Assembly: GCA_022827095.1 (NCBI GenBank)
Contig: JAJDTP010000004.1
Coordinates: 124,001-188,000 of the forward strand
Length of the DNA stretch: 64,000 bases
Direction of reading: 5' to 3'
From: Dehalococcoidia bacterium
GTDB taxonomy: Bacteria > Chloroflexota > Dehalococcoidia > Lucifugimonadales > UBA3495
This document shows, piece by piece, positions 1 to 64,000 of the stretch; positions within the stretch are counted from its first letter, which is position 1, and each line of letters opens with the position of its first letter. The translations under genes were made by a program, and so were the position numbers. The notes beneath the pieces were generated by a model that was given only the letters and a program-made list of their open reading frames with translations, ran no database searches and was not told the DNA's origin.

Positions 1-356
1 CTCCGTCTGTCCCGCAGGCCGTAGGCGATGTTCTGGCGCACCGTCAGGTGGGGAAACAGGTGGTTCTGCTGCGTCACGTATCCCACGCCCCGGCGGTGCG
101 GCTCCACCCAGACCGGCCGCCCACCGGCGCCGTTCCGGTCCTCGTACACCGTGCGGCCGGCGATGACGATACGGCCGGCGTCGGGCCGGACCAAGCCGGC
201 GATGGTTCGCAGCGCTGTGGTCTTGCCCGCGCCCGACGGACCGAAGAGCACCAGGACCTGCCCGGCGTCCACCTCGAACTCAAGCTCCAATCGGAAGCCG
301 CCCATGTTCACCGCAAAGCGCCCCGATGCGCCGTTGCCGCCTGGATGATCGCTCAT
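1..356 (-). CDS. modC: Molybdate ABC transporter ATP-binding protein, partial
   Basis: Only the N-terminal ~118 residues lie in the window; the gene runs off the left edge. Reading the minus strand from ATG at 356 gives MSDHPGGNGASGRF..., with a Walker A motif GPSGAGKTT and a Q-loop segment GVGYVTQQNHLFPHLTVRQN. This is the layout of sugar/molybdate-type import ATPases. It would hydrolyse ATP on the cytoplasmic face to drive molybdate uptake. Its ATG overlaps the modB stop by 4 bp (ATGA at 353-356), so the genes are translationally coupled. The specificity is taken from the ModA and ModB neighbours; the ATPase alone could be sulfate-type. Confidence 0.85.
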   Translation of the reverse strand, partial: MSDHPGGNGASGRFAVNMGGFRLELEFEVDAGQVLVLFGPSGAGKTTALRTIAGLVRPDAGRIVIAGRTVYEDRNGAGGRPVWVEPHRRGVGYVTQQNHLFPHLTVRQNIAYGLRDRR

Positions 357-1201
357 GCCGTCGATCCGGTTCGCCGGAGCAGCACGCTCAGCGCCGCCAG
401 CGCCAGCGCGGACATCGCCAGCAGCAGCACCGCCAACGCCAGCGCCGCCCCCAGGCTCGACTCCATGGCGGTCATGATGGCCAGCGGCATGGTCTGCGTG
501 CGGCCGGTCAGGTTCCCGGCGAACATGATCGTCGCCCCGAACTCCGAGACTGCCCGAGCCCAGGCCAGGGTCAGCCCGGTCAGCAGCGACGGCCACGCCA
601 CCGGCAGGGTCAGCCGCCAGAACGTTGCCCACGGCGAAACCCCCAGCGTCTGCGACACTTCCTCGTAGGTGGGGTCCACGCCGGCGAACCCGATCCGCGC
701 CGCCCGGATGTAGAACGGCGCCGCCACGAACACCTGCGCGAAGATCACCGCCGCCGTGGTGAACGGCAGCGTCACGCCCAGGGCCCCCAGGACCGGTCCC
801 AGCAACCCGTTCCTCCCGAACGCCATCAGCATCGCCACGCCGGCCACCACCGGCGGCAGCACGATGGGCAGCTCTACGAAGGTGTCGATGACCCGCAGCG
901 CCGTCGACCGCCGGCGGGCCAGCAGCAAGGCAAAGGGCGTCCCGACCACCACGACCACCAACATGCTCACAACGCTGGTGATGATGGTGAGGCGGAGCGC
1001 CTGGAGCACCATGTCGCCCCTCAGGCCGGCCAGGAAGCCCTCCTGCTGGCTCGCCTGCACCAGCAGCGCCAGGATGGGCAACCCGATGAACAGGACGTAG
1101 ACGACAGTCGCCGCAACACCGGCCGGCGCCAGCGCCCCCAGGGACGATTGCTGTCGTCCGCCGTCAGCGCGGCCATTGCCCAGGAGGAACCTTGCGATCA
1201 T
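353..1201 (-). CDS. modB: Molybdate ABC transporter permease ModB
   Basis: This 282-residue inner-membrane permease has about five to six hydrophobic segments, starting near residue 28 (AATVVYVLFIGLPILALLVQ). The cytoplasmic EAA loop is visible in the C-terminal half (EEVSQTLGVSPWATFWRLTL), followed by the ExGA pattern SEFGATIMFAGN typical of ModB/CysT permeases. It forms the channel for molybdate delivered by ModA and powered by ModC. The start at 1201 lies 3 bp after the modA stop and the stop overlaps the modC start, so modABC reads as one operon. An N-terminal extension of ~25 polar residues precedes the first membrane segment. Confidence 0.92.
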   Translation of the reverse strand: MIARFLLGNGRADGGRQQSSLGALAPAGVAATVVYVLFIGLPILALLVQASQQEGFLAGLRGDMVLQALRLTIITSVVSMLVVVVVGTPFALLLARRRSTALRVIDTFVELPIVLPPVVAGVAMLMAFGRNGLLGPVLGALGVTLPFTTAAVIFAQVFVAAPFYIRAARIGFAGVDPTYEEVSQTLGVSPWATFWRLTLPVAWPSLLTGLTLAWARAVSEFGATIMFAGNLTGRTQTMPLAIMTAMESSLGAALALAVLLLAMSALALAALSVLLRRTGSTA

Positions 1202-1204
1202 CGA

Positions 1205-2077
1205 TCACTGCGGTGGTGTAGGAGCAACGCCCCCGGACGGCATGCCATCGTGGCAGGGGCAGGCGACGTTGGCCGGCGGCGCAAAGCCGTATTCCCGAAG
1301 AATGGCCTGCCCATCGTCGCCCTGGACGAACGCGATGAAGTCCAGGGCGGCCTGGTGATGGATGGCCTCCCCCAGCGTCGCGATGGGATACTCGGCCGCC
1401 GGGTTGAATTCAAGCGGAATTTCGATCACGCGAAACGCATCCCCGTGTTGCGCCGCTCGCGCGTCCGTCTCGTACACGATGCCGGCGTCAACCTCGCCCA
1501 GGGCGACCTTCTGGGCCACGGCCCGCACGTTGGTCTCGTGGGTCACCACATTGGCCAACACGCGCTGGGCGAAGTCGTCGGGAAAGTCTGACGACTCCGC
1601 CATCAGGTCCAGCGTCGCGCGAGCGTACCCGCCGGCCGGCGCCTCCGGCGATGCGATGGCAATACTCACCCCCGGGCGCGCCAGGTCGTCCAGGCTCTGC
1701 ACGGCGTTGGAGTCGACCGGCGCGACCACCGCCATTCGGTTGGTGGCGAAGTATTCCGGAGTGTTCCCCAACAGGTTTGCTTTCCTCACCGCCGCCATCT
1801 GCTCCCAGTCGGCCGAGGCGAAGACGTCCGCCCGCGCTCCGTGTTCCAGCTGGGTCCGCAGCGCCTGGCTTCCCGCAAAGTTGAAGGTCACTCCGACACC
1901 GGGATGGTCAGTCTCAAAGGCGTCGGCTACGGCGCGAAACGGCTCCGCCAGCGACGCCGCGGCGAACACGGTCACGGTGTCTGCCGGCGTTTCCCCCTGC
2001 GATGCGGCGGCACACCCGCCGGCCGTGACCGCCAGGACGAACGCTGCGGTTGCCAGCGCCAGAAAACGGAGATTCAT
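1205..2077 (-). CDS. modA: Molybdate-binding lipoprotein ModA
   Basis: This 290-residue substrate-binding protein begins with a lipoprotein signal (MNLRFLALATAAFVLAVTAGGC). The lipobox cysteine is at residue 22, so the mature protein is membrane-anchored. The body carries the ModA signatures TVFAAASLAEPFRAVADAFE, FNFAGSQALRTQLEHGA, FADVFASADWEQM-type and VALGEVDAGIVYETDA. It captures molybdate or tungstate outside the cell and passes it to ModB. It is the first gene of the minus-strand modABC operon. The C-terminus ends in an unusual CPCHDG tail. A GAGG Shine-Dalgarno-like motif precedes the ATG. Confidence 0.93.
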   Translation of the reverse strand: MNLRFLALATAAFVLAVTAGGCAAASQGETPADTVTVFAAASLAEPFRAVADAFETDHPGVGVTFNFAGSQALRTQLEHGARADVFASADWEQMAAVRKANLLGNTPEYFATNRMAVVAPVDSNAVQSLDDLARPGVSIAIASPEAPAGGYARATLDLMAESSDFPDDFAQRVLANVVTHETNVRAVAQKVALGEVDAGIVYETDARAAQHGDAFRVIEIPLEFNPAAEYPIATLGEAIHHQAALDFIAFVQGDDGQAILREYGFAPPANVACPCHDGMPSGGVAPTPPQ

Positions 2078-2385
2078 CGGACTGCTGATCCTCGTGGGTT
2101 GCGCACAGACTTGGATTATAGCAACGGGCCACTCGCGCGTATGTCATTGCGAGCGCAGCGTGGCAATCTCGTTGCGGCCAGGATCGTCGCTAGACCAGCG
2201 GGATTGCCCACGTCGCTCCGCCCTTGGCAATGACAGGTTTGTCGAAACTGGGTACGCTTGAGCAACGGCCTCGCCTTGACTTGCCATAGGCGCTGCCGTT
2301 AAATGGCCCAACGGCGGCGGCGGCGACTTCTGCTGACCGTCACCTTCCCCTTGCAAGACTAATCGACCCTTCAGGAGGTCACCAA
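2078..2385. other. Intergenic region holding a palindromic repeat
   Basis: This ~308-bp gap separates divergent modA and the Lin0512 gene. Its centre (about 2137-2256) is a copy of the dispersed palindromic element described separately. Both promoters must lie in the remainder. A Shine-Dalgarno AGGAGG stands just before 2386. No other gene was recognised. Confidence 0.6.
2137..2256. repeat. Palindromic MITE-like element, copy 1 (type B right end)
   Basis: The core runs 2143-2235, from gtcattgcgagcgcagcg to the inverted ggcaatgaca. The right flank carries aaactgggtacg (2245-2256), the type B outer terminal repeat seen also at 48078 and 58227. The left outer repeat is degenerate. Confidence 0.75.
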
Positions 2386-2730
2386 ATGGCTCTCGTGCGT
2401 TGCGTTACCGAAATGGGCATGGGCGTGGATGTTCACGGCTTGGATTACACCCTGGCGGCCAAGCGGGCCGTGTTTGACGCCATTCACCACAGCAGTCTCG
2501 GCTTTGCCCGCCTGGTGGGCGCCACCGCCGATGACATGACCGTCAACGTCACCATCGGCGCGCCCCATCCCGAGAAGGTCAACGCCGACGAGGTTGCCGA
2601 CTCGCTGCCCCATGGACGGGCCAACGTGGACGTCGTAGTGGGCGGCCTCCAGTTGCTCAATGAGGACGGCAGCGACGGCACCCTGATTGCCAACGCCATC
2701 ATCACCGTCAGCATCGAAGACGGCAAGTAG
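2386..2730 (+). CDS. Lin0512 family protein
   Basis: This 114-residue protein matches my recollection of the Lin0512 family (TIGR02058/PF09585): a short conserved cytosolic protein with an N-terminal GMGVDVHGLDYTLAAKRAV segment, a central VTIGAPHPEKV strand and a VVVGGLQLLNEDGSDG loop. The length is typical for the family. Its function is unknown and no catalytic residues are evident. A strong AGGAGG Shine-Dalgarno 8 bp upstream fixes the ATG at 2386. Palindromic elements flank it on both sides, so it is probably monocistronic. Confidence 0.85.
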   Translation: MALVRCVTEMGMGVDVHGLDYTLAAKRAVFDAIHHSSLGFARLVGATADDMTVNVTIGAPHPEKVNADEVADSLPHGRANVDVVVGGLQLLNEDGSDGTLIANAIITVSIEDGK

Positions 2731-2757
2731 CCGCCGCGTGTCGCGCATGCCAAGCCT

Positions 2758-2848
2758 GTCATCGCGAGGAGCGCAGCGACGTGGCGATCTCGTTGCCGAA
2801 AGAGGCGCCGCCGCCCCGCCGAGATTGCCACGCTGCGCTCGCGATGAC
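2758..2848. repeat. Palindromic MITE-like element, copy 2
   Basis: An inverted repeat from gtcatcgcgaggagcgcagcg to ctgcgctcgcgatgac, between the Lin0512 and YkgJ genes. The right flank ccgggtacgcgtgagg resembles the type B end. Confidence 0.75.
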
Positions 2849-2887
2849 GGTTCGAGCCAAGCCGGGTACGCGTGAGGCCGTCGCGCC

Positions 2888-3250
2888 GTGCCTGACCTGA
2901 CCGTCTCAGCGGAGGAAGCCAGCCGCATCTGCATGAAAGAGTGCCACGCCATGTGCTGCCGTGGCCCCATCATCCTGCGGCTGGACCCGGACGAAGTGGC
3001 CGGCTTCTATCGCTTGGCGGCCGATCTGGGTACTGAGGCCAGGATCAGCCGTGCGTCCGACGGCGGCGGGAACGTCCTCTTCCTGGACCAGGAGAGAGAG
3101 TGCTGCCCCATGCTGGATACGGCCACCTCCGGTTGCCGCATCTACGACCAGCGGCCCCGGGTCTGCCGGGAGTTCCCCCGCAAGCGTGAGCCCGGCTGCC
3201 CTCTTTCCGAGCATATCACGCCGGAACCGCAACCCGGCCAAACACCATAG
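2888..3250 (+). CDS. YkgJ-family cysteine-cluster protein
   Basis: This 120-residue protein has a conserved cysteine pattern: C at residues 15 and 19, then CC at 23-24 (KECHAMCCRGPI). A second cluster follows (RECCPMLDTATSGCRIYDQRPRVCREFP). It matches the YkgJ/UPF0153 family (PF03692), proposed to bind zinc or an iron-sulfur cluster. The final RPxxCRxFP motif is the family hallmark. The predicted start is GTG at 2888, with a GAGG about nine bases upstream. Its last 35 bp overlap the convergent SGNH hydrolase gene. Confidence 0.85.
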   Translation: MPDLTVSAEEASRICMKECHAMCCRGPIILRLDPDEVAGFYRLAADLGTEARISRASDGGGNVLFLDQERECCPMLDTATSGCRIYDQRPRVCREFPRKREPGCPLSEHITPEPQPGQTP

Positions 3251-4229
3251 CCGCCACCCTCTCCGCGAAGTTCCGCCCCATCGCCTGGTAGCCCTCCGCA
3301 TCGGGATGCAGGTCGTCGGGCAGCATGTGGGCCATCTCCGGCCCGAACAGCTTCAGCCCGTCCACGTAGTGCAGGTTGCCGTCGCCCCGCGCCTGCATCA
3401 GCGCCACCGCCTCGGCCACCTCGGCGCGCATGGCCGACAGCGTGAACCCAACGGGGTTCTCAGTGTTCTCCCGCGACGCCGAGAAGATCGGCGAGATCAC
3501 CGCCAGTGGCGTGTCAGGGTGCTTCTCCCGCAGGATGTGCACGAAGCCGATGATGGCCGGCATGAACGTCCGCAGCCCGATGCTGGCCGCGTTGTACATG
3601 TTGATACCGACCTTCATTGACAGATAGTCGGCCGGCAGATCACGCATCATCCGCGCCACCATGGGCTCCAGGTGGCAGCCTCCGCCGTAGCCCAGGCAGG
3701 TCAGGTTCAGATCGCACGCTCGGGCCGCCACGGCCGGCCAGGTCAGGCTGGGGCTGGCCGCCGTCCGGCAGTGGGTAATCGAGCTGCCGTAGGCGACCCA
3801 GCGCGGCCGCCGGTCGTCGTAGGGTTCCAGGCCGGCCCCGTCCGAAACTTCCAGATGACGCAGCCGGAACTCCCCGTGCTGCGGCAGCCACAGCTCCACC
3901 AGCTTCTCGCTGCCCGGCAGGCCGTCGAAACTGAAGCCGTCCCGACCCTGCAGCGCGGCCGACCCGTGAAATTGCCCGTCGCAGTAGATGTCGATAGGGC
4001 TGGACTCCACCGCAGGAACCACCGACCCGGCCACGATTGCGGTGTCGCTGCGGAATGAAATCCGCACGCCGGCCGGCATGGCCGCCCGCTCCCGCAGGGC
4101 ATCGGGCGGAAACAGCGAGCGATCCTCGTAGGGAATGCGCCACGGCATCCGCCACTCAGCGGTGTCGTGGAACGAAATGGCCCCCGGCCAGTTCAGCCGG
4201 GGGTCGTCCGGTCGGATGGTTTGAGGCAT
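3216..4229 (-). CDS. SGNH/GDSL-type hydrolase with N-terminal beta domain
   Basis: This 337-residue cytosolic esterase-like protein has two parts. Residues ~1-140 form a beta-rich domain as in SsfX3/CE2-like acyl esterases. Residues ~145-337 form an SGNH domain: nucleophile motif YGSSITH (Ser149/150), glycine block LGYGGGCHLEP, Asn block KVGINMYNA, and the C-terminal Asp-His pair in DDLHPDAEGY. The start at 4229 is chosen because GGAGG sits 7 bp upstream; an upstream in-frame ATG would overlap the PIN gene. The substrate is unknown; carbohydrate or acyl ester deacylation is an inference. The 3' end overlaps the convergent YkgJ gene by 35 bp. Confidence 0.85.
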   Translation of the reverse strand: MPQTIRPDDPRLNWPGAISFHDTAEWRMPWRIPYEDRSLFPPDALRERAAMPAGVRISFRSDTAIVAGSVVPAVESSPIDIYCDGQFHGSAALQGRDGFSFDGLPGSEKLVELWLPQHGEFRLRHLEVSDGAGLEPYDDRRPRWVAYGSSITHCRTAASPSLTWPAVAARACDLNLTCLGYGGGCHLEPMVARMMRDLPADYLSMKVGINMYNAASIGLRTFMPAIIGFVHILREKHPDTPLAVISPIFSASRENTENPVGFTLSAMRAEVAEAVALMQARGDGNLHYVDGLKLFGPEMAHMLPDDLHPDAEGYQAMGRNFAERVAAMVFGRVAVPA

Positions 4230-4242
4230 GGAGATCCTCCGT

Positions 4243-4674
4243 TCACGCCGCGGGGGTTTCCGCAAAGGGGTTCCTGATGGTCAGCCCCTCTATCCGTTGG
4301 CCGTCCTGCATATCCTCGCTGTACAGAGTGGCGCATCCTGCCGCCAGCGCCGCGGCCACAATCAGCGAATCGTAGAAGCTGAAGCCGTAGCGCGTCTGTA
4401 TTTCGAGGCCGTTGCGGTACAGCGCTTCACTCGGGTCGATTTGCCAGAGCGGAAAGAGTATGTCGTCGCACAACTGGGTCAGCTGGTCCGAGTCATATCC
4501 CACAATCCTGCCGACGACGTTCAGAGTCTCTTGTACCACTTGGTAGCTGATGCAACCCGTCTCGTTGTCCAGCATTTCGCGCACCAGTTCATCTGCCCGC
4601 AAATACTTGTCCTGTTCCGAGTGCTCAAAGAGGTACACAAAAATGTTGGAGTCCAGGAAGTTTTCAGCGGGCAT
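4243..4674 (-). CDS. PIN-domain ribonuclease, VapC-like toxin
   Basis: This 143-residue PIN domain shows the acidic residues that coordinate metal. Asp8 is in LDSNIFVYLFE, a Glu is in QVVQETLNVV, an Asp is in FSFYDSLIVAAA, and a further acidic cluster is in YSEDMQDG. Such proteins cleave RNA and act as toxins when unpaired from their antitoxin. It overlaps the upstream small gene by 11 bp, the usual antitoxin-toxin layout. The length is normal. The RNA target cannot be inferred. Confidence 0.88.
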   Translation of the reverse strand: MPAENFLDSNIFVYLFEHSEQDKYLRADELVREMLDNETGCISYQVVQETLNVVGRIVGYDSDQLTQLCDDILFPLWQIDPSEALYRNGLEIQTRYGFSFYDSLIVAAALAAGCATLYSEDMQDGQRIEGLTIRNPFAETPAA

Positions 4675-4918
4675 TCATCTCGTCTCGCGTTGGCTTGGGG
4701 CCGCTCGTGTCTATGTACTTGCGTAATTCCTCGATTGTGGCCATGGCGCGATCCACCCGCGCCTTGCGTTCCTCTGGCGTCTCCTCGATCCGCTCGTCAC
4801 CGGCATAATCCTCCATCCAGGAGCGGATCATCGTGTCCAACGTTGTATTTTCCCGAAACGCTTTGCGACGCGCGGCGTCCAGCAAGCGGTCGTCGACGTG
4901 GACGGTAAAGCTCTTCAT
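4664..4918 (-). CDS. Ribbon-helix-helix-like antitoxin, partner of PIN toxin
   Basis: This is an 84-residue protein from ATG at 4918, preceded by GGGAG at good spacing. The N-terminus MKSFTVHVDDRLLDAARRKA resembles a ribbon-helix-helix DNA-binding strand plus helix. The C-terminal half is charged and probably disordered, suited to wrap the toxin. It would bind the PIN toxin and repress the shared promoter. An upstream in-frame extension to 5032 exists but has no clear ribosome site and is not favoured. Confidence 0.8.
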   Translation of the reverse strand: MKSFTVHVDDRLLDAARRKAFRENTTLDTMIRSWMEDYAGDERIEETPEERKARVDRAMATIEELRKYIDTSGPKPTRDEMNAR

Positions 4919-5100
4919 GGGATGCTCCCTTCGAATGCACAGTATGGCAGTGAGCCCATTATACAAAACCGCTCCGTACCCAGGCTTGCACGCCCCGTCA
5001 ATCTGGAACTGCCTCGCCTTTTCCAGTATCATTGCGGAAACCCACCAGATTGCACTCGCATTCTCCTGAAACCGAACGCTCCTGAACTAGGAGGATAGCC

Positions 5101-6648
5101 TTGAAGTACGACTACATTGTCATCGGCGCCGGCTCTGCCGGCTCGATTATGGCCACCCGGCTGAGCGAGGACCCTAACACTTCAGTGTTGCTCCTCGAGG
5201 CCGGGCCGGACTATCCCAACTTCGAGCACCTGCCCGACGAAGTGAAGTTCGGCTACGCCACCGCCACCGACGTCATGACCAGCGACCACAATTGGCAGTT
5301 CACCGGCTACGGCACTCCCGAGAACCCCGAGATCATGGTGCCCCGGGGCAAGGTCACCGGCGGTTCCAGCGCCATCAACGGCCAGATGTTCCTGCGTGGC
5401 GTCCCCGAGGACTACGACGGCTGGGCAGCCATGGGCAACGACCAGTGGAGCTTCCAGAACCTGCTGGGCTGCTTCCGCCGCCTGGAGACCGACACCGACT
5501 TTTCGGACGACTTCCACGGCAACGACGGACCCATCGTGGCCCGTCGCTTCAAGCGCGAGGATTGGCTCCCGGCGCAGAACGCCTTCTACAACGCCGCCCG
5601 CGCCTACGGCTTTCCGCATACCGACGACCACAACAGCCCCGACTCCACCGGCATCGGCCCCACGCCCTTCAACAACCCCAACGGCATCCGCTGGAGCACC
5701 GCCCTGGGCTACCTCGAACTGGCGCGTCACCGGTTGAACTTCACCCTTCGCCCCAACTGCACCGTGCACCGAGTGGTGTTTGACGGCAACAAGGCCACCG
5801 GCGTGGTGGTGGAGAGCGGCGGCGAGGTGTTCACCGTCGAAGGCGACCAGATCATCCTCAGCGGCGGCGCCATCGCCTCCCCCCAACTCCTCATGCTCTC
5901 CGGCGTCGGCCCCGCCGAGCACTTGCGCAGCCTGGGTATCCCCGTGGTACACGACAGCCCCGGAGTAGGCCAGAATCTGCGCGACCATCCCATCGTGCCC
6001 GTTACCTGGCGCACCAAGCCTGGATTTGAGTTGGACGGTTTCGCCCCCAGGATGCAAACCTGCCTGAAGTACACCGCTGACGGGTCAGATCTGCGCAACG
6101 ATATGATCATGATCTTCTCGTCCTTCGCCACCGAGCAGGTGATACGGGGCGGTAGCCGAATGGAGCCCCTGGGCATCCGCGCTTCCGTGTCCATCTACCT
6201 GGCTGTCGGCGCGGGCGAACTGAAACTGAACTCGACCGATCCCCACGATCAGCCCTACCTGGACTACAACTATCTGCAGGAAGAGTTCGACCGCCAGCGT
6301 CTGCGCGACGGTGTCCGCATCGCCGCGGAACTGGGCAATCACAGCGACTTTGCCGACATCATCCAGGAGCGCACCGAGCCCCTGGACTCCGATCTGGAGA
6401 CCGACGAGGCGTTGGACCACTGGCTCCGCAGCAACGTCTCCACCGCCCAGCACATCTCCTGCACCTGCAAGATGGGCCCGGCCTCGGACCCCATGGCGGT
6501 GGTTGACCAGTACGGCAAGGTCCACGGGCTGGAGAACATCCGCGTGGTGGACGCTTCCATCATGCCCGACTGCATCCGCGCCAACACCAACGTCACCACC
6601 ATGATGATCGGCGAGCGCGTCTCAGAACTCATACTGCAGGGCAATTAG
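5101..6648 (+). CDS. GMC-family FAD-dependent oxidoreductase (choline dehydrogenase-like)
   Basis: This 515-residue flavoenzyme oxidises an alcohol group; the substrate is unknown. The N-terminal dinucleotide fold is YIVIGAGSAGSIMATRLSED followed by LLLEAG. The GMC signature 1 region reads PRGKVTGGSSAINGQMFLRG and signature 2 reads SGGAIASPQLLMLSGVGP. The C-terminal catalytic His lies in STAQHISCTCKMG and the last motif in NTNVTTMMIGER. The start is TTG at 5101, supported by GGAGG seven bases upstream. No signal peptide is present. It precedes the DUF1800-NHL-DUF1501 genes, but a palindromic repeat separates them. Confidence 0.92.
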   Translation: MKYDYIVIGAGSAGSIMATRLSEDPNTSVLLLEAGPDYPNFEHLPDEVKFGYATATDVMTSDHNWQFTGYGTPENPEIMVPRGKVTGGSSAINGQMFLRGVPEDYDGWAAMGNDQWSFQNLLGCFRRLETDTDFSDDFHGNDGPIVARRFKREDWLPAQNAFYNAARAYGFPHTDDHNSPDSTGIGPTPFNNPNGIRWSTALGYLELARHRLNFTLRPNCTVHRVVFDGNKATGVVVESGGEVFTVEGDQIILSGGAIASPQLLMLSGVGPAEHLRSLGIPVVHDSPGVGQNLRDHPIVPVTWRTKPGFELDGFAPRMQTCLKYTADGSDLRNDMIMIFSSFATEQVIRGGSRMEPLGIRASVSIYLAVGAGELKLNSTDPHDQPYLDYNYLQEEFDRQRLRDGVRIAAELGNHSDFADIIQERTEPLDSDLETDEALDHWLRSNVSTAQHISCTCKMGPASDPMAVVDQYGKVHGLENIRVVDASIMPDCIRANTNVTTMMIGERVSELILQGN

Positions 6649-6653
6649 ATACA

Positions 6654-6738
6654 GTCATTGCGAGCGCAGCGTGGCAATCCCGTCGCGCCACCGCAAACCC
6701 TGAAGGGATTGCCGCGTCGCTGCGCTTCTCGCAATGAC
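6654..6738. repeat. Palindromic MITE-like element, copy 3
   Basis: The core inverted repeat (gtcattgcgagcgcagcg ... cgcttctcgcaatgac) lies directly after the GMC oxidoreductase stop and just before the DUF1800 gene. No clear outer terminal repeat is visible. Confidence 0.75.
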
Positions 6739-6752
6739 AGGGGGTAAAAGTT

Positions 6753-8168
6753 ATGGCAAACCGCGATGTTGAACTTATCGGCCACCTGATGCGCCGCGCC
6801 GGTTTTGGCGCCACCCGCCAGCAATTGGAGTCCTATGCCGCCCAGGGCTACGAAGCCACCGTGGACCGGCTCCTGGACCACAGCAGCGAGCAGCGCATGG
6901 GCGACGACCTGATCCGCCGCTTCCACCCCGAACTGTCCGGCATGATGGGCACGCTGGGTTCCGGCGAGAACTGGCTGTACCGAATGGCCACCACCAGCAC
7001 GCCGCTGCGCGAGAAGGTCGCCCTCTTTTGGCACGGCATCTTCGCCACCGGATACCCCAAGGTCATCCACGGCAAGGCCCTGTCCGACCAAGTGCGCATG
7101 TTCCGCTATCGGGGCATGGGCAGCTTCCGCGACCTGCTGGTGGAGCTGTCCCGGGATCCCGCCATGATCATCTGGCTGGACAACCAGGACAACCACAAGG
7201 ACGCCATCAACGAGAACTACGGCCGCGAGTTGCTGGAGCTGTTCTCCATGGGCGTCGGCAACTACACCGAGCAGGACGTCCAGGAGTGCGCCCGCGCCTT
7301 CACCGGCTGGACCCTGGGCAACCGCGAGTACATGGAACTGCGCTCCATGCGCGACTCCGACTGGCCCTACGGCCGCATCTCCTGGCACTTCGAGTTCCAG
7401 GAGGCAGACCACGACTTCGGCGAGAAGGAGTTCCTGGGCCAGCGCGGACAGTTCAACGGCGAAGATATCGTCGACATCATCTGCCAGCAGGAGGCCACCG
7501 CCCGGTTTATCGCCCGGCACATGTACAGCTTCTTCGTGGCCGACGAGCCACCAGTGCCCGAATGGCCCTACACCGAACCACAGGATCCGGAGGCCATCGA
7601 CCTGCTGGTCCAGGCATACTTCGACAGCGGTTACAACATTGCCGCCATGCTGCGCGCCCTGTTCAACGCCGACTTCTTCAAGGACCAGGCGGTCTGGTAT
7701 CGCAAGGTGAAGAGTCCCGTCGAACTGGTGGCCGGCGTTCTGCGCCTCACCGGCGAGTTTGACCGCCCCCGCAAGGAGATCCTCGACCGCTACCAGCAGG
7801 CGGTGTTCATGGGGCAGTTCCTGAACAACCCGCCCAGCGTGGAGGGCTGGCACCAGGGCACCGACTGGATCGACACCGGCTCCCTGGTCGAGCGCATCAA
7901 CTTCGCCTCGCAGCAACTGGGAGACACCGCCAAGCCCGGCGTCAACGCCATGGTGGAGCGGATCAGCGAAACGCCGTCGGCCGTCTCGCCGGAGATGCTG
8001 GTGGACGCGTGCCTTGACCAGGTGGGCGCGATACAGGTCTCCGAGGAGACCCGCCGCGAGTTGGTCGATTTCGCTTCCGTGGTGGGTTCGCCCGACGATG
8101 CCGGCCAGGGCCGCGTCGCCGAGGTGCTCCAAATGGTGGCGTCGACCCACGAGTTCCAGCGGGCTTAA
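6753..8168 (+). CDS. DUF1800 domain-containing protein
   Basis: This 471-residue protein begins VELIGHLMRRAGFGATRQQLE, the standard opening of DUF1800 (PF08811), and continues with KVALFWHGIFATG, NENYGRELLELFSMGVGNYT and ARAFTGWTL blocks. All are family hallmarks. The function is unknown, though DUF1800 genes are commonly paired with DUF1501 genes, as here with one NHL gene between them. No signal peptide is seen. The C-terminal ~100 residues include NPPSVEGWHQGTDWIDT, also conserved in the family. Confidence 0.9.
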   Translation: MANRDVELIGHLMRRAGFGATRQQLESYAAQGYEATVDRLLDHSSEQRMGDDLIRRFHPELSGMMGTLGSGENWLYRMATTSTPLREKVALFWHGIFATGYPKVIHGKALSDQVRMFRYRGMGSFRDLLVELSRDPAMIIWLDNQDNHKDAINENYGRELLELFSMGVGNYTEQDVQECARAFTGWTLGNREYMELRSMRDSDWPYGRISWHFEFQEADHDFGEKEFLGQRGQFNGEDIVDIICQQEATARFIARHMYSFFVADEPPVPEWPYTEPQDPEAIDLLVQAYFDSGYNIAAMLRALFNADFFKDQAVWYRKVKSPVELVAGVLRLTGEFDRPRKEILDRYQQAVFMGQFLNNPPSVEGWHQGTDWIDTGSLVERINFASQQLGDTAKPGVNAMVERISETPSAVSPEMLVDACLDQVGAIQVSEETRRELVDFASVVGSPDDAGQGRVAEVLQMVASTHEFQRA

Positions 8169-8190
8169 CAGCCAAGGAGTGTTAACAATG

Positions 8191-8288
8191 CCGTCATTCC
8201 TGCGAAAGCCAGAATCCAGATAGTACAAATAAGACCAACGTTCTGCTGACAGCGATTTCCCTGGGTTCCTGCGAAAGCAGGAACGATG
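8191..8288. repeat. Second palindromic repeat family (cctgcgaaagcagg type)
   Basis: The left arm tcattcctgcgaaagcc and the right arm form an inverted element. The right end is itself a perfect hairpin at 8265-8284: eight-base arms gttcctgc/gcaggaac around a GAAA loop. It differs from the gTCATTGCGAG family. It lies between the DUF1800 and NHL genes. Confidence 0.6.
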
Positions 8289-8332
8289 GGGTGATTACCA
8301 AATTGTCAACACATCCCCACGGTGAAAAGACC

Positions 8333-9370
8333 ATGACCTCAGTACAAGACATACCGGAGATCAAGCTCCTCGAATACCGCATGACCCTGGGTATGACTAC
8401 GATGGAGGGGCGCGGGTTCTACTATCCGATGGACACCGCAATCGCCGACGACGGGCGAATGTACGTTGCCAACCGCTCGCTGGAAAACGTCACCCGCGGC
8501 GTCCGCGTCACGGTGTGCGACATTGACAGCGAGTACTACGGCACCTTCGCCGCATACGGCCAGTCCCCCGGCCAGTTCATCTGGCCCTCCGCCTGCACCC
8601 TGGACAGCCGGGGCCGGGTGTACGTCAGCGACGAAGCCACACACCGAATCTCGGTGTTCGACCGGGGAGGCGCGCTGCTGTCCGTGTGGGGCGAGCACGG
8701 CTCCGCTGAAGGTCAGCTGGACACCCCGTCCGGCCTCGCTTTCGACGCCGACGACAATCTGTATGTCGCTGACACCTACAACAACCGAGTCCAGAAGTTC
8801 ACCCCCGACGGGCGGTTCCTGCTCGTCTTCGGTGGCGAGGGCGCCGGCCCCAGCCAGCTGAGCCTCCCCTGGGGCATCACCGTGGGAGCAGATGGTTGCG
8901 TCTACGTGGCCGACTGGGGCAACGACCGCGTCCAGAAATTCTCGGCGGACGGCGAGCACCTGGCGTCCTTTGGCACCCCAGGCCGGGGCGACGGCCAGTT
9001 CCACCGGCCTTCGGGTGTGGCAGTAGACGGCGCCGGCTACATCTACGTGGCCGACTGGGGCAACGAACGCGTGCAGATACTGGACGCCGACGGCGGTTTC
9101 GTCCAGAAGCTGCGCGGCGATGCCACCCTTTCCGCCTGGGCAGCCAACTTCCTGTCCATCAACGTGGAGGAGGGCGAGGCCCGCTCCCGTGCCAACCTTG
9201 AACCCGAGATCGAGTACTTCGTGGACGACCCCCACGAGGAATCGTCCCACATCGAAAAGTATTTCTGGTCCCCCGTGTCGGTCAAGCTCGACCGCGACGG
9301 CAACCTGTACGTAACCGAAAGCAACCGGCACCGCATCCAGGTGTACCAGCCGGCCGGCGCGTCCGCATAG
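8333..9370 (+). CDS. NHL-repeat beta-propeller protein
   Basis: This 345-residue protein is built from NHL repeats, each with the core pattern P.G.a.d..g..YVAD..N.RVQ.F. At least five are clear, for example PSGLAFDADDNLYVADTYNN, PWGITVGADGCVYVADWGN and PSGVAVDGAGYIYVADWGN, and a last one ends YVTESNRHRIQVY. It should fold as a six-bladed propeller used for binding ligands or proteins. No signal peptide or membrane anchor is visible. The start at 8333 is preferred over an upstream ATG because it begins the conserved sequence; the ribosome site is weak. Its position between DUF1800 and DUF1501 suggests a shared function. Confidence 0.88.
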   Translation: MTSVQDIPEIKLLEYRMTLGMTTMEGRGFYYPMDTAIADDGRMYVANRSLENVTRGVRVTVCDIDSEYYGTFAAYGQSPGQFIWPSACTLDSRGRVYVSDEATHRISVFDRGGALLSVWGEHGSAEGQLDTPSGLAFDADDNLYVADTYNNRVQKFTPDGRFLLVFGGEGAGPSQLSLPWGITVGADGCVYVADWGNDRVQKFSADGEHLASFGTPGRGDGQFHRPSGVAVDGAGYIYVADWGNERVQILDADGGFVQKLRGDATLSAWAANFLSINVEEGEARSRANLEPEIEYFVDDPHEESSHIEKYFWSPVSVKLDRDGNLYVTESNRHRIQVYQPAGASA

Positions 9371-9397
9371 TCATTGCGAGCGCAGCGCGGCAATCCG
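9370..9397. repeat. Half copy of the palindromic element, copy 4
   Basis: Only the left arm (gtcattgcgagcgcagcgcgg) remains, starting at the NHL stop codon. The inverted right arm is missing. Confidence 0.6.
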
Positions 9398-9443
9398 TAC
9401 CAGCAGAAACGGCCCCGGCAAACCCGAACAGGAGGATAGCCCG

Positions 9444-10571
9444 ATGACTTCCACCAAGAAGGAAAGGTCGGTGGTGGTGATTGAACTCCAGGGCGGCAAC
9501 GACGCCCTGAACACCGTCATCCCCTACAACAACCCCCTCTACTACGACTTCCGCAACAACGTCGGCATCCCCGAGGGCGACGTGCTGCACCTGGACGGCG
9601 AGGTGGGCTTCAACCCCAGCCTGGCCCCAGTCAAGCACATCTGGGACCGGGGGAACTTCGCCATCATCAACGGTATCGGCTACCCGAACCCCAACCGGTC
9701 GCACTTCCGTTCGCGGGACGTCTGGTACACCGCCGAGTCGGAAAAGATCGGCGCCGAGGGCTGGCTGGCCGCCGCCATCCGCGACCTTGACGCCCGTGGC
9801 GAGAACGTCCTCACCGGCGTCAACTTCGGCCGCGGCCTCCCCCGCGCCATGGTCGCCAAGGGCGTGCCCGTCGCGTCGGTGTCCAACCTTGAGACCTACG
9901 GCCTGATGCCCGACATCCAGGACGAAAAGTCCCGCCAGTATGCCCTGGAGGCCTTCAGCCGCATCTACGGCCCCACCGAGAGCAAGGACGTCGTGGCCCA
10001 GGTGCTCTCCGAGACGGGCTCCAACGCCCTCAAGGGCGCCGACCGGCTGCGCAGCGCGCCCGATCTGTACTCATCCTCGGTGGAGTACGCCGACACTCCC
10101 ATCAGCCAGTCGCTGCGGAACATGGCGCAGGTGATGTCCGCCGATCTGGGCACGCGTATCTTCTACACCCAGCACGGCAGTTTCGACACCCACAGCAACG
10201 AGCTTCCCGCTCACCACAAGCTGTGGACCGACGTGTCCACCGCCATCGCCGATTTCACCAGCGACCTCGACGGGCACGGCATGCTTGACGACACGCTGAT
10301 CCTGGTGTTCTCCGAGTTCGGCCGGCGCATCAAGGACAACGGCACCGGCACCGACCACGGCTCCGGCGGCGTGGCCTTCGTCATCGGCGGCTCGGTAAAC
10401 GGCGGCCTCTACGGTGAGTACCCGTCCCTGCTCCCCGAGGACCATTCCGAAGGCGACCTCCACTTCACCAACGACTTCCGCTCCACCTACGCCACCATCC
10501 TCAACCGCTGGCTGGAGCTCGACCCCATCCCCATCGTCCATGGCGACTACGAACAGTTCGCGTTCCTGTAG
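9444..10571 (+). CDS. DUF1501 domain-containing protein
   Basis: This 375-residue protein shows the DUF1501 (PF07394) pattern: N-terminal VVVIELQGGNDALNTVIPY, NGIGYPNPNRSHFRSRDVWY, SFDTHSNELPAHHKLW, and FSEFGRRIKDNGTGTDHGSG. The fold is related to sulfatase/alkaline phosphatase-type enzymes but the function is unknown. Family members often carry a Tat signal; this one starts eight residues before the first strand, so it looks cytosolic. GGAGG precedes the ATG. A paralogue of the same length lies at 53321-54448. Confidence 0.9.
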   Translation: MTSTKKERSVVVIELQGGNDALNTVIPYNNPLYYDFRNNVGIPEGDVLHLDGEVGFNPSLAPVKHIWDRGNFAIINGIGYPNPNRSHFRSRDVWYTAESEKIGAEGWLAAAIRDLDARGENVLTGVNFGRGLPRAMVAKGVPVASVSNLETYGLMPDIQDEKSRQYALEAFSRIYGPTESKDVVAQVLSETGSNALKGADRLRSAPDLYSSSVEYADTPISQSLRNMAQVMSADLGTRIFYTQHGSFDTHSNELPAHHKLWTDVSTAIADFTSDLDGHGMLDDTLILVFSEFGRRIKDNGTGTDHGSGGVAFVIGGSVNGGLYGEYPSLLPEDHSEGDLHFTNDFRSTYATILNRWLELDPIPIVHGDYEQFAFL

Positions 10572-10596
10572 GCGACGCTCACATAGGGCAAGACGC

Positions 10597-10620
10597 AGGG
10601 GCGAATGATTATTCGCCCCT
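10597..10620 (+). terminator. Hairpin terminator after DUF1501
   Basis: Perfect ten-base arms aggggcgaat/attcgcccct with loop GATT, 26 bp after the DUF1501 stop. There is no long T tract, so strength is uncertain. Confidence 0.55.
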
Positions 10621-10666
10621 CATCACTCTCGTCCGCTTGACATTGCTCCCAGAAAAGTCATCGCCG

Positions 10667-11706
10667 TCAGTCCTGCCACTCGCTTAGGCGTTTTCTCATA
10701 TATTCATCCCACGCTTTAGTCAGGATATCTGGATGGTAAGTTTGATCCCCGTCTCCCCGCTGGAGTAGAACCTGCCTCCCTTGAACCTGTCCCCTAGTGA
10801 CGTGCTTGAAACCATAGAGGGATCGCGGTAGGTCCAAGCCTTCTATGTCCAAGTTTGCGAATAACGATGGGCGGTGATGTGGTGACGCCCCCAAATGATC
10901 CCACACCCATACGCCGTGAAGAGCAGATAGTCCTTCTTTTGCCTTGTTGCCGTGCCATAGCCCTAGCCCGTTGAATCCACTTTCGACGACCATGTCCTTA
11001 TCTCGATCGATAATGACGTACTCAGGGCCATATAGGTCTGACTCCGTGATGACATGGTAAGACAGTTCAGCACGGCCAGCACCAGCGCGGCTCCCCCTAG
11101 TAGTGCCGGCGTGTAGCTTGTAGCGACATTTCGCCCAATATTGCTCAGTGGTGTGCTTCGGTGCCCTAAAACAGTTCTCCCCTGGCTCCGGGTAGAGTAA
11201 GCGAGCAGCCTGCCACTGTTATGAGCGCGGGTAGCTTTCACTTCGATTTCAGTCCCAGCGATTGCGAACACTTTGCCGAGGGGTCTTCGGCGAGTTTGCT
11301 CCCGTGGGTCGTTGCAATTGACTGCAGAGAGCCAATCTGAGATCCGCCCCACCAATTCGTCGATGTCTGGGGTGCTTTGCGGCGTCCCCTTAACCTGCGT
11401 CAGGCCGATTCCTTTCCCGTCTACAGCACCGTACTCGCGCAGCCTATCACGCAGCCAATGGTCGAAATACTCACTTTCCTCGAACGACTGGTGCCGTACC
11501 TTCGCCTCTACGTAGCAACGGTTTTTGTCGGCGTCCTCTATCAGGAAGTCTGGAACTTTACCATTTGCGAGGACGGGTTGGACCGCAACCAGTTCTCCGG
11601 ATTCTTCAAAGTATCCCTCGAGTTGTTTCTCGAATCGCTTTCCCCACCAATCCTGATGCTTGTATAGCCGTTTGCGTTCCCTTTTGTAGTCGTATTGCTT
11701 TCCCAA
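10667..11706 (-). pseudogene. PD-(D/E)XK nuclease-like gene with frameshift
   Basis: The N-terminal reading frame (from 11706) encodes a nuclease-like domain with the motif PDFLIEDADKNRCYVEAKV, a good PD-(D/E)XK signature. It is followed by IGLTQVKGTPQSTPDIDELV and continues to about KVFAIAGTEIEVKATRAHN. Beyond roughly 11190-11220 this frame turns into atypical sequence. The -1/+1 alternative frame then carries plausible protein from ARLLYPEPGENC through SDLYGPEYVIIDRDKDMVVE to the stop at 10667. One indel would restore a single ~345-residue protein. It could be a real pseudogene or a base-calling error. I do not recognise the family beyond the nuclease fold. Confidence 0.65.
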
Positions 11707-11801
11707 GTCTGGTCATCTCCTTTATGGTCAGGTCATCTGATTCGTGGTTCGGCGGAAAATATGAGCGAATGAGCGAACTTTCTTGACAGGCACCTCGTGC
11801 G

Positions 11802-12933
11802 TCACCCGCCCCAAACCTCCCCCGCCACCTCCGCCACCAGCTCCAGCTTCCGCCACTGGTCGTCCTCGCTGAGCAGGTTGCCGGCCGCCGTTGACGCGAA
11901 GCCGCACTGCGGGCTGAGAGCCAGCCGTTCCAGCGGCACGTACCGGCTGGCCTCCTCGATGCGCTCCAGCAGGTAGTCCCGCGACTCCACCGCCGCCGCC
12001 TTGCTGCTGACCAGGCCCAACACCACCATCTTGTCGTCGGGCATGAGGCGCAGCGGCTCGAAGGTGCCGGCCCGCTCCGTGTCGTACTCCAGTAGGAACC
12101 GGTCCACCGCCAGGGAACCGAACAGCCGCTCCGCGATGGCCTCGTAGCCGCCCTCGGCGTACCACTTGCTCTGGTTGTTGCCACGGCAGATGTGCATCGC
12201 GATGGCGGTGCCGGGCATTTGAGCGTCCCCCAGGCATTTGAGCGTCCCCCAGGCAGAAGTTGTCGGCGTTCACCGCCTCCTCGAACATCGCGTCCGGGTC
12301 CTCGCCCAACTCCCGCAGGTGCCCCCGCCAGCGCGGGTCAACGTAGTAGCTGTAGCGCGGCGCGTCGATCTGGATGTAGTCGACCCCGGCCTCCAGCAGC
12401 GCGGCAATCTCCGCCCTGATGAAGCCGGCGATCTCCCAAAGCAGGTCTGACCGCGTTGGATAGAACCGGTCGCTGACGCCCGGCTGGTAGGCGATGGCCG
12501 GGAACTGGCTGGGGCTGGGCAGCGTCATCTTGACCGGACCCGGCGCGTGCTCCTGCAGGAACCCCAGTTGGTTCTCGGTGAGGCCGCGTACCTGACGCAG
12601 CTTTGCTCCCACCACCTGCCGCGTGCCCTGCTCGGATGGTTCGCCGCCCGGTCCCTGCCAGACCCGCACCACCGCCGGACGCTCCGGCATGACGAAGCCG
12701 TCCACCGCCTCGATCAGGTCGTTCTGGAACCCGGTACGGCGGAACTCGCCGTCGGTGAACACGGATACGCCGGCGGCTCGCTGCCGTTCCAGCGCTTCCA
12801 GGATGGCCCGGTTCTCGACCGCCTGCAGCTCGTCCGCATTCAAACCGCCCGCCTGATAGGCCGCCCGCGCCTCATGCACCTCCGGCGGGCGCAGCAGGCT
12901 CCCCACGTGGTCAGCACGAAAGATGTCCGCCAT
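11802..12933 (-). pseudogene. MetE-like methyltransferase broken by a 19-bp tandem duplication
   Basis: From ATG 12933 the protein starts MADIFRADHVGSLLRPPEVH, the opening of the COG0620 methionine synthase II/MetE C-terminal family. It runs in frame to NADNFCLGDAQMPG. There a perfect 19-bp duplication (12215-12252) shifts the frame. Removing one copy joins it to TAIAMHICRGNNQSKWY and on to the stop at 11802, giving ~370 residues. The zinc-site pattern HxC (MHIC), a later Glu and Cys (LSPQCGFAS) are all present. The restored enzyme would transfer methyl groups to a thiol. As sequenced the product is truncated after ~240 native residues plus a frameshifted tail. Confidence 0.88.
12215..12252. 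repeat. Perfect 19-bp tandem duplication inside the MetE-like gene
   Basis: Two adjacent identical 19-base units (12215-12233 and 12234-12252) begin gcatttgagcgtccccc, with three bases of a third unit. Nineteen is not a multiple of three, so the second unit causes the frameshift. Confidence 0.95.
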
Positions 12934-12970
12934 TGGTTCCCTCCCCCAATGCGACGGGTGCCTGCGTCGT

Positions 12971-12994
12971 AGGGGCGAATGATCACTCGCCCCT
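12971..12994 (-). terminator. Hairpin between nitroreductase and MetE-like gene
   Basis: Inverted repeat aggggcga...tcgcccct (12971-12994) lies just after the nitroreductase stop on the minus strand. It resembles the hairpin at 10597 in sequence. Confidence 0.5.
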
Positions 12995-13025
12995 GCCCGT
13001 CGCAGGCGTCAATGCGTCAACCGAT

Positions 13026-13667
13026 TTAATCTGCGATGTAGGTCTCGCCCCACCGGTCCAGGTACACCACGTCCGACAGCGGCCCCCGTCGCACCGGCCC
13101 GAAGTTGCCCATGGGGTAGCCGATGGGCAGGATGGCATAGGAGTGGACACCGGGCGGCAGGCCCAGAATCTCCTCAACCTCTTTCTCGTGGCGCAAGTGC
13201 CGACTGGTGAGCGTCGAGCCGAGGCCCAACGCGCGGGCGGCCAGCAGCATGTTCTGCACCGCCGGATAGATCGACGCGCCGGCCGAGCGCGTCGGCGTCT
13301 CCGCCCCGTCGTCCTGGCAAGCCACGATCCACACCGGAGCCTCGTGGTAGTGCTCGGTGAGGTACTCGACCGCGTCGTGCTGCCGGCGGTACCGGCCCGG
13401 GCTGGAGCCGGGAGGCGGCTCGCTGCCCAAGTAGCGCGGCCCGACCACCTCGTCAAAGGCCTTCTGGTACCACTTCTGCACCTGCTCCTTGATGCTGCGG
13501 TCCTTGACCACCAGGAACCGCCAACGCTGGTTGGCTCCGCCGTTGGCCGCCCACTGTCCGGCCTGCAGGATGCGGTGTATCAGCTCGTCGGGCACCGGGT
13601 CCGGCTTGAGCCGACGCATGGCCCGCGTCGTGCGCATGATGTGAAACAGTTCGGTGGATTCCGTCAT
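13026..13667 (-). CDS. Nitroreductase-family FMN oxidoreductase
   Basis: This 213-residue protein has the nitroreductase layout. MRTTRAMRRLKPDPVPDELI holds the N-terminal FMN phosphate contacts, QAGQWAANGGANQRWRFLVV follows, and the C-terminal region reads LPIGYPMGNFGPVRR. Such enzymes use NAD(P)H and bound FMN to reduce nitro groups, quinones or related compounds, usually as dimers. The actual substrate is unknown. The gene stands alone between a hairpin and a palindromic repeat. Confidence 0.88.
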   Translation of the reverse strand: MTESTELFHIMRTTRAMRRLKPDPVPDELIHRILQAGQWAANGGANQRWRFLVVKDRSIKEQVQKWYQKAFDEVVGPRYLGSEPPPGSSPGRYRRQHDAVEYLTEHYHEAPVWIVACQDDGAETPTRSAGASIYPAVQNMLLAARALGLGSTLTSRHLRHEKEVEEILGLPPGVHSYAILPIGYPMGNFGPVRRGPLSDVVYLDRWGETYIAD

Positions 13668-13703
13668 TGGGTGTATCCCTCCGGTTTTATGCCTGTGTGG
13701 TTT

Positions 13704-13794
13704 GTCATCGCGAGGAGCGTAGCGACGTGGCGATCTCGGTCTCGTAGCAACGCCCGTTGGTCCAACGAGATTGCCACGCTGCGCTCGCAGTGAC
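13704..13794. repeat. Palindromic MITE-like element, copy 5
   Basis: An inverted core gtcatcgcgaggagcgtagcg ... ctgcgctcgcagtgac lies between the nitroreductase and enoyl-CoA hydratase genes. The arm variant matches copies 2, 6 and 15. Confidence 0.75.
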
Positions 13795-13801
13795 GATCTT
13801 G

Positions 13802-14572
13802 TCAGTCAAATCTCGGCGCGCGCTTCTCCAGGAAGGCGGTCATGGCCTCGTGGGGGTAAGGCGTGGCGAAGCCCAGGGCGAAGGCCTTGATGGTGTACTC
13901 CGCCGACTCCGCCTCGCCCAGTTCCAGCCACTTGCCGACGATGTCCTTCTGAGATGCCAGCACGGGACGGGCCATGCCCAGGAACTCCCGCGCCGTATTC
14001 ATCGCCGTTTCGTGTACGTTGTCGTTACCCACCACCTCGTCCACCAGGCCGATGCGGTGCGCCTCGCTAGCGTCGATGATCTCGCCGGTGAGCAGCATCT
14101 TGCGCGCGCGGCCGAGGCCCACGGTGGGCGGCAGCAGCGACGCCTCGATGACCGAGGGCAGACCCACCCGCACCTCCGGCAACCCGAAGATGGCGTCAGT
14201 TGATGCGATGCGGATGTCAGCCGCCAGCGCCAGCTCCAGCGCGCCGCCCAGGCACGGCCCCTGGATCGCGGCCACCACGGGTACCGGCACGTCCACCAGG
14301 ATGCGGGCGGCCCGGTGCAGGCTGCGGATGAACTGCTCTGCCGTCAGCGGCGTCAGGTCCTTCATCTCGCGCAAATCCACGCCGGCCGAAAACGCCCGCT
14401 CGCCGGCCCCGCGCAGGATGATGGCCCGCACCGTCGGGTCGTTGCCGCACTCCTCAACCTGCTCCCTCAGTTCCCGGAACACCGCCGGACCCAGCAGGTT
14501 TAGGTGCGTCCGCCCCTGGACATACACCGTGGCAATCCCATCCCTGTGCTCTACGGACACTCCTGAGGGCAT
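13802..14572 (-). CDS. Enoyl-CoA hydratase/isomerase family protein
   Basis: This 256-residue crotonase-fold protein carries the acyl-CoA oxyanion motifs ERAFSAGVDLREMKDL and AIQGPCLGGALELALAADIR. The active-site region is DAIFGLPEVRVGLPSVIEAS; its Glu (LPE) fits a hydratase residue, but the second catalytic Glu is less clear. It probably acts in fatty-acid or aromatic catabolism. The start at 14572 lies 1 bp past the stop of the upstream alpha/beta hydrolase, so the two are coupled. A longer in-frame extension is low-complexity Arg-rich sequence and was rejected. Confidence 0.88.
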   Translation of the reverse strand: MPSGVSVEHRDGIATVYVQGRTHLNLLGPAVFRELREQVEECGNDPTVRAIILRGAGERAFSAGVDLREMKDLTPLTAEQFIRSLHRAARILVDVPVPVVAAIQGPCLGGALELALAADIRIASTDAIFGLPEVRVGLPSVIEASLLPPTVGLGRARKMLLTGEIIDASEAHRIGLVDEVVGNDNVHETAMNTAREFLGMARPVLASQKDIVGKWLELGEAESAEYTIKAFALGFATPYPHEAMTAFLEKRAPRFD

Positions 14573-14573
14573 A

Positions 14574-15389
14574 TCAGTCACCCACTGCGGCCGCAACCGG
14601 CTCCGGCGCGGCCACCACCGCCTCGATGAATCGCAGCACCTCGAAGTTGAAGATGTCCGGCTTCTCGAAATAGACCGAGTGGCCCGCCTCCGGAACCCGC
14701 AGCAGCCGCGCGCCGGGGATGGCCCGCACACCGGCCTCGATGACCTGCGGCGGCGAGATCTGGTCGTCCTCTCCCACGAAGAACAGCGTCGGCACTTTCA
14801 GGTTCGCCAGTTGGTCCGCGCTGGGTCCGGCCACCGCGCCGCCCGGCGGCGTGTGACGCGGCGGGTTGGTGCGCGATACTTGCAGGTACAGGTTGGCCAG
14901 GTTGGGGTTCCGTTGCACGAACAGGGGCGCGACGGCGCGGTATCCGATGTCTACATTGGCGGCGGGGTTGGACGCCTGCTTCTCCGCCCAGATGCGCTGC
15001 TGTTCCAGCACTTCCGGCACGTTCATCCCGCCCACGGTGTCGGCCATCACCAGGCTCCTGACCCGCTCGGGGTTTGCCACCGCAAACCCCAGCATTGTCC
15101 GGCCGCCCATGGACTGCGCCACCAGGTGCGCCGACTCGATCCCCAGGTGGTCCAGCAGGCCCCGCAGGTCGTCGACAAACGAGTTCTGGCCCGGCCCGTT
15201 GGGCACATCGTACGAGTGGCCGAACCCCCGGTGGTCGAAGGTGACGCACCGGTAATTCTGCGAGAAGAAGGGTATCTGCTGCCACCAACTCAGCAGGTTG
15301 CCGCCGGCGCCGTGGGCGAACACGATGGCCTCGCCCTCGCCGTAGCTCTGGTAATGCAGGTCAATTCCGTTGATTTGCGCGCTGCTCAC
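14574..15389 (-). CDS. Alpha/beta hydrolase
   Basis: This 271-residue serine hydrolase has the oxyanion loop AHGAGGNLLSWWQQ, the DHRGFGHS motif and the nucleophile elbow HLVAQSMGGRTM. The acid is in FFVGEDDQISPP and the catalytic His in PEAGHSVYFEKP. The triad is complete. It resembles meta-cleavage product hydrolases and related C-C or ester hydrolases. The start is GTG at 15389, chosen because GAGAGGTG stands just upstream and the sequence before it is not conserved-looking. It is coupled to the downstream enoyl-CoA hydratase, which suggests a degradation pathway. Confidence 0.88.
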   Translation of the reverse strand: MSSAQINGIDLHYQSYGEGEAIVFAHGAGGNLLSWWQQIPFFSQNYRCVTFDHRGFGHSYDVPNGPGQNSFVDDLRGLLDHLGIESAHLVAQSMGGRTMLGFAVANPERVRSLVMADTVGGMNVPEVLEQQRIWAEKQASNPAANVDIGYRAVAPLFVQRNPNLANLYLQVSRTNPPRHTPPGGAVAGPSADQLANLKVPTLFFVGEDDQISPPQVIEAGVRAIPGARLLRVPEAGHSVYFEKPDIFNFEVLRFIEAVVAAPEPVAAAVGD

Positions 15390-15510
15390 GTTGCACCTCT
15401 CGGGAGTTTCGGGACGGTTTGGTGTCGTTGTTGACTCGTCCCAAGTTTGGCATCGCCGGCACGGCGTGGCAATCCCGTATACGAACTCGGGCCTACCCGC
15501 TTGGCAAATC

Positions 15511-15620
15511 GTCAGAATCCGGATTGGTGGGATTTCATGATTTGCCGGGAGCGGGAGATCTCCATCACGGAGCGGTTCCAATCCTGACCATCCCAAAATC
15601 TTGAAAATCCTGATTCTGAC
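15511..15620. repeat. Imperfect inverted repeat, third repeat family
   Basis: The outer arms gtcagaatcc.gat and atcctgattctgac are inverted. Inner segments such as ggattggtgggat and atcctgaccatccc also pair imperfectly. The ends resemble the widespread TCAGAATC-type palindromic repeats. Only this copy was seen in the window. Confidence 0.55.
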
Positions 15621-15669
15621 GGCTCCTCGCCGCCGCCAGGTATAAGTTCGTGATATTCGTCATCAATCT

Positions 15670-15688
15670 ATATGCCTTGTGGGCATAT
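15670..15688. promoter_or_regulatory. Short palindrome upstream of MFS gene, possible operator
   Basis: Perfect seven-base arms atatgcc/ggcatat with loop TTGTG, about 72 bp before the MFS start. It could be a repressor site. No regulator gene is adjacent, so this is tentative. Confidence 0.25.
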
Positions 15689-15759
15689 TGGCAAAAGGCG
15701 TAGAATGTGCCGCGTTGCGCAACGGCAATCGTCGCGTTGCGCCGCTTTCCTTAACCGCC

Positions 15760-17112
15760 ATGAGCAGCAACGCCGCACCGTCCGCCGGGCCACGATCTCG
15801 CTTCCGCCGGCCCAACATCTACTACGGCTGGTACATCGTCGCCATCACTGGCTTCGTGATGACCGTCGCCACGGTGCCCATGTTCCATGCGATGACGCTG
15901 TGGAATCCGGCGCTGGAAGCCCATTTCGGCTGGAAACGGGGCGCCCTGTCCATGGCCATGGCTTTAACGCGGATTGAAGGCGGGTTGATGGGCCCCATCG
16001 AAGGCTATCTCACCGACAAGCTGGGCGGTCGGAAGATGGTGTTAATCGGGTTCATCATCCTGGGCTTCGGTTTCCTGGCTTTTTCCCAAATCGGCGCCGG
16101 ATTCTGGCCGGTTTCGCCTCTTTACACCTTCTACTTCGCCTTCATGGTGATGGCACTGGGGCAGGGCATGGGCAGTTGGGTGCCCATGATGACCACCATC
16201 AACAACTGGTTCTCCCGGCGTATGGCAACAGCTATGGCCTGGGCCAACTGGATCAGCCGCGGGGGAGCTCTGATTGTGGTGCCCCTCATCGGATTGGGCA
16301 TCAACAGTCCCATCGGATGGCAGGGTACTGCGTTGGTGGTCGCCGTAGTGGTGTTCGCCTCCGCCATTCCGTTCTACCTGGTAATTCGCAACAAACCGGA
16401 GGACATGGGCCTGCAGATGGACGGAGAGGCCGAGCCAGCCGGCCGCGCGCGTGGAGGTCAGCGTAGCCCGTCCGCGCCACAGGGCTTGACTGCGCAGCAG
16501 GCGGTTCGCACCGCGGCGTTCTGGCTCATCGCCGTAGGACACGGCCTGACCAGCATGATAATCCTGGCCATTATGACCCACCTGGGCCTGTTTTTGAACG
16601 ACGCCGGGTTCGGGGCGCATATCGCGCCGGTGGTCACCACCTATACCTTTGTCGCCATGTGGGCGCAGTTGCTTGGCGGGTACATGGGCGACCGGTTCCC
16701 CAAGCGCATCAGCATTTTCGTCTTCACCACCATTCAGGCCGGCGCCGTGGTCCTGTTGACCTTCAGCGCCGACCTCTGGATGTTCTACGCATTCGCCGTC
16801 GCTTTCGGCCTGGGTTTCGGCGGACGCAACCCGCTGACCACTTCAATTCGGGGCGAGTACTTCGGTCGGGGCAATTTCGGCAAAATCCTGGGCATCAGCA
16901 CCATCCCCATGAATATTCTGCTGCTGGGAGCCGGCCCCTTCGCCGGTTACATGTACGACTGGCAGGGGTCTTACACCATCGCTTTCCTGGTGCTGGCAGG
17001 TTTCAACTTCCTGGGCGGTATCTGCTTCCTGTTCGCCAAACGTCCCCAGATCCCGACCGCCCCCGCCGCGGCCGTCCCCGTGCCCGCCCCGGCCGCCGCC
17101 GGCGACTCCTAA
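15760..17112 (+). CDS. Major facilitator superfamily transporter
   Basis: This 450-residue membrane protein has about twelve hydrophobic segments. The first begins YYGWYIVAITGFVMTVATVP, typical of OFA/monocarboxylate-type MFS carriers. A conserved loop follows segment 2 (GYLTDKLGGRKM) and a second half-repeat loop reads GGYMGDRFPKR. The central cytoplasmic linker (~220-250) is charged. The C-terminus is an Ala/Pro-rich tail. The substrate is unknown; organic acids are a guess from subfamily likeness. The ATG at 15760 is preferred over one 81 bp upstream because the latter adds unrelated sequence. Confidence 0.88.
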   Translation: MSSNAAPSAGPRSRFRRPNIYYGWYIVAITGFVMTVATVPMFHAMTLWNPALEAHFGWKRGALSMAMALTRIEGGLMGPIEGYLTDKLGGRKMVLIGFIILGFGFLAFSQIGAGFWPVSPLYTFYFAFMVMALGQGMGSWVPMMTTINNWFSRRMATAMAWANWISRGGALIVVPLIGLGINSPIGWQGTALVVAVVVFASAIPFYLVIRNKPEDMGLQMDGEAEPAGRARGGQRSPSAPQGLTAQQAVRTAAFWLIAVGHGLTSMIILAIMTHLGLFLNDAGFGAHIAPVVTTYTFVAMWAQLLGGYMGDRFPKRISIFVFTTIQAGAVVLLTFSADLWMFYAFAVAFGLGFGGRNPLTTSIRGEYFGRGNFGKILGISTIPMNILLLGAGPFAGYMYDWQGSYTIAFLVLAGFNFLGGICFLFAKRPQIPTAPAAAVPVPAPAAAGDS

Positions 17113-17169
17113 GTCACAGCTGGCCGGCAGCGCCCGCACTTGCCATGAGAACCCACACGTAGCCATTTG

Positions 17170-17260
17170 GTCATCGCGAAGAACGTAGCGACGTGGCGAT
17201 CTCGCGCCCGCAGCATCGTTCCTTGCCCCGACGAGATTGCCGCGCTGCGCTCGCAATGAC
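17170..17260. repeat. Palindromic MITE-like element, copy 6
   Basis: An inverted core gtcatcgcgaagaacgtagcg ... gctgcgctcgcaatgac lies between the convergent MFS and cyclophilin genes. The right flank aagtgcgtacgcat is a worn type B end. Confidence 0.72.
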
Positions 17261-17301
17261 AGTCCAGGCGAAGTGCGTACGCATAGGCCTCGCAAATGAT
17301 T

Positions 17302-17326
17302 GAGGGCGGGTTCAGAGCCCGCCCTC
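17302..17326. terminator. Hairpin between convergent MFS and cyclophilin genes
   Basis: Nine-base arms gagggcggg/cccgccctc with a 7-nt loop, located 29 bp beyond the cyclophilin stop. It may serve both strands. Confidence 0.55.
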
Positions 17327-17354
17327 GCCGATTAGCGTCCGTACCGTGGCCGGT

Positions 17355-17891
17355 CTAGCCCAGGTCGGTCTCGGTGATCTCGATGTTGTGGATGGCCAGC
17401 CGCTCCGTGGGCTGGGAGTTTTCGCCGCTGCGGCTCTGCTGCACCGGCGAGGTTGCCAGGGCTTCCAGCACGTCATCGCCGTCGGTCAGCATCCCGAAGA
17501 TGGTGTAGTTGGGCGGCAGTCCCGCGTTGGCGCCATGCACGATGAACCACTGGCTCCCGTTGGTGTTGGGGCCGGCATTGGCCATCGCCAGGGTGCCCCG
17601 CGTGTAGGATCGCGTCACTTCCTCATCGCGGAAGCGGTAGCCGGGTCCGCCGGTGCCGTCGCCGCGCGGGCAACCGCCCTGGATCATGAACCCGTTGATC
17701 ACCCGGTGGAACTGGTTGTCTTCGTAAAATCCGTCCCGCGCCAGGAAGACGAAGTTGTTGACGGTCAGCGGAGCCACTTCCGAAAGCAGCTCGACGGTCA
17801 TATCGCCCTTGTCGGTCTTGATGATGGCGTGGTAGCGCTTGGTCCCTTCAATGACGAGGCCGGGCGAATTCTCATATTGCTTGGGGGGCAT
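17355..17891 (-). CDS. Cyclophilin-type peptidyl-prolyl cis-trans isomerase
   Basis: This 178-residue single-domain cyclophilin catalyses proline isomerisation during protein folding. The conserved core is visible: TVNNFVFLARDGFYEDNQFH, the catalytic FHRVINGFMIQGG with its Arg, GTLAMANAGPNTNGSQWFI and FGMLTDGDDVLEAL. No signal peptide is present, so it is cytosolic. It is divergent from the asparaginase gene. Length and motifs are normal for bacterial PpiB-like proteins. Confidence 0.93.
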   Translation of the reverse strand: MPPKQYENSPGLVIEGTKRYHAIIKTDKGDMTVELLSEVAPLTVNNFVFLARDGFYEDNQFHRVINGFMIQGGCPRGDGTGGPGYRFRDEEVTRSYTRGTLAMANAGPNTNGSQWFIVHGANAGLPPNYTIFGMLTDGDDVLEALATSPVQQSRSGENSQPTERLAIHNIEITETDLG

Positions 17892-17966
17892 CTAATGTCT
17901 CCTGGTAGTCGTGGAGCGGATAAGTCCCGCCGATTATACCCTACGGGCTATATTATCTACCGTTGC

Positions 17967-17972
17967 TATAAT
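17967..17972 (+). promoter_or_regulatory. Putative -10 box of the asparaginase gene
   Basis: A consensus TATAAT lies 60 bp before the asparaginase ATG. No convincing -35 hexamer is present at 16-19 bp. Confidence 0.4.
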
Positions 17973-18031
17973 TCGCTCCGACGACGTTCCGCGCGCCGAT
18001 GCGTGATATTGCGCCCGACAAGGAGCCACCC

Positions 18032-19033
18032 ATGCCAAATCCCACCGTCCACATCATCGCCACCGGCGGCAGCATCGCCGGCGTCGGTCCCGACCGAATG
18101 GACTACACCCTTTACCCCGAGATCGGCGACCACCTCACCATCGACCAGAACCTGGCCCGCGTGCCGGAGATCGGCGAGAACTTCAACATCATCGCCGAGG
18201 ACATGGTGAGCGTGGGCAGCACCGCCATCGGTCCCGCCAACTGGATCGCCCTCGCCGAGCGCATCCACGCCATCGACCGCGACGAGCCCGACACCGCCGG
18301 CATCGTCATAACCCACGGCACCGCCACCCTGGAGGAGACCGCCTACTTCCTCCACCTGACCGTCAAGACCCAGCGCCCGGTGGTCATCACCGGCGCCATG
18401 CGTCCGCCCACGTCCATCAGCACCGACGCCGATCTCAACCTGCTGGACGCCGTGCGCATCGCCGCCACGCCCGAGTCCGCCGGCATGGGCGTGCTCACCG
18501 TCCTCAACAACGAGATCCATTGCGCCCGTGAGGTGTACAAGGCCAACACCCTACGGGTCGAGACCTTCAAGCCCAACGAGTTGGGTTTCCTCGGCTACGC
18601 CGACTCCGACCACCGCGTCGTCTTTTATCGTCGGCCCGTCCGCAAGCACACCACCGACACGCCCTTCCGCGTGGACGGCATGAGCGACCTGCCCCGGGTG
18701 GACATCGTGCACGCCTACGCCGGCGCCGACGGGATGCTGATCGACGCCGTGCGCGCTTATGGTTCGGCGGGTCTCGTCCTGGCCGGTTTCGGCGCGGGCA
18801 CTTTCCCGCCGGCGGTGATCTCCGCCGCTGAGGCCGCCGTGGCCGGCGGTATGCCCGTCGTCCTCGCCAGCCGCTCCAGCGCCGGCCGCGTGGTGATGAC
18901 GCCGCGCAAGGACGAGCAGGGTTTCATCGTCTCCGACAACCTGATGCCGCAAAAGGCGCGGATTCTGTTGATGTTGGGCCTCACGGTTACGTACGACCGG
19001 GCTGCGCTCCAGCAGATGTTTTACGAATACTGA
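18032..19033 (+). CDS. Asparaginase
   Basis: This 333-residue enzyme hydrolyses L-asparagine to aspartate and ammonia. The first catalytic Thr is in HIIATGGSIAGVG near the N-terminus. The second motif is GIVITHGTATLEETAYFL, where the usual TDT is HGTAT with the Thr retained. VVITGAMRPPTSISTDADLN and the C-terminal GRVVMTPRKDEQGF are also typical. No signal peptide is seen, so the enzyme is cytosolic, although its length matches both types. AAGGAG precedes the ATG at 18032. A diverged second copy of its last ~55 codons lies at 20698-20864, past the AlbA-type gene. Confidence 0.93.
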   Translation: MPNPTVHIIATGGSIAGVGPDRMDYTLYPEIGDHLTIDQNLARVPEIGENFNIIAEDMVSVGSTAIGPANWIALAERIHAIDRDEPDTAGIVITHGTATLEETAYFLHLTVKTQRPVVITGAMRPPTSISTDADLNLLDAVRIAATPESAGMGVLTVLNNEIHCAREVYKANTLRVETFKPNELGFLGYADSDHRVVFYRRPVRKHTTDTPFRVDGMSDLPRVDIVHAYAGADGMLIDAVRAYGSAGLVLAGFGAGTFPPAVISAAEAAVAGGMPVVLASRSSAGRVVMTPRKDEQGFIVSDNLMPQKARILLMLGLTVTYDRAALQQMFYEY

Positions 19034-19039
19034 CTACGG

Positions 19040-19045
19040 TATAAT
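19040..19045 (+). promoter_or_regulatory. Putative -10 box of the AlbA_2/ATPase gene
   Basis: A consensus TATAAT starts 6 bp after the asparaginase stop. An ATG at 19044 overlaps this box, which is one reason to place the start of the next gene at 19086. Confidence 0.4.
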
Positions 19046-19085
19046 GCGCCGCGAATCCCGCAACGCAGCCCGGAGCGGCACTGCT

Positions 19086-20555
19086 ATGATTCCAGCCCAC
19101 GATACTGCTTACCTAGTCGGCTTAGTCGAAAATCTCCGCCGACTACCCCACGAAACCGAGTGGGTGGAGTTCAAAGAAAACAACGCTGATCCGCGGATGA
19201 TTGGCGAAGACATCGCCGCGTTGGCCAACGGGGCCGTGCTGCATAGCCGTGAAAAGGCCTACATGCTTTGGGGGATAGCGGACGGAACGCACGCGGTTGT
19301 AGGCACGGATTTTGTGCCGGGAACGGCGAAAGGGAGCGGCAATGAGCTATTGGAGAACTGGCTGCTGAAGATGCTACGCCCGCAGGTGAACTTTTGCTTT
19401 CAACAAGCCGACGTTGGAGGCAATCAGGTTATCATTCTGGAGATTGATCCAGCGGTACAGGCACCGATAGCTTTTGATGGCGAACGGTTTATTCGCGTGG
19501 GTAGCGCTACCAGGAAACTGAAGGATTTACCGGAAAAGGAACATGCGCTGTGGCGAATTTTGGGACGTATCGGATTTGAGGACGGAGTTGCGGCGGAACA
19601 CTTAAGCGACGACGAGGTACTGGACAAGCTGAATTACACCGCGTATTTCGCGTTGCTGGAAAGACCGATTCCGGAGAGTGTCAGCACTATCCTTTACGAA
19701 CTCGAGCAAGACCAGCTGATTGCACCCTGCCTTGCCGGTGGCTGGAATATCACCAATTTGGGAGCAATACTGTTCGCCAAGCGGATTGGCGATTTTAGAC
19801 GACTCGAGCGTAAATCTATCAGAGTCATTCAGTACCAAGGAACCGGACGAACTGAAGCTGTGGGTGAACGTCAGGCTTCATGGGGTTACGCGACGGGCTT
19901 CGCAAATTTGCTCAAATACATCAACGGAAGAATATCACGTGAAGCCCTCGGGCAAGGGCTGCGCCGGACATTGCCGATGGTTCCTGAAGTAGCAGTGCGT
20001 GAACTGGTAGCCAATGCGCTGATTCATCAGGATTTTTCCGTTACCGGCGCCGGGCCGATGGTTGAGATATTCGACGCTCGCATTGAGATTACCAACCCTG
20101 GCAAGCCGCTAGTGGATACGCAGCGGTTCCTCGGCAATCCGCCCATCTCCCGCAACGAGAAGCTGGCGGCTTTAATGCGCCGGATTGGCATATGCGAGGA
20201 GCGTGGCAGCGGCATTGAGAAAGCAGTCTTGGCGGTAGAAGAGGAAGTGTTACCCGCGCCGCTGTTTGAGTCATACGAGGGGTTCACGCGGGCCACGTTG
20301 TTCGCGCACAAGGATTTATCCGAAATGGACCGAGCGGAACGGGTGCGCGCCTGCTACTTGCACGCCTGCTTACGTTACCGGGTGCAACAGCCGATGGACA
20401 ACGCTTCAATACGCGAGCGCTTCGGTCTTTCCGATGACCACAATGACAGAGCCTCCCGTCTGCTCAGAGAGGCAGTAGATGATGGAGTCATCATAGTGCG
20501 CGATCCTGACGCCGGAACACGAAGCTGGACTTACTTGCCATTCTGGGCTGCTTGA
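19086..20555 (+). CDS. AlbA_2/Schlafen-type ATP-binding protein
   Basis: This 489-residue protein has an N-terminal AlbA_2 (Schlafen AAA_4) domain: HETEWVEFKENNADPRMIGE, DIAALANGAVLHSREKAYML and FIRVGSATRKL. A C-terminal HATPase_c_4-like region follows, containing VRELVANALIHQDFSVTG, FDARIEITNPGKP and RRIGICEERGSGIEKA, then a winged-helix-like tail. Such proteins are usually called transcriptional regulators, and some occur in defence islands. It lies between the asparaginase gene and a fragment of an asparaginase paralogue, so it looks acquired. Its base composition is visibly lower in GC than its neighbours. Confidence 0.88.
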   Translation: MIPAHDTAYLVGLVENLRRLPHETEWVEFKENNADPRMIGEDIAALANGAVLHSREKAYMLWGIADGTHAVVGTDFVPGTAKGSGNELLENWLLKMLRPQVNFCFQQADVGGNQVIILEIDPAVQAPIAFDGERFIRVGSATRKLKDLPEKEHALWRILGRIGFEDGVAAEHLSDDEVLDKLNYTAYFALLERPIPESVSTILYELEQDQLIAPCLAGGWNITNLGAILFAKRIGDFRRLERKSIRVIQYQGTGRTEAVGERQASWGYATGFANLLKYINGRISREALGQGLRRTLPMVPEVAVRELVANALIHQDFSVTGAGPMVEIFDARIEITNPGKPLVDTQRFLGNPPISRNEKLAALMRRIGICEERGSGIEKAVLAVEEEVLPAPLFESYEGFTRATLFAHKDLSEMDRAERVRACYLHACLRYRVQQPMDNASIRERFGLSDDHNDRASRLLREAVDDGVIIVRDPDAGTRSWTYLPFWAA

Positions 20556-20556
20556 C

Positions 20557-20584
20557 TTTGCTTGCACGTTGCTTGCAAATCCGG
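20557..20584 (+). repeat. 28-bp direct repeat, left copy
   Basis: The unit starts tttgcttgcacgttgcttgc and is identical to 20648-20675, 91 bp downstream. The unit also contains an internal ttgcttgc doubling. It directly follows the AlbA_2 gene. Confidence 0.9.
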
Positions 20585-20647
20585 GGCCAAACCGCCCCCA
20601 TTTAGCCCCTCAAATCGCCCCGTTCCTACTGAAATCACCGTAAAAAA

Positions 20648-20675
20648 TTTGCTTGCACGTTGCTTGCAAATCCGG
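20648..20675 (+). repeat. 28-bp direct repeat, right copy
   Basis: Identical to 20557-20584. It ends 22 bp before sequence homologous to asparaginase resumes, so it may mark an insertion or deletion junction. Confidence 0.9.
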
Positions 20676-20697
20676 CCAAAATCCGCCGATTTCCTCG

Positions 20698-20864
20698 CCA
20701 GCCGGTCCATAGCCGGCCGCGTGGTGATGACCCCGCGCAAGGACGAGCAAGGCTTCATCGTGTCCGACAACCTGATGTCGCAAAAGGCGCGGATTCTGCT
20801 GATGTTGGGATTGACCACAACGGTAAATCGTAACGAACTTCAGGAGATGTTTTACCACTTTTAG
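20698..20864 (+). pseudogene. 3' fragment of an asparaginase paralogue
   Basis: The fragment encodes SRSIAGRVVMTPRKDEQGF, then IVSDNLMSQKARILLMLGL and a final LQEMFYHF. This matches the last ~55 residues of the asparaginase at 18032-19033 with scattered substitutions, mostly in the last 20 residues. All catalytic motifs are absent. It is probably the remnant of a tandem paralogue whose 5' part was replaced by the AlbA_2 gene. Confidence 0.88.
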
Positions 20865-21282
20865 GTTGCGCTCGTTTGCGCTAACCGGTTTCCAGCACAT
20901 ATACTGCGCCCGCCGCTTCCGAGGATGACCGTCTGTCCGCTAGTAAACGCACGGTCCAATACGAAGCGCACATGTTCTGTGACGTTCGTGCTTCGGTTTA
21001 CGCGATAACAGTTTTGAGATCACTTGTCGGGCACGAAAGTGTCCGCCGAAGTGCGCAGTCGTCCTTCAGACAGGTCCGAGGCGTGGGCAGCAGGAGGACT
21101 TGGGAACGAATAGGTCTACTTTGAGGGTTTTCAAGCCGGGTGGACGGCTATGACCATCGCCACCCAACCGGACCGGTGTGGGTCATCCGACGGCTATGGG
21201 CCATCGGAAAATCTGCGCCACGAGATCGATCAATAACGGCGATATACGCCCGCCACATAACCGCTGACGGAGAGAAACTGAC
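20865..21282. other. Intergenic region, no gene recognised
   Basis: This ~418-bp stretch lies between the asparaginase fragment and the large binding protein. Neither strand has a convincing reading frame, and no known riboswitch or repeat of the dispersed families was found. A ggagag just before 21283 is the ribosome site of the next gene. Confidence 0.5.
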
Positions 21283-23661
21283 ATGAGAACACGACGTATT
21301 CTGATCCCGGTCCTCGGGTTTGTTGCCGCAGCCGTCCTGGCCACCGCCGGCGGTTGGTTTGCGCTGGGCAACGTTGCGGACGCACAGACGGATTTGACCG
21401 CTCCTGTCAATGTGCGAGCGGTCCAGGGGCCCGGTATCGGGCAGGCCGTGGTGTCGTGGGACGCGGTGGACGGCGCAACGGGTTACGCCGTTCGCTGGGT
21501 GAACCTGGACGCGGCATGGGCGGCCTACGACGCCGACGGAAGATGGGGTCACTTGATCGAATTAGATGAAGACGTCCCGGCCGACAGGCACAGCCTGAGC
21601 ATCCCCAACCTGAAAACGAACACGACCCGCGGTCACGCGTTCGCCGTCAGGACCCAGCGCGATGGCGCTCAATCCGAGTGGTCGGACTGGCAGACCCTCC
21701 GATTGACAGCGGAAGTGGATTTCGAAGCAGCCGTTGAGATACTCGCCGCCTCGCTTGCTATATCCAGGCACGCCAGCACGCTGGCGGCCACCACCCAGGG
21801 CGGCATGACGCCGGACAGCCTCCGACAATCGCTCGTCAGCGCGGCCACCGAAAAGCGCGCGCTTAACCAGCAACTGCAAGCCCTGGCTGGAAAAGGCCAC
21901 GAGGACCGGATCAACCAGATCACCACCCTGGCCAACCGGCTGGCGGCAAACACTGACCTCATCCTGGCTGGGCGGCCTGACCTGCTCCGCGCCCTGGGAG
22001 CCGAGATCGCGAGCCGGGAGACCTTGGCGCAAACCAACAGCAGAGCGCTGTTCCCGGATGCCGACACCAGCCTGGACCGCCAGTTCTACTACGTTATGAC
22101 CAACGTGGGCGACGGCGCGGCGGCCCCAGGAAACCTCTCCGACGAGGACATACTCCGTTACTCCCACATGAACAGCCTGTCGTTAAACGTGACGTTGGGC
22201 CACACCTTGCTGCTGGTGGCCAGTTTCATGCAGGATCCTACAGTAGTGTCCCGCGTCAGGGAGACCTACGACTCGGTCAATGATCGTATCATCCGGGACA
22301 TCAAATACCTGTCGCAGCACGGGGGGCCCAACCTGGGACAACGGGTGGTTCCCCTCGCGCAGCAGGTCGTGGTCGCCGGCAGCGGAGACAACAATTACTT
22401 CGACCGCCTGGAACGACGGCTGGAATTGACTGCGGCAGAGAGGGACCGGGTTGCAGCAAACGCCATGATTCTGGCCCAACTGCTGAACGAAATCGACCGG
22501 TTGGCCGCCGCCGTGCAGGGGATGCCGGATCCGGGACCGTTGCCAGCGCCGGAACCGGTGAGCCCCGGCTTCACCGCCACCGAAGTCCAGTCCGGTCAGT
22601 CCGCCGCACTGACCGGACCCTCAAGCGCGCTCGGCCAGGGAATGAAACTCGGCATCGAGGCGGCGTTCAAAGAGGCAAACGATGCTGGAGGCGTACACGG
22701 GCGCATGTTGAAGCTCGAAACGCTCGACGACCGCTACGAAACGGACCCGGCCTTTGCAAACACCCTGCAATTGATCGAAGAGGAGCAAGTGTTCGGCCTG
22801 ATCGGATCCGTCGGCACGCCGACGTCCCGGGCGGCGCTGCCCCTCGCCGAGGATGCGGGAGTGCCCTTCATCGCCCCGTTCACTGGAGCTCAACTCCTGC
22901 GCGAAGATGATCTCTCCAACGTCCTCAACTTCCGCGCCTCGTACCACGAGGAAACGGAGAGGATGGTGGACCTCCTCAGCCAGGCTGGATATACCAAGGT
23001 GGCGGTGCTCTACCAGAACGACTCGTATGGCAAGGACGGCCTCGACGGCGTACAGGCGGCCGTTGAGCGCCGGGCAAACATGGAACTGGTGGCATCGTGG
23101 TACTACCGTCGCAACACGGAGGCGGTGCAGTCGGCGGCGTTCAGGATCGCAGCAGCCAACCCGGACGCGGTCATCATCATTGGTGGCTACGAGCCGGCAG
23201 CCCGGGTGATCGAGAAGCTGCGCATGAAGCTGGACCCGGACCCGACCTTCATGGCAGTATCCTTCGTGGGCAGCAACGCGCTGGCGGCAGAGCTTGGCGC
23301 CGCGGGTCAAGGCGTTTATGTCACGCAGGTAGTGCCGCTGCCCAGCGATACCGGCAACACGGTCGTTGCAAACTATCGCAGCGCCCTGACTGCGCTCAAC
23401 TCCCAGGCTCAACCCGGGTTCATTTCCCTGGAAGGCTACATCGCGGGACGCCTGGCCATCTCTCGTCTCGAGGCTTGCGGCGTCGACCTGAGCCGGGAGT
23501 GCTTCCTCAACGTCCTGAGCAGTTCCCAAACGGTCACCATAGACGACCTCACGCTCCAGTACGGACCCGGCGACAACCAGGGGTCTGACGCTGTGCACCT
23601 GACTGTGATCGACGCCAACGGGCAGTACCAGGCCGCCACCAGCATTGCGAGCGCGCCATAA
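21283..23661 (+). CDS. Secreted FN3-helical-periplasmic binding fusion protein
   Basis: This 792-residue protein starts with a signal or anchor (MRTRRILIPVLGFVAAAVLA). Residues ~38-145 look like a fibronectin type III domain (APVNVRAVQG...VVSWDAVDGATGYAVRW). Residues ~150-415 are almost all helical and resemble the extracellular sensor domains of histidine kinases such as TorS. Residues ~425-792 are a type I periplasmic binding protein of the branched-chain amino-acid receptor class (ALTGPSSALGQGMKLGIEAA, FGLIGSVGTPTSRAALPLA, VAVLYQNDSYGKDGLDGVQ). ABC binding proteins are usually ~400 residues. No permease or ATPase gene is near, so it may act in sensing or adhesion instead of transport. Confidence 0.85.
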   Translation: MRTRRILIPVLGFVAAAVLATAGGWFALGNVADAQTDLTAPVNVRAVQGPGIGQAVVSWDAVDGATGYAVRWVNLDAAWAAYDADGRWGHLIELDEDVPADRHSLSIPNLKTNTTRGHAFAVRTQRDGAQSEWSDWQTLRLTAEVDFEAAVEILAASLAISRHASTLAATTQGGMTPDSLRQSLVSAATEKRALNQQLQALAGKGHEDRINQITTLANRLAANTDLILAGRPDLLRALGAEIASRETLAQTNSRALFPDADTSLDRQFYYVMTNVGDGAAAPGNLSDEDILRYSHMNSLSLNVTLGHTLLLVASFMQDPTVVSRVRETYDSVNDRIIRDIKYLSQHGGPNLGQRVVPLAQQVVVAGSGDNNYFDRLERRLELTAAERDRVAANAMILAQLLNEIDRLAAAVQGMPDPGPLPAPEPVSPGFTATEVQSGQSAALTGPSSALGQGMKLGIEAAFKEANDAGGVHGRMLKLETLDDRYETDPAFANTLQLIEEEQVFGLIGSVGTPTSRAALPLAEDAGVPFIAPFTGAQLLREDDLSNVLNFRASYHEETERMVDLLSQAGYTKVAVLYQNDSYGKDGLDGVQAAVERRANMELVASWYYRRNTEAVQSAAFRIAAANPDAVIIIGGYEPAARVIEKLRMKLDPDPTFMAVSFVGSNALAAELGAAGQGVYVTQVVPLPSDTGNTVVANYRSALTALNSQAQPGFISLEGYIAGRLAISRLEACGVDLSRECFLNVLSSSQTVTIDDLTLQYGPGDNQGSDAVHLTVIDANGQYQAATSIASAP

Positions 23662-23720
23662 TGGACACACCAGGGTTTGCCCCGGTGAACGGCTGAGCAC
23701 GGAATAGGTTCGGCCACGCA

Positions 23721-23755
23721 AACTCCCCGCGACCTTTCTGGGATTGCGGGGAGTT
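23721..23755 (+). terminator. Rho-independent-like terminator
   Basis: Ten-base perfect arms aactccccgc/gcggggagtt with a 15-nt loop, followed by cttcatt. It lies 59 bp after the binding-protein stop. Confidence 0.65.
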
Positions 23756-23784
23756 CTTCATTCTGGACAGTCGCAGGTGTTTGA

Positions 23785-23943
23785 GTAACTGTTCAGATTT
23801 GCAGGGCAAGTGTCATTGCGAGCGCTGCGCGGCAATCTCGTTGGTGTAGGGGAGTCCGTAGGGCAGACATTGCTGCTACGGCGTCGAGATTGCCACGGCG
23901 CACGCGCCTCGCAATGACAACATCCTGGATTCTGAACACCTAC
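23785..23943. repeat. Palindromic MITE-like element, copy 7 (type A ends)
   Basis: The outer left end gtaactgttca (23785-23795) pairs imperfectly with tgaacacctac (23933-23943). The core gtcattgcgagcgctgcg ... gcgcctcgcaatgac lies inside (23812-23919). Total length is ~159 bp. Confidence 0.8.
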
Positions 23944-23983
23944 GTGTTTGATATCCGTGCCGGGCGCCAATGTTAACGTCGTG

Positions 23984-23989
23984 TATAAT
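23984..23989 (+). promoter_or_regulatory. Putative -10 box of the first MFS gene
   Basis: A consensus TATAAT lies 43 bp before the ATG at 24033. No good -35 hexamer was found at usual spacing. Confidence 0.4.
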
Positions 23990-24032
23990 GCGGCCCATCC
24001 CGCCCCTGGCCACCATTTGAGGAGCGCAATAT

Positions 24033-25430
24033 ATGGCACAGGCAGCCGGCGTCAGCCCCTCTCAACCCGCGACGCAGGACGCGCAGCCCCGCACCAAGGG
24101 CTCGGTCATGGCCACCACTCTGGTGGGCGCACATGCCTTCGAGCATCTGTACGCCCACAGTATTCCCATCATCATCCTGGCCATCATCACGGAGTTCGAG
24201 CTGGGGGCGCTCAGCGTCGGAGCCGTCGTCGCCATACGCTCGATCTTCGGCGGGATCACCAGCACCGCCGGCGGCTTCCTCGTCGACCTGTTCCATCATA
24301 GGGTGGCCTGGGTGCTATCCATCAGCACCTTGATGATCGGCACGGGCTACCTGCTCATGTCCATCGCCCCATCCTACGCCCTGATCCTCTGCGCCATCGC
24401 CCTGGGATCCATGGGCAGCGCGTTGTGGCACCCGCCGGCCCTGGGCCTGCTGGCCCGGCGCTTCCCCGAGCGACGCGGCCTGTTCATATCCATGCACCGC
24501 TCCACCGGCAGCATCGGAGACGTGATTGGCCCGCTGGCCGCCGGCGCCCTCATCGCCGGCGCCCTCACCTGGAGCGGCGGCGCCGAAGGAGCCGAGGTAG
24601 GCGTCTCGTATGCGCTCCCCTGGGGCACCGTGGACTGGCGGTACATTCTGGGGTTCAGCACGCCGATCATGTTCGTCGCCACCGTGGTCATCTTCATCCT
24701 GCTGCGCAACGCCGGCAGCGAGCGTCCGGTCAACGTCGATGTCGGCGCGCGCATCCGCACCAACTGGGCCGGCATGAAGGACGCTTTCCGCGGCACCGGC
24801 ATGTGGGCCATCTTCACCGTCTCCGCCGTTCGGGGCATGGCCGACCGTTCCCTGGTGTTCCTGGTGCCGCTGTACCTGATCCACCTGGGAGTGGGCGAGT
24901 TCCAGGCCGCGGTTCACGTGATGCTGATGGTGCTGCCCGGCATACTATTCGGGCCGATCATCGGCTCGCTGTCCGACCGGATTGGACGTCGTCCGCTGAT
25001 CATCTTCATCATGGGCGTCACGACGATGCTCACCATCGCCATCATCCTGGCAAGTGGCGGTGGATATACCCCTTGGATCACCGTGTTCGTCGCCATCTAC
25101 GGGATGATGAACTTCTCCGTGAACAACCTGACCCAGGCCGCCGCCGCCGATATCGCCGCTGGCCGTCGACTGGAGTCCAGCTTCCTGGGCCTGATGTGGG
25201 GCAACAACACCCTGTTCGGCGCAATCGCCGCCTTCATGATCTTCGGCCCGGTGGAGTGGTTCGACTGGCAGTACGGGTTCTTCATCGCGGCGGGTATCTA
25301 CTTCGCGGGGTTCCTCGTCTCGCTGCTGATCCCCGGCAAGCCCATGGCGCCCGAGGCGGTTCCTGCGCAGGACATTCCCTCCGAGCTCGTGGACGCCCAG
25401 GAACGCGAGCCGGTGTCGGTTCCCGCCTAG
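24033..25430 (+). CDS. Major facilitator superfamily transporter (tandem copy 1)
   Basis: This 465-residue protein has about twelve membrane segments. It begins with a ~35-residue polar tail, then ATTLVGAHAFEHLYAHSIPI. Conserved features include a GSMGSALWHPPALGLLARRF stretch and SMHRSTGSIGDVIGPLAAG, where charged residues face the transport path, and a second-half loop IGSLSDRIGRRPL. It is most like the FsrR/fosmidomycin-type MFS group; the substrate is unknown. GAGGAG precedes the ATG. The next gene is a close paralogue in the same direction, 18 bp downstream. Confidence 0.88.
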   Translation: MAQAAGVSPSQPATQDAQPRTKGSVMATTLVGAHAFEHLYAHSIPIIILAIITEFELGALSVGAVVAIRSIFGGITSTAGGFLVDLFHHRVAWVLSISTLMIGTGYLLMSIAPSYALILCAIALGSMGSALWHPPALGLLARRFPERRGLFISMHRSTGSIGDVIGPLAAGALIAGALTWSGGAEGAEVGVSYALPWGTVDWRYILGFSTPIMFVATVVIFILLRNAGSERPVNVDVGARIRTNWAGMKDAFRGTGMWAIFTVSAVRGMADRSLVFLVPLYLIHLGVGEFQAAVHVMLMVLPGILFGPIIGSLSDRIGRRPLIIFIMGVTTMLTIAIILASGGGYTPWITVFVAIYGMMNFSVNNLTQAAAADIAAGRRLESSFLGLMWGNNTLFGAIAAFMIFGPVEWFDWQYGFFIAAGIYFAGFLVSLLIPGKPMAPEAVPAQDIPSELVDAQEREPVSVPA

Positions 25431-25448
25431 CCACTGGGCAAATTCAGA

Positions 25449-26771
25449 TTGGCCGCAGCGCAAGGGACGCTACCCGATGCGCCGGTGACGGGTGAACGCC
25501 GCACCGGCAACCGGGTACTGGCGTCCACGCTGATCGGCGCACACGGATTCGAGCACCTCATCTCCAACAGCATCCCGCTGCTGACCACGGTCATGGCGGT
25601 GGAACTGGGACTGGGCGCGCTGCAGGTGGGAGCCATCGTAGCGGTGCGTTCAGCCTCGGCCGGGATCACCAGCGTGACCGGCGGGTTCCTGTCCGACCTG
25701 CTGCACCACCGGATCGCGTGGGTGCTGTCCATCAGCGCGTTTCTCACCGCCGTGGGCCTGCTGCTGATCGCCATATCCCCGTCCTACGGCGTGATCCTCC
25801 TGGCGTTGGCCTTGGCGTCCTCGGGGGCGGCGCTGTGGCATCCGCCGGCCCTGGGTCTTCTGGCCCAGCGGTTTCCCACCCGGCGGGGGTTGTTCCTGTC
25901 CATGCACCGCTCCACCGGCAGCGTGGGCGACGTGGTGGGCCCCATGATCGCCGGCATCCTGCTGCTGGGCGCATTGCAGTGGGAGGCCGCCGACGGGCTG
26001 GCCGTCGGCTGGGAACTGGGCCTGGAGCCGGTCAGCTGGCGCTGGATCCTGGCCTTCGGCGCGCCCATCATGTTCGTCGCCACGTTCGTCATCTACGGGC
26101 TGCTCCGCCACGCCGGCGGCGCGCCGCCCGTCAATGTCGACCTGGGGCAGCGCCTTACGACCATGTGGCGGGGCACCTACGTGGCATTTCGCGGGACGGG
26201 CTTGTGGGCCATCTTCGCGGTGGCCGCGGTGCGCGGCATGGCGGACGGGTCCATGCTTTTCCTGGTACCGCTGTACCTGACCCACGGCTTGGGCATCAAC
26301 ACCTTCCAGGCGTCAACGCATCTGGCGCTGATGGTTGGCCCAGCGATGGTGACGGCCCCGCTGCTGGGCGCCCTGTCCGACCGAATAGGCCGCAAGCCGC
26401 TGATCGTGTTCCTGATGGCCTTTGCCACGGCTCTGACCATTGCCATTCCGATGGGCGGCCCCCAATACTCCGTCTGGATAACCGTCTGCGTCGCGCTCTA
26501 CGGGCTGCAGCACTTCACCGTGATCAACCTCACCTCCGCTGCCGCGGCCGACGTCGCCGCACGATACCGGTTGGAGTCCAGCTTCCTGGGCTTGATGTGG
26601 GGCAACAACGTCCTGTTCGGCGCCGTGGCCGCGCTGTTCATCTTCGGTCCCATCGAGTGGCTCGACTGGCAGTACGGCTTTTTCATCGCCGGCGGCATCT
26701 ACGCCGTGGGGTTCCTCGCCTCCCTTGCCATCCCCGGCAACCCCCGCGAACCCGAGCCGGCGACCGCGTAG
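25449..26771 (+). CDS. Major facilitator superfamily transporter (tandem copy 2)
   Basis: This 440-residue MFS protein is paralogous to its upstream neighbour. Blocks correspond one to one: STLIGAHGFEHLISNSIPLL, GAALWHPPALGLLAQRFPT, SMHRSTGSVGDVVGPMIAG, LGALSDRIGRKPLIVFLM and YRLESSFLGLMWGNNVLFG. The predicted start is TTG at 25449; it aligns with the start of copy 1, although the ribosome site is weak. The two proteins probably arose by tandem duplication and may be cotranscribed. They differ most in the central loop (~195-215) and in the termini. Confidence 0.88.
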   Translation: MAAAQGTLPDAPVTGERRTGNRVLASTLIGAHGFEHLISNSIPLLTTVMAVELGLGALQVGAIVAVRSASAGITSVTGGFLSDLLHHRIAWVLSISAFLTAVGLLLIAISPSYGVILLALALASSGAALWHPPALGLLAQRFPTRRGLFLSMHRSTGSVGDVVGPMIAGILLLGALQWEAADGLAVGWELGLEPVSWRWILAFGAPIMFVATFVIYGLLRHAGGAPPVNVDLGQRLTTMWRGTYVAFRGTGLWAIFAVAAVRGMADGSMLFLVPLYLTHGLGINTFQASTHLALMVGPAMVTAPLLGALSDRIGRKPLIVFLMAFATALTIAIPMGGPQYSVWITVCVALYGLQHFTVINLTSAAAADVAARYRLESSFLGLMWGNNVLFGAVAALFIFGPIEWLDWQYGFFIAGGIYAVGFLASLAIPGNPREPEPATA

Positions 26772-26846
26772 CCCGGTGCTAAAATGGGATGGCAGCGTTC
26801 GGCTGCGCCGCGGTGCAGGTCGAAGACGCAATCAGACAACGCAACG

Positions 26847-27006
26847 GTAACTGTTCAGAATTCAGGAGGTTGTCATTGCGAGGCGCTTGCGCCGTGGCAA
26901 TCTCGATGCCGTAGCAGCAACGTCTGCCTCGAAGGACTCCCTTGCGTCAACGGGATTGCCGCGCTGCGCTCGCAATGACACTTTCCCCGCAAATTTGAAC
27001 AGTTAC
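26847..27006. repeat. Complete palindromic MITE-like element, copy 8 (type A ends)
   Basis: This is the best-preserved type A copy. Perfect 11-bp terminal repeats gtaactgttca (26847-26857) and tgaacagttac (26996-27006) enclose the core gtcattgcgaggcgcttgcg ... gctgcgctcgcaatgac. Total length is 160 bp. No clear target-site duplication is seen. Confidence 0.85.
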
Positions 27007-27032
27007 GCGCAACCGATGATGAAGCAAACGTC

Positions 27033-27521
27033 ATGGCCAGCCAACCGGAATACGATGCCAATTCCGAGGCGGTTCGGACGCACCTGACGATCCTGCAGGA
27101 CGTCATCCAACGCATGGCGGGCAACAGTGCGTCCTGCAAGAACTGGTGCATCGTCCTGGTGGCCGCCATCCTGGTGCTGGTGGCCCGGACCGGCGCTCCC
27201 GCCTACGCCCTCCTGGCCTTGATCCCCGCGGCGCTGTTCCTGTTCCTGGACGCCTACTATCTGGCACTGGAACAAGCCTTTCGTCAGTCCTACGACGCCT
27301 TCGTGGCGAAACTGCACGACGGCGCGGTAACCTTGTCAGACCTGTTCGTGGTCAGGCCCGCCCGCCCCGTGGGCCGGCAGATGCTGGTCAGCCTCCGGTC
27401 CACGTCCGTCTGGCCCTTCTACCTGGCGTTGGTCGTGGCAATCCTGCTGGTGTGGGTGCTCTCACCGGCCTGGCCGCCGGGGGATTGGTTCTCCTACCCG
27501 GCGCCGACGGCGCCGCCCTGA
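27033..27521 (+). CDS. Small membrane protein of unknown function
   Basis: This 162-residue protein has an N-terminal amphipathic stretch (HLTILQDVIQRMAGNSASCK), then two close hydrophobic segments, NWCIVLVAAILVLVA and YALLALIPAALFLFLDAYYL. A polar region of ~50 residues and a last hydrophobic segment (FYLALVVAILLVWVL) follow. It resembles a widespread group of unnamed bacterial membrane proteins with the RMA.NS...W sequence before the first segment. I cannot name a function. The ribosome site is weak; the ATG lies 27 bp after a palindromic element. Confidence 0.75.
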   Translation: MASQPEYDANSEAVRTHLTILQDVIQRMAGNSASCKNWCIVLVAAILVLVARTGAPAYALLALIPAALFLFLDAYYLALEQAFRQSYDAFVAKLHDGAVTLSDLFVVRPARPVGRQMLVSLRSTSVWPFYLALVVAILLVWVLSPAWPPGDWFSYPAPTAPP

Positions 27522-27571
27522 TCGGAGGGAGGAACGGTGCGCGATTGCCCGAACCCTTCGTACGGGCCGGC

Positions 27572-27577
27572 TATAAT
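27572..27577 (+). promoter_or_regulatory. Putative -10 box of the HEPN-like gene pair
   Basis: A consensus TATAAT lies 33 bp before the ATG at 27610 and within 51 bp of the previous gene's stop. Confidence 0.4.
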
Positions 27578-27609
27578 AACTGCCAGCCGACATGGCTCGG
27601 AGATCAACC

Positions 27610-27978
27610 ATGCTATCCCCGGAGCAAATCCAGCAGGTTCGCAACAAGGTCTGGCTTGCCGACCAGGCCATGGCCCAGCGCGACCATGAGTTGTTCTGCA
27701 AACGCATCTGGGAAGCCACCGCCCACGCCATCAAGTGCGTTGCCAGAGAACGCGGCTGGCCCTGCCAGACTTTTGACGAGATTTATGCCGCCGGCCGGCG
27801 GATCGCCAAAGCACATCCTGAAAAGCGTGGTTTCATGTCTGCGTTGGGCTGCGCCGATTTAGCCCGGACCAACGGAATGGGCCTCGCTATACCCGCCCAG
27901 GATGTTGAAGAGGACTGGGACATCTCTACCGGATTCATTGATCGTATGTTGGGTTTCTCAGTGCGCGACGTGTCATGA
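27610..27978 (+). CDS. PaREP1/HEPN-like small helical protein 1
   Basis: This 122-residue all-helical protein contains FCKRIWEATAHAIKCVARER followed by GWP, the W.A..AIKa.A..RGWp pattern of PaREP1/PaREP8-type proteins, a HEPN-like group. The ATG at 27610 is chosen over 27592 because GGAG sits eight bases before it. The last four bases overlap the start of the next gene, which carries the same pattern, so the two products may form a heterodimer. The classic HEPN RNase R-x4-6-H motif is not evident in this protein. Function unknown. Confidence 0.65.
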   Translation: MLSPEQIQQVRNKVWLADQAMAQRDHELFCKRIWEATAHAIKCVARERGWPCQTFDEIYAAGRRIAKAHPEKRGFMSALGCADLARTNGMGLAIPAQDVEEDWDISTGFIDRMLGFSVRDVS

Positions 27979-28328
27979 CATCGACCGAGCGACTCCGTAC
28001 ATCCACTGAATTGTCTTTGCTCGCCGAGCAGCACTTTATCAATGGCGACGACATGGCAGGAGCCGAATTGCTCTGGGGCGCATTGTCGCAGGTCATCATT
28101 GCCATTGCCATGCAGCGCGGACGACGATATCAGGAACACCAACATCGTCGCCATGTGATGCGCCAAATAATCGCCGAGATCAACGACCCCGTAATAGTTG
28201 AAGACTACAAAGATGCGAACCGGCTGCACGTGCATTTTTACCTCAACAATATGACGGATGTTCAAGTTCGAGATGCGGCTGATACCACCCGCGGCCTCAT
28301 TAACCGCCTCCTTCCGCTCACCGCCTGA
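27975..28328 (+). CDS. PaREP1/HEPN-like small helical protein 2
   Basis: This 117-residue helical protein has AGAELLWGALSQVIIAIAMQ followed by RG, matching the helix pattern of its upstream partner. RLHVHFYLNNMTDVQV near the C-terminus resembles the LH.NFY motif of PaREP1-like proteins. An R-x4-H arrangement is present (RRYQEH), which could be a HEPN RNase-type motif, but this is weak evidence. The start overlaps the previous stop by 4 bp and its stop lies 4 bp before the next gene, so it sits in an operon. Confidence 0.65.
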   Translation: MTSTERLRTSTELSLLAEQHFINGDDMAGAELLWGALSQVIIAIAMQRGRRYQEHQHRRHVMRQIIAEINDPVIVEDYKDANRLHVHFYLNNMTDVQVRDAADTTRGLINRLLPLTA

Positions 28329-28332
28329 CGTT

Positions 28333-29022
28333 ATGACCGCCGCACGAATTGCCGGACTGCTGCTTTTGCTTGCTGCCGTAGCCACGGCGGTGTCGGTGTT
28401 GACCCGGCTCACCAGCAGCATGGAGCCAAACGAGGCGGCGCCCATCCAATTCACCATCATCCTGAACACCGGCGTGTACGCCATCGCCGGCGCTGCCCGG
28501 ATACTCGCCGGCCTGGCACTGCTGGCGGCGGCAATATTTCTGCGGCGGGCAACGTCGGCTTGGCATCGGTGGGTAGACGCGGCCAGCCTGCTGCTGGGAT
28601 CTTCGGGGGCGGTCACCGCAGTATCCGGCGCGTGTATGCTGGCATTGGCGATGGAGATACCCCAGGCGGCCAACGGCGGACCCGGCCCCGTCGTCGCCCC
28701 GATTGTCTGGGAAATACCAGGCTGGGTCGAACCAATCGACGCCGCGCGCTGGATCACCGGCAAGATCGGTTTCACCCTGGCCGGGATTGGGCTGATCGCC
28801 TTGGGGCCGGTGCAGTGGCGCATAGGGGGCCTGCTCAGAGTCTCCGCCGTCGCTGACGTGATTATCGGCGTCGCCATGCTGTTCATCTGGGTGGACGCCG
28901 CCACCGTGATGCACCGCGTATCGGGCATCGCTTTCCTGGTCTGGCTCATCGCCAGCGGCGTGTGGCTGACTGCCGGACTGCTCAAAACCCCGGAGGGAAA
29001 AACCCAACATGGCAACCCGTGA
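28333..29022 (+). CDS. Integral membrane protein, unknown
   Basis: This 229-residue protein has about six hydrophobic segments, including IAGLLLLLAAVATAVSVL, ILAGLALLAAAIFL, LLLGSSGAVTAVSGACMLAL, FTLAGIGLIALG, VIIGVAMLFIW and GIAFLVWLIASGVWL. A hydrophilic loop near residues 110-140 is rich in Pro and Gly. I recognise no family. The ATG at 28333 lies 4 bp after the HEPN-like gene stop, and its 3' end overlaps the DinB-like gene by 14 bp. Confidence 0.65.
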   Translation: MTAARIAGLLLLLAAVATAVSVLTRLTSSMEPNEAAPIQFTIILNTGVYAIAGAARILAGLALLAAAIFLRRATSAWHRWVDAASLLLGSSGAVTAVSGACMLALAMEIPQAANGGPGPVVAPIVWEIPGWVEPIDAARWITGKIGFTLAGIGLIALGPVQWRIGGLLRVSAVADVIIGVAMLFIWVDAATVMHRVSGIAFLVWLIASGVWLTAGLLKTPEGKTQHGNP

Positions 29023-29506
29023 CGAAAACCTCGCCACCGTCCGCCGTGTCCGCGAGGAGTTGACCGGACTGCTGGACGGGATGGATTACTGCCTGGACTG
29101 GAAAGACGGGGCCGGATCCGATGCTGATCCATGGTGCGCCCGCGAGGTGCTCTACCACCTGGTGGACACGCCCGAGGGTGGCATCGGCAGCGTCATTGCC
29201 GACGTGCTGAACGGCAGCCTTGAAGAGGTCACCATCCTGCCCGATGCCAACAACATGACGCCGGAGCGCATGGCCGCCGACATTAACGAGGCGCTCGCCG
29301 GTCCGCTGGCGATCCTGCAAACTGCCGAGGACGCTATCACCAACGCCGTCGATGGTGATTTTGAGGAGCGAACCGCCATGGCCCACCTGCCCCATCGCGG
29401 CATCCACGAGCCACGCACGGCGCAATCGTTCATCGACGGCCTGGAACGACATTGGGGCGAGCACCTCAACCAGCTCAGGGCCATCCGCGAGGCCCTGGGC
29501 ATGTGA
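29009..29506 (+). CDS. DinB-like four-helix protein
   Basis: This 165-residue protein resembles the DinB/YfiT superfamily: a long N-terminal helix, the DPWCAREVLYHLVDTPEGG segment where W..revl.Hl. is typical, and a C-terminal helix ERHWGEHLNQLRAIREAL. DinB-like proteins form four-helix bundles, often with a three-His metal site. Histidines are present at the expected places, but one cannot be assigned firmly. The first 14 bp overlap the membrane-protein gene. Thiol-dependent transferase activity is possible; no substrate can be named. Confidence 0.7.
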   Translation: MATRDENLATVRRVREELTGLLDGMDYCLDWKDGAGSDADPWCAREVLYHLVDTPEGGIGSVIADVLNGSLEEVTILPDANNMTPERMAADINEALAGPLAILQTAEDAITNAVDGDFEERTAMAHLPHRGIHEPRTAQSFIDGLERHWGEHLNQLRAIREALGM

Positions 29507-29591
29507 GCTTTGGCCGGATTGGTTTGACACCCACGAAACCGCCCGGTTATATTTCGTCTACTTTCGTTCTCAAAAAGGGAGGAAACCAACT

Positions 29592-30443
29592 ATGACGACT
29601 CAGAGGGGCAGAATTCGGTTTGACGCGGGCAACGTGGGTTTCGTCGTCCAGCATGAGCTGTGGGACGGCAACATCCAGGACCATTCCGACCAGGGCGTGG
29701 TCATCCTGGTTGAAGTGGGCGGCGATACTGCGCTGCGCTTCAACTGCTTCGACATCGAGAAAAGCTACGTTTACGCGCCGGACGGCGAGAACATCAACTA
29801 CCGCATGGACCACACCGTCGACGGCAACCCCATCGGCTGGTCGGTCAAGACCATGCGCAACAACCTGGGCACCATGCTGACCCGGGCCGGCCATGCTGAC
29901 GCGGCCGGCGCGCTGGATATGAACGCGGTCAACGCGGCCCTGGACGAGGTGGACGCCACCGCCCGGGTCAAGTTCGCCGCCGAGCGCAACACCGTCAAGC
30001 ACAACCGCGGCACCGACATCATCGAGGCCGGCAACATCCGCTTCGGCCTGGAGATGCGCCGCCAGGCCTCCGGCGACGGCGGGCTGGCCATCCACGTGCT
30101 CAGCGACCTCGCCGGCAACACGGGCCGCGTGTTCACGGAAGAGACTGAGCTGCTGGCCTTCGACTGCTTCCGCGACGAGCCGCACTACCACTACGGCCCG
30201 CGCAACAAGAACCACCGGATCTTCTGGGACAAGACCCTGGTTCCCGACCCGCTGGGCTGGTGCCTCGATCAGTTCAAGACCGGCAAGCTCAAGGCCATGC
30301 TGGAGCGCGCCGGCTACCCCGGCGTAGCCGCTGACCTAGACGAGGACCTCCTTGCCTCGGTGATACCCCAGGTGGAATCCCGCGGCCGCGAGATGGAAGC
30401 CGGCGGCATCCCCGCCGAGGTCACGCCCAACCTGGTGCAGTAA
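29592..30443 (+). CDS. Internally duplicated protein, unknown function
   Basis: This 283-residue soluble protein consists of two similar halves. The first half reads FDAGNVGFVVQHE...LRFNCFDIE...NPIGWSV...MLTRAGHADAA. The second reads IEAGNIRFGLEMR...LAFDCFRDE...DPLGWCL...MLERAGYPGVA. Each half looks like a beta-rich unit ending in a helix. I cannot name the family. A strong GGGAGG ribosome site fixes the start at 29592; sequence upstream in the same frame belongs to the DinB gene region. A strong terminator follows. Confidence 0.8.
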   Translation: MTTQRGRIRFDAGNVGFVVQHELWDGNIQDHSDQGVVILVEVGGDTALRFNCFDIEKSYVYAPDGENINYRMDHTVDGNPIGWSVKTMRNNLGTMLTRAGHADAAGALDMNAVNAALDEVDATARVKFAAERNTVKHNRGTDIIEAGNIRFGLEMRRQASGDGGLAIHVLSDLAGNTGRVFTEETELLAFDCFRDEPHYHYGPRNKNHRIFWDKTLVPDPLGWCLDQFKTGKLKAMLERAGYPGVAADLDEDLLASVIPQVESRGREMEAGGIPAEVTPNLVQ

Positions 30444-30473
30444 TCCCAACAGCGCGGGCCAAGGCCATCAGGC

Positions 30474-30519
30474 CGAAGAATGCTGCCGCCGGCGGGTTCG
30501 CCGGCGGCAGCATTCTTCG
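30474..30519 (+). terminator. Strong hairpin terminator
   Basis: Two perfectly complementary 21-base arms (30474-30494 and 30499-30519) enclose loop GGTT. It lies 30 bp after the stop of the duplicated-domain gene. The arm contains gctgccgccggcg. No long T run follows. Confidence 0.75.
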
Positions 30520-30673
30520 TAAGTGTTCAGATTCCCGGAGGTTGTCATTGCGAGGCGCTTGCGCCGTGGCAATCTCGACACCGTAGCGGCAATGTCTGCC
30601 TCAAAGGACTCCCCTACGCCAACGAGATTGCCGCGCTTCGCTCGCAATGACACCCGCAAGTCTGAACAGTTAC
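30519..30673. repeat. Palindromic MITE-like element, copy 9 (type A ends)
   Basis: The outer ends gtaagtgttca (30519-30529) and tgaacagttac (30663-30673) differ by one base. The core is nearly the same as copy 8. The left end abuts the terminator hairpin. Confidence 0.82.
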
Positions 30674-30778
30674 CATTCTCCTGTGTGTTTGCCGGTGTAA
30701 AACGCGCGGTGTTAGACTCACCGCAACGGTGCCCACGCAAAGTGCCTGACCACCGCAATCGCCCTGCCCGGAGCAAAA

Positions 30779-30991
30779 ATGCCTGCCCAAACCGTTGCCG
30801 AACTGACCATCGATGAGTTCCGCGCGTTGATCCGCGAGACCGTCGCTGAGGTCGTTGCCGAATTGTTGGACGACCCGGACGAAGGGTTGGAATTCAGCGA
30901 TGAATTCGTCGCCGAGATGGAACGACGCGTCGCGTCGGAAAAGCACACAATTCCTGCCGAGGAAGTGTACCGGCGATTGGGGCTGGATTGA
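30779..30991 (+). CDS. Antitoxin of a RelE-type pair
   Basis: This 70-residue acidic protein (TIDEFRALIRETVAEVVAEL then LDDPDEGLEF) ends IPAEEVYRRLGLD. Small proteins with this DP.....F...V.....R.......IP.EEV...LGL pattern precede RelE toxins in many bacteria. It would neutralise the downstream toxin and likely autoregulate. The stop overlaps the toxin start by 4 bp. No clear DNA-binding domain is seen. Confidence 0.8.
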   Translation: MPAQTVAELTIDEFRALIRETVAEVVAELLDDPDEGLEFSDEFVAEMERRVASEKHTIPAEEVYRRLGLD

Positions 30992-31257
30992 TCCCATATT
31001 CAGTAGAGTTCCACGCCAACGCCGCCGATGATCTGACTCGTTTGGACACAGAGCCGGCCAGACGAGTGCGTGGCAAGCTGGATGAACTGGCCGTCAACGC
31101 GGAAACCATTCGTCACCAGGCCCTGACCGGGAGGTTGAGGGGGCTGTTCCGGACGAGGGTAGGGGATTACCGGATTTTGTACACCTTGGATCGACAAACT
31201 CGCCGTATCATCGTTAGGGCAGTGGCGCACCGCCGCGACGTGTACCGAAACAATTAG
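30988..31257 (+). CDS. RelE/ParE-family toxin
   Basis: This 89-residue RelE-fold protein has VEFHANAADDLTRLDTEPAR, the central GRLRGLFRTRVGDYRILYTL and the end IIVRAVAHRRDVYRNN. The RVGDYRI..Y and HR..VY elements are the family core. RelE proteins cut mRNA at the ribosome. The start is TTG at 30988, overlapping the antitoxin stop (TTGA). The pair forms a complete two-gene module. Confidence 0.88.
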   Translation: MIPYSVEFHANAADDLTRLDTEPARRVRGKLDELAVNAETIRHQALTGRLRGLFRTRVGDYRILYTLDRQTRRIIVRAVAHRRDVYRNN

Positions 31258-31280
31258 CCCGCACAACGCCGGGACCCGAC

Positions 31281-31733
31281 ATGACCTCAAACTCCGACAT
31301 CACCGTCAAACTGATCGAAACCCCCGCCGAGCTGGAGGCGGCCTTCAGCCTGCGCATCCGCGTCTTCGTGGGCGAGCAGGGTGTCCCCGCCGACATCGAG
31401 CTGGACGAATTTGATACCGCTGACGACACCGTCCACGCGGTGGCCCTGCATGACAGCGTCGTCATCGGCACCGGTCGGCTCCTCCCCGACGTCGACGGCA
31501 AGGGGCCGCACATCGGGCGCATGGCCGTGCAGCAGGACAGGCGGCGCGATGGCGTGGGCGGGCAGGTGCTCGACTTTTTGGAAGAACAGGGCCGCGAACG
31601 GGGCTTTCGGCAGATCACCCTTCACGCCCAGGAGTACGTCAAGTCCTTCTACGCCGGCCACGGCTACCGGGAAGTCGGCGACATCTTTGAGGAAGCCGGC
31701 ATCCCCCACCGCGAAATGGTCAAGGAACTGTAG
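31281..31733 (+). CDS. GNAT-family N-acetyltransferase
   Basis: This 150-residue acetyltransferase resembles ElaA/YjcF-type GNAT proteins: FSLRIRVFVGEQGVPADIEL at the N-terminus, GTGRLLPD, the acetyl-CoA loop IGRMAVQQDRRRDGVGGQVL, and KSFYAGHGYREVGDIFEEAG near the end. The pyrophosphate-binding Q/R-x-x-G-x-G/A pattern is present as RRDGVGG. The acceptor is unknown. Twenty bases separate it from the PPOX gene downstream. Confidence 0.88.
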   Translation: MTSNSDITVKLIETPAELEAAFSLRIRVFVGEQGVPADIELDEFDTADDTVHAVALHDSVVIGTGRLLPDVDGKGPHIGRMAVQQDRRRDGVGGQVLDFLEEQGRERGFRQITLHAQEYVKSFYAGHGYREVGDIFEEAGIPHREMVKEL

Positions 31734-31753
31734 CAACCGGAGAGGCATCACGC

Positions 31754-32266
31754 ATGGGAATTCTTACCGACGACATGAAGCGGGTCCTGACCGAGCAGCG
31801 CCTGATCTTCGCCGCCACCGTCTGCCCCGACGGCACGCCCAACCTGTCGCCCAAGGCCACCACCATGATCTGGGACGACGATCACATCCTGTTCACGGAC
31901 CTGGCTTCACCGGGCACCATGCGCAACCTGGAGCACAACCCGGCCATCGAGATCAACGTCGTGGACATGTTCGCTCGCAAGGGCTACCGCTTCAAGGGCA
32001 CCGTGGCCGTCCACTCCGGCGACGAGCTTGAGGCGACGGTGAAGGAGCGGATGCGCAATGGCCCATCCAACGTGACGAGCCTGGCCGACAGCGTGCGCGC
32101 CGTGGTCCTCATCCGCATCGAGCAGGCTTTGCCCCTGGTTTCCCCCGGTTACTGGGGTGGCGCCACCGAGGCGGACACTCGCCGCAACTGGGAAGAATAC
32201 TGGGGCAACATCAACGCCGGCTGGCACGAACGCCACGCCGAGCCGGCGCCATCCCAAACCGCATAG
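31754..32266 (+). CDS. Pyridoxamine 5'-phosphate oxidase-family protein
   Basis: This 170-residue split-barrel flavin-binding protein begins with a short helix (LTDDMKRVLTEQRLIFAATV), then CPDGTPNLSPKATTMIWDDD, the usual flavin-binding strand pair. GTMRNLEHNPAIEINVVDMF and KGYRFKGTVAVHSG follow. The family binds FMN, FAD or F420; which one is not clear here. GGAGAGG lies upstream of the ATG. A hairpin follows the stop. Confidence 0.87.
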   Translation: MGILTDDMKRVLTEQRLIFAATVCPDGTPNLSPKATTMIWDDDHILFTDLASPGTMRNLEHNPAIEINVVDMFARKGYRFKGTVAVHSGDELEATVKERMRNGPSNVTSLADSVRAVVLIRIEQALPLVSPGYWGGATEADTRRNWEEYWGNINAGWHERHAEPAPSQTA

Positions 32267-32286
32267 GGGCGAAAATCTCCGCCCCT
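32265..32286 (+). terminator. Hairpin after PPOX gene
   Basis: Seven-base arms aggggcg/cgcccct with an 8-nt loop. It starts at the stop codon. Confidence 0.5.
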
Positions 32287-32320
32287 GCCGTGCTCACACG
32301 CACCTCTTTGCTCTGCACCT

Positions 32321-32411
32321 GTCATTGCGAGCGCAGCGTGGCAATCTCGGCGGGGTTAGGCCGGCTCTTCCGGCAACGAGATCGCCGCGTCGCTGCGCTC
32401 CTCGCGATGAC
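32321..32411. repeat. Palindromic MITE-like element, copy 10
   Basis: An inverted core gtcattgcgagcgcagcg ... ctgcgctcctcgcgatgac lies between the convergent PPOX and NIPSNAP genes. The right flank tggggacgcgtgag resembles the type B end. Confidence 0.75.
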
Positions 32412-32460
32412 AAAATGGGGACGCGTGAGATGATCCGCCCCCCTGCCGTGTAGCTGAGGG

Positions 32461-32772
32461 TCAGGCCGCCGCCGCTGCCTCCACGCCGTCCATCACCCGC
32501 ACTTCCATCTTGGCGATGTGGCTGGTGGGCCGGTCGCCTAGGGCGCTCCGCTCCGGCGACGCGAAGTACGCCGCTTCCTTCTCCGCGATCTGGTCGGAGC
32601 TGTCGAACCGCCGCACCCAGATGAATTCCGTGCGGTCAGCGTTCACGTAGCTGGAAACCACCGGGATCCCCAGGCGGTCGTGCAGCGGCCGGATGTGCTC
32701 GTTGAACAGGCCGAGCCAGGAGTCCATCATGCCGCGGTTGATGGTGTAGATGCGCAACTGGTAGGTAGCCAT
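32461..32772 (-). CDS. NIPSNAP-family protein
   Basis: This 103-residue ferredoxin-like dimeric alpha/beta-barrel protein reads MATYQLRIYTINRGMMDSWL at the start, then FNEHIRPLHDRLGIPVVSSY and FIWVRRFDSSDQIAEKEAAY. This is the NIPSNAP (PF07978) pattern; its cellular role is not established. The ATG at 32772 is favoured by GGAGG about eight bases upstream. It lies downstream of the enolase-superfamily gene on the same strand. Confidence 0.87.
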   Translation of the reverse strand: MATYQLRIYTINRGMMDSWLGLFNEHIRPLHDRLGIPVVSSYVNADRTEFIWVRRFDSSDQIAEKEAAYFASPERSALGDRPTSHIAKMEVRVMDGVEAAAAA

Positions 32773-32813
32773 TATTAGCCTCCGTAAGTAATTGTGCTGC
32801 AAATCTGGTATTT

Positions 32814-32873
32814 CATGGATCAACAGGATAAACAAGATAATTTATTCTATCCTGCATATCCTGTGCATCCATG
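32814..32873. repeat. Inverted repeat between NIPSNAP and enolase-superfamily genes
   Basis: The arms catggat (32814-32820) and atccatg (32867-32873) are inverted, with inner caggata/tatcctg pairs. The sequence is markedly AT-richer than its surroundings and looks like a fourth palindromic repeat family. Confidence 0.55.
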
Positions 32874-32889
32874 CAAAATTGTCGGACGG

Positions 32890-33975
32890 TCAGGCGACCT
32901 GGTACTGGGCGATGGCGTCCTGGCTGAAGGACAGCCCCAAACCCGGCCGGTCGGGCACCACCAGGTCCCCGTCCACGATGTCCGGCGTCTCGTCGAACAG
33001 CCGCAGCGACCACGGCATGTACTCCACCGTCAGTCCGTTGGGAATGGCCGAGATCGTATGCACCTGCACTTCCGGTATCAGGTGGGACACCACCGGCAGG
33101 TTGAAGGCCTCCGCCATGCCGGCGATCTTGCGGAAGGGCGTGATCCCGCCGGCGCGCAGCAGGTCCACCATCACGATGTCGATGCTGCGCTGCTCCACCA
33201 TGTGGCGGAAGGGCCGGATGCCGTAGACGTACTCTCCGGCCGCGATGGGCGTCGTCAGCGCGTCGGCCACGCGAGCCAGGCCCTGGTAGTCGTCCCGCGC
33301 CACCACGTCCTCCAGCCAGAAGAGGCGGTACTCCTCCACCATGCTGCCGATCTGGATGGCCTGGTTCACGTTCCAAAGCTGGTTGATGTCGCACATCAGG
33401 TCGATGTCGGGCCCGATGGCGTCGCGCAGGGTGCGGATGCGGGCCACCTCGCGGGCGGCCGTGGGCTCCGCGCCCATCTGCGTCTTCATCTGGCGGAACC
33501 CCTGCTCCACCAGGCGCGGGCCGGCCTCGGACAGGTACTCCAGACCCATGGGGCGCATCAGCGCGCCGCTGGCGTAGGTGGGCGCCCGGTCCCGGTAGCC
33601 GCCCATCAGCCCGCACACGGTCTGGTCCAGCGCCTTGCCCTTGATGTCCCACACCGCCATGTCGATGGGCGCCAATCCCAACGACAGGATGCCCTCCGGC
33701 CCGGCCGACGAGCACGCGTCCATCAGCTTGCCCCACACGGCCTCGGGATTCATCGGGTCCTCGCCCACCGCCAGCTGCACCAGGTCGTCCACTGCCCGCC
33801 GCAGCGCATGCACCAGCGGCCCGCCGAAAAAGGTCACGCCGATGCCGTTGATACCCTCGTCGGTATGGAGTTCCAGTGTGACGAACTCGCGGGTGCCCGG
33901 TTGGTCGATGCCCACCACCAGCGGGTTGTCCGCCGGTGTCTGCAGAATGCGCGTGGTGCCGCCGGTGATTCTCAT
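32890..33975 (-). CDS. Mandelate racemase/muconate lactonizing enzyme-family protein
   Basis: This 361-residue enolase-superfamily enzyme has an N-terminal capping domain and a barrel. Metal ligands fit Asp in DIDLMCDINQLWNV, Glu in YRLFWLEDVVARDD and Glu in PIAAGEYVYG. A basic Lys (QMKTQMG) and His (PVVSHLIPEVQVH) are candidates for the catalytic bases. Members abstract a proton alpha to a carboxylate, as racemases or sugar-acid dehydratases. The substrate is unknown. Its start overlaps the upstream coiled-coil gene's stop by 4 bp (ATGA). Confidence 0.92.
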   Translation of the reverse strand: MRITGGTTRILQTPADNPLVVGIDQPGTREFVTLELHTDEGINGIGVTFFGGPLVHALRRAVDDLVQLAVGEDPMNPEAVWGKLMDACSSAGPEGILSLGLAPIDMAVWDIKGKALDQTVCGLMGGYRDRAPTYASGALMRPMGLEYLSEAGPRLVEQGFRQMKTQMGAEPTAAREVARIRTLRDAIGPDIDLMCDINQLWNVNQAIQIGSMVEEYRLFWLEDVVARDDYQGLARVADALTTPIAAGEYVYGIRPFRHMVEQRSIDIVMVDLLRAGGITPFRKIAGMAEAFNLPVVSHLIPEVQVHTISAIPNGLTVEYMPWSLRLFDETPDIVDGDLVVPDRPGLGLSFSQDAIAQYQVA

Positions 33976-34778
33976 ATCTCGTCGTCTCCTTCTTCGTTCC
34001 GGTACCGTGGGCGTAGAGTGATCACCGATACCTCAGCATCGCTGGCTCTGATACGATCCCGGTCGTCTATCGATTCACCCACTACAACGGCTATGGAATC
34101 TTCCCGATAAACCGTTGCGAGGATGTCCGCTCGATGTCGAGCGCGGCTGATGTCGTGCTCATCGATCCTCGCCGATGCCTCGACGACCACCCACACCGGT
34201 TGGTTATCGGAAGAACGCCGGCCGTGAAGCACCAGGTCAGCCCACCTGACCTGATCCGAGCCGAGCTCAACTGTTCCGTCCAATTCAGCTTGGCGAATGT
34301 CGTTTATCGTTTCCTGGGCCAGTGATATTCCGGGTCCGACCAGGGTATCGCAGTGGTACAAACCCATCTGTTGTATTACCCGAGGCGCTATCTGCTTGGC
34401 CGCCGTGATCTCGAGAATGCTGCCGCGGAGATCGCCGAGCTGATTCTCGATTCGACCCAGACGACGGTTGGTGCGCGCTTGCTCCGTTTTCAGGTCGGCG
34501 ACATCGGTCTTCAGACCACCTACGTCGGCCTTCACCTCAGCCATGTCGGATTTCAAACCGGCGACATCGGTTTCCAAGTGATCCAGACGTTCGTTCACGA
34601 CGCGGAACTGTTCGGCAGTCTGCCGGGCCAATTCCTCCACCGTTTTGGTCAACGACGCCATCATTTCCGGCAGACGCAGCACCTCCTCAGTGAGGACTAG
34701 CCCGCGAATGGTGCTGAGCCATTCCGGCCGCTCCTGGAGGATTCTCGCCAGGTCACTGATGTCGTTTATGGTGGTCAT
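33972..34778 (-). CDS. Coiled-coil protein with C-terminal nuclease-like domain
   Basis: This 268-residue protein has an N-terminal helical part (~1-45) and a long coiled coil (~45-115) with a repeating seven-residue pattern of ETDVAGLKSDMAEVKADVGG and similar units. A C-terminal domain (~125-268) contains RWADLVLHGRRSS...QPVWVVVEASARID, which resembles a PD-(D/E)XK core (D...E.S). This resembles unnamed coiled-coil proteins seen in cyanobacteria and Chloroflexota; I assign no function. It overlaps the enolase-superfamily gene by 4 bp. Confidence 0.75.
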   Translation of the reverse strand: MTTINDISDLARILQERPEWLSTIRGLVLTEEVLRLPEMMASLTKTVEELARQTAEQFRVVNERLDHLETDVAGLKSDMAEVKADVGGLKTDVADLKTEQARTNRRLGRIENQLGDLRGSILEITAAKQIAPRVIQQMGLYHCDTLVGPGISLAQETINDIRQAELDGTVELGSDQVRWADLVLHGRRSSDNQPVWVVVEASARIDEHDISRARHRADILATVYREDSIAVVVGESIDDRDRIRASDAEVSVITLRPRYRNEEGDDEI

Positions 34779-34926
34779 AGGTCGATGCGTTCTTAATCTA
34801 TCAATTGGATCGAGCTGTCAGAACCAATTATAACCCGAACCACCAGGCGTGGTTTGACGCCCGCCCGCTGCCGGCGTAGCATGACTCGTATCAAACCTGT
34901 AGTTTCCAGATACCCGGGAGGCGCCG

Positions 34927-35805
34927 ATGACGACTGTACCGAACAATACCGACGAAATCCGCCAGGCCGTCCAGGACCACTACGGCCAGCGCGCCCTGCG
35001 GGTGATCGACCTTACCGATGTCACGCCGGCCCAGGGCGTCGGCTGCGGCGCCGAAAACTGCGGCCACGGCGCCTGTGGCGCAGACGATTGCGGACACGAC
35101 GCCGCGGCCTGCGGGTGCGGCGATGCGACCGCCGCCGCCTGCTGCGGACCCGCCGACACCGAGCACGCCATGGCTTTGTACAACGAGGCCCAGCTCCAGG
35201 GCCTTCCCGTGGAGGCGATGGCCGCCTCCGCCGGATGTGGCAACCCGACCGCGTTGGCCGACCTGCGCCCCGGCGAAACCGTGTTGGACCTGGGCTCCGG
35301 CGGCGGCATCGACTGCTTCATCGCGGCTGAGCAGGTGGGCGAGTCCGGCCGGGTCTTCGGGTTGGACATGACCCCCGAGATGCTCGCGCTGGCCAACGCC
35401 AACCGCGACCGTATGGGCGTCACCAACGTGGAGTTTGTGAAGGGCCATCTCGAGGACATTCCGCTGCCCGACGCCAGCGTAAACGTAGTGATCAGCAACT
35501 GCGTCATCTGCCTGTCTCCTGACAAGGACGCCGTGTTCCGGGAAGCTTTCCGCGTGCTGACGCCCGGCGGCCGGCTGCACGTGTCCGACATGCTCGCCCT
35601 CACCGAGGACGGCCCCCGCCTGACCGATGCCGAGTCCTGGGCGTCCTGCATCGGCGGCGCCGAGTATCGCGGCACCTACCTGGCCCGCATGGAATCCGCC
35701 GGCTTCGTGGACATCGCGACCATCGACGAGTCGATCCGCTGCGACGATGACGATGTTCCCCTGAACGTCGCCAGCGTCAAGGTGTCGGCGCGCAAACCCG
35801 AGTAG
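34927..35805 (+). CDS. arsM: Arsenite methyltransferase-like protein with Cys-rich insert
   Basis: This 292-residue SAM-dependent methyltransferase reads LRPGETVLDLGSGGGIDCFI (SAM motif I) and VFGLDMTPEMLALANANRDR. The catalytic-type cysteines are in AASAGCGNP, SNCVICLSPDK and WASCIGGAEYRG. This is the ArsM pattern, methylating As(III). Between residues ~38 and 75 is an insert with eight Cys and two His (CGAENCGHGACGADDCGHDA and onward) that could bind metal. GGGAGG precedes the ATG. It stands alone; no arsR-like regulator is in the window. Confidence 0.9.
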   Translation: MTTVPNNTDEIRQAVQDHYGQRALRVIDLTDVTPAQGVGCGAENCGHGACGADDCGHDAAACGCGDATAAACCGPADTEHAMALYNEAQLQGLPVEAMAASAGCGNPTALADLRPGETVLDLGSGGGIDCFIAAEQVGESGRVFGLDMTPEMLALANANRDRMGVTNVEFVKGHLEDIPLPDASVNVVISNCVICLSPDKDAVFREAFRVLTPGGRLHVSDMLALTEDGPRLTDAESWASCIGGAEYRGTYLARMESAGFVDIATIDESIRCDDDDVPLNVASVKVSARKPE

Positions 35806-35836
35806 TCGCGCCGAAATTCCGAACGGCTGCAACACG

Positions 35837-35862
35837 GGGCGGGCTCGATGGCTCGCCCTTTT
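35837..35862 (+). terminator. Hairpin with T run after arsM
   Basis: Arms gggcgggc/gctcgccc (one mismatch) with a short loop, then TTTT. It lies 32 bp after the arsM stop. Confidence 0.6.
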
Positions 35863-35892
35863 ACAACCGTGCCACGCTCCCGCATTGCGCGT

Positions 35893-35898
35893 TATAAT
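35893..35898 (+). promoter_or_regulatory. Putative -10 box of the ABC ATPase gene
   Basis: A consensus TATAAT lies 42 bp before the ATG at 35940. No convincing -35 hexamer is present. Confidence 0.4.
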
Positions 35899-35939
35899 GC
35901 CGGAGGTTGGCCGCAACACCTCGGTTGAGATGGTCCAGA

Positions 35940-37190
35940 ATGTCCGAAACGCCTCAAAATAGTAACGCTGACGATTACGCTCGCCAGTTCATGCCGCCGG
36001 AGCGGCGGGCCCGGCTGGCCGCCGAACAACCGCCGGCGAACATCGTCGAGGAAACTGTCGCGGTGGCAGATGCCCATCTTACGCCCACGGTAGATGAGCC
36101 TCCGGCATCCGTGGAGGAAGTTTCCGAAGCTCCCGTGGCCACCGACGACGCGTCTCGGGACGTGCCGGAAATGGCTCCAATCGCACAAGCGCCGCCGCCA
36201 CGACCTGCATCCGATAACGGCGCGCGGCCCGTCGCGCCGGCTCCGGCCCCCGAGCCGTGGCAGACCGACGACGAAGATGAGAGCACGCCGGCGTACGTCG
36301 AGGCCAACGACCTCTTCAAAATCTACAAGCCGGCCGACCTGGAAGTGGTTGCCCTGCGCGGCGTCGACCTCGAGGTCAGGGCTGGTGAACTGATCGGCAT
36401 CGTCGGCGCCAGCGGTTCCGGCAAGACCACCCTGCTGAACATCCTCGCCGGCCTCGAGCGCCCCTCCGCCGGCCGCATCCGGGTGGGCGAGCGGGACCTG
36501 CTGGACATCACCGATCAGGACCTGGTGGCCTACCGTCGCCGCGAGGTCGGCTTTGTGTGGCAGGCCACCGGCCGCAATCTGGTGCCGTACCTCAGCGTGC
36601 GGGACAATATCGAGTTGCCCCAGGCCATCGCCGGCGCGGGCAAGCGGCAGCGGCGCGAACGTGCCGAGGAACTGCTGGAAGCCCTTCAGATGTCCGACAA
36701 AGGACGCCGTTACCCGTCCGAGCTTTCCGGCGGCGAGCAGCAGCGCGTGGCTATCGCTGTGGCCCTGGCCAACAACCCGCCGCTGCTCCTGGCCGACGAG
36801 CCGACCGGTGAACTCGACACCAACATGGCCGAGGACGTCTTCCGGATGCTCCAGCGCATCAACCGGCGGTTCGGCGTAACCATCATCATCGTCACCCACT
36901 ACGCCGGCATCGCGCGCTGGGTGGACCGCGTGGTGCGCATCAGGGATGGGCGCATCGGCTCCGAGTCCTACCTAATGTCCTCCTATCGGGGCGACGAGGG
37001 CCAGGAGGAGGAATACCTGGTGGTCGACCGCGCCGGTCGTCTCCAGTTGCCCCGCGAATACGTGGAGCAGTTGTCGCTGGAGGGACTGGCCACCGCCGGC
37101 ATGGACGCGGACACCGGCTCCATCACGCTGCGGCCCGCCACCGCGCCCCACCGCAGCCGCGAAAGGTGGGAAACCATTGCCGACGACTAG
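35940..37190 (+). CDS. LolD/MacB-type ABC ATPase with extended N-terminus
   Basis: This 416-residue ATPase has a long N-terminal region (~1-110) rich in Ala, Pro and acidic residues, probably disordered. A complete nucleotide-binding domain follows: GASGSGKTTLLNILAGLERP (Walker A), LSGGEQQRVAIAVALANNPP (signature) and LLLADEPTGELD (Walker B). A ~70-residue C-terminal extension ends SRERWETIADD. The start at 35940 is preferred over TTG 35907 because of ribosome-site spacing. A second ATPase of the same class follows 37 bp later. No permease gene is adjacent. Confidence 0.88.
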   Translation: MSETPQNSNADDYARQFMPPERRARLAAEQPPANIVEETVAVADAHLTPTVDEPPASVEEVSEAPVATDDASRDVPEMAPIAQAPPPRPASDNGARPVAPAPAPEPWQTDDEDESTPAYVEANDLFKIYKPADLEVVALRGVDLEVRAGELIGIVGASGSGKTTLLNILAGLERPSAGRIRVGERDLLDITDQDLVAYRRREVGFVWQATGRNLVPYLSVRDNIELPQAIAGAGKRQRRERAEELLEALQMSDKGRRYPSELSGGEQQRVAIAVALANNPPLLLADEPTGELDTNMAEDVFRMLQRINRRFGVTIIIVTHYAGIARWVDRVVRIRDGRIGSESYLMSSYRGDEGQEEEYLVVDRAGRLQLPREYVEQLSLEGLATAGMDADTGSITLRPATAPHRSRERWETIADD

Positions 37191-37227
37191 GAGCTCTGTC
37201 CCCGGTGTTGCGAACTGAGGTAACTCC

Positions 37228-37932
37228 ATGGCGGAAGTGACTGCTGCCCTGGCTTCGGAATCGGTCGTGCGCGAGTTCGGCGAGGGAGAAAGCGCCGTCC
37301 GCGCTGTCAACGAGGTCACGGTGAACATCGCGCCCGGCGAGTTCGTTGCCCTGGTGGGGCGATCCGGATCAGGCAAGACCACCCTGTTGAACCTGCTGGC
37401 AGGTCTCGACCGCCCCAGCTCCGGCAAGGTGTGGTTCGAAGGACGCGAACTGTCCCAGATGCCCGAGCGCGACCTCGTCGGCCTCCGACGCGACCGCATC
37501 GGCTTCGTGTTCCAGTCCTTCGGGCTGATTCCCCTACTGTCGGCATTCGAGAACGTGGAACTTCCCCTGCACATCGCCGGCGTGTCGTGGCGCGACCGCC
37601 GCCGCCGCGCCAACGAGGCCCTGGACCTGGTGGGTCTTACCGGCCGCTCTGGCCACCGCCCCTACGAGCTGTCCGGCGGCGAGCAGCAGCGTGTCGCCAT
37701 CGCCCGCGCCCTGGTGGCTGACCCGTCGGTGCTCTTCGCCGACGAACCCACCGGCGAGCTCGACAGCGTCACCGGCCAGACCATCGGCGGCATCATGCGC
37801 GACATCGGCGCCAGTCGCGGCGTCACCGTCGTCACCGCCACCCACGACCTGCTGCTCGCCGACATGGCCGACCGCCGCCTCCAGATGGCCGACGGGCGCA
37901 TCGCATCGGTTGACGGCGCGCCGTCGACCTGA
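37228..37932 (+). CDS. LolD/MacB-type ABC ATPase
   Basis: This 234-residue ATPase is a standard single-domain protein: GRSGSGKTTLLNLLAGLDRP (Walker A), LSGGEQQRVAIARALVADPS and LFADEPTGELDSVTGQTI. It belongs to the MacB/LolD class that drives FtsX-like permeases in lipoprotein or macrolide transport. TGAGGTAACTCC before the ATG gives a good ribosome site. It forms a pair with the preceding ATPase; the partner permeases must lie elsewhere. Confidence 0.9.
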   Translation: MAEVTAALASESVVREFGEGESAVRAVNEVTVNIAPGEFVALVGRSGSGKTTLLNLLAGLDRPSSGKVWFEGRELSQMPERDLVGLRRDRIGFVFQSFGLIPLLSAFENVELPLHIAGVSWRDRRRRANEALDLVGLTGRSGHRPYELSGGEQQRVAIARALVADPSVLFADEPTGELDSVTGQTIGGIMRDIGASRGVTVVTATHDLLLADMADRRLQMADGRIASVDGAPST

Positions 37933-37964
37933 CCCAGATCATCCGTCCTTCGCCGGCCCGTTGT

Positions 37965-37994
37965 TTGCGGCGTTCCGCACGGGCATGTTATAGT
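37965..37994 (+). promoter_or_regulatory. Putative promoter of rpsU
   Basis: TTGCGG (37965-37970) and TATAGT (37989-37994) are separated by 18 bp, 47 bp before the S21 ATG. Confidence 0.5.
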
Positions 37995-38040
37995 CGCGCC
38001 TACTTGGAAGTATCCTGGAACACGTAATCGGGAGCATTGC

Positions 38041-38226
38041 ATGGCTTACGTAACGCCGCGAGATGGCGAAACCCCAGAGAGCCTGGTGAATCGATTCCGG
38101 GCGTCTGTACAACACGCCGGTATCCTGCGCGAACTGAAGGACCGTCGGTTCTTCCGCTCCAAGGCGCAGAAGGAGCGCTTGGCGGCCCAGCGGGCGGCAC
38201 GCCGACGGCGGCGGCAGCGGCGGTAG
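38041..38226 (+). CDS. rpsU: 30S ribosomal protein S21
   Basis: This 61-residue basic protein matches S21: ESLVNRFRASVQHAGILREL, then KDRRFFRSKAQKERLAAQRA and an Arg-rich tail RRRRRQRR. It binds the small ribosomal subunit near the 3' end of 16S rRNA. GGGAG precedes the ATG. The length is typical for the short S21 of Gram-positive-like phyla. Confidence 0.93.
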   Translation: MAYVTPRDGETPESLVNRFRASVQHAGILRELKDRRFFRSKAQKERLAAQRAARRRRRQRR

Positions 38227-38371
38227 GCCATCGCGAGGCTGGCCCGCGGTCAGCCTTCGCAAATTGACCGGTTGCGGGCACGGTGCTAGACTCCGCCCGC
38301 GTCATAGACGGAATGGGCCGGCCGGGGCGTCAGCACGCCCGGCGGCGTTCTTCATATCAAGGAGGGCAGGT

Positions 38372-38713
38372 TTGCCGCGCTACGATTATCGCTGTACGGA
38401 GTGCTCTAACGAGTTCGAGTTGGTTCAAAAATTCAGCGAGGCGGGACAGGGAGAGTGCCCATTGTGCGGCGGCGCCGGCCAGCGGGTATTCCACGCCGTG
38501 CCGGTGATTTACAAGGGCAGCGGCTTCTACACCACTGACTACGGTCGCCCCAAGCGCCCCGTCGAGAAGGAAGACAGCAAGGAGACCGCCTCCGAATCAA
38601 CGTCCTCCTCGAGTTCGTCCAACGGCAGCAGCGGCGACAGTTCGTCTGGTAACTCCGGTTCCTCCTCCGATTCACCGGCGCCGGCAGCGGCGGCCGCCGG
38701 CGACTCCGCTTGA
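38372..38713 (+). CDS. FmdB-family zinc-ribbon protein
   Basis: This 113-residue protein starts at TTG 38372 with AAGGAGGGCAGG just upstream. It begins [20 protein letters not shown] and contains [16 protein letters not shown]; the two CxxC pairs form a zinc ribbon of the FmdB (PF09723) type. The C-terminal ~45 residues are nearly all Ser, Gly, Asn, Pro and Ala and must be disordered. Proteins of this family are small putative regulatory factors of unknown function. It lies between rpsU and dtd on the same strand. Confidence 0.88.
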
Positions 38714-38738
38714 TAACCCGTCGGCCACACGACCAATC

Positions 38739-38762
38739 AGGCCGCGCTCCAGGGTGCGGCCT
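38739..38762 (+). terminator. Hairpin between fmdB and dtd
   Basis: Seven-base arms aggccgc/gcggcct with a 10-nt loop, followed by ttcc. It lies 26 bp after the FmdB stop. Confidence 0.5.
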
Positions 38763-38793
38763 TTCCATTGCCCGCAATGCGTTTCCCAAAACC

Positions 38794-39258
38794 ATGCGCG
38801 CCCTGATCCAGCGAGTGACCTCCGCCTCGGTCACCATTGACGACACCGAGGTTGGACACATCGGGCCCGGTCTGGTGGCGCTCCTCGGCGTCGCGGAGGG
38901 CGACGACGAGGCCGACGCCCGCTACCTGGTGGACAAGATCGTCAACATGCGCATCTTCGCTGACGAGCAGGGCCGCTTCAACCTGTCAGCCCTCGATACC
39001 GGCGGCGACCTTCTGGTCGTGTCCCAGTTCACTTTGCACGCCGACACCCGCCGGGGCCGCCGTCCGGACTTCACCGCCGCCGCCGATCCCGAAACGGCCA
39101 ACCGCCTCTACGAACAGTCCGTGCAGATGTTCCGCGACACCGGCCTGAAGGTCGCGACCGGCGAGTTCCAGGCCTACATGCAGGTCAGCCTGCAGAACGA
39201 CGGCCCGGTCACCATCATGGTCGACAGCGCCGACCGCGGCCGACCCCGTCGGGGCTAA
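38794..39258 (+). CDS. dtd: D-aminoacyl-tRNA deacylase
   Basis: This 154-residue enzyme frees tRNA from D-amino acids. It reads [20 protein letters not shown] at the start, [20 protein letters not shown] (the SQFTL motif) in the middle, and the GPVTIMVDS strand near the end, all typical of Dtd. The Gly-cis-Pro motif that gates the site is present as NDGPVTIM. The ATG at 38794 begins the conserved sequence; an upstream extension is discarded. Length is close to the usual ~150. Confidence 0.93.
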
Positions 39259-39285
39259 TCAGTCGCGCAGTTCGTTGGCTCCGGC

Positions 39286-39816
39286 CTACCGGTGCCAGCC
39301 CATCCCCTTGTACATCCCGCGCAGGAAGGCGATCTGCCCGCCGTGGGATACGCAGTCCCAGGTCATCTGGCCCAGCGCCGCCGCCACCGTTCGCGGCTCC
39401 GACACCGGCGGGATGATCTTCGCCTGCTGCATCTGGGCTTCCGTGAGGCCGGGCAGGTATTCGCGCAGCGCCGAGCGCACCTGCTCGAAGTACTCCATCT
39501 GCAGGGCGCGTGACGGCGGTTGCCAGTCGCACACCATCTGGTGCGTCCAGCCCAGCCCCCGGTTCTCGCCGTCGGCCGGCATCCCGAAGTGCTGCTCCCA
39601 GTTGTTGGTGTCCCAAAGCTGCGGCAGGTCGCGCAGGCGGGTGTGGATGAACGAGTCGATCACCTGTGACAGGTGCCAGAGGGTCCACGCCACCGAGTTG
39701 CAGTCCGGGGCGGGGATTCGCTTGAACTCTTCCTCGTCCAGATCTCTCAGCGCCAGGTCGATGGTGGTGAAGTTGTTCTCCAGGGCCGAAATCAGGCCGT
39801 CGGCTGCAGCGGACAT
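39286..39816 (-). CDS. DinB-family protein
   Basis: This 176-residue four-helix protein has the DinB pattern SVAWTLWHLSQVIDSFIHTR with its first metal His, a central region with HFGMPADG and HQMVCDWQPP, and a C-terminal QMTWDCVSHGGQIAFLRGMY with the last His. A three-His metal site is plausible. The ATG at 39816 is supported by AGGAGG nine bases upstream. Function unknown; DinB-like enzymes include thiol-transferases. It is convergent with dtd. Confidence 0.87.
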   Translation of the reverse strand: MSAAADGLISALENNFTTIDLALRDLDEEEFKRIPAPDCNSVAWTLWHLSQVIDSFIHTRLRDLPQLWDTNNWEQHFGMPADGENRGLGWTHQMVCDWQPPSRALQMEYFEQVRSALREYLPGLTEAQMQQAKIIPPVSEPRTVAAALGQMTWDCVSHGGQIAFLRGMYKGMGWHR

Positions 39817-39909
39817 GGTGGTCGCCTCCTGGTGATGGGTGAATGGAATGCTGTCTCTAGGATAACAGCAACGCGGGCCGCGCCTCACGCGCCCAGTCTG
39901 CTCCGAACC

Positions 39910-42210
<2,301 letters not shown>

Positions 42211-42265
42211 CAACGTAACCTCCCCACTTCGCCGGTTGTCTGATGCGCACCCCTTCGCTTGAACC

Positions 42266-42357
42266 GTCATTGCGAGCGAAGCGCGGCAATCTCGTTGGGG
42301 CAAGGAACGTTGCTGCGGGAACGTGATCTCCACGTCGCCTCACTCCTCGCGATGACA
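42266..42357. repeat. Palindromic MITE-like element, copy 12
   Basis: Core gtcattgcgagcgaagcg ... cactcctcgcgatgaca. It is separated by 32 bp from copy 13. Confidence 0.75.
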
Positions 42358-42389
42358 AAAGGGGCAAGCATGATCGCCGGTTATTGGTT

Positions 42390-42501
42390 GTCATTGCGAG
42401 CAAAGCGTGGCAATCTCGTCAGTATAGCCACGGTCATTGACGAAACAAGGTGTGTATCTCATCGGGATTGCCACTGATGCCCACGGCATCCTCGCAATGA
42501 C
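42390..42501. repeat. Palindromic MITE-like element, copy 13
   Basis: Core gtcattgcgagcaaagcg ... ggcatcctcgcaatgac. The central part differs from other copies and contains a second gtcattgac. Confidence 0.72.
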
Positions 42502-42569
42502 AGGCGGCAAGAATGGGTGGGAGTGAGGCGAAACTTCCGCACTGAGGCCGACCCGGCCGGGAGGGCAGT

Positions 42570-43904
42570 ATGACGACACAGGTAGAGGCTCCCGTTGACG
42601 AGCGGATCGTAGGTGTATTGCGGCAACTGGGCATCGAGCGGGCCCACTTCGCATCCCGAAATCTGGGCGACTGGCGAGGATTGACGGTCAATTTCGCGGA
42701 CGCCATCGCTTCCCTGACGCTGGTCTGTCCGCTGGGGTTCGATTCCCAGGCGCTGGCCCCTTTCGGCGACCGGCTCCTGGTGTTCAACGCCGACCGCGGC
42801 GGCGCGACGGCGACCATAGACCGCAACCTGGCGGGCCTCCCGGCGGTCGCTAAGGTCACCCTGGCCGACTACGGTTACCCCAACAACTACGCCGACATCG
42901 GCGTCGAACAGGGCGAAGGCATGATCGCGCCCATGCTCGACTTCCTCGCCGGCTCGGACCCAGGTAGCAGCCTGCCCAGCGCGTCCCCTTCGGTTGAGGA
43001 AGGGGAGGTCGACGACATCTACTTCAAGGTCCAGGGATCGGGTCCTCCACTGGTCCTGCTGCCGTTGGGAGCCGCGCCAGCCCAATGGGACCCGGTTGTC
43101 GCGGCCTTCACCGAGCGATACTGCGTGATCACCCTCACCGGACCGGCGCTGGGCATGGTGGGCAGCCTGGAGGGCCGGGGCCGCACTCCCGGGTACCTGT
43201 CCGCCGTGGGCAGCCTGATCGACGCGGTGCAGATCCAGCCCGGCGAGAGCGTGCTGGAGGCCGGTTGCGGCACCGGCGTCCTCTGCCGCTGGGTGGCCCG
43301 CCGGACCAACCGCCAGAACCCGGTCTCCGGCGTGGACGTCAACACCTACTTCCTGCGCGAGGCGGCCGACATCGCCCGGCGCGAGGGCATGGACGACCTG
43401 GTGAGCTTCCACGAGGGCAGCGCCGAGGCCTTGCCTTTCGACGGCAACAGTTTCGACGTGGTCTTCTCCAGTACCGTCATCCAGCGTGTGAACGCCGACC
43501 TGATGCTGCCCGAGCTGGTGCGCGTCGTGAAACCCGGCGGCCGTATTGCCGTGCTGGGCCACGCCCACGACATGAACCGCTGGGTCAACCTGCCCCTGCG
43601 CGCCGATCTCAAGACCAGGATCGAGTCGCCGCCGTGGGTCGACGATCCCGGCCACCCCCAGGGATGTGACAACGCTTCGCTCTACGAGCGTTTCGCTAGG
43701 CTGGGGCTGGAAAACGCCAGGATGTTCCCTTTCATCAGCACCTTTGCGGAGCCGGACCGCCTGCAATTCATTCAAGGCGGCATCCTGCCCACCCTGAACG
43801 ATGAGGAAGCCGCCGAGTGGCGCGCAGCAGCGGAACAGGCCCAGGCCGACGGCACCTTCTTTATCTCCACCCCATTCCACTGCGCGGTGGGCACCAAGCC
43901 GTAG
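42570..43904 (+). CDS. Hydrolase-fold/SAM-methyltransferase fusion protein
   Basis: This 444-residue protein has three parts. Residues ~10-130 look like the C-terminal half of an alpha/beta hydrolase: a nucleophile-elbow region reads HFASRNLGDWRG, with no GxSxG, and the end reads GEGMIAPMLDFLAG where a His would be expected. Residues ~148-205 resemble the start of a second alpha/beta hydrolase (YFKVQGSGPPLVLLPLGAAP). Residues ~220-444 form a class I methyltransferase: VLEAGCGTGVLCRWVARRT, AEALPFDGNSFDVVFSS and RVVKPGGRIAVLGHA. The methyltransferase looks active; the hydrolase parts look catalytically dead. Substrate unknown. Confidence 0.8.
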   Translation: MTTQVEAPVDERIVGVLRQLGIERAHFASRNLGDWRGLTVNFADAIASLTLVCPLGFDSQALAPFGDRLLVFNADRGGATATIDRNLAGLPAVAKVTLADYGYPNNYADIGVEQGEGMIAPMLDFLAGSDPGSSLPSASPSVEEGEVDDIYFKVQGSGPPLVLLPLGAAPAQWDPVVAAFTERYCVITLTGPALGMVGSLEGRGRTPGYLSAVGSLIDAVQIQPGESVLEAGCGTGVLCRWVARRTNRQNPVSGVDVNTYFLREAADIARREGMDDLVSFHEGSAEALPFDGNSFDVVFSSTVIQRVNADLMLPELVRVVKPGGRIAVLGHAHDMNRWVNLPLRADLKTRIESPPWVDDPGHPQGCDNASLYERFARLGLENARMFPFISTFAEPDRLQFIQGGILPTLNDEEAAEWRAAAEQAQADGTFFISTPFHCAVGTKP

Positions 43905-44019
43905 CATCCGCCGGGCGGTCACCGCACGCAGCGGAACCGTCACGGCGAACCTGCTCAAGGCACAAAATTGGTCGGGGCGACGGCAACAACCCAGCCGACC
44001 CGACCAATTCGACGTCGTA

Positions 44020-44454
44020 TTACCGTATGAGCCCGTAAACTCGATTGGGCTGCACCCGCACGATCACCGCGTCCTGCTGCACCATCGCCCGGTCGTATTC
44101 CTCCCAGTCCGGATGCTCGTGGTCGCCGCACGCCCGGAACGCCGTCCGCAGCATCTGCCGCATCTCCTCGGCGTCGGTGTTCTGGTAGTCGTGCAGCGTG
44201 ACCGTGCCTTCCACCACGGCGAACTGACGCCAGTCGTCGGCCACCGCCATTACGTTGCACCGGTCGTCCCTCCGCAGGTGGCGAGCCTTGGCGGAGGTGC
44301 CCCGCACGATGACGAACACCGGCCCGTCATCTCCCTCAAAGGGCGACGCCCCAGCCACCACGATGCTGGTTTGCGCCGATCCGTCCCGGCGGAAGGTATT
44401 GATCACCGCCCGGTGGTTGCTGCTGAAAAAGTTGCTCACGTCGCTGAATTCCAT
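44020..44454 (-). CDS. PPOX-class F420-dependent-like protein
   Basis: This 144-residue split-barrel protein starts SNFFSSNHRAVINTFRRDGS, followed by AQTSIVVAGASPFEGDDGPV. The segment SAKARHLRRDDRCNVMAVAD is the conserved K..nl..dp.v.l pattern, and VVEGTVTLHD follows. It resembles actinobacterial and chloroflexal F420-binding PPOX proteins; the cofactor assignment is an inference. It sits 22 bp downstream of the DUF2298 gene on the same strand and is probably cotranscribed. Confidence 0.85.
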   Translation of the reverse strand: MEFSDVSNFFSSNHRAVINTFRRDGSAQTSIVVAGASPFEGDDGPVFVIVRGTSAKARHLRRDDRCNVMAVADDWRQFAVVEGTVTLHDYQNTDAEEMRQMLRTAFRACGDHEHPDWEEYDRAMVQQDAVIVRVQPNRVYGLIR

Positions 44455-44476
44455 GATTGCCTCCAGTGTTGCAGTT

Positions 44477-46927
44477 TTACTTGCTGATTACTTCGTAGAT
44501 TGCCACATCATCGGATGAGAAGGCTCGCACCAGCCAGCCTTCGTCGACCCATTCTTCGACCCTTTCGTCCACTTCTTCTCCGTAGGAATCTCGCTCTCTG
44601 GGACCCACCACCAGCCAGCGGACGCCGTAGACTGCCAGCAGGCGGCGGGTTTCCGCGCCGTCGGTCCCCTGGTAGATCGTCTGCACGTCGTGGCTGCGTC
44701 CGGCGAAGGCGCTGTCGTCGCCGCGCCACTGCTGTTGGTGGCCCTCCCAGCCCAGAACCGTGGCCCGGCCCGTGGCTCCCGAGATGCGTCCGTAGTCGCT
44801 GTACCCATCCCCGACCGCTTCCAGGATGCGACCCGGCTCGGCCTCCTCATTGAGCCACACGATTGCGTCGTACTCCCCGGGCTCGCCACGTCGCAGGAAG
44901 TCCAGCCCGGCCAGGGTGTTGCCACCCAAACCTCCGCCGCCCTGGAACCATTCGGTGCGCTCCAGCACGGCGGCCACGGGATAGTATGCCGAAGCCATGA
45001 TCAGTCCCACGGCGAGACCTGCCCACCCGATACCCAGCGCCCGGAACAGACCGGCCCGGTAATCCCCCGGCCGTAGCCGGTATGGACCGGCCACAATGTA
45101 ATAGATGCCCACCCCGCCGGCAATCCCAAGCAGGATCCAGGCCTGGTAGTAGACCTTGAACACGGTGTTCATCCGGTTGCCGAACAGGTCCACGATGCGG
45201 AATAACTCGGCTCCGGCCAGCAGGTAGAACCCCGCTGCCGCCAGGATCAGCGCGAACACGAGCCATTGCATCGGCCGCCGGTTGGCCGCCAGCACCAGGG
45301 CGCAATAGGCGGCCAGCCCGCCCATGCCGAGCAGCGGCGCCGCCAGCACCAACCGGCGCCAGACTAATCCGTCCGGCAGCGTAGTCTCCTCTGGTCGCAG
45401 GGAAACCAGCAGCGCCACCGCGAGCAGCCAGATGAAAAACGGCGCGGCGCTGAACGCCGCCACCGGCCACACCAGCCGGCGCTTGCCCGCAGTGGGAGAT
45501 CCCAGCGCCAACAGCGATCTGCCCACCAGCGCTCCGGCCAGAAACGCCGGGACTCCCATAACTACCAAGAAAAGGAACGGGCGCGTTGCCGGCCCGGTCA
45601 CGGGCAGGATGCCGCCCGCCTGGCTGTCGAATGACTGGTAGAACGGCAGATACAGGGCGACCCCGGCTGCCACCAGACCGACGGCCAACGGCGCGGCCCT
45701 TCCCGTCGCTCGCCCCAGCACGGCCGTGGACGCCGCGCTGCTGCTGCTCGTTTCCGGCTCGGACCGGTTGATGCGCCACGCCGACCAGCAGGCCACCGCG
45801 GCCATCGCGGTGATCGCCACGTACAGCGGGAAGTCCCAGGCGTTGATGAACGCCAGCGAACCCAGGGTGACGGCCAGCGCCACGGCTTCGCCCGGGCGAC
45901 GACGCAACCAGCGCAGCCCGGGCGCGAAGGGCGACACGAGCAGTGCCAGGGTCAGGGTGAGCGCCAGCGTCACGAAGGGCAACGCGGATACGTGGGCGTG
46001 CAGGTCGCCCAGTAGGAAGCTGAAAAAGGGAACTTCCGTAATGGTGTAGTCCAGCGACACGCCCGTTTCCGAGAGCGTGTCGATCACCCGGGTTCCCCGC
46101 CACCACCACCAGAACCCGTCGGGTAGCCAGCCGTCGCCGCCGGCCGGCGCCTCCAGGCCCTTTACCGCGACCCAATTCCAGAACCACTCGCCTCCCACCC
46201 CTCGCACGTAAGCCAGTTCCAGCACGCCGGACAGGTTGCCCAGCATCGTTACGCCGATGGCAGTGAGCAGTCCCGCTCCCAGCGCCGGAAACGCCCGTGC
46301 TCCGGCCAGCCGCAGCACGTTGTACACCAGGCCCAGTATCCCGGCCGCCAGCAGGGCCGGAATCGTGGCCACGGCCAGGTTGTACGCCTTGTCCGTGGCC
46401 ACGCCGGTGAGGGTCGACAGCATGGCCGCCACGTAGTGGCCGCCGTAGTAGTAGGCGATGCTGTGGCCCGACAGCCACTGGTCCTCCGGCGGAAAGCCGT
46501 CCGCGTTCGCTAGGGCGTTCAGGATGCCAAAGTCCATCGGCTTTTCGGTGTGGTCGATGGCCGGAACCTCGCTGATCACCAGCGCCCAGAAGGCGAAAAT
46601 GGCCAGGAAAGTCAGCTCGGTGGTCGTCACCACGGCCCAGCGCCGGCGGAAAAAGTCCGCCAGTTCCGCCCGCTGCCGGTAGGCCAGCCACGCCGCCGCG
46701 ATGCCCATGATGACGAGCACGGCGGCGATGCCAGCCGCCGAATTGGGCACGATGCCAACGGTGCCGCCGATCCACGTCACCCACGCCAGGGCCAGCAGCG
46801 CGAGTACTCGCGATACCGCCCACCCGCGGTCGGCCAGCCGCCCCAGTCCGCAAACTGTGGAGCCGATTGGGAACCCGACCAGCGACAGGGCCCACAGGGC
46901 GATGAGCCAGGCGAGAACGTCCTGCAC
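44477..46927 (-). CDS. DUF2298 (Chlor_Arch_YYY) large membrane protein
   Basis: This 816-residue protein has about 15-17 hydrophobic segments. It matches the Chlor_Arch_YYY/DUF2298 family, known mainly from Chloroflexota and archaea. Hallmarks include AIDHTEKPMDFGILNALANA, SIAYYYGGHYVAAMLSTLTG, LLGDLHAHVSALPFVTL and GNRMNTVFKVYYQAWILLGI. The family is thought to be related to glycosyltransferases of the GT-C class; acidic residues in the first loop (DHTEKPMD) fit. A soluble C-terminal region (~700-816) ends with VRWLVVGPRERDSYG. The start is GTG at 46927. Confidence 0.9.
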   Translation of the reverse strand: MQDVLAWLIALWALSLVGFPIGSTVCGLGRLADRGWAVSRVLALLALAWVTWIGGTVGIVPNSAAGIAAVLVIMGIAAAWLAYRQRAELADFFRRRWAVVTTTELTFLAIFAFWALVISEVPAIDHTEKPMDFGILNALANADGFPPEDQWLSGHSIAYYYGGHYVAAMLSTLTGVATDKAYNLAVATIPALLAAGILGLVYNVLRLAGARAFPALGAGLLTAIGVTMLGNLSGVLELAYVRGVGGEWFWNWVAVKGLEAPAGGDGWLPDGFWWWWRGTRVIDTLSETGVSLDYTITEVPFFSFLLGDLHAHVSALPFVTLALTLTLALLVSPFAPGLRWLRRRPGEAVALAVTLGSLAFINAWDFPLYVAITAMAAVACWSAWRINRSEPETSSSSAASTAVLGRATGRAAPLAVGLVAAGVALYLPFYQSFDSQAGGILPVTGPATRPFLFLVVMGVPAFLAGALVGRSLLALGSPTAGKRRLVWPVAAFSAAPFFIWLLAVALLVSLRPEETTLPDGLVWRRLVLAAPLLGMGGLAAYCALVLAANRRPMQWLVFALILAAAGFYLLAGAELFRIVDLFGNRMNTVFKVYYQAWILLGIAGGVGIYYIVAGPYRLRPGDYRAGLFRALGIGWAGLAVGLIMASAYYPVAAVLERTEWFQGGGGLGGNTLAGLDFLRRGEPGEYDAIVWLNEEAEPGRILEAVGDGYSDYGRISGATGRATVLGWEGHQQQWRGDDSAFAGRSHDVQTIYQGTDGAETRRLLAVYGVRWLVVGPRERDSYGEEVDERVEEWVDEGWLVRAFSSDDVAIYEVISK

Positions 46928-46948
46928 GGCTATGGGCTAGCCCGGCCG

Positions 46949-47908
46949 TCAGGCGGCCGGCGACAGCATGGCGTCCACGAACTCGTGGGAATCAAAGGGC
47001 GCGATGTCGTCCAACCCCTCGCCGGTGCCGATGAACAGGATCGGCACGCCCAGCGCCCGCCGTATCGACAGTACGATCCCGCCCCTTGCGGTGCCGTCCA
47101 GCTTGGCCAGGAAGATGCCCGTGCAACCCACGGCGTCGGTGAAGGCCTGGGCCTGGGTCAGCCCGTTGTGGCCCGTGGTGGCGTCCAGCGTCAGCAGCAC
47201 CTGGTGCGGCGCTGCCTCGTCCAGCCCGTTGATGACCCGCCGCACCTTGCGCAGCTCGTCCATCAGGTTCTGGCGGGTGTGCAGCCGTCCCGCCGTGTCC
47301 ACGATCAGGATGTCCGCGCCTCGCGCCCGGGCCGCCTGCCACGCGTCGTAGGCCACTGCTCCGGGATCTGCGCCGTGCTGGTGGCTGATCACGTCGACGC
47401 CCACCCGCTCGCCCAGGATCTCCAGCTGCTCCTCGGCGGCGGCCCGAAACGTATCCGCCGCCCCCAGGATCACCTTCTTGCCGGCTCCGGTGAAGTGGTG
47501 CGCCAGCTTGGCGATGCTGGTGGTCTTGCCCACCCCGTTCACGCCGCACACCAGTATCACGTAGGGAGACCCTACGCTGTCATCGTCCAGCCACACGTCC
47601 GGGTCGTCCGATGCTGACAACTCCGCCGCGATCAGCTCCTTGAGCCGGTCAAACGCGCCCTCGCTGTCCGCAACGCGCCCCGACCGGACCTCGGCCCGCA
47701 GTTCGTCCAGCACCGTCATGGTGGTGTCCACCCCGACGTCCGCCGAGATCAGGATCTCCTCGATCTCGTCCCACACCGAATCGTCCAGCTCCCGCGAAGC
47801 GAACAGGTTCCGGATGCGCCCGAACCAGCTATCGCGGCTCCGCTTCACTCCGGCGTCGGTCTGCTGGCGGTTGACCTCACCCCGGTTCCGCTTGAAGATC
47901 GAAAACAT
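46949..47908 (-). CDS. ftsY: Signal recognition particle receptor FtsY
   Basis: This 319-residue SRP-GTPase docks ribosome-nascent-chain complexes at the membrane. It has a short N-terminal region ([13 protein letters not shown]) in place of the long acidic A-domain. The N domain and G domain follow: [20 protein letters not shown] (G1), [20 protein letters not shown] (G3), [12 protein letters not shown] (G4) and [20 protein letters not shown] (G5 and C-terminal). All motifs are intact. DUF2298 lies 21 bp downstream on the same strand. Confidence 0.96.
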
Positions 47909-47965
47909 AGCGGCGCAAGATTAGCAGCGCCATCGGTTGGGCGCAACCTCAACCCACTGCTCATT

Positions 47966-48089
47966 CGTACCCAGTTTCCCCCACCGGTCATTGCGAGCGC
48001 AGCGTGGCAATCTCGTGATGGTAACCGGGTCTCTCTCAGCAACGGGATCGCCACGTCGCTGCGCTCCTCGCGATGACAAACTGGGTACG
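47966..48089. repeat. Complete palindromic MITE-like element, copy 14 (type B ends)
   Basis: The best type B copy. Perfect 12-bp outer ends cgtacccagttt (47966-47977) and aaactgggtacg (48078-48089) enclose the core gtcattgcgagcgcagcg ... gctgcgctcctcgcgatgac. Total length 124 bp. Confidence 0.85.
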
Positions 48090-48178
48090 CGTGAGCCGCC
48101 GCGGCCCGTGCGACGCGCCCTTTGCTAAAATAAACCCGGAACCCGGGGCGCATTCACCGGAACCCCGGGCACATTCAG

Positions 48179-48760
48179 ATGAACCAGAGCAATTGGCTGC
48201 GCGAACTTGTCGAGGCTGCCCTCATCGGCATCGTGGTTTTCGTCGCCATCCAGGTGGCGGTGGCCAACTTCCGGGTCGAAGGTTCCAGCATGCGGCCCAC
48301 GCTGCTGCCCGGGCATTACCTGATGGTGAACAAGCTGGTGTACTACCAACTGGACACAGAGCGGCTGGGCAAGATCATACCCTTCTGGCAGCCGGAAGAA
48401 CCCCGTTTGGTGCACACGATGCGGCCCCCGCAACGCGGTGACGTGGTGGTTTTCAACTACCCGCTGGAGCCGGACCGCCAGTTCGTCAAACGTATCATCG
48501 GGGAGCCGGGAGACCTGGTGGCCATCGACAACGGGCTGGTCACCGTCAACGGCAAGACCCTGGACGAGCCCTACCTGGACGTTCTGGGCCGGACCAGGAT
48601 GCACGACGTGCAACTGGCCGATGACGAGTATTTCGTGCTGGGTGATAACCGCAACGGGAGCCGGGACTCCCGTCATTGGGGTCCGCTGCCGGCGGACCAT
48701 ATCATCGGCAAGGTCTGGGCGATCTACTGGCCGCGCTCCGCCTGGGGCTTTCCCGAGTAA
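48179..48760 (+). CDS. lepB: Signal peptidase I
   Basis: This 193-residue membrane protease removes signal peptides from exported proteins. An N-terminal membrane segment (AALIGIVVFVAIQVAVANF) is followed by the Ser motif FRVEGSSMRPTLLPG. The catalytic Lys is in DRQFVKRIIGEPGDLVAI and the final box in EYFVLGDNRNGSRDSRHWGP. Ser-Lys dyad and boxes B-E are complete. Length is normal for a Gram-positive-type enzyme. It diverges from ftsY. Confidence 0.95.
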   Translation: MNQSNWLRELVEAALIGIVVFVAIQVAVANFRVEGSSMRPTLLPGHYLMVNKLVYYQLDTERLGKIIPFWQPEEPRLVHTMRPPQRGDVVVFNYPLEPDRQFVKRIIGEPGDLVAIDNGLVTVNGKTLDEPYLDVLGRTRMHDVQLADDEYFVLGDNRNGSRDSRHWGPLPADHIIGKVWAIYWPRSAWGFPE

Positions 48761-48780
48761 CCCGCGGGCTCAGGTACGCA

Positions 48781-48808
48781 TTCGGCCGGCGCAGGTGCGT
48801 CGGCCGAA
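48781..48808. terminator. Hairpin between convergent lepB and Rieske genes
   Basis: Eight-base arms ttcggccg/cggccgaa with a 12-nt loop. It could end transcription of both genes. Confidence 0.5.
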
Positions 48809-48833
48809 GCTCTCAAGAACGAGCAAGTGGCCT

Positions 48834-49160
48834 CTACTCGGCTTCGATGACCGGTCCGACCAGGACGTCGTCGCCCTCGATACGGACGGCGAACTTGCGC
48901 AGCGCTTCGGTAGCCGGCGGCGTCACTGGCTTGCCGGACGCGACGTCGAACACTGCGCCGTGCAGCGGGCAGACCACTTCGCCATCCTCCAGGTCCCCCT
49001 CCGAAAGATTGGCATAGGCGTGGGTGCAGATGTCATCGCAGGCGTGCACGTTGCCATCCAGGTTCACCAGCAGGATCTCTTCGGATCCCACGCGGACGGA
49101 CATCATGTCGCCCGGCGGAACGTCGCTGAGAGACGCGATTTTGACAAATTCGTCGGCCAT
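48834..49160 (-). CDS. Rieske [2Fe-2S] ferredoxin-like protein
   Basis: This 108-residue Rieske protein has both cluster motifs, ICTHAYANLSEG (CxH) and VVCPLHGAVFDVASGKPVTP (CxxH). It is the size of the ferredoxins that serve ring-hydroxylating dioxygenases or the non-haem nitrite reductase small subunit. The ATG is fixed by AAGGAG seven bases upstream. No partner oxygenase is adjacent, so its electron acceptor is unknown. Confidence 0.92.
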   Translation of the reverse strand: MADEFVKIASLSDVPPGDMMSVRVGSEEILLVNLDGNVHACDDICTHAYANLSEGDLEDGEVVCPLHGAVFDVASGKPVTPPATEALRKFAVRIEGDDVLVGPVIEAE

Positions 49161-49327
49161 TGGGCTGCTCCTTGGAATGTACCTTCAGATCGATGCGGCT
49201 CGAGTCGGCGACGGCAACTGCTGCCCTCGCTGATCTCCGGTGGCCGCATATTATATATGACAAACGCAGCGCCGGCGGCCAGCGGGCTTCACCCCCGCGC
49301 CGCCGGCGCATTGGTATCGTCGGTGAT

Positions 49328-50431
49328 TCAGGCCGGGGATATGAACTTCTGGCACACCACGGCCGCATCGCACATCTCGTTGATGCTGGCGGTCTCCCGG
49401 GTGGTGTGGAAGTCCCGCACGCCGATGCCCACGGGCAAAGCGACGATGCCGTGCTCGTAGAAGACATTGGCGTCGGATCCGCCGCCGGTGGTTTCCAGCG
49501 CGGGGCTCAGCCCGCCGGCGGTGACTGCGTGGGCGATGTCCATCAGGGCGGGGTCGCTCTCCGCTACACGGTAAGCCTGGTACTGGTTCCGGATCTCGAG
49601 GTCGACCTGCGCGCGCGGGTACATCGCCGCCGCTTGATCAAAGGCGCGGCGGAACTCTGCCGTGTAGATCTCCAGCTTGGCCTGATCCCGTGAGCGCAAT
49701 TCGCCGTCCATGAAAGCCTGCTCCGGGATGATGTTCCGCTTCAGACCGCCCTCCAGCACGCCGATGTTGCTGGTGGTCTCGTGGTCAATGCGACCCAGTG
49801 GCAGACGGGTGAGGATGTTGGCGGCGACCAGCAGGGCCGACACGCCGTTTTCCGGCTCCAGGCCGGCGTGGGCGGCAACGCCGGTGATGCGGCACTGCAC
49901 CACGTTCTGGGCCGGCGCGCCGACGCAAATGCGACTCACCGGGCCCTCGCCGTCGAAGACCATGCCATTCTTTGCTTTTACCAGCGAGAAATCCAGGTTG
50001 CGGGCGCCGTTCAATCCGCCTTCTTCCGCCCGGGAGAACACCACCTGCACCGGGCGACCGAGACCCCCGTCCTCCATGGCCGCGGTGAGTCCCTCCAGGA
50101 CTATGGCCAAGCCGGCCTTGCAGTCGCCGCCCAGGATGGTGGAGCCGTCGGAGCGCAACGTGTCGCCATCGGCGTCGAGGGTCGGCTGGATGCCGCGGCC
50201 GGGTTCCACGGTGTCCATGTGGGCGGACAGCATGACGGGGAGTTCGCCGGATCTGCCGTTGTTGCCGGGCAGGGTGGCCACCAGGTTGCCGTAGGCGTCG
50301 TGCTGTATCGACGCGCCGAGGTCGGTGAGCCGCGCGGAGAGGTGGGCGTCGATGACGTCCTCCTCGCCGGTGGGGCTGTCGATCCGGATGAGTTCGATAA
50401 CGGTTCGGACAAGGCGTTCGCGGTCGATCAT
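49328..50431 (-). CDS. M20-family metallopeptidase (PepT-like)
   Basis: This 367-residue di-zinc peptidase has LIRIDSPTGEEDVIDAHLSA at the start, the zinc motif MLSAHMDTVEPG, GGDCKAGLAIVLEGL and the catalytic EEGGLNGARNLDFS. A dimerisation domain occupies the middle and the last zinc His is near the end (GIGVRDFHTTRE). It is closest to the PepT/M20B-like group that cleaves di- or tripeptides or amides. GGAG precedes the ATG. The gene lies 18 bp after the NYN gene, so it may be read through from that operon. Confidence 0.9.
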   Translation of the reverse strand: MIDRERLVRTVIELIRIDSPTGEEDVIDAHLSARLTDLGASIQHDAYGNLVATLPGNNGRSGELPVMLSAHMDTVEPGRGIQPTLDADGDTLRSDGSTILGGDCKAGLAIVLEGLTAAMEDGGLGRPVQVVFSRAEEGGLNGARNLDFSLVKAKNGMVFDGEGPVSRICVGAPAQNVVQCRITGVAAHAGLEPENGVSALLVAANILTRLPLGRIDHETTSNIGVLEGGLKRNIIPEQAFMDGELRSRDQAKLEIYTAEFRRAFDQAAAMYPRAQVDLEIRNQYQAYRVAESDPALMDIAHAVTAGGLSPALETTGGGSDANVFYEHGIVALPVGIGVRDFHTTRETASINEMCDAAVVCQKFISPA

Positions 50432-50449
50432 ATGAACCTGCTCCGTGGG

Positions 50450-51646
50450 TTAGGCAAGGGACAAGAGGTTGTGGCGCGCGTCGGGGGTCATCTCGTAGCG
50501 CCGTGGTTTTTCCTTGGCGATGGTGACGCCGTGCTGCTCCATGATGGGCCAGAGCTGCCTGGCGAACCAAGTGCCGAACTGGGTCGCGGTGTAGGACGCG
50601 GCCGGATGCTGGGGTCGGCTGCTTTTCAGAGCGTCCTGGGCATCGGAGGCCTTGAAAATGTCGTCGGCAATGCCCTGGGCGACGGCGGCGGCCAGTTGCT
50701 CCGGTGTGGCTTTGTCGCTTTGGTCAGCCGTCGCCGTTGGTTTTCCAACGGTGTCTTTGGCCTCTGGTGTTATCTCATAGGTTCGGGGCGATTTTTCTTT
50801 GGCCATAACTACGCCGCGCCGCTGCATGATAGGCCAGACCTCTTTAAGCAGGAATGTGCCTAACTGCGCCGGGCCGGTGGCAGCAGGATGTGCCGGCCAT
50901 TTATCCTGGAAAATGCCATGAGCGTCGGCGACTTTGAATTTACCAACGGGCAGCCGCCGTATCAATTCATCGGCGATAACATCATTGCTGGCACTGGCGT
51001 CGGCATGAGTAGCCGGCAGGGCGGGCCGGGTCGCCTCGGGCAATGACTTTGGCGTGGGTCTGCTGACCACCGGGGCCGGAGCGGGCACGGTCGGCGTCGG
51101 CAGGGGTGGAGCATCGGCCAAGTCCCACCGAAAGGCGACGGGTATGAACTGCTTGATTTCCGGCGACAGTGCGCCCCCTTCCGGCGGGTGTATCCACAGG
51201 AAGGGCACCGTCTCCGCGTTTGCCTCCCGGGCCAACTCACGGACCTTGACAAACAGGGCGGCGAAATCGCTGTCGTTGCTTACCACGGCAAGGTCGTTGG
51301 CCCTGCCGGTCACCAGATCCGACACGGCATCGGCGGCGATTGCCAGATCCGCGGAGTTCTTGGAATTATTCGAACTGAAATGCTGAACGCCACGCACGCG
51401 GAGGCCCAGCGGCGGGAACGCATCCTCCGCCCACAGCCGCCACAGCTCCGCCTTGTCAGCGCGGACGTAGAGGGAGAGACTGCCCAAGGGTGGACGATCT
51501 CCGGGCCAGTTGGCTACAACCTGCTCGACTACTTGCCGGGCGTGGTCAGCGTCGCGCAGGTTTTCGGTGTCGACGTAAAGGGCGCCGCCGGGAGATGTGG
51601 ACATCTGGGCGGCTTTGGAGCGGGTGAGCATTTTCGGGTCAGGCAT
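50450..51646 (-). CDS. NYN-domain nuclease with two C-terminal repeats
   Basis: This 398-residue protein has an N-terminal NYN (PIN-like) domain at ~20-165. Its acidic sites are GALYVDTENLRDADH, NSADLAIAADAVSDL and LAVVSNDSDFAALF, so the metal site looks complete. A Pro/Ala-rich linker covers ~180-225. Two repeated ~75-residue modules follow: one ends LKEVWPIMQRRGVVMAKEK, the other ARQLWPIMEQHGVTIAKEK, each followed by a YEMTP-like strand. These look like winged-helix or OST-HTH-type RNA-binding modules, by inference. It is the last gene of the retropepsin-SWIM operon, 25 bp after the previous stop. NYN proteins usually process or degrade RNA. Confidence 0.82.
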   Translation of the reverse strand: MPDPKMLTRSKAAQMSTSPGGALYVDTENLRDADHARQVVEQVVANWPGDRPPLGSLSLYVRADKAELWRLWAEDAFPPLGLRVRGVQHFSSNNSKNSADLAIAADAVSDLVTGRANDLAVVSNDSDFAALFVKVRELAREANAETVPFLWIHPPEGGALSPEIKQFIPVAFRWDLADAPPLPTPTVPAPAPVVSRPTPKSLPEATRPALPATHADASASNDVIADELIRRLPVGKFKVADAHGIFQDKWPAHPAATGPAQLGTFLLKEVWPIMQRRGVVMAKEKSPRTYEITPEAKDTVGKPTATADQSDKATPEQLAAAVAQGIADDIFKASDAQDALKSSRPQHPAASYTATQFGTWFARQLWPIMEQHGVTIAKEKPRRYEMTPDARHNLLSLA

Positions 51647-51671
51647 AATCTACGGCGGTGGATCGTTAACG

Positions 51672-52079
51672 TCACATTGTAATCCTAGCCGGCACTAACC
51701 GTTTGTGTACGGGGTCGGCAGCGACCCCAAAGCGCTCCAGGGTCATTGCGCCAATAAGAATGATTTCAGGGTCATGTCCGAAAGCAACATGAACTGTCCT
51801 GGCCCTACCGTTCATTTCAATCAGCGCAAGTCCAATGCTCATCTCTATAGTAGAACCGTCGGCAAGACTGAACAACTCGCTTTCGTCTCGCGCTATATCC
51901 ATTTCGTCCAGAATCGGCGCCGGGATGATGGAGTAAAGTGCGCCGGTATCCACCATGCCAACCAGCGGAAGCGCCCGACGCCCGTCGGCGCTGCCGATAG
52001 TGAAATCGACGTTGAACGTTCCCATTGCTTCGTCCCCAATAGTGGAGCCTGGCAGTATTATTCCCGTTTTTGTTGTCAT
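51672..52079 (-). CDS. Retropepsin-like clan AA aspartic protease (copy 1)
   Basis: This 135-residue single-domain protease carries VGMVDTGALYSIIPAPILDE, where DTG is the catalytic motif. The second half is SLADGSTIEMSIGLALIEM and EIILIGAMTLERFGVAADPV, where ILIGA...L is the conserved hydrophobic-hydrophobic-Gly element. As in retroviral proteases, two chains are needed for an active site. The ATG at 52079 has AGGGGA upstream and overlaps the SWIM gene stop by 4 bp. The target is unknown. Confidence 0.85.
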   Translation of the reverse strand: MTTKTGIILPGSTIGDEAMGTFNVDFTIGSADGRRALPLVGMVDTGALYSIIPAPILDEMDIARDESELFSLADGSTIEMSIGLALIEMNGRARTVHVAFGHDPEIILIGAMTLERFGVAADPVHKRLVPARITM

Positions 52080-52498
52080 GTCGGTTCCCCTGAGCAAAAG
52101 GCATCCACCATATCCAGAAGGGACGGGGCAGCCTCAACCAACGCGCGCAACTCGTCGGCGTCCAGTCCGTCCAGCAGGTCGGCTACCGGGGGCTTGACTG
52201 CAATGGGGGTTGGGCTGTTGTCGTCGCTGACGGTCAGCAGTGCAGCGACCACATGCTTGCAATAGCCGCCCCAGTCATAAGGGCAGGTGCAGGCTGCGGT
52301 GAAGTCTGCCTCGCTGAAGGTGATGCCGACCCGGTACGGATCCCACTCGCTGCCCTGCACGGCGGCGAACAGCTGGTTGCCGCGTATAGTGGCGCTCTCG
52401 ACCGTGCCCGCGTGGTAATAGTCCACGCCGCGGTCGTAGGACTGCCCTGTGACTTGGGCGCGGATGTCGTCTGCGGTGATGTGGGGAAGGTTGGTCAT
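52076..52498 (-). CDS. SWIM zinc-finger protein
   Basis: This 140-residue protein has the SWIM motif TAACTCPYDWGGYCKHVVAA (CxC-x7-CxH), which binds zinc and often nucleic acid. Before it is a conserved strand-rich part with SYDRGVDYYHAGTVESATIR, as in many bacterial SWIM proteins. SWIM domains are commonly fused to or next to SNF2 helicases, but none is present here. Both ends overlap retropepsin genes by 4 bp, so all three are translated together. Confidence 0.88.
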   Translation of the reverse strand: MTNLPHITADDIRAQVTGQSYDRGVDYYHAGTVESATIRGNQLFAAVQGSEWDPYRVGITFSEADFTAACTCPYDWGGYCKHVVAALLTVSDDNSPTPIAVKPPVADLLDGLDADELRALVEAAPSLLDMVDAFCSGEPT

Positions 52499-52872
52499 GG
52501 CGCATCCTCATTGTCCAGCAGGACGATACGGTCCACCGGGAGCAGGCGTTCATATACCAAGTCGACGGCCAGTCGGAGCTCCACTAGAGGCTCGGCACCA
52601 ATCAGTATTTTGCGGCTGCCGCTGCCGAACACCACCGTGACCGTTTCGGACCGCCCTGCCAGCTCCATCAGGGCATAGCCGATGTGGCGTTCCTGCAACG
52701 ACCCATCGGCCAAGCTGAACAGAAGCAATTCGCCGCGCGCGACTCCCAGTTCATCCAATACGGCCTCAGGTATGACGGTGAACGAGGCGCCAGTATCAAC
52801 CGTTCCGTTCAGAGTGGAAGAACGAGCATTGTCGGGTCCGTACAGAGCAAATGGTATGGTGAGGCTATACAT
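52495..52872 (-). CDS. Retropepsin-like clan AA aspartic protease (copy 2)
   Basis: This 125-residue protein has NGTVDTGASFTVIPEAVLDE with an intact DTG motif, then LLLFSLADGSLQERHIGYAL, and RKILIGAEPLVELRLAVDLV as the second conserved element. It is paralogous to copy 1. The ATG at 52872 begins MYSLTIPFALYGPDN; upstream in-frame sequence belongs to the neighbouring gene in another frame. Its stop overlaps the SWIM gene start by 4 bp. Confidence 0.85.
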   Translation of the reverse strand: MYSLTIPFALYGPDNARSSTLNGTVDTGASFTVIPEAVLDELGVARGELLLFSLADGSLQERHIGYALMELAGRSETVTVVFGSGSRKILIGAEPLVELRLAVDLVYERLLPVDRIVLLDNEDAP

Positions 52873-52885
52873 AGTGCGGCAGCAT

Positions 52886-53305
52886 CTACAGGTGCAGTAC
52901 CACGTTGATAAACTGTTTGTTTTCCGGGTCAGCGGCGAGGGCCAGCCCGACGAGGGCGCTTTGGCCGATGACGATTTGCCCGCTGTCTTCGCCAAAGAGA
53001 ATTACCTGCCGGCCTGATTTGCCATTCAGCGTCACCTGGGGCCGAGCGCTGGATAGGTCAACCAGGGTGCCGCAGGGTAATCGGCAACGGCGCTTGCCTG
53101 TTGGCGCAATACCCAACGCTCGCAGGACGTCGGCGGGAACGATGGAGTATTGTACGCGCGTATCAACCACGCCAGTGATGGTTTGGCAGGCCTTCTCATC
53201 GTCGCTGTACAGCGTGATCGGAGCACCAAAGACCGCCGACGGGTCACCGCCGATAACAGATCCGGCCGCAATATCCAGCTTGACATTGAGCAGTGTCATC
53301 GACAC
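52886..53305 (-). CDS. Degenerate retropepsin-like protein
   Basis: This 139-residue protein aligns with the two retropepsins downstream: TGVVDTRVQYSIVPADVLRA, then RCRLPCGTLVDLSSARPQVT and QIVIGQSALVGLALAADPEN. The catalytic DTG is changed to DTR, while the rest of the fold is kept. It is probably inactive alone, but might pair with one of the DTG proteins as a regulatory or substrate-binding half. It starts 15 bp after the DUF1501 stop and ends 13 bp before copy 2. Confidence 0.8.
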   Translation of the reverse strand: MSMTLLNVKLDIAAGSVIGGDPSAVFGAPITLYSDDEKACQTITGVVDTRVQYSIVPADVLRALGIAPTGKRRCRLPCGTLVDLSSARPQVTLNGKSGRQVILFGEDSGQIVIGQSALVGLALAADPENKQFINVVLHL

Positions 53306-53320
53306 CGTATCATCCTCCCC

Positions 53321-54448
53321 TTACACGAACCCCGGCTGCTCGAAGCTGCCGCCCACCACAGGCTGCGCGTCCAGGCCGAGCCACTGCTCCACCAGCGTGC
53401 CGTAGACGCCGCGGAAGTCGGTGTTGAAGGCCAGGTCGCCTTCGACCAAGTCGGATTCGGCCAGGGACGGATACTCACTGTACATGCCGCCGCGCACCGG
53501 GTCGCCGATGGCGAAGGCCACGCCTCCGCTGCCGTGATCGGTGCCGCTGCCGTTGTCACGGACGCGGCGGCCGAACTCGGTGAAGACGAACATGAGCACG
53601 TTGTCGGCGGTGTCGTGCTCGCGCAGGTCGGCGTAGAAATCGCTGACCGCGCGGCTGAGGTCGGACAGCAGCTTGGGCTGGACGTCGGTCTCGCTGGCGT
53701 GGGTGTCGTAGCCGCCCTGCTGGGTGTAGAACACGCGGGTGCCCAGGTCGGCGGTCAGCACCTTGGCGATGCCCTGCAGGTTCCTGGCGATGCCGGTTTC
53801 CGCGTACTCGATGGTCGAGGTGTACATATCCGGCGCGGCCTTGAGGATGTCCGCGCCTTTCAGGGCGTCCAGGCCGGTCTGTCCGAGGTAGTCCATCGTT
53901 GCGCCGAGGCCCACGGTGGGCGAGTACATGCGGGCGAAGATGTCCAGGGCCTGCGACCGCTCCGGCTCGTTGACGATGCCCGTGAGCACGCCGTAGGTCT
54001 CCAGCACTGCAACGGAGGCTACCGGGACTCCGGTGAGCGCCATGGCGCGGGGCAGGCCGCGGCCGAAGTTGACGCCGGTAAGGACGTTCTCGGCATTGGG
54101 ATCGAGGTCGCGGATGACGCGACCCAGCCATCCCTCGGTGCCGACCTTTTCCGGCTCGCAGGTGTGCCAGATGTCCATGCTTCGGAAGTGCGAGCGGTTG
54201 GGTGTCGGATAGCCGATGCCGTTGATGACGGCGACCTTGCCGGCGTCATACAGGCTTTTGATCTCTGGTATCGCAGGATTAAAGCCGAATTGGTCGTCGA
54301 TATGGAGGACCTGATCGGCGGGGATGCCCACGGTGGGCCGGTTGTCGTGGTAGCGGCCGTCGGCGTAGGGAATGACCGTGTTCATGTAGTCGTTGCCGCC
54401 GGTCAGCTGGATGACGACGAGGATGGGGTCTTTGGTGGTGGAGGTCAT
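53321..54448 (-). CDS. DUF1501 domain-containing protein (second copy)
   Basis: This 375-residue protein is paralogous to the one at 9444-10571 and has the same length. Shared blocks include LVVIQLTGGNDYMNTVIPYA, NGIGYPTPNRSHFRSMDIWH, GGYDTHASETDVQPKLLSDL and FTEFGRRVRDNGSGTDHGSG. As with the first copy there is no Tat signal. The ATG at 54448 has GGAG upstream. It heads the operon with the retropepsin, SWIM and NYN genes. A decayed fragment of its 5' end lies at 55245-55555 beyond the Uma2 gene. Confidence 0.9.
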   Translation of the reverse strand: MTSTTKDPILVVIQLTGGNDYMNTVIPYADGRYHDNRPTVGIPADQVLHIDDQFGFNPAIPEIKSLYDAGKVAVINGIGYPTPNRSHFRSMDIWHTCEPEKVGTEGWLGRVIRDLDPNAENVLTGVNFGRGLPRAMALTGVPVASVAVLETYGVLTGIVNEPERSQALDIFARMYSPTVGLGATMDYLGQTGLDALKGADILKAAPDMYTSTIEYAETGIARNLQGIAKVLTADLGTRVFYTQQGGYDTHASETDVQPKLLSDLSRAVSDFYADLREHDTADNVLMFVFTEFGRRVRDNGSGTDHGSGGVAFAIGDPVRGGMYSEYPSLAESDLVEGDLAFNTDFRGVYGTLVEQWLGLDAQPVVGGSFEQPGFV

Positions 54449-54491
54449 GGCAGCGTGGCTCCGTGGGACGAATGTATGCAGGGTTGGTTGG

Positions 54492-54507
54492 TGGGCGTAG
54501 TTTAGCA
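54492..54507. repeat. Upstream sequence duplicated with the DUF1501 fragment, copy 1
   Basis: The 16-base sequence tgggcgtagtttagca lies upstream of the intact DUF1501 gene. It recurs at 55598-55613, upstream of the decayed copy, so the duplication included the promoter region. Confidence 0.8.
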
Positions 54508-54576
54508 CAGGGCACGCGCGAGGCAGGTGGTAAAATGGGCCGTCTCAGTGACTACGAGTGCATTCTGAGGTCTGCG

Positions 54577-55233
54577 ATGGCTACCGCACGCACTGGCTCA
54601 ATTCGTCGCTTCAGCGCCGCCGAAAGGGACGCAATGGTTGCGGCCGGCATCGTGACGGCCGAGGAACGCGAGGCTCTGGCAGCCGGCCGTCGGTTCACCG
54701 TGGATGAATACCTGTTGCTGGGCGCAGCCGGCATACTGGCCAAGGAAGAACGCATTGAATTGCTGGATGGAGAGATAATCCAGATGGCGCCCATCGGCAA
54801 CCGGCACCAGCATAGCGTCGACTGGCTGGCTCATCTGATGCACGAGGGCATCAGACGCCGAGCCATGGTACAAGTGCGGGGATCAATACAGCTGGACGGC
54901 TTCACGATGCCGGAGCCGGACATGACGGTCATCCGGCGCCGTTCCGTCAACGACCTCGCGCCGGTGCTGCCATCCGACGTGTATTTGCTGGTTGAGGTTG
55001 CCGACAGTTCCCTGGAGTTCGACCTGGGGGAGAAGTTGGCCCGGTACGCCGCCGCCGGTATTCCGGAAGTGTGGGTTGCCAACCTGCGCTCCGGAGAGTT
55101 GGTGGTCAACACCGAGCCGGAAGGGGCCGCCTATGCACACGTGCGCGTAATCCCGCTGGGCGGCACGGCAAGCCCGCAAGCGTTCCCGGACGTGGTCCTC
55201 GAGTTGGCCGATTTTATTCCTGCCGTTGGCTGA
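54577..55233 (+). CDS. Uma2-family PD-(D/E)XK nuclease-like protein
   Basis: This 218-residue protein belongs to the Uma2/DUF820 family. It reads RFTVDEYLLLGAAGILAKEE, ELLDGEIIQMAPIGNRHQHS, the catalytic-type PEPDMTVIRRRSVNDLAPV, DVYLLVEVADSSLEFDLGEK (Glu-x-Lys region) and YAAAGIPEVWVANLRSGELV. The nuclease fold and residues look intact, but the biological role is unknown. The ATG at 54577 is chosen with TGAGGT upstream; about 38 extra in-frame codons upstream look unrelated. It lies between the intact and decayed DUF1501 genes, on the opposite strand. Confidence 0.87.
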   Translation: MATARTGSIRRFSAAERDAMVAAGIVTAEEREALAAGRRFTVDEYLLLGAAGILAKEERIELLDGEIIQMAPIGNRHQHSVDWLAHLMHEGIRRRAMVQVRGSIQLDGFTMPEPDMTVIRRRSVNDLAPVLPSDVYLLVEVADSSLEFDLGEKLARYAAAGIPEVWVANLRSGELVVNTEPEGAAYAHVRVIPLGGTASPQAFPDVVLELADFIPAVG

Positions 55234-55244
55234 TGCGTTACGTT

Positions 55245-55555
55245 CACATTCTTTTCCGGCTTGCAGGTGTGCCAGATGTCCATGCTGCGGAAGGAAGTGG
55301 GAGCGTTGGGCGTGGGGTACCGATTCCTTAGATGACGACCACCTTGCCAGCTTCGTGCAGCGTATTGCATTCGGGCAATGCCGAATTGAACGTGAAATGG
55401 TCGTCAAAGGGCAACACCTGCTCGGCGAAGATGTCCACGGTAGGCCGGTTGTCGTGGTAGCGGACGTCAGCGTAGGTAATGACGGTGTTCATATAGTCAT
55501 TGTCGCCGGTCAGCTGGATGACGACGAGGATCGGGTCTTCGGTGGTGGAGGTCAT
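55245..55555 (-). pseudogene. Decayed 5' fragment of a DUF1501 gene
   Basis: From 55555 it reads MTSTTEDPILVVIQLTGDND, YMNTVITYAD, then HEAGKVVVI and a stop where the parent has GKVAVINGIGY. After the stop, frame-shifted sequence still encodes FRSMDIWHTCKPEK, matching FRSMDIWHTCEPEK of the intact copy. Homology ends about 12 bp from the Uma2 stop. Roughly the first 110 codons of the parent gene are represented. Confidence 0.9.
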
Positions 55556-55846
55556 GGCAGAGTGGCACCGCAGGACTCAAATTTGCAGTGTGGTTGATGG
55601 GCGTAGTTTAGCAACGTTGGGGGTGTCGTTTCGGTCGCATCTTATAGTATCGCGAAGTAACCCTTCTTTCTGGTTCGGAGATCAGGACCTGTTATACCCA
55701 AGTACAACTCTGTTTCCAGACAGGCCCAGCCATTCAGATAGCAGATAGACTATCTTTCACGAATGAATCATCTTCGCCATTCTTCGCATACACAACCGCT
55801 AGGGGACTTTAATATGAGGTAGATATGCGCAAACAAGGCCGGTACG
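55556..55846. other. Intergenic region, AT-rich towards the right
   Basis: This ~291-bp stretch first contains the duplicated DUF1501 upstream sequence (55598-55613), then changes to AT-richer sequence that continues into the next gene. No gene was recognised. Confidence 0.5.
55598..55613. repeat. Upstream sequence duplicated with the DUF1501 fragment, copy 2
   Basis: Identical 16 bases to 54492-54507, upstream of the decayed DUF1501 copy. Confidence 0.8.
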
Positions 55847-57271
55847 TTACAATGATCTGTTATTCCGGTTGTGGTAATGGTTCCAGAATGTCTCTGTAAG
55901 TAAACGATTATTCGTTTGCAGCCGAACTACCGAGCCAGTTACCTCTTCTTTGAGTTGAATATATCCTTCTCTTGTCGGATGTCTCTCAAGCCGATATTGC
56001 ATCTGGTTTTCGAATAAACGATAAATCAACGTTATGACTTCATCGACTTTGTCAGTAACAATTGCCCCCACAGCAACGCCAGTCTCAAATTCTATCAGCC
56101 TGCTCAACGGATGAACATCGCGATAAAATCGGCTTTTCTGTGTTTGATCACAATAGAAAATGACAGGCTTGCCAAGTGTAAGTGCCATAGCCGCCTCAGC
56201 ATCTTTACCGTAGCTTTCTCTTTCTCCGGCGCAGTAGACAAGTATTTTCGCACATTTAACCATCAAACACTCGATCAAACCTTTGTCTTGATGGCCTTCG
56301 GCTGCACTCAACGTGGGATCGAAATACCGCAGGTTTAAATGTGATAACCTGTCGTTGCCAAACACTTGCGAGCACAAGTTGGCCATCTCACGGAAATTTT
56401 GCCGCGTCCTCATGCTAGTTGCGACATAAACGTCTAAATCATTCACCATGGAAAGATAATAATCAGTGTTACTCAGTGCAGCCTCCCGAGTAGCGAAAAA
56501 TGTGTTCAGAACTGCGCCAAATTTGGTAGCGAAATCCTGGTCAGATGTAATTGTGTCCTCTAGGACGTCATTCATCGAGAACTCGAATTCGCCTTGTCTA
56601 TCAGAATAGTCGCTATCCAGAGATTCGGTTATCAACTGACGGAACGTGATGTTGCCTCCACCCTGGCGAATGTGGCGTTGATACGCTTGTTCAAGCGCGA
56701 CCCGGATTTCGCTTTCAGAATCTGAGCTGTCGCCAAAAGATTTACAAGCCATTTCAGAAATGAGATATCGGTCGTCTTGGGGGACCGCATGCAAAGGCAA
56801 GACGCTACCGCGGGACTTAATGGCGTCGGTGCGAAACCGCTTCTCTCTGAAGAAATCGCATAGTTCGTCTCTTGTCAGCGTACGAAGCGTACGAAAGGCT
56901 GTCCGAACGTTGCCGAAGTACAAAAGGCCGTCGGTGTACAACCGATACAATCCCCACTCCAGATGGGGTAGTGAAGTGATTCCGTCTGTATTGCCGATAA
57001 CTTCTCTGTTGAAGTTAGGCAAATCGCGAATCGTGTACGGATGATTCGGCGGAACTTCAAGCCAATAATATCGAAAAAAACCCTCGGACACTGGAGCTTC
57101 GCGTCCGAAAACTAGCAACTGATTGAGTTGTGCGTGGCTCAAATGGTCATCATGGAGCCGATCCAGTCGATCAAACACCTTTTTGTCCGTGTTGTCCGTA
57201 AGCCAACTGCCAATTCCTCCGCCGGCAACGTGGAAAATCTTGAATTGTTCCAAAATCGCTGATTTTGACAT
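55847..57271 (-). CDS. Unknown protein with NDT/SLOG-like C-terminal domain
   Basis: This 474-residue protein has no family I can name as a whole. Residues ~1-275 are mixed helix and strand without a known motif. Residues ~280-410 look like a nucleoside 2-deoxyribosyltransferase/SLOG-type domain: DLDVYVATSMRTRQNFREMA, KGLIECLMVKCAKILVYCAG and GKDAEAAMALTLGKPVIFY. The Glu in DAEAA sits where deoxyribosyltransferases have their nucleophile. Such folds, related to TIR, often act on nucleotides or NAD in defence systems; that is an inference. The gene is clearly AT-richer than its neighbours and was probably acquired. Confidence 0.75.
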   Translation of the reverse strand: MSKSAILEQFKIFHVAGGGIGSWLTDNTDKKVFDRLDRLHDDHLSHAQLNQLLVFGREAPVSEGFFRYYWLEVPPNHPYTIRDLPNFNREVIGNTDGITSLPHLEWGLYRLYTDGLLYFGNVRTAFRTLRTLTRDELCDFFREKRFRTDAIKSRGSVLPLHAVPQDDRYLISEMACKSFGDSSDSESEIRVALEQAYQRHIRQGGGNITFRQLITESLDSDYSDRQGEFEFSMNDVLEDTITSDQDFATKFGAVLNTFFATREAALSNTDYYLSMVNDLDVYVATSMRTRQNFREMANLCSQVFGNDRLSHLNLRYFDPTLSAAEGHQDKGLIECLMVKCAKILVYCAGERESYGKDAEAAMALTLGKPVIFYCDQTQKSRFYRDVHPLSRLIEFETGVAVGAIVTDKVDEVITLIYRLFENQMQYRLERHPTREGYIQLKEEVTGSVVRLQTNNRLLTETFWNHYHNRNNRSL

Positions 57272-57452
57272 GGGGGACTCCAGTTCGTCGACACACGCCC
57301 GAATAGTCTCAAAAAGGTAGCATATCGGGTCTGCAATCGCAAACGACGCTTGACGGTTCGCGAAATTGTCGGCAACCTGTTCATGATTGGAATCCCCTAA
57401 GGTATCGTGTTAGACAGGTACATGACATGTGTTCGATGAAATGACTGGACGT

Positions 57453-58049
57453 ATGCACTCCAACACACCCATTATCGTGGTCGGCCTGGGGAACCCCGGG
57501 GCGCGGTATCGGGATACGCGGCACAACGTGGGGTTTGGGTGCGTGGACCTGCTGGCGGAGCGGTGGGGGATTGCCGTCAAGGACCGGCGGCGGACCACGG
57601 TGCTGGGGCAGGGCTACCGCGAGGGCCAGGCGGTGGTGCTCGCCAAGCCCCGCACCTTCATGAACCTGTCCGGCGAGTCGGTGGGGTACCTGCTGGCGCG
57701 CTTCGGCGGGAAGCCGGCCGATCTGGTTATCGTGTACGACGAGATGGCGCTGCCCCTGGGACGCATCCGCCTGCGGGCGCGGGGTTCCGACGCGGGGCAC
57801 AACGGCATCAAGGACATCATCCGGACGGTTCGCACCATCGATTTCCCCCGGCTGCGCATCGGCATCGGCGGGCCGGGAATGTCGGGCAGCGTGGACCACG
57901 TGCTGGGCCGTTTCTCGGATGAGGAGCAACCGGCGGTGAAAGCGTCCATCGCGCGGGCCGCCGAGGCTGTGGAGTGTTTGCTGGTCGATGGGATCAACAT
58001 CGCTATGAACCGTTACAACACGGATCCGCAGGCCGAGCCGTCAGCGTAA
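57453..58049 (+). CDS. pth: Peptidyl-tRNA hydrolase
   Basis: This 198-residue enzyme recycles stalled peptidyl-tRNA. It reads IIVVGLGNPGARYRDTRHNV (catalytic His in RHNVGF), KPRTFMNLSGESVGYLLARF, VIVYDEMALPLGRIRLRARG and GSDAGHNGIKDII, all standard Pth blocks. ATG codons at 57441 and 57453 and a GTG at 57429 are in frame; none has a good ribosome site, and 57453 was taken because it begins just before the conserved strand. The gene is divergent from the AT-rich unknown gene. Confidence 0.93.
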   Translation: MHSNTPIIVVGLGNPGARYRDTRHNVGFGCVDLLAERWGIAVKDRRRTTVLGQGYREGQAVVLAKPRTFMNLSGESVGYLLARFGGKPADLVIVYDEMALPLGRIRLRARGSDAGHNGIKDIIRTVRTIDFPRLRIGIGGPGMSGSVDHVLGRFSDEEQPAVKASIARAAEAVECLLVDGINIAMNRYNTDPQAEPSA

Positions 58050-58113
58050 ATCAGCTACGGGTTCGGGAAAGTGTCAGGAACAGGCAACCAGCATCCACCC
58101 ACCAGGGCTCGTG

Positions 58114-58238
58114 CGTACTCTGTTTGTCATCGCGAGGAGCACAGCGACGTAGCGATCTCGTTCGCGTGGCGGCGTTCCTTGCCCCCACGAGATTGCCGCG
58201 CTTCGCTCACAATGACAATTCCAGCGAAACTGGGTACG
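58114..58238. repeat. Palindromic MITE-like element, copy 15 (type B ends)
   Basis: The outer ends cgtactctgttt (58114-58125) and aaactgggtacg (58227-58238) pair imperfectly. The core gtcatcgcgaggagcacagcg ... cttcgctcacaatgac lies inside. Confidence 0.8.
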
Positions 58239-58264
58239 CGCGAGCCTGCCAGGAGCGCGCCGTG

Positions 58265-60370
58265 ATGGGCATAACGCGATTGATTACAGGCGCGGCGTTG
58301 GCCGCGTTTTTACTGATCGGCACGGCCTGCGACTCGGGCGTTCCGGCGCCGGCGACCCTTGGCTCCGAGCGCGCGTCCGGCGGGCCTTCCCGTCTGTCGG
58401 CGCCGGAAACGCGCCAGGTCGAACCTCCGACACCGACCGCCGCCGTGGTTTCCAGCGTCAGCAGCGCCGGGGATCCGCCAGGGGCGATAACACCGGCGGC
58501 AGTTGTCCAACCACCCATACCGCAAGACGTGATGGTCGCCGCCGATTTCCCGGTTCCGCCGGATCGCGACCTGCCGGAGTTGGCTCGGCAGCTCCGCTGG
58601 AATGGCGTGGAACCCCACCCGCCGCCGGCGCGCTTCGCAGACGGGCTTCCTGAAGTCGGGCACACGACGAACTTCTGGACGCTGGACTATCCCCGCAGCC
58701 GGATGGTAAGCAAGGAATACGTACTGGCCGCAGTGTCCGAGCACGCCTATTGGTGGATCGAACAGGCATTGACGGTGGATGACGCTGACCTCCAACGGTC
58801 GGTCGCCGACGTGGAGGAACAGATCTACCCACGGGTTACGGCAGCCTTTGGCGCGGCGCCGGGCTGGGCCGCAGACCCGCAGCGGGGGCACATCATCAAC
58901 GGAAGGATACCGGGCGTTGGCGGGTACGTGTCGGGCGCGGACCCCTATCCGGCTTCGGTGCAGCCATACAGCAACGGCGTGCCGGCCATCTACATCAACG
59001 CGCGGGAAATCCCCCTGGGAAGCCCGGAGTACCTGACCGTTCTGGCCCACGAGCTCCAGCACGCCATCCACTGGTACGCGGACCCAGCGGAGGCGACCTG
59101 GCTCAACGAGGGGTTGTCGGAGCTGGCCGTCACCGAGGCGGGGTATGCGCCGGGCAGCATGGGGTACTACCTGCGGCGGCCGAATGCGTCATTGGTCAAT
59201 TGGCCGAAGGATCTGGACGGCGATATCGGCCTGAATTACGGGGCGGCGGCGTTGTTTGCCCACTACCTGCGGGAGCGTTATGTCCCCGAGGGCGGGTTGC
59301 ATGACCTCCTGGCCGGGCCGGACAACGGCATCGCCGCCGTGGACGCTTTTCTGGCGGAGCGCGGGGCCGAAACCGCCGCCGGCGAACCCGCCAGCTTCCA
59401 CTCCGTGTTCGCGGACTGGATGGTGGCCAACCTGCTGGACGACGCTGGGGGTCCATTCGGATACGAGGGCCGGGACGTCGAGGCCGACATCACCCGGGCG
59501 GAGCGCATGGGCGGTGACGGCACCAAAGTGTCGCTCCCCCAGTACGGCATCGACTACATCGAAGTGAAGGATGCCGAGGGCTACGTCACAGTGCTCTTCG
59601 AAGGCGACGGGGTAACCCAATTGCTGCCCACGGAGGTGCCCGAAGGCGGGTGCTGGTGGAGCAACCGCGGCGACGACACGTCATCCACGCTGACGCGCAA
59701 GTTGGCGGTGCCGGCGGCAGGGTCGACCGGCGAAGAACCGGCGCTGACGTTCGATCTCTGGTACGACATCGAGGAAGATTGGGACTACCTGTACGTTCAG
59801 ATATCCACCGATGACGGACTGAGCTGGGACGTGCTGCCGGCCAAGGGCACGACCGACGCCAACCCCATGGGCAATAGCTACGGCCACGGCTACACGGGAG
59901 CCGGCGGCTGGCAGCAGGTGACGCTCCCGCTGACGGACTACGCCGGCCAGGACACGCTGGTGCGGTTCCACTACGTCACCGACGACGCCATTCACGGCAT
60001 CGGGGCCTGCGTGCGCGACATGGCGTTTTCATGGGACACCGGCGCGCCGGATGGCAAGGACTGGCGGGCGGACGGGTTCGTTCCGGTCAACAATCGGGTG
60101 CGGCAGGACTGGATCGTATGGGTTATCGAGGAAAGCGCGGAGCCGTCGGCGACGAGGATGAAACTGGAGTGGGACGCCGACAGCCAGCAGTACGTCGGCC
60201 ATGTCGTCCATTCTCCGGTGGCCGACGGCGGGCGATTGGTCGTGGTGGTATCCCCCGTGGCGCCGGCCACCATGGAGCGGGCCCGGTACCGGGTCTGGAG
60301 CCGGGACGGGCGGATCAGGGACGGGGAGGAAGGTGTTCCGGGTCCGCCGAGCCAGCAAGGACCTGGGTGA
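58265..60370 (+). CDS. Secreted lipoprotein metallopeptidase (HExxH)
   Basis: This 701-residue protein has a lipoprotein signal (MGITRLITGAALAAFLLIGT then AC, lipobox Cys at residue 22) and a Pro/Ala-rich linker. The peptidase domain has the zinc motif LAHELQHAIHW (HExxH) with a downstream Glu in WLNEGLSELAVTE, as in gluzincin/MA-clan peptidases. The C-terminal half has a beta-sandwich like that of immune inhibitor A peptidases: LTFDLWYDIEEDWDYLYVQI and GGWQQVTLPLTDYAGQDTLV. It would act outside the cell. ATG 58265 has GGAG upstream; GTG 58262 is possible. The last 56 bp overlap the convergent CHC2 gene. Confidence 0.85.
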   Translation: MGITRLITGAALAAFLLIGTACDSGVPAPATLGSERASGGPSRLSAPETRQVEPPTPTAAVVSSVSSAGDPPGAITPAAVVQPPIPQDVMVAADFPVPPDRDLPELARQLRWNGVEPHPPPARFADGLPEVGHTTNFWTLDYPRSRMVSKEYVLAAVSEHAYWWIEQALTVDDADLQRSVADVEEQIYPRVTAAFGAAPGWAADPQRGHIINGRIPGVGGYVSGADPYPASVQPYSNGVPAIYINAREIPLGSPEYLTVLAHELQHAIHWYADPAEATWLNEGLSELAVTEAGYAPGSMGYYLRRPNASLVNWPKDLDGDIGLNYGAAALFAHYLRERYVPEGGLHDLLAGPDNGIAAVDAFLAERGAETAAGEPASFHSVFADWMVANLLDDAGGPFGYEGRDVEADITRAERMGGDGTKVSLPQYGIDYIEVKDAEGYVTVLFEGDGVTQLLPTEVPEGGCWWSNRGDDTSSTLTRKLAVPAAGSTGEEPALTFDLWYDIEEDWDYLYVQISTDDGLSWDVLPAKGTTDANPMGNSYGHGYTGAGGWQQVTLPLTDYAGQDTLVRFHYVTDDAIHGIGACVRDMAFSWDTGAPDGKDWRADGFVPVNNRVRQDWIVWVIEESAEPSATRMKLEWDADSQQYVGHVVHSPVADGGRLVVVVSPVAPATMERARYRVWSRDGRIRDGEEGVPGPPSQQGPG

Positions 60371-60929
60371 GCAGGCACTCGGCGAATTCGTGCAGGCCGC
60401 CGGATTGGTCGCATCCGAAGCAGCGCCAGGTCACCTTGGGCAGCGAAATCTGCAGCGATGCGGGTTCGGCGCAGAAGGGACAGGCGCCTGACAACTGCCG
60501 GCGTTGGCGAGTTGTGCCGCCCGGTTGCGACAGGGATGTGAACGCCCCGACCAATTGCAGCAGGCGTCCGCGGCGCACCGGCCCGGTTGGGTCGTCTCCC
60601 ATGCCCCGGCAGTCCCGCCGGCGCAATTCGGCGAGCAGGGCAGGCGCGATGGCCGGCAATTGCTCCCGGATACGCCGGTCGACTTTCCACGGACCAGGCC
60701 CCAAGCCGGCGGCCCGTGCGGACACGACGACCAGGGTGTACAGCCCCGCGCTGCTCAGGGCCAGCAGGCCGGAGGCCAGGTCACCGTTGGACACTGCCCA
60801 AAGGTGAACCACGAACTGGTCCAGGATGTCGTCCGTGTACTCCGGAAACGGCGTCGCCGGCCATTCCGTTGACTCTGCATCCTCGCCGGTGAGAAACAGA
60901 TAACTGTCCGTCGGAAACGAACTGGTCAC
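60315..60929 (-). CDS. CHC2-type zinc-finger protein
   Basis: This 204-residue protein carries near its C-terminus a DnaG-like CHC2 zinc finger: GACPFCAEPASLQISLPKVT followed by WRCFGCDQSGGLHEFAECLL. Bacterial primases have this motif at the N-terminus, where it reads DNA templates; here it is C-terminal and no TOPRIM domain is present. Residues ~1-140 are helical without a motif I know. GTG at 60929 is chosen because GGAGG stands about ten bases upstream; an extension to 60980 is possible. The 3' end overlaps the peptidase gene by 56 bp. Confidence 0.7.
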   Translation of the reverse strand: MTSSFPTDSYLFLTGEDAESTEWPATPFPEYTDDILDQFVVHLWAVSNGDLASGLLALSSAGLYTLVVVSARAAGLGPGPWKVDRRIREQLPAIAPALLAELRRRDCRGMGDDPTGPVRRGRLLQLVGAFTSLSQPGGTTRQRRQLSGACPFCAEPASLQISLPKVTWRCFGCDQSGGLHEFAECLLTQVLAGSADPEHLPPRP

Positions 60930-61043
60930 AATGAAGGAGACCTCCGGTGATGGCTGACTCCACGATATGGAATCACGCACCGGAGGCGCAACGGGCCGAT
61001 GTCAGGAAAATCTTTCCGACGGGAGTTCCGGTCGGTTGCAGAT

Positions 61044-61191
61044 GTAACGATTCAGACTTGCGGAGAATGTGTCATTGCGAGCGCAGCGCGGCAATCTCGT
61101 TGGCGTAGGAGAGTCCTCTGGGGCAGAGGTTGCTGCGACGGCATCGAGATCGCCGCGTCTCTGCGCTCCTCGCGATAACAAAGCGGGTACG
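61044..61191. repeat. Palindromic MITE-like element, copy 16 (hybrid ends)
   Basis: The left end gtaacgattca (61044-61054) is type A-like, while the right end aaagcgggtacg (61180-61191) is type B-like. The core gtcattgcgagcgcagcg ... ctgcgctcctcgcgataac lies between. Confidence 0.78.
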
Positions 61192-61202
61192 CGTCAGAGC
61201 GT

Positions 61203-62138
61203 CTACCCGGTCGACGCGCCGGTGGCCCAGGACTTGATCAGGTGGTGGGCGATGGCGATGGGGCCCGGCACCGTCAGCTCCTCGCTGCGGCCTTCCAGGG
61301 CCAGCAGGACCTCCGAGCGGTCGAACCAGCGGACGTCGGTCATCTCCTCGTCGTCCATGTTGATGTCGGTGGTGTCGGCCTCCGCGAGGCAGCCGATCAT
61401 CAGCGACGACGGGAAGGGCCACGGCTGGGACGAATGGTAGCGGACGTTCTTGACCTTGATGCCGGCTTCCTCCATGACCTCGCGGGCCACGGCTTCCTCA
61501 ATGGCCTCACCCTGGTCCATGAAGCCGGCCAGCGCGGAGTAAGCGCGCATGCGTTGCAGCCTTCCCCGGGATTGGCCCAGCAGGCAGCGGTCGCGTTCCA
61601 CGTCGGCCACAACGGTAATCACCACCGGGTCGGTGCGGGGGAAGTGCTGCGCGTTGCAGGCGGGGCACTGTCGCGACTGTCCGCCCCGCTTCTTGTCGGT
61701 GGCATGGCCGCACACGGAGCAGAACCCGTGGCGCAGGTTCCAGTCCAGCTGCGCGCGGGCGTGAGACAGCAGGCCCGTGTTGGGGCCGGACATGGTCTCG
61801 CCGGCGGTGCGACAATCCTCGAAGCGCCAGCCCGTTTCTTCTTCCACCCGGTCTGCCGCGCCGGCGGACTTGGACAGGTCAACGGAGAAGTGGGCCACGT
61901 CGTCCAGCAGACCCAGAAAGATCCATTCGGCTTCGGGAGGCAACGAGCGCAGTATGGCGGGGCTGAGCCAGCCCAGTTCGGGTGGGGTCTGGTCAGTCAG
62001 CAGCACGTTGAGGTTGCGGAACGGCAGGAACCTGCTGGCCGGATCTTCGGCCTGCCGGAGTATCCAGTCCTCGTCGCGACGCTCGGTCTCGCCGCGATTG
62101 ATGGGGTTGTCGGCGAAGATATGAGGTGGGTAAGTCAT
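61203..62138 (-). CDS. nudC: NAD(+) diphosphatase NudC-like Nudix hydrolase
   Basis: This 311-residue enzyme cleaves NAD(H) to NMN and AMP and can decap NAD-RNA. It has an N-terminal beta domain and a four-Cys zinc ribbon (GFCSVCGHATDKKRGGQSRQ then CPACNAQHFPRTDPVVI). A complete Nudix box follows: GFMDQGEAIEEAVAREVMEE, then AGI. The SQPWPFPSSLMIG motif after the box is the NudC signature. Length is longer than E. coli NudC (257) because of the N-terminal domain, as in other long forms. Confidence 0.93.
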   Translation of the reverse strand: MTYPPHIFADNPINRGETERRDEDWILRQAEDPASRFLPFRNLNVLLTDQTPPELGWLSPAILRSLPPEAEWIFLGLLDDVAHFSVDLSKSAGAADRVEEETGWRFEDCRTAGETMSGPNTGLLSHARAQLDWNLRHGFCSVCGHATDKKRGGQSRQCPACNAQHFPRTDPVVITVVADVERDRCLLGQSRGRLQRMRAYSALAGFMDQGEAIEEAVAREVMEEAGIKVKNVRYHSSQPWPFPSSLMIGCLAEADTTDINMDDEEMTDVRWFDRSEVLLALEGRSEELTVPGPIAIAHHLIKSWATGASTG

Positions 62139-62483
62139 CTAAGTTCACCTGGCCGGTCATGCTCGGGTGCCGTTGGCTCACGGCGGTGCGTCATGGAGCG
62201 TTTTATAACCCAAGCTTGCCAGTGCGACAAGGACTGGAGCGGTGTCGCGGATTTTCCGGTCGTCGCTGCGTTCTCGGCTGGCCGGATCAAGCTTTGCTTC
62301 AACGGTGGCAGACAGCCTGATGACGTTGCGGTGTACCGGGGACGCCACGAATTCTTCCTCAGGTGAACTCGAATGGCTCGAAACGCGTGTTGCCCGGCCA
62401 CCACCAGCCAATTAGAATGCCCTCACACCCAAGCAATGGCATTCCCGGTGGCAGGATCACACGCGATTAAGGAGGCCGGACAG
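62139..62483. other. Intergenic region, no convincing gene
   Basis: This 345-bp stretch lies between divergent nudC and the selenium-binding protein gene. A 77-codon minus-strand frame (62178-62411) has no recognisable motif or ribosome site. No repeat of the dispersed families is present. AAGGAGG near 62469 serves the next gene. Confidence 0.5.
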
Positions 62484-63866
62484 ATGGCGCTTTGGAGACC
62501 CGACCCCACCTTTTACCCTTCGGCGCGGCTGGCGATGGAGGCTCCGCAGGAGCGTCTGGCCTACGTCGCCGTCCTCAACCCAGGTTCGGGCGAACCGGAC
62601 GCGATGACCGTGGTGGACTGCGACCCCAACTCGGCCTCGTATTCCCAGGTGGTCCACTCGTTGGAAATGCCCAACGTGGGCGACGAGCTGCACCATTTCA
62701 ACTGGAACGCCTGCAGCGCGGCGCTCTGCCCGTCTTCGGCTCATCCCCATCTGGAGCGTCGTTACCTGGTGGTTCCTAGCCTGGCCAACAGTCGCATCTA
62801 CATCATCGACACGCAGCCCGACCCGGAGCGGCCGCGGATCGTCAAGACCATTGAGGCCGAACAGGTGCACCGGGCCGGCTACAGTCGACCCCATACCGTT
62901 CACTGCGGGCCGGACGCGATTTACGTCAGCGCCCTGGGCTCCGCGGAAGGAGATCGCCCCGGGGGCATCATGCTGCTGGACCACTATACCTTCGAGCCCA
63001 TCGGGCCCTGGGAATTGGACCGCGGGCCGCAAGAACTGGCCTACGATTTCTGGTGGCACATCGGCATCGACACCATGATGACCAGCGAGTGGGGAACTCC
63101 TGAGATGTTCGAAAGCGGGGCCCGACTTGAGGACGTGGTTGGCCAGAATTATGGCCACGTCCTGCACTTCTGGGATATGCGCCGCCGCGCTCACCGCCAG
63201 GCAGTCGACCTGGGAGCGCAGCATCAGATGGCCCTGGAGCTGCGCCCGGCCCACAACCCGACCCGGCACTATGGCTTCTGCGGGGTGGTCGTGAGTACCG
63301 AGGACCTGTCGGGCTCAATCTTCCTGTGGCACCGCGACGGCGACCAGTGGGCCGCGACCAAGGTGATTTCCATCCCCGCCGAACCTGCCGACGCCTCGGA
63401 GTTGCCACCGGCGTTGCAGCCTTTAGGCGCGGTACCTCCCCTGATCACCGACATCGACCTGTCGCTGGACGACCGTTTCCTGTACATCTCGTGCTGGGGT
63501 ACCGGCAAGCTGCTGCAGTTCGACGTTTCGGACCCCTTCAACCCCAAGCAGACCGGCGAGTTGGAAATGGGTGGTGTCGTCCGCCAGGCTTCCCATCCCA
63601 ACGGAGTCGCCCTGACCGGCGGGCCGCAGATGGTGGAAATCAGTCGTGACGGTCGTCGGGTTTATCTCACCAATTCCCTGTATTCCTCCTGGGACGACCA
63701 GTTCTATCCTAACGGTCTGAACGGTTGGCTCAGCCGCATCGACGTGAACCCTGAGGGCGGGATGTCGGTCAACCCCGATTTCTTCGTCGATTACGGTAAG
63801 ACACGCACCCACCAGGTGCGGTTGCAGGGAGGCGACGCCTCGTCCGACACTTACTGCTTCCCATAA
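62484..63866 (+). CDS. Selenium-binding protein / methanethiol oxidase family
   Basis: This 460-residue beta-propeller matches the SBP56/SELENBP1 family: FHFNWNACSAAL-type motif (ELHHFNWNACSAALCPSSAH), PHLERRYLVVPSLANSRIYI, HTVHCGPDAIYVSALGSAEG, LSLDDRFLYISCWGTGKLLQ and VRQASHPNGVALTGGPQMVE, ending SSDTYCFP. Family members bind copper and can oxidise methanethiol to formaldehyde, sulfide and peroxide. AAGGAGG upstream fixes the ATG at 62484. A membrane-protein gene follows 37 bp later. Confidence 0.93.
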   Translation: MALWRPDPTFYPSARLAMEAPQERLAYVAVLNPGSGEPDAMTVVDCDPNSASYSQVVHSLEMPNVGDELHHFNWNACSAALCPSSAHPHLERRYLVVPSLANSRIYIIDTQPDPERPRIVKTIEAEQVHRAGYSRPHTVHCGPDAIYVSALGSAEGDRPGGIMLLDHYTFEPIGPWELDRGPQELAYDFWWHIGIDTMMTSEWGTPEMFESGARLEDVVGQNYGHVLHFWDMRRRAHRQAVDLGAQHQMALELRPAHNPTRHYGFCGVVVSTEDLSGSIFLWHRDGDQWAATKVISIPAEPADASELPPALQPLGAVPPLITDIDLSLDDRFLYISCWGTGKLLQFDVSDPFNPKQTGELEMGGVVRQASHPNGVALTGGPQMVEISRDGRRVYLTNSLYSSWDDQFYPNGLNGWLSRIDVNPEGGMSVNPDFFVDYGKTRTHQVRLQGGDASSDTYCFP

Positions 63867-63903
63867 GGGAGGCAATCACGTCGGCTTTTGGGCCGTCGGA
63901 GCG

Positions 63904-64000
63904 GTGATGCCGGCAGTGCTGCTGCACGCCCTCATCCCCGACCCGGCGGCCCTTGCCTCGCTGGGGCCGTGGCTGGGACTGGCGGCGCTGGGCCTGTTCC
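63904..64000 (+). CDS. Membrane-protein start, partial
   Basis: Only ~32 codons are in the window (from GTG 63904 or ATG 63907): VMPAVLLHALIPDPAALASL, then GPWLGLAALGLF. The sequence is hydrophobic, as at the start of a membrane protein. GGGAGG follows the previous stop but lies ~30 bp before this start; another start may be used. The family cannot be determined. It is likely cotranscribed with the selenium-binding protein gene. Confidence 0.4.
   Translation, partial: MMPAVLLHALIPDPAALASLGPWLGLAALGLF

Follow-up and report, generated by a model that had tools for sequence, protein, structure and literature searches.

Within a 64,000-nucleotide stretch of a Dehalococcoidia genome (contig JAJDTP010000004.1, positions 124,001 to 188,000; hereafter, the window), five short minus-strand genes code for three retropepsin-like proteins, a SWIM zinc-finger protein and a NYN nuclease. 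The locus raises the question of whether these genes form one functional system or merely share a site. Comparison with related genomes shows that the linkage is real and specific to one genus, and that it probably arose by accretion.

Organization of the gene run

Re-examination of the window recovered the five genes, here A to E, with the order and motifs given in the initial annotation. Measured anew, the spacings were likewise the same: a 13-bp gap between A and B, 4-bp overlaps between B and C and between C and D, and a 25-bp gap between D and E. The genes and their immediate neighbours are:

53321-54508, minus strand: DUF1501 gene (PF07394, 76.2 bits), 15 bp upstream of A
52886-53305, minus strand: gene A, degenerate retropepsin-like protein of 139 aa, GTG start, DTR motif
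52495-52872, minus strand: gene B, retropepsin of 125 aa, DTG and ILIG motifs
52076-52498, minus strand: gene C, short SWIM zinc-finger protein of 140 aa (PF04434)
51672-52079, minus strand: gene D, retropepsin of 135 aa, DTG and ILIG motifs
50450-51646, minus strand: gene E, NYN nuclease of 398 aa (PF01936)
49328-50431, minus strand: M20 peptidase gene (PF01546/PF07687), 18 bp downstream of E

The tight packing on which a five-gene operon had been proposed is thus confirmed; the run is not an isolated unit, being closely flanked on the same strand by the DUF1501 and M20 genes. Given the short gaps, upstream transcription probably reads through the genes and yields a common transcript. Since orthologues exist for all five and each shows a dN/dS below 1, A to E are taken as real genes rather than chance reading frames, and they are apparently functional. 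All five are under purifying selection, with pairwise dN/dS values of 0.07-0.13 for D, 0.16-0.28 for the SWIM gene, 0.19-0.28 for the NYN gene, 0.31 for B and 0.47 for A, as compared with 0.03-0.13 for the flanking DUF1501 and M20 genes.

A second, truncated DUF1501 copy, covering the N-terminal part in pieces about 70-78% identical, is located at 55328-55555 and is a relic of duplication or insertion; a Uma2 gene stands between it and the full DUF1501 gene. The gene at 55847-57271 codes for a 474-aa protein which matches no family above cut-off and has a weak similarity to SLOG cluster 4; it lies in the window's lowest-G+C stretch (0.53) and was possibly acquired recently. Genes resembling ftsY, lepB and pth, recognised by eye only, are also found near the locus, whose neighbours look like housekeeping genes.

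The retropepsin-like proteins

Among the three retropepsin-like proteins, B scores above the Pfam cut-off for PF13650 (26.0 versus 24.3 bits), D falls below the cut-offs of PF13975 and PF13650, and A has no Pfam match. NCBIfam TIGR03698, the model for clan AA aspartic proteases, matches all three, each time short of its cut-off of 57.35 (A with 23.9 bits); A and D align with B and with paralogues over their length. Examination of the catalytic D-T/S-G motif shows that it is intact in B and D, both of which carry DTG, whereas in A the DTG is replaced by DTR, and the LADG of most paralogues by LPCG. The hydrophobic-hydrophobic-Gly motif appears as ILIG in B and D and as IVIG in A, and all three proteins are of single-domain size (125-139 aa), D having in addition an N-terminal LPGSTIG segment. 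By its alignment A is a retropepsin relative, and by its motif it is predicted not to be an active one. From what is known of the family, B and D would be peptidases active as dimers, and A may have retained the fold under weaker constraint after losing catalysis. Orthologues of A and B are present in the related species G004, which is the only one to have an orthologue of B at the locus; G006 carries a copy related to A with NAQ in place of the motif, and D belongs to a clade of six genus members at the locus.

The genes at this locus are part of a large family. The window's genome has 15 scattered retropepsin matches at E-values up to 1, and in the lineage the matches reach 26 in one genome. 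A sample of 32 retropepsin genes at other sites was examined with heuristic gene calls. The gene upstream is on the same strand in 27 of them, and in 23 the distance from this gene to the start of the retropepsin domain is no more than 150 bp. According to our reading of the neighbourhoods, these neighbours are unrelated genes, e.g., for an Obg-like GTPase or respiratory-complex-like proteins. The initial annotation had taken the tight spacing and presumed co-translation as a sign of partnership; since retropepsins of this family usually sit close behind unrelated genes, such spacing is weak evidence for it.

The catalytic DTG occurs in 59 of 72 distinct retropepsins and is absent from the other 13, some of which may reflect assembly errors in metagenome bins. 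The earlier proposal of heterodimers between active and inactive chains receives no specific support, because degenerate copies are widespread without an active neighbour, and in G006 the sole retropepsin between DUF1501 and NYN is itself degenerate. We also considered degenerate copies in general as partners of active neighbours, and set this aside because some off-locus copies have no active neighbour in the stretch examined. Tandem arrays were observed elsewhere in the family (L175 and G164:C1:2862258-2864004), for example four consecutive retropepsins in G164, and there is a neighbouring DTR and DTA pair. The lineage thus carries an expanded set of stand-alone retropepsins; many of them closely follow unrelated genes, many are degenerate, and their function is amenable to experiment.

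The SWIM protein

Protein C scores above the PF04434 cut-off (27.7 versus 19.6 bits). It contains the motif CTCPYDWGGYCKH and an additional C-terminal segment, and its CxC...CxH zinc ligands are invariant across the seven orthologues. There is one short SWIM gene in the window's genome, and its orthologues are confined to the A-E locus in seven of the 14 genus members, occurring nowhere else in the family. As a zinc-finger protein, C would be expected to bind nucleic acid or a protein.

In G006 (L063 4758-5417), a SWIM-family C-terminal segment (profile positions 93-137, E-value 0.0002-0.0004) precedes the degenerate NAQ retropepsin in one open frame, which is followed by two NYN genes. Although seen just once, in a metagenome bin, this fusion provides the best hint that products of the locus interact.

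The sole full-length relative of C found in the class, at L187:236-685 (G415:C218:254-646) and together with L189, is 37% identical in the aligned part. It directly precedes Cas2 and Cas4 genes, after which come genes for a Cas10-like HD protein and for RAMP-like proteins (these two identified by eye); stand-alone SWIM proteins elsewhere may be CRISPR accessories.

The NYN protein

Protein E exceeds the PF01936 cut-off (34.4 versus 24.2 bits), and residues D26, N29, D100, D125 and D127 are invariant in the alignment of E with its relatives. Its structure model is confident (pLDDT 85.9) and matches the NYN domain of MARF1 with a Z-score of 12.8 (rmsd 3.6 over 144 residues) and 2qip with a Z-score of 12.2. 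The two C-terminal repeats described initially proved to be real, and they model as winged-helix domains: the first, modelled with both repeats in the alignment, folds as a winged helix with a pLDDT of 90.7, and in the model of the whole protein the two repeats have matching elements. The best fold match of the repeat is a transcription regulator (Z-score 8.5, rmsd 3.0 over 78 residues), and the fold search listed only generic winged helices, a result that is compatible with an OST-HTH identity. The OST-HTH sequence profile (PF12872) matches neither E nor any of its 34 relatives, while it gives a weak hit to a different NYN protein encoded in the window's genome, which contains one close and one distant NYN gene. 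Relatives of E outside the genus mostly carry one repeat. Family knowledge suggests that E would be a metal-dependent ribonuclease, and that its winged-helix repeats may bind nucleic acid. A phage origin of the NYN gene was considered and not retained, as the gene has a single weak match in PHROGs, to a family of unknown function.

Linkage within and beyond the genus

The genus has 14 species (SAR202/Dehalococcoidia relatives); to judge from the names of the bins, many of the near relatives originate from sponges. In all 14 species a NYN orthologue follows the DUF1501 gene, with zero to three retropepsins and zero or one SWIM gene between them. Retropepsins occur in this interval in 12 species, and the SWIM gene in seven (G000, G001, G003, G004, G005, G007 and G011), always after a retropepsin and before NYN; in the window and in G004 an extra retropepsin, D, stands between SWIM and NYN. 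The M20 gene neighbours the locus in five of the 14. Unrelated genes break the run in two species: G003 carries two unknown genes after SWIM and before NYN, and G012 a gene for a TPP enzyme after DUF1501 and before the retropepsin. Neither retropepsin nor SWIM is present at the locus in G008, where the NYN gene is intact, or in G010, where it is frame-disrupted.

Of the 92 genera of the order that were sampled, 17 have a relative of the NYN gene, counting the genus of the window. At 25 loci examined outside the genus, no retropepsin or SWIM gene was found near NYN, the distance covered being about 4 kb wherever the contig is long enough. A broader set of 35 loci, which overlaps in part with the first and includes gammaproteobacterial bins, yielded one weak retropepsin-like reading frame about 2 kb away (L143). 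The NYN relatives at L119-L124 are 42-48% identical to that of the window; five of the bins carry the label Gammaproteobacteria and one Chloroflexota, which suggests that the gene has passed between organisms living in one community. The initial annotation had proposed to search for recurrent linkage of the three gene types, and saw in singly scattered homologues the evidence that would speak against a common system. The linkage does recur within one genus and does not extend beyond it; scattered homologues are what is found outside the genus, and not inside.

These distributions bear on the proposal that the locus serves as a toxin-antitoxin or anti-phage defence system, with NYN as the toxin and the retropepsin or SWIM proteins restraining or releasing it. 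The intact catalytic residues of NYN, its sporadic occurrence in the order and an evolution faster than that of the flanks are all consistent with such a role. Yet NYN is kept intact with neither partner at the locus in G008 and with neither nearby in other genera, so that neither seems to be an obligate adjacent antitoxin. Moreover, PADLOC finds no known defence protein, matching only the SWIM domain of larger proteins, and the neighbouring DUF1501 and M20 are not defence families. We regard this explanation as very improbable.

Origin of the locus

Mapped onto the DUF1501 tree, the gene contents of the locus require a minimum of one change for the retropepsins, three for SWIM and one for M20; with so few changes for retropepsins and SWIM, the linkage appears to be largely that of one inherited site. 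The locus retropepsins fall into five clades. Repeated recruitment of different retropepsin clades beside NYN was considered and not adopted, as the alternative that all of them belong to one clade is not rejected by the AU test (p-AU 0.284). The NYN, SWIM and retropepsin genes diverge faster than the flanking genes. Between G000 and G004, dS is 0.18 for D, 0.33 for SWIM, about 0.4 for the flanks, 0.78 for NYN and about 1.1 for A and B, the high values being near saturation; these gene-to-gene differences suggest exchange at the locus. The NYN of G009 groups with those of G000 and G004, and G009 shares retropepsin clade D with them. The DUF1501 tree places G009 elsewhere, so that NYN and retropepsin look as though they had been transferred jointly.

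We consider genus-specific accretion of genes at one inherited site, with no obligate joint mechanism needed, to be the best explanation, with a probability of roughly 0.6. In addition to the few changes on the tree and the single retropepsin clade that the AU test leaves standing, it is favoured by a DUF1501-NYN synteny that is universal in the genus around variable retropepsins and SWIM, by the NYN genes without either outside the genus, by the interruptions of the run, by about 15 scattered retropepsins in the window's genome, typically tight behind unrelated genes, and by the 13 degenerate copies among 72. The starting point would be the single-copy NYN-type gene, which indeed stands behind DUF1501 in all 14 species. 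The trees suggest that one or more small stand-alone retropepsins from the large family then came to stand between the two, that they later multiplied or were replaced, and that they were lost in one lineage; the short SWIM gene would have been gained or lost at least three times.

Several observations speak against accretion, i.e., the retention of retropepsins in 12 of 14 species despite their faster divergence than the flanks, the fixed and locus-confined position of SWIM, the G006 fusion beside two NYN genes, and the conflict of G009 with the DUF1501 tree. Joint function within the genus is possible. It could take the form of a genus-specific module, in which SWIM and the dead retropepsin would act as adaptors joining NYN and the active retropepsins on nucleic acid, with the proteases trimming or turning over NYN under stress. 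The retained retropepsins, the constant SWIM position, the natural fusion and the purifying selection on degenerate copy A (dN/dS 0.47) fit this proposal; the fusion, however, is a single case that may represent deletion of neighbouring genes, the linkage is not proven to have more than one origin, and NYN stands alone in G008, in G010 (there disrupted) and outside the genus. The same solitary NYN genes tell against the protease-controlled nuclease system of the initial annotation. We would entertain the module as a tentative alternative, and consider unlikely its more specific form, a genus-specific switch in which active and conserved dead retropepsins control the winged-helix NYN ribonuclease through the SWIM adaptor. 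Were the module true, proteases of the retrovirus type would govern a bacterial RNase, an arrangement not described in the literature searched; searches for SWIM with NYN or aspartyl proteases, and for retropepsins with toxin-antitoxin systems or Chloroflexi, found nothing relevant.

Comparison with known systems

The closest known system for A, B and D is that of the clan AA retropepsin-like proteases (TIGR03698, PF13975/PF13650), including the Pseudomonas proteins RimB and RloA (PMC12239564). Two copies of RloA form a dimer, and the active site lies where they meet (PMC12239564). Unlike the RimB/RloA systems, the A-E locus has no RimK-like ATP-grasp partner, and the retropepsins here form about 15 scattered copies, sometimes in tandem, often degenerate and mostly below curated cut-offs. 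Like other SWIM zinc-finger proteins (PF04434), C has CxC...CxH within the usual N-terminal SWIM context, and it differs from them in being a short, stand-alone protein of 140 aa with its own conserved C-terminal segment.

Bacterial NYN/LK-nucleases are often fused to OST-HTH, and are described as standing alone, without conserved RNA-processing neighbourhoods (PMC2848206). As in these proteins (PMC2848206; PDB 2qip and the MARF1 NYN domain, 5yaa), E has an N-terminal PIN-like nuclease domain whose acidic residues are invariant; one or two winged-helix domains come after it. In contrast to them, its repeats are not recognised by the OST-HTH model, and within the genus its gene has conserved neighbours.
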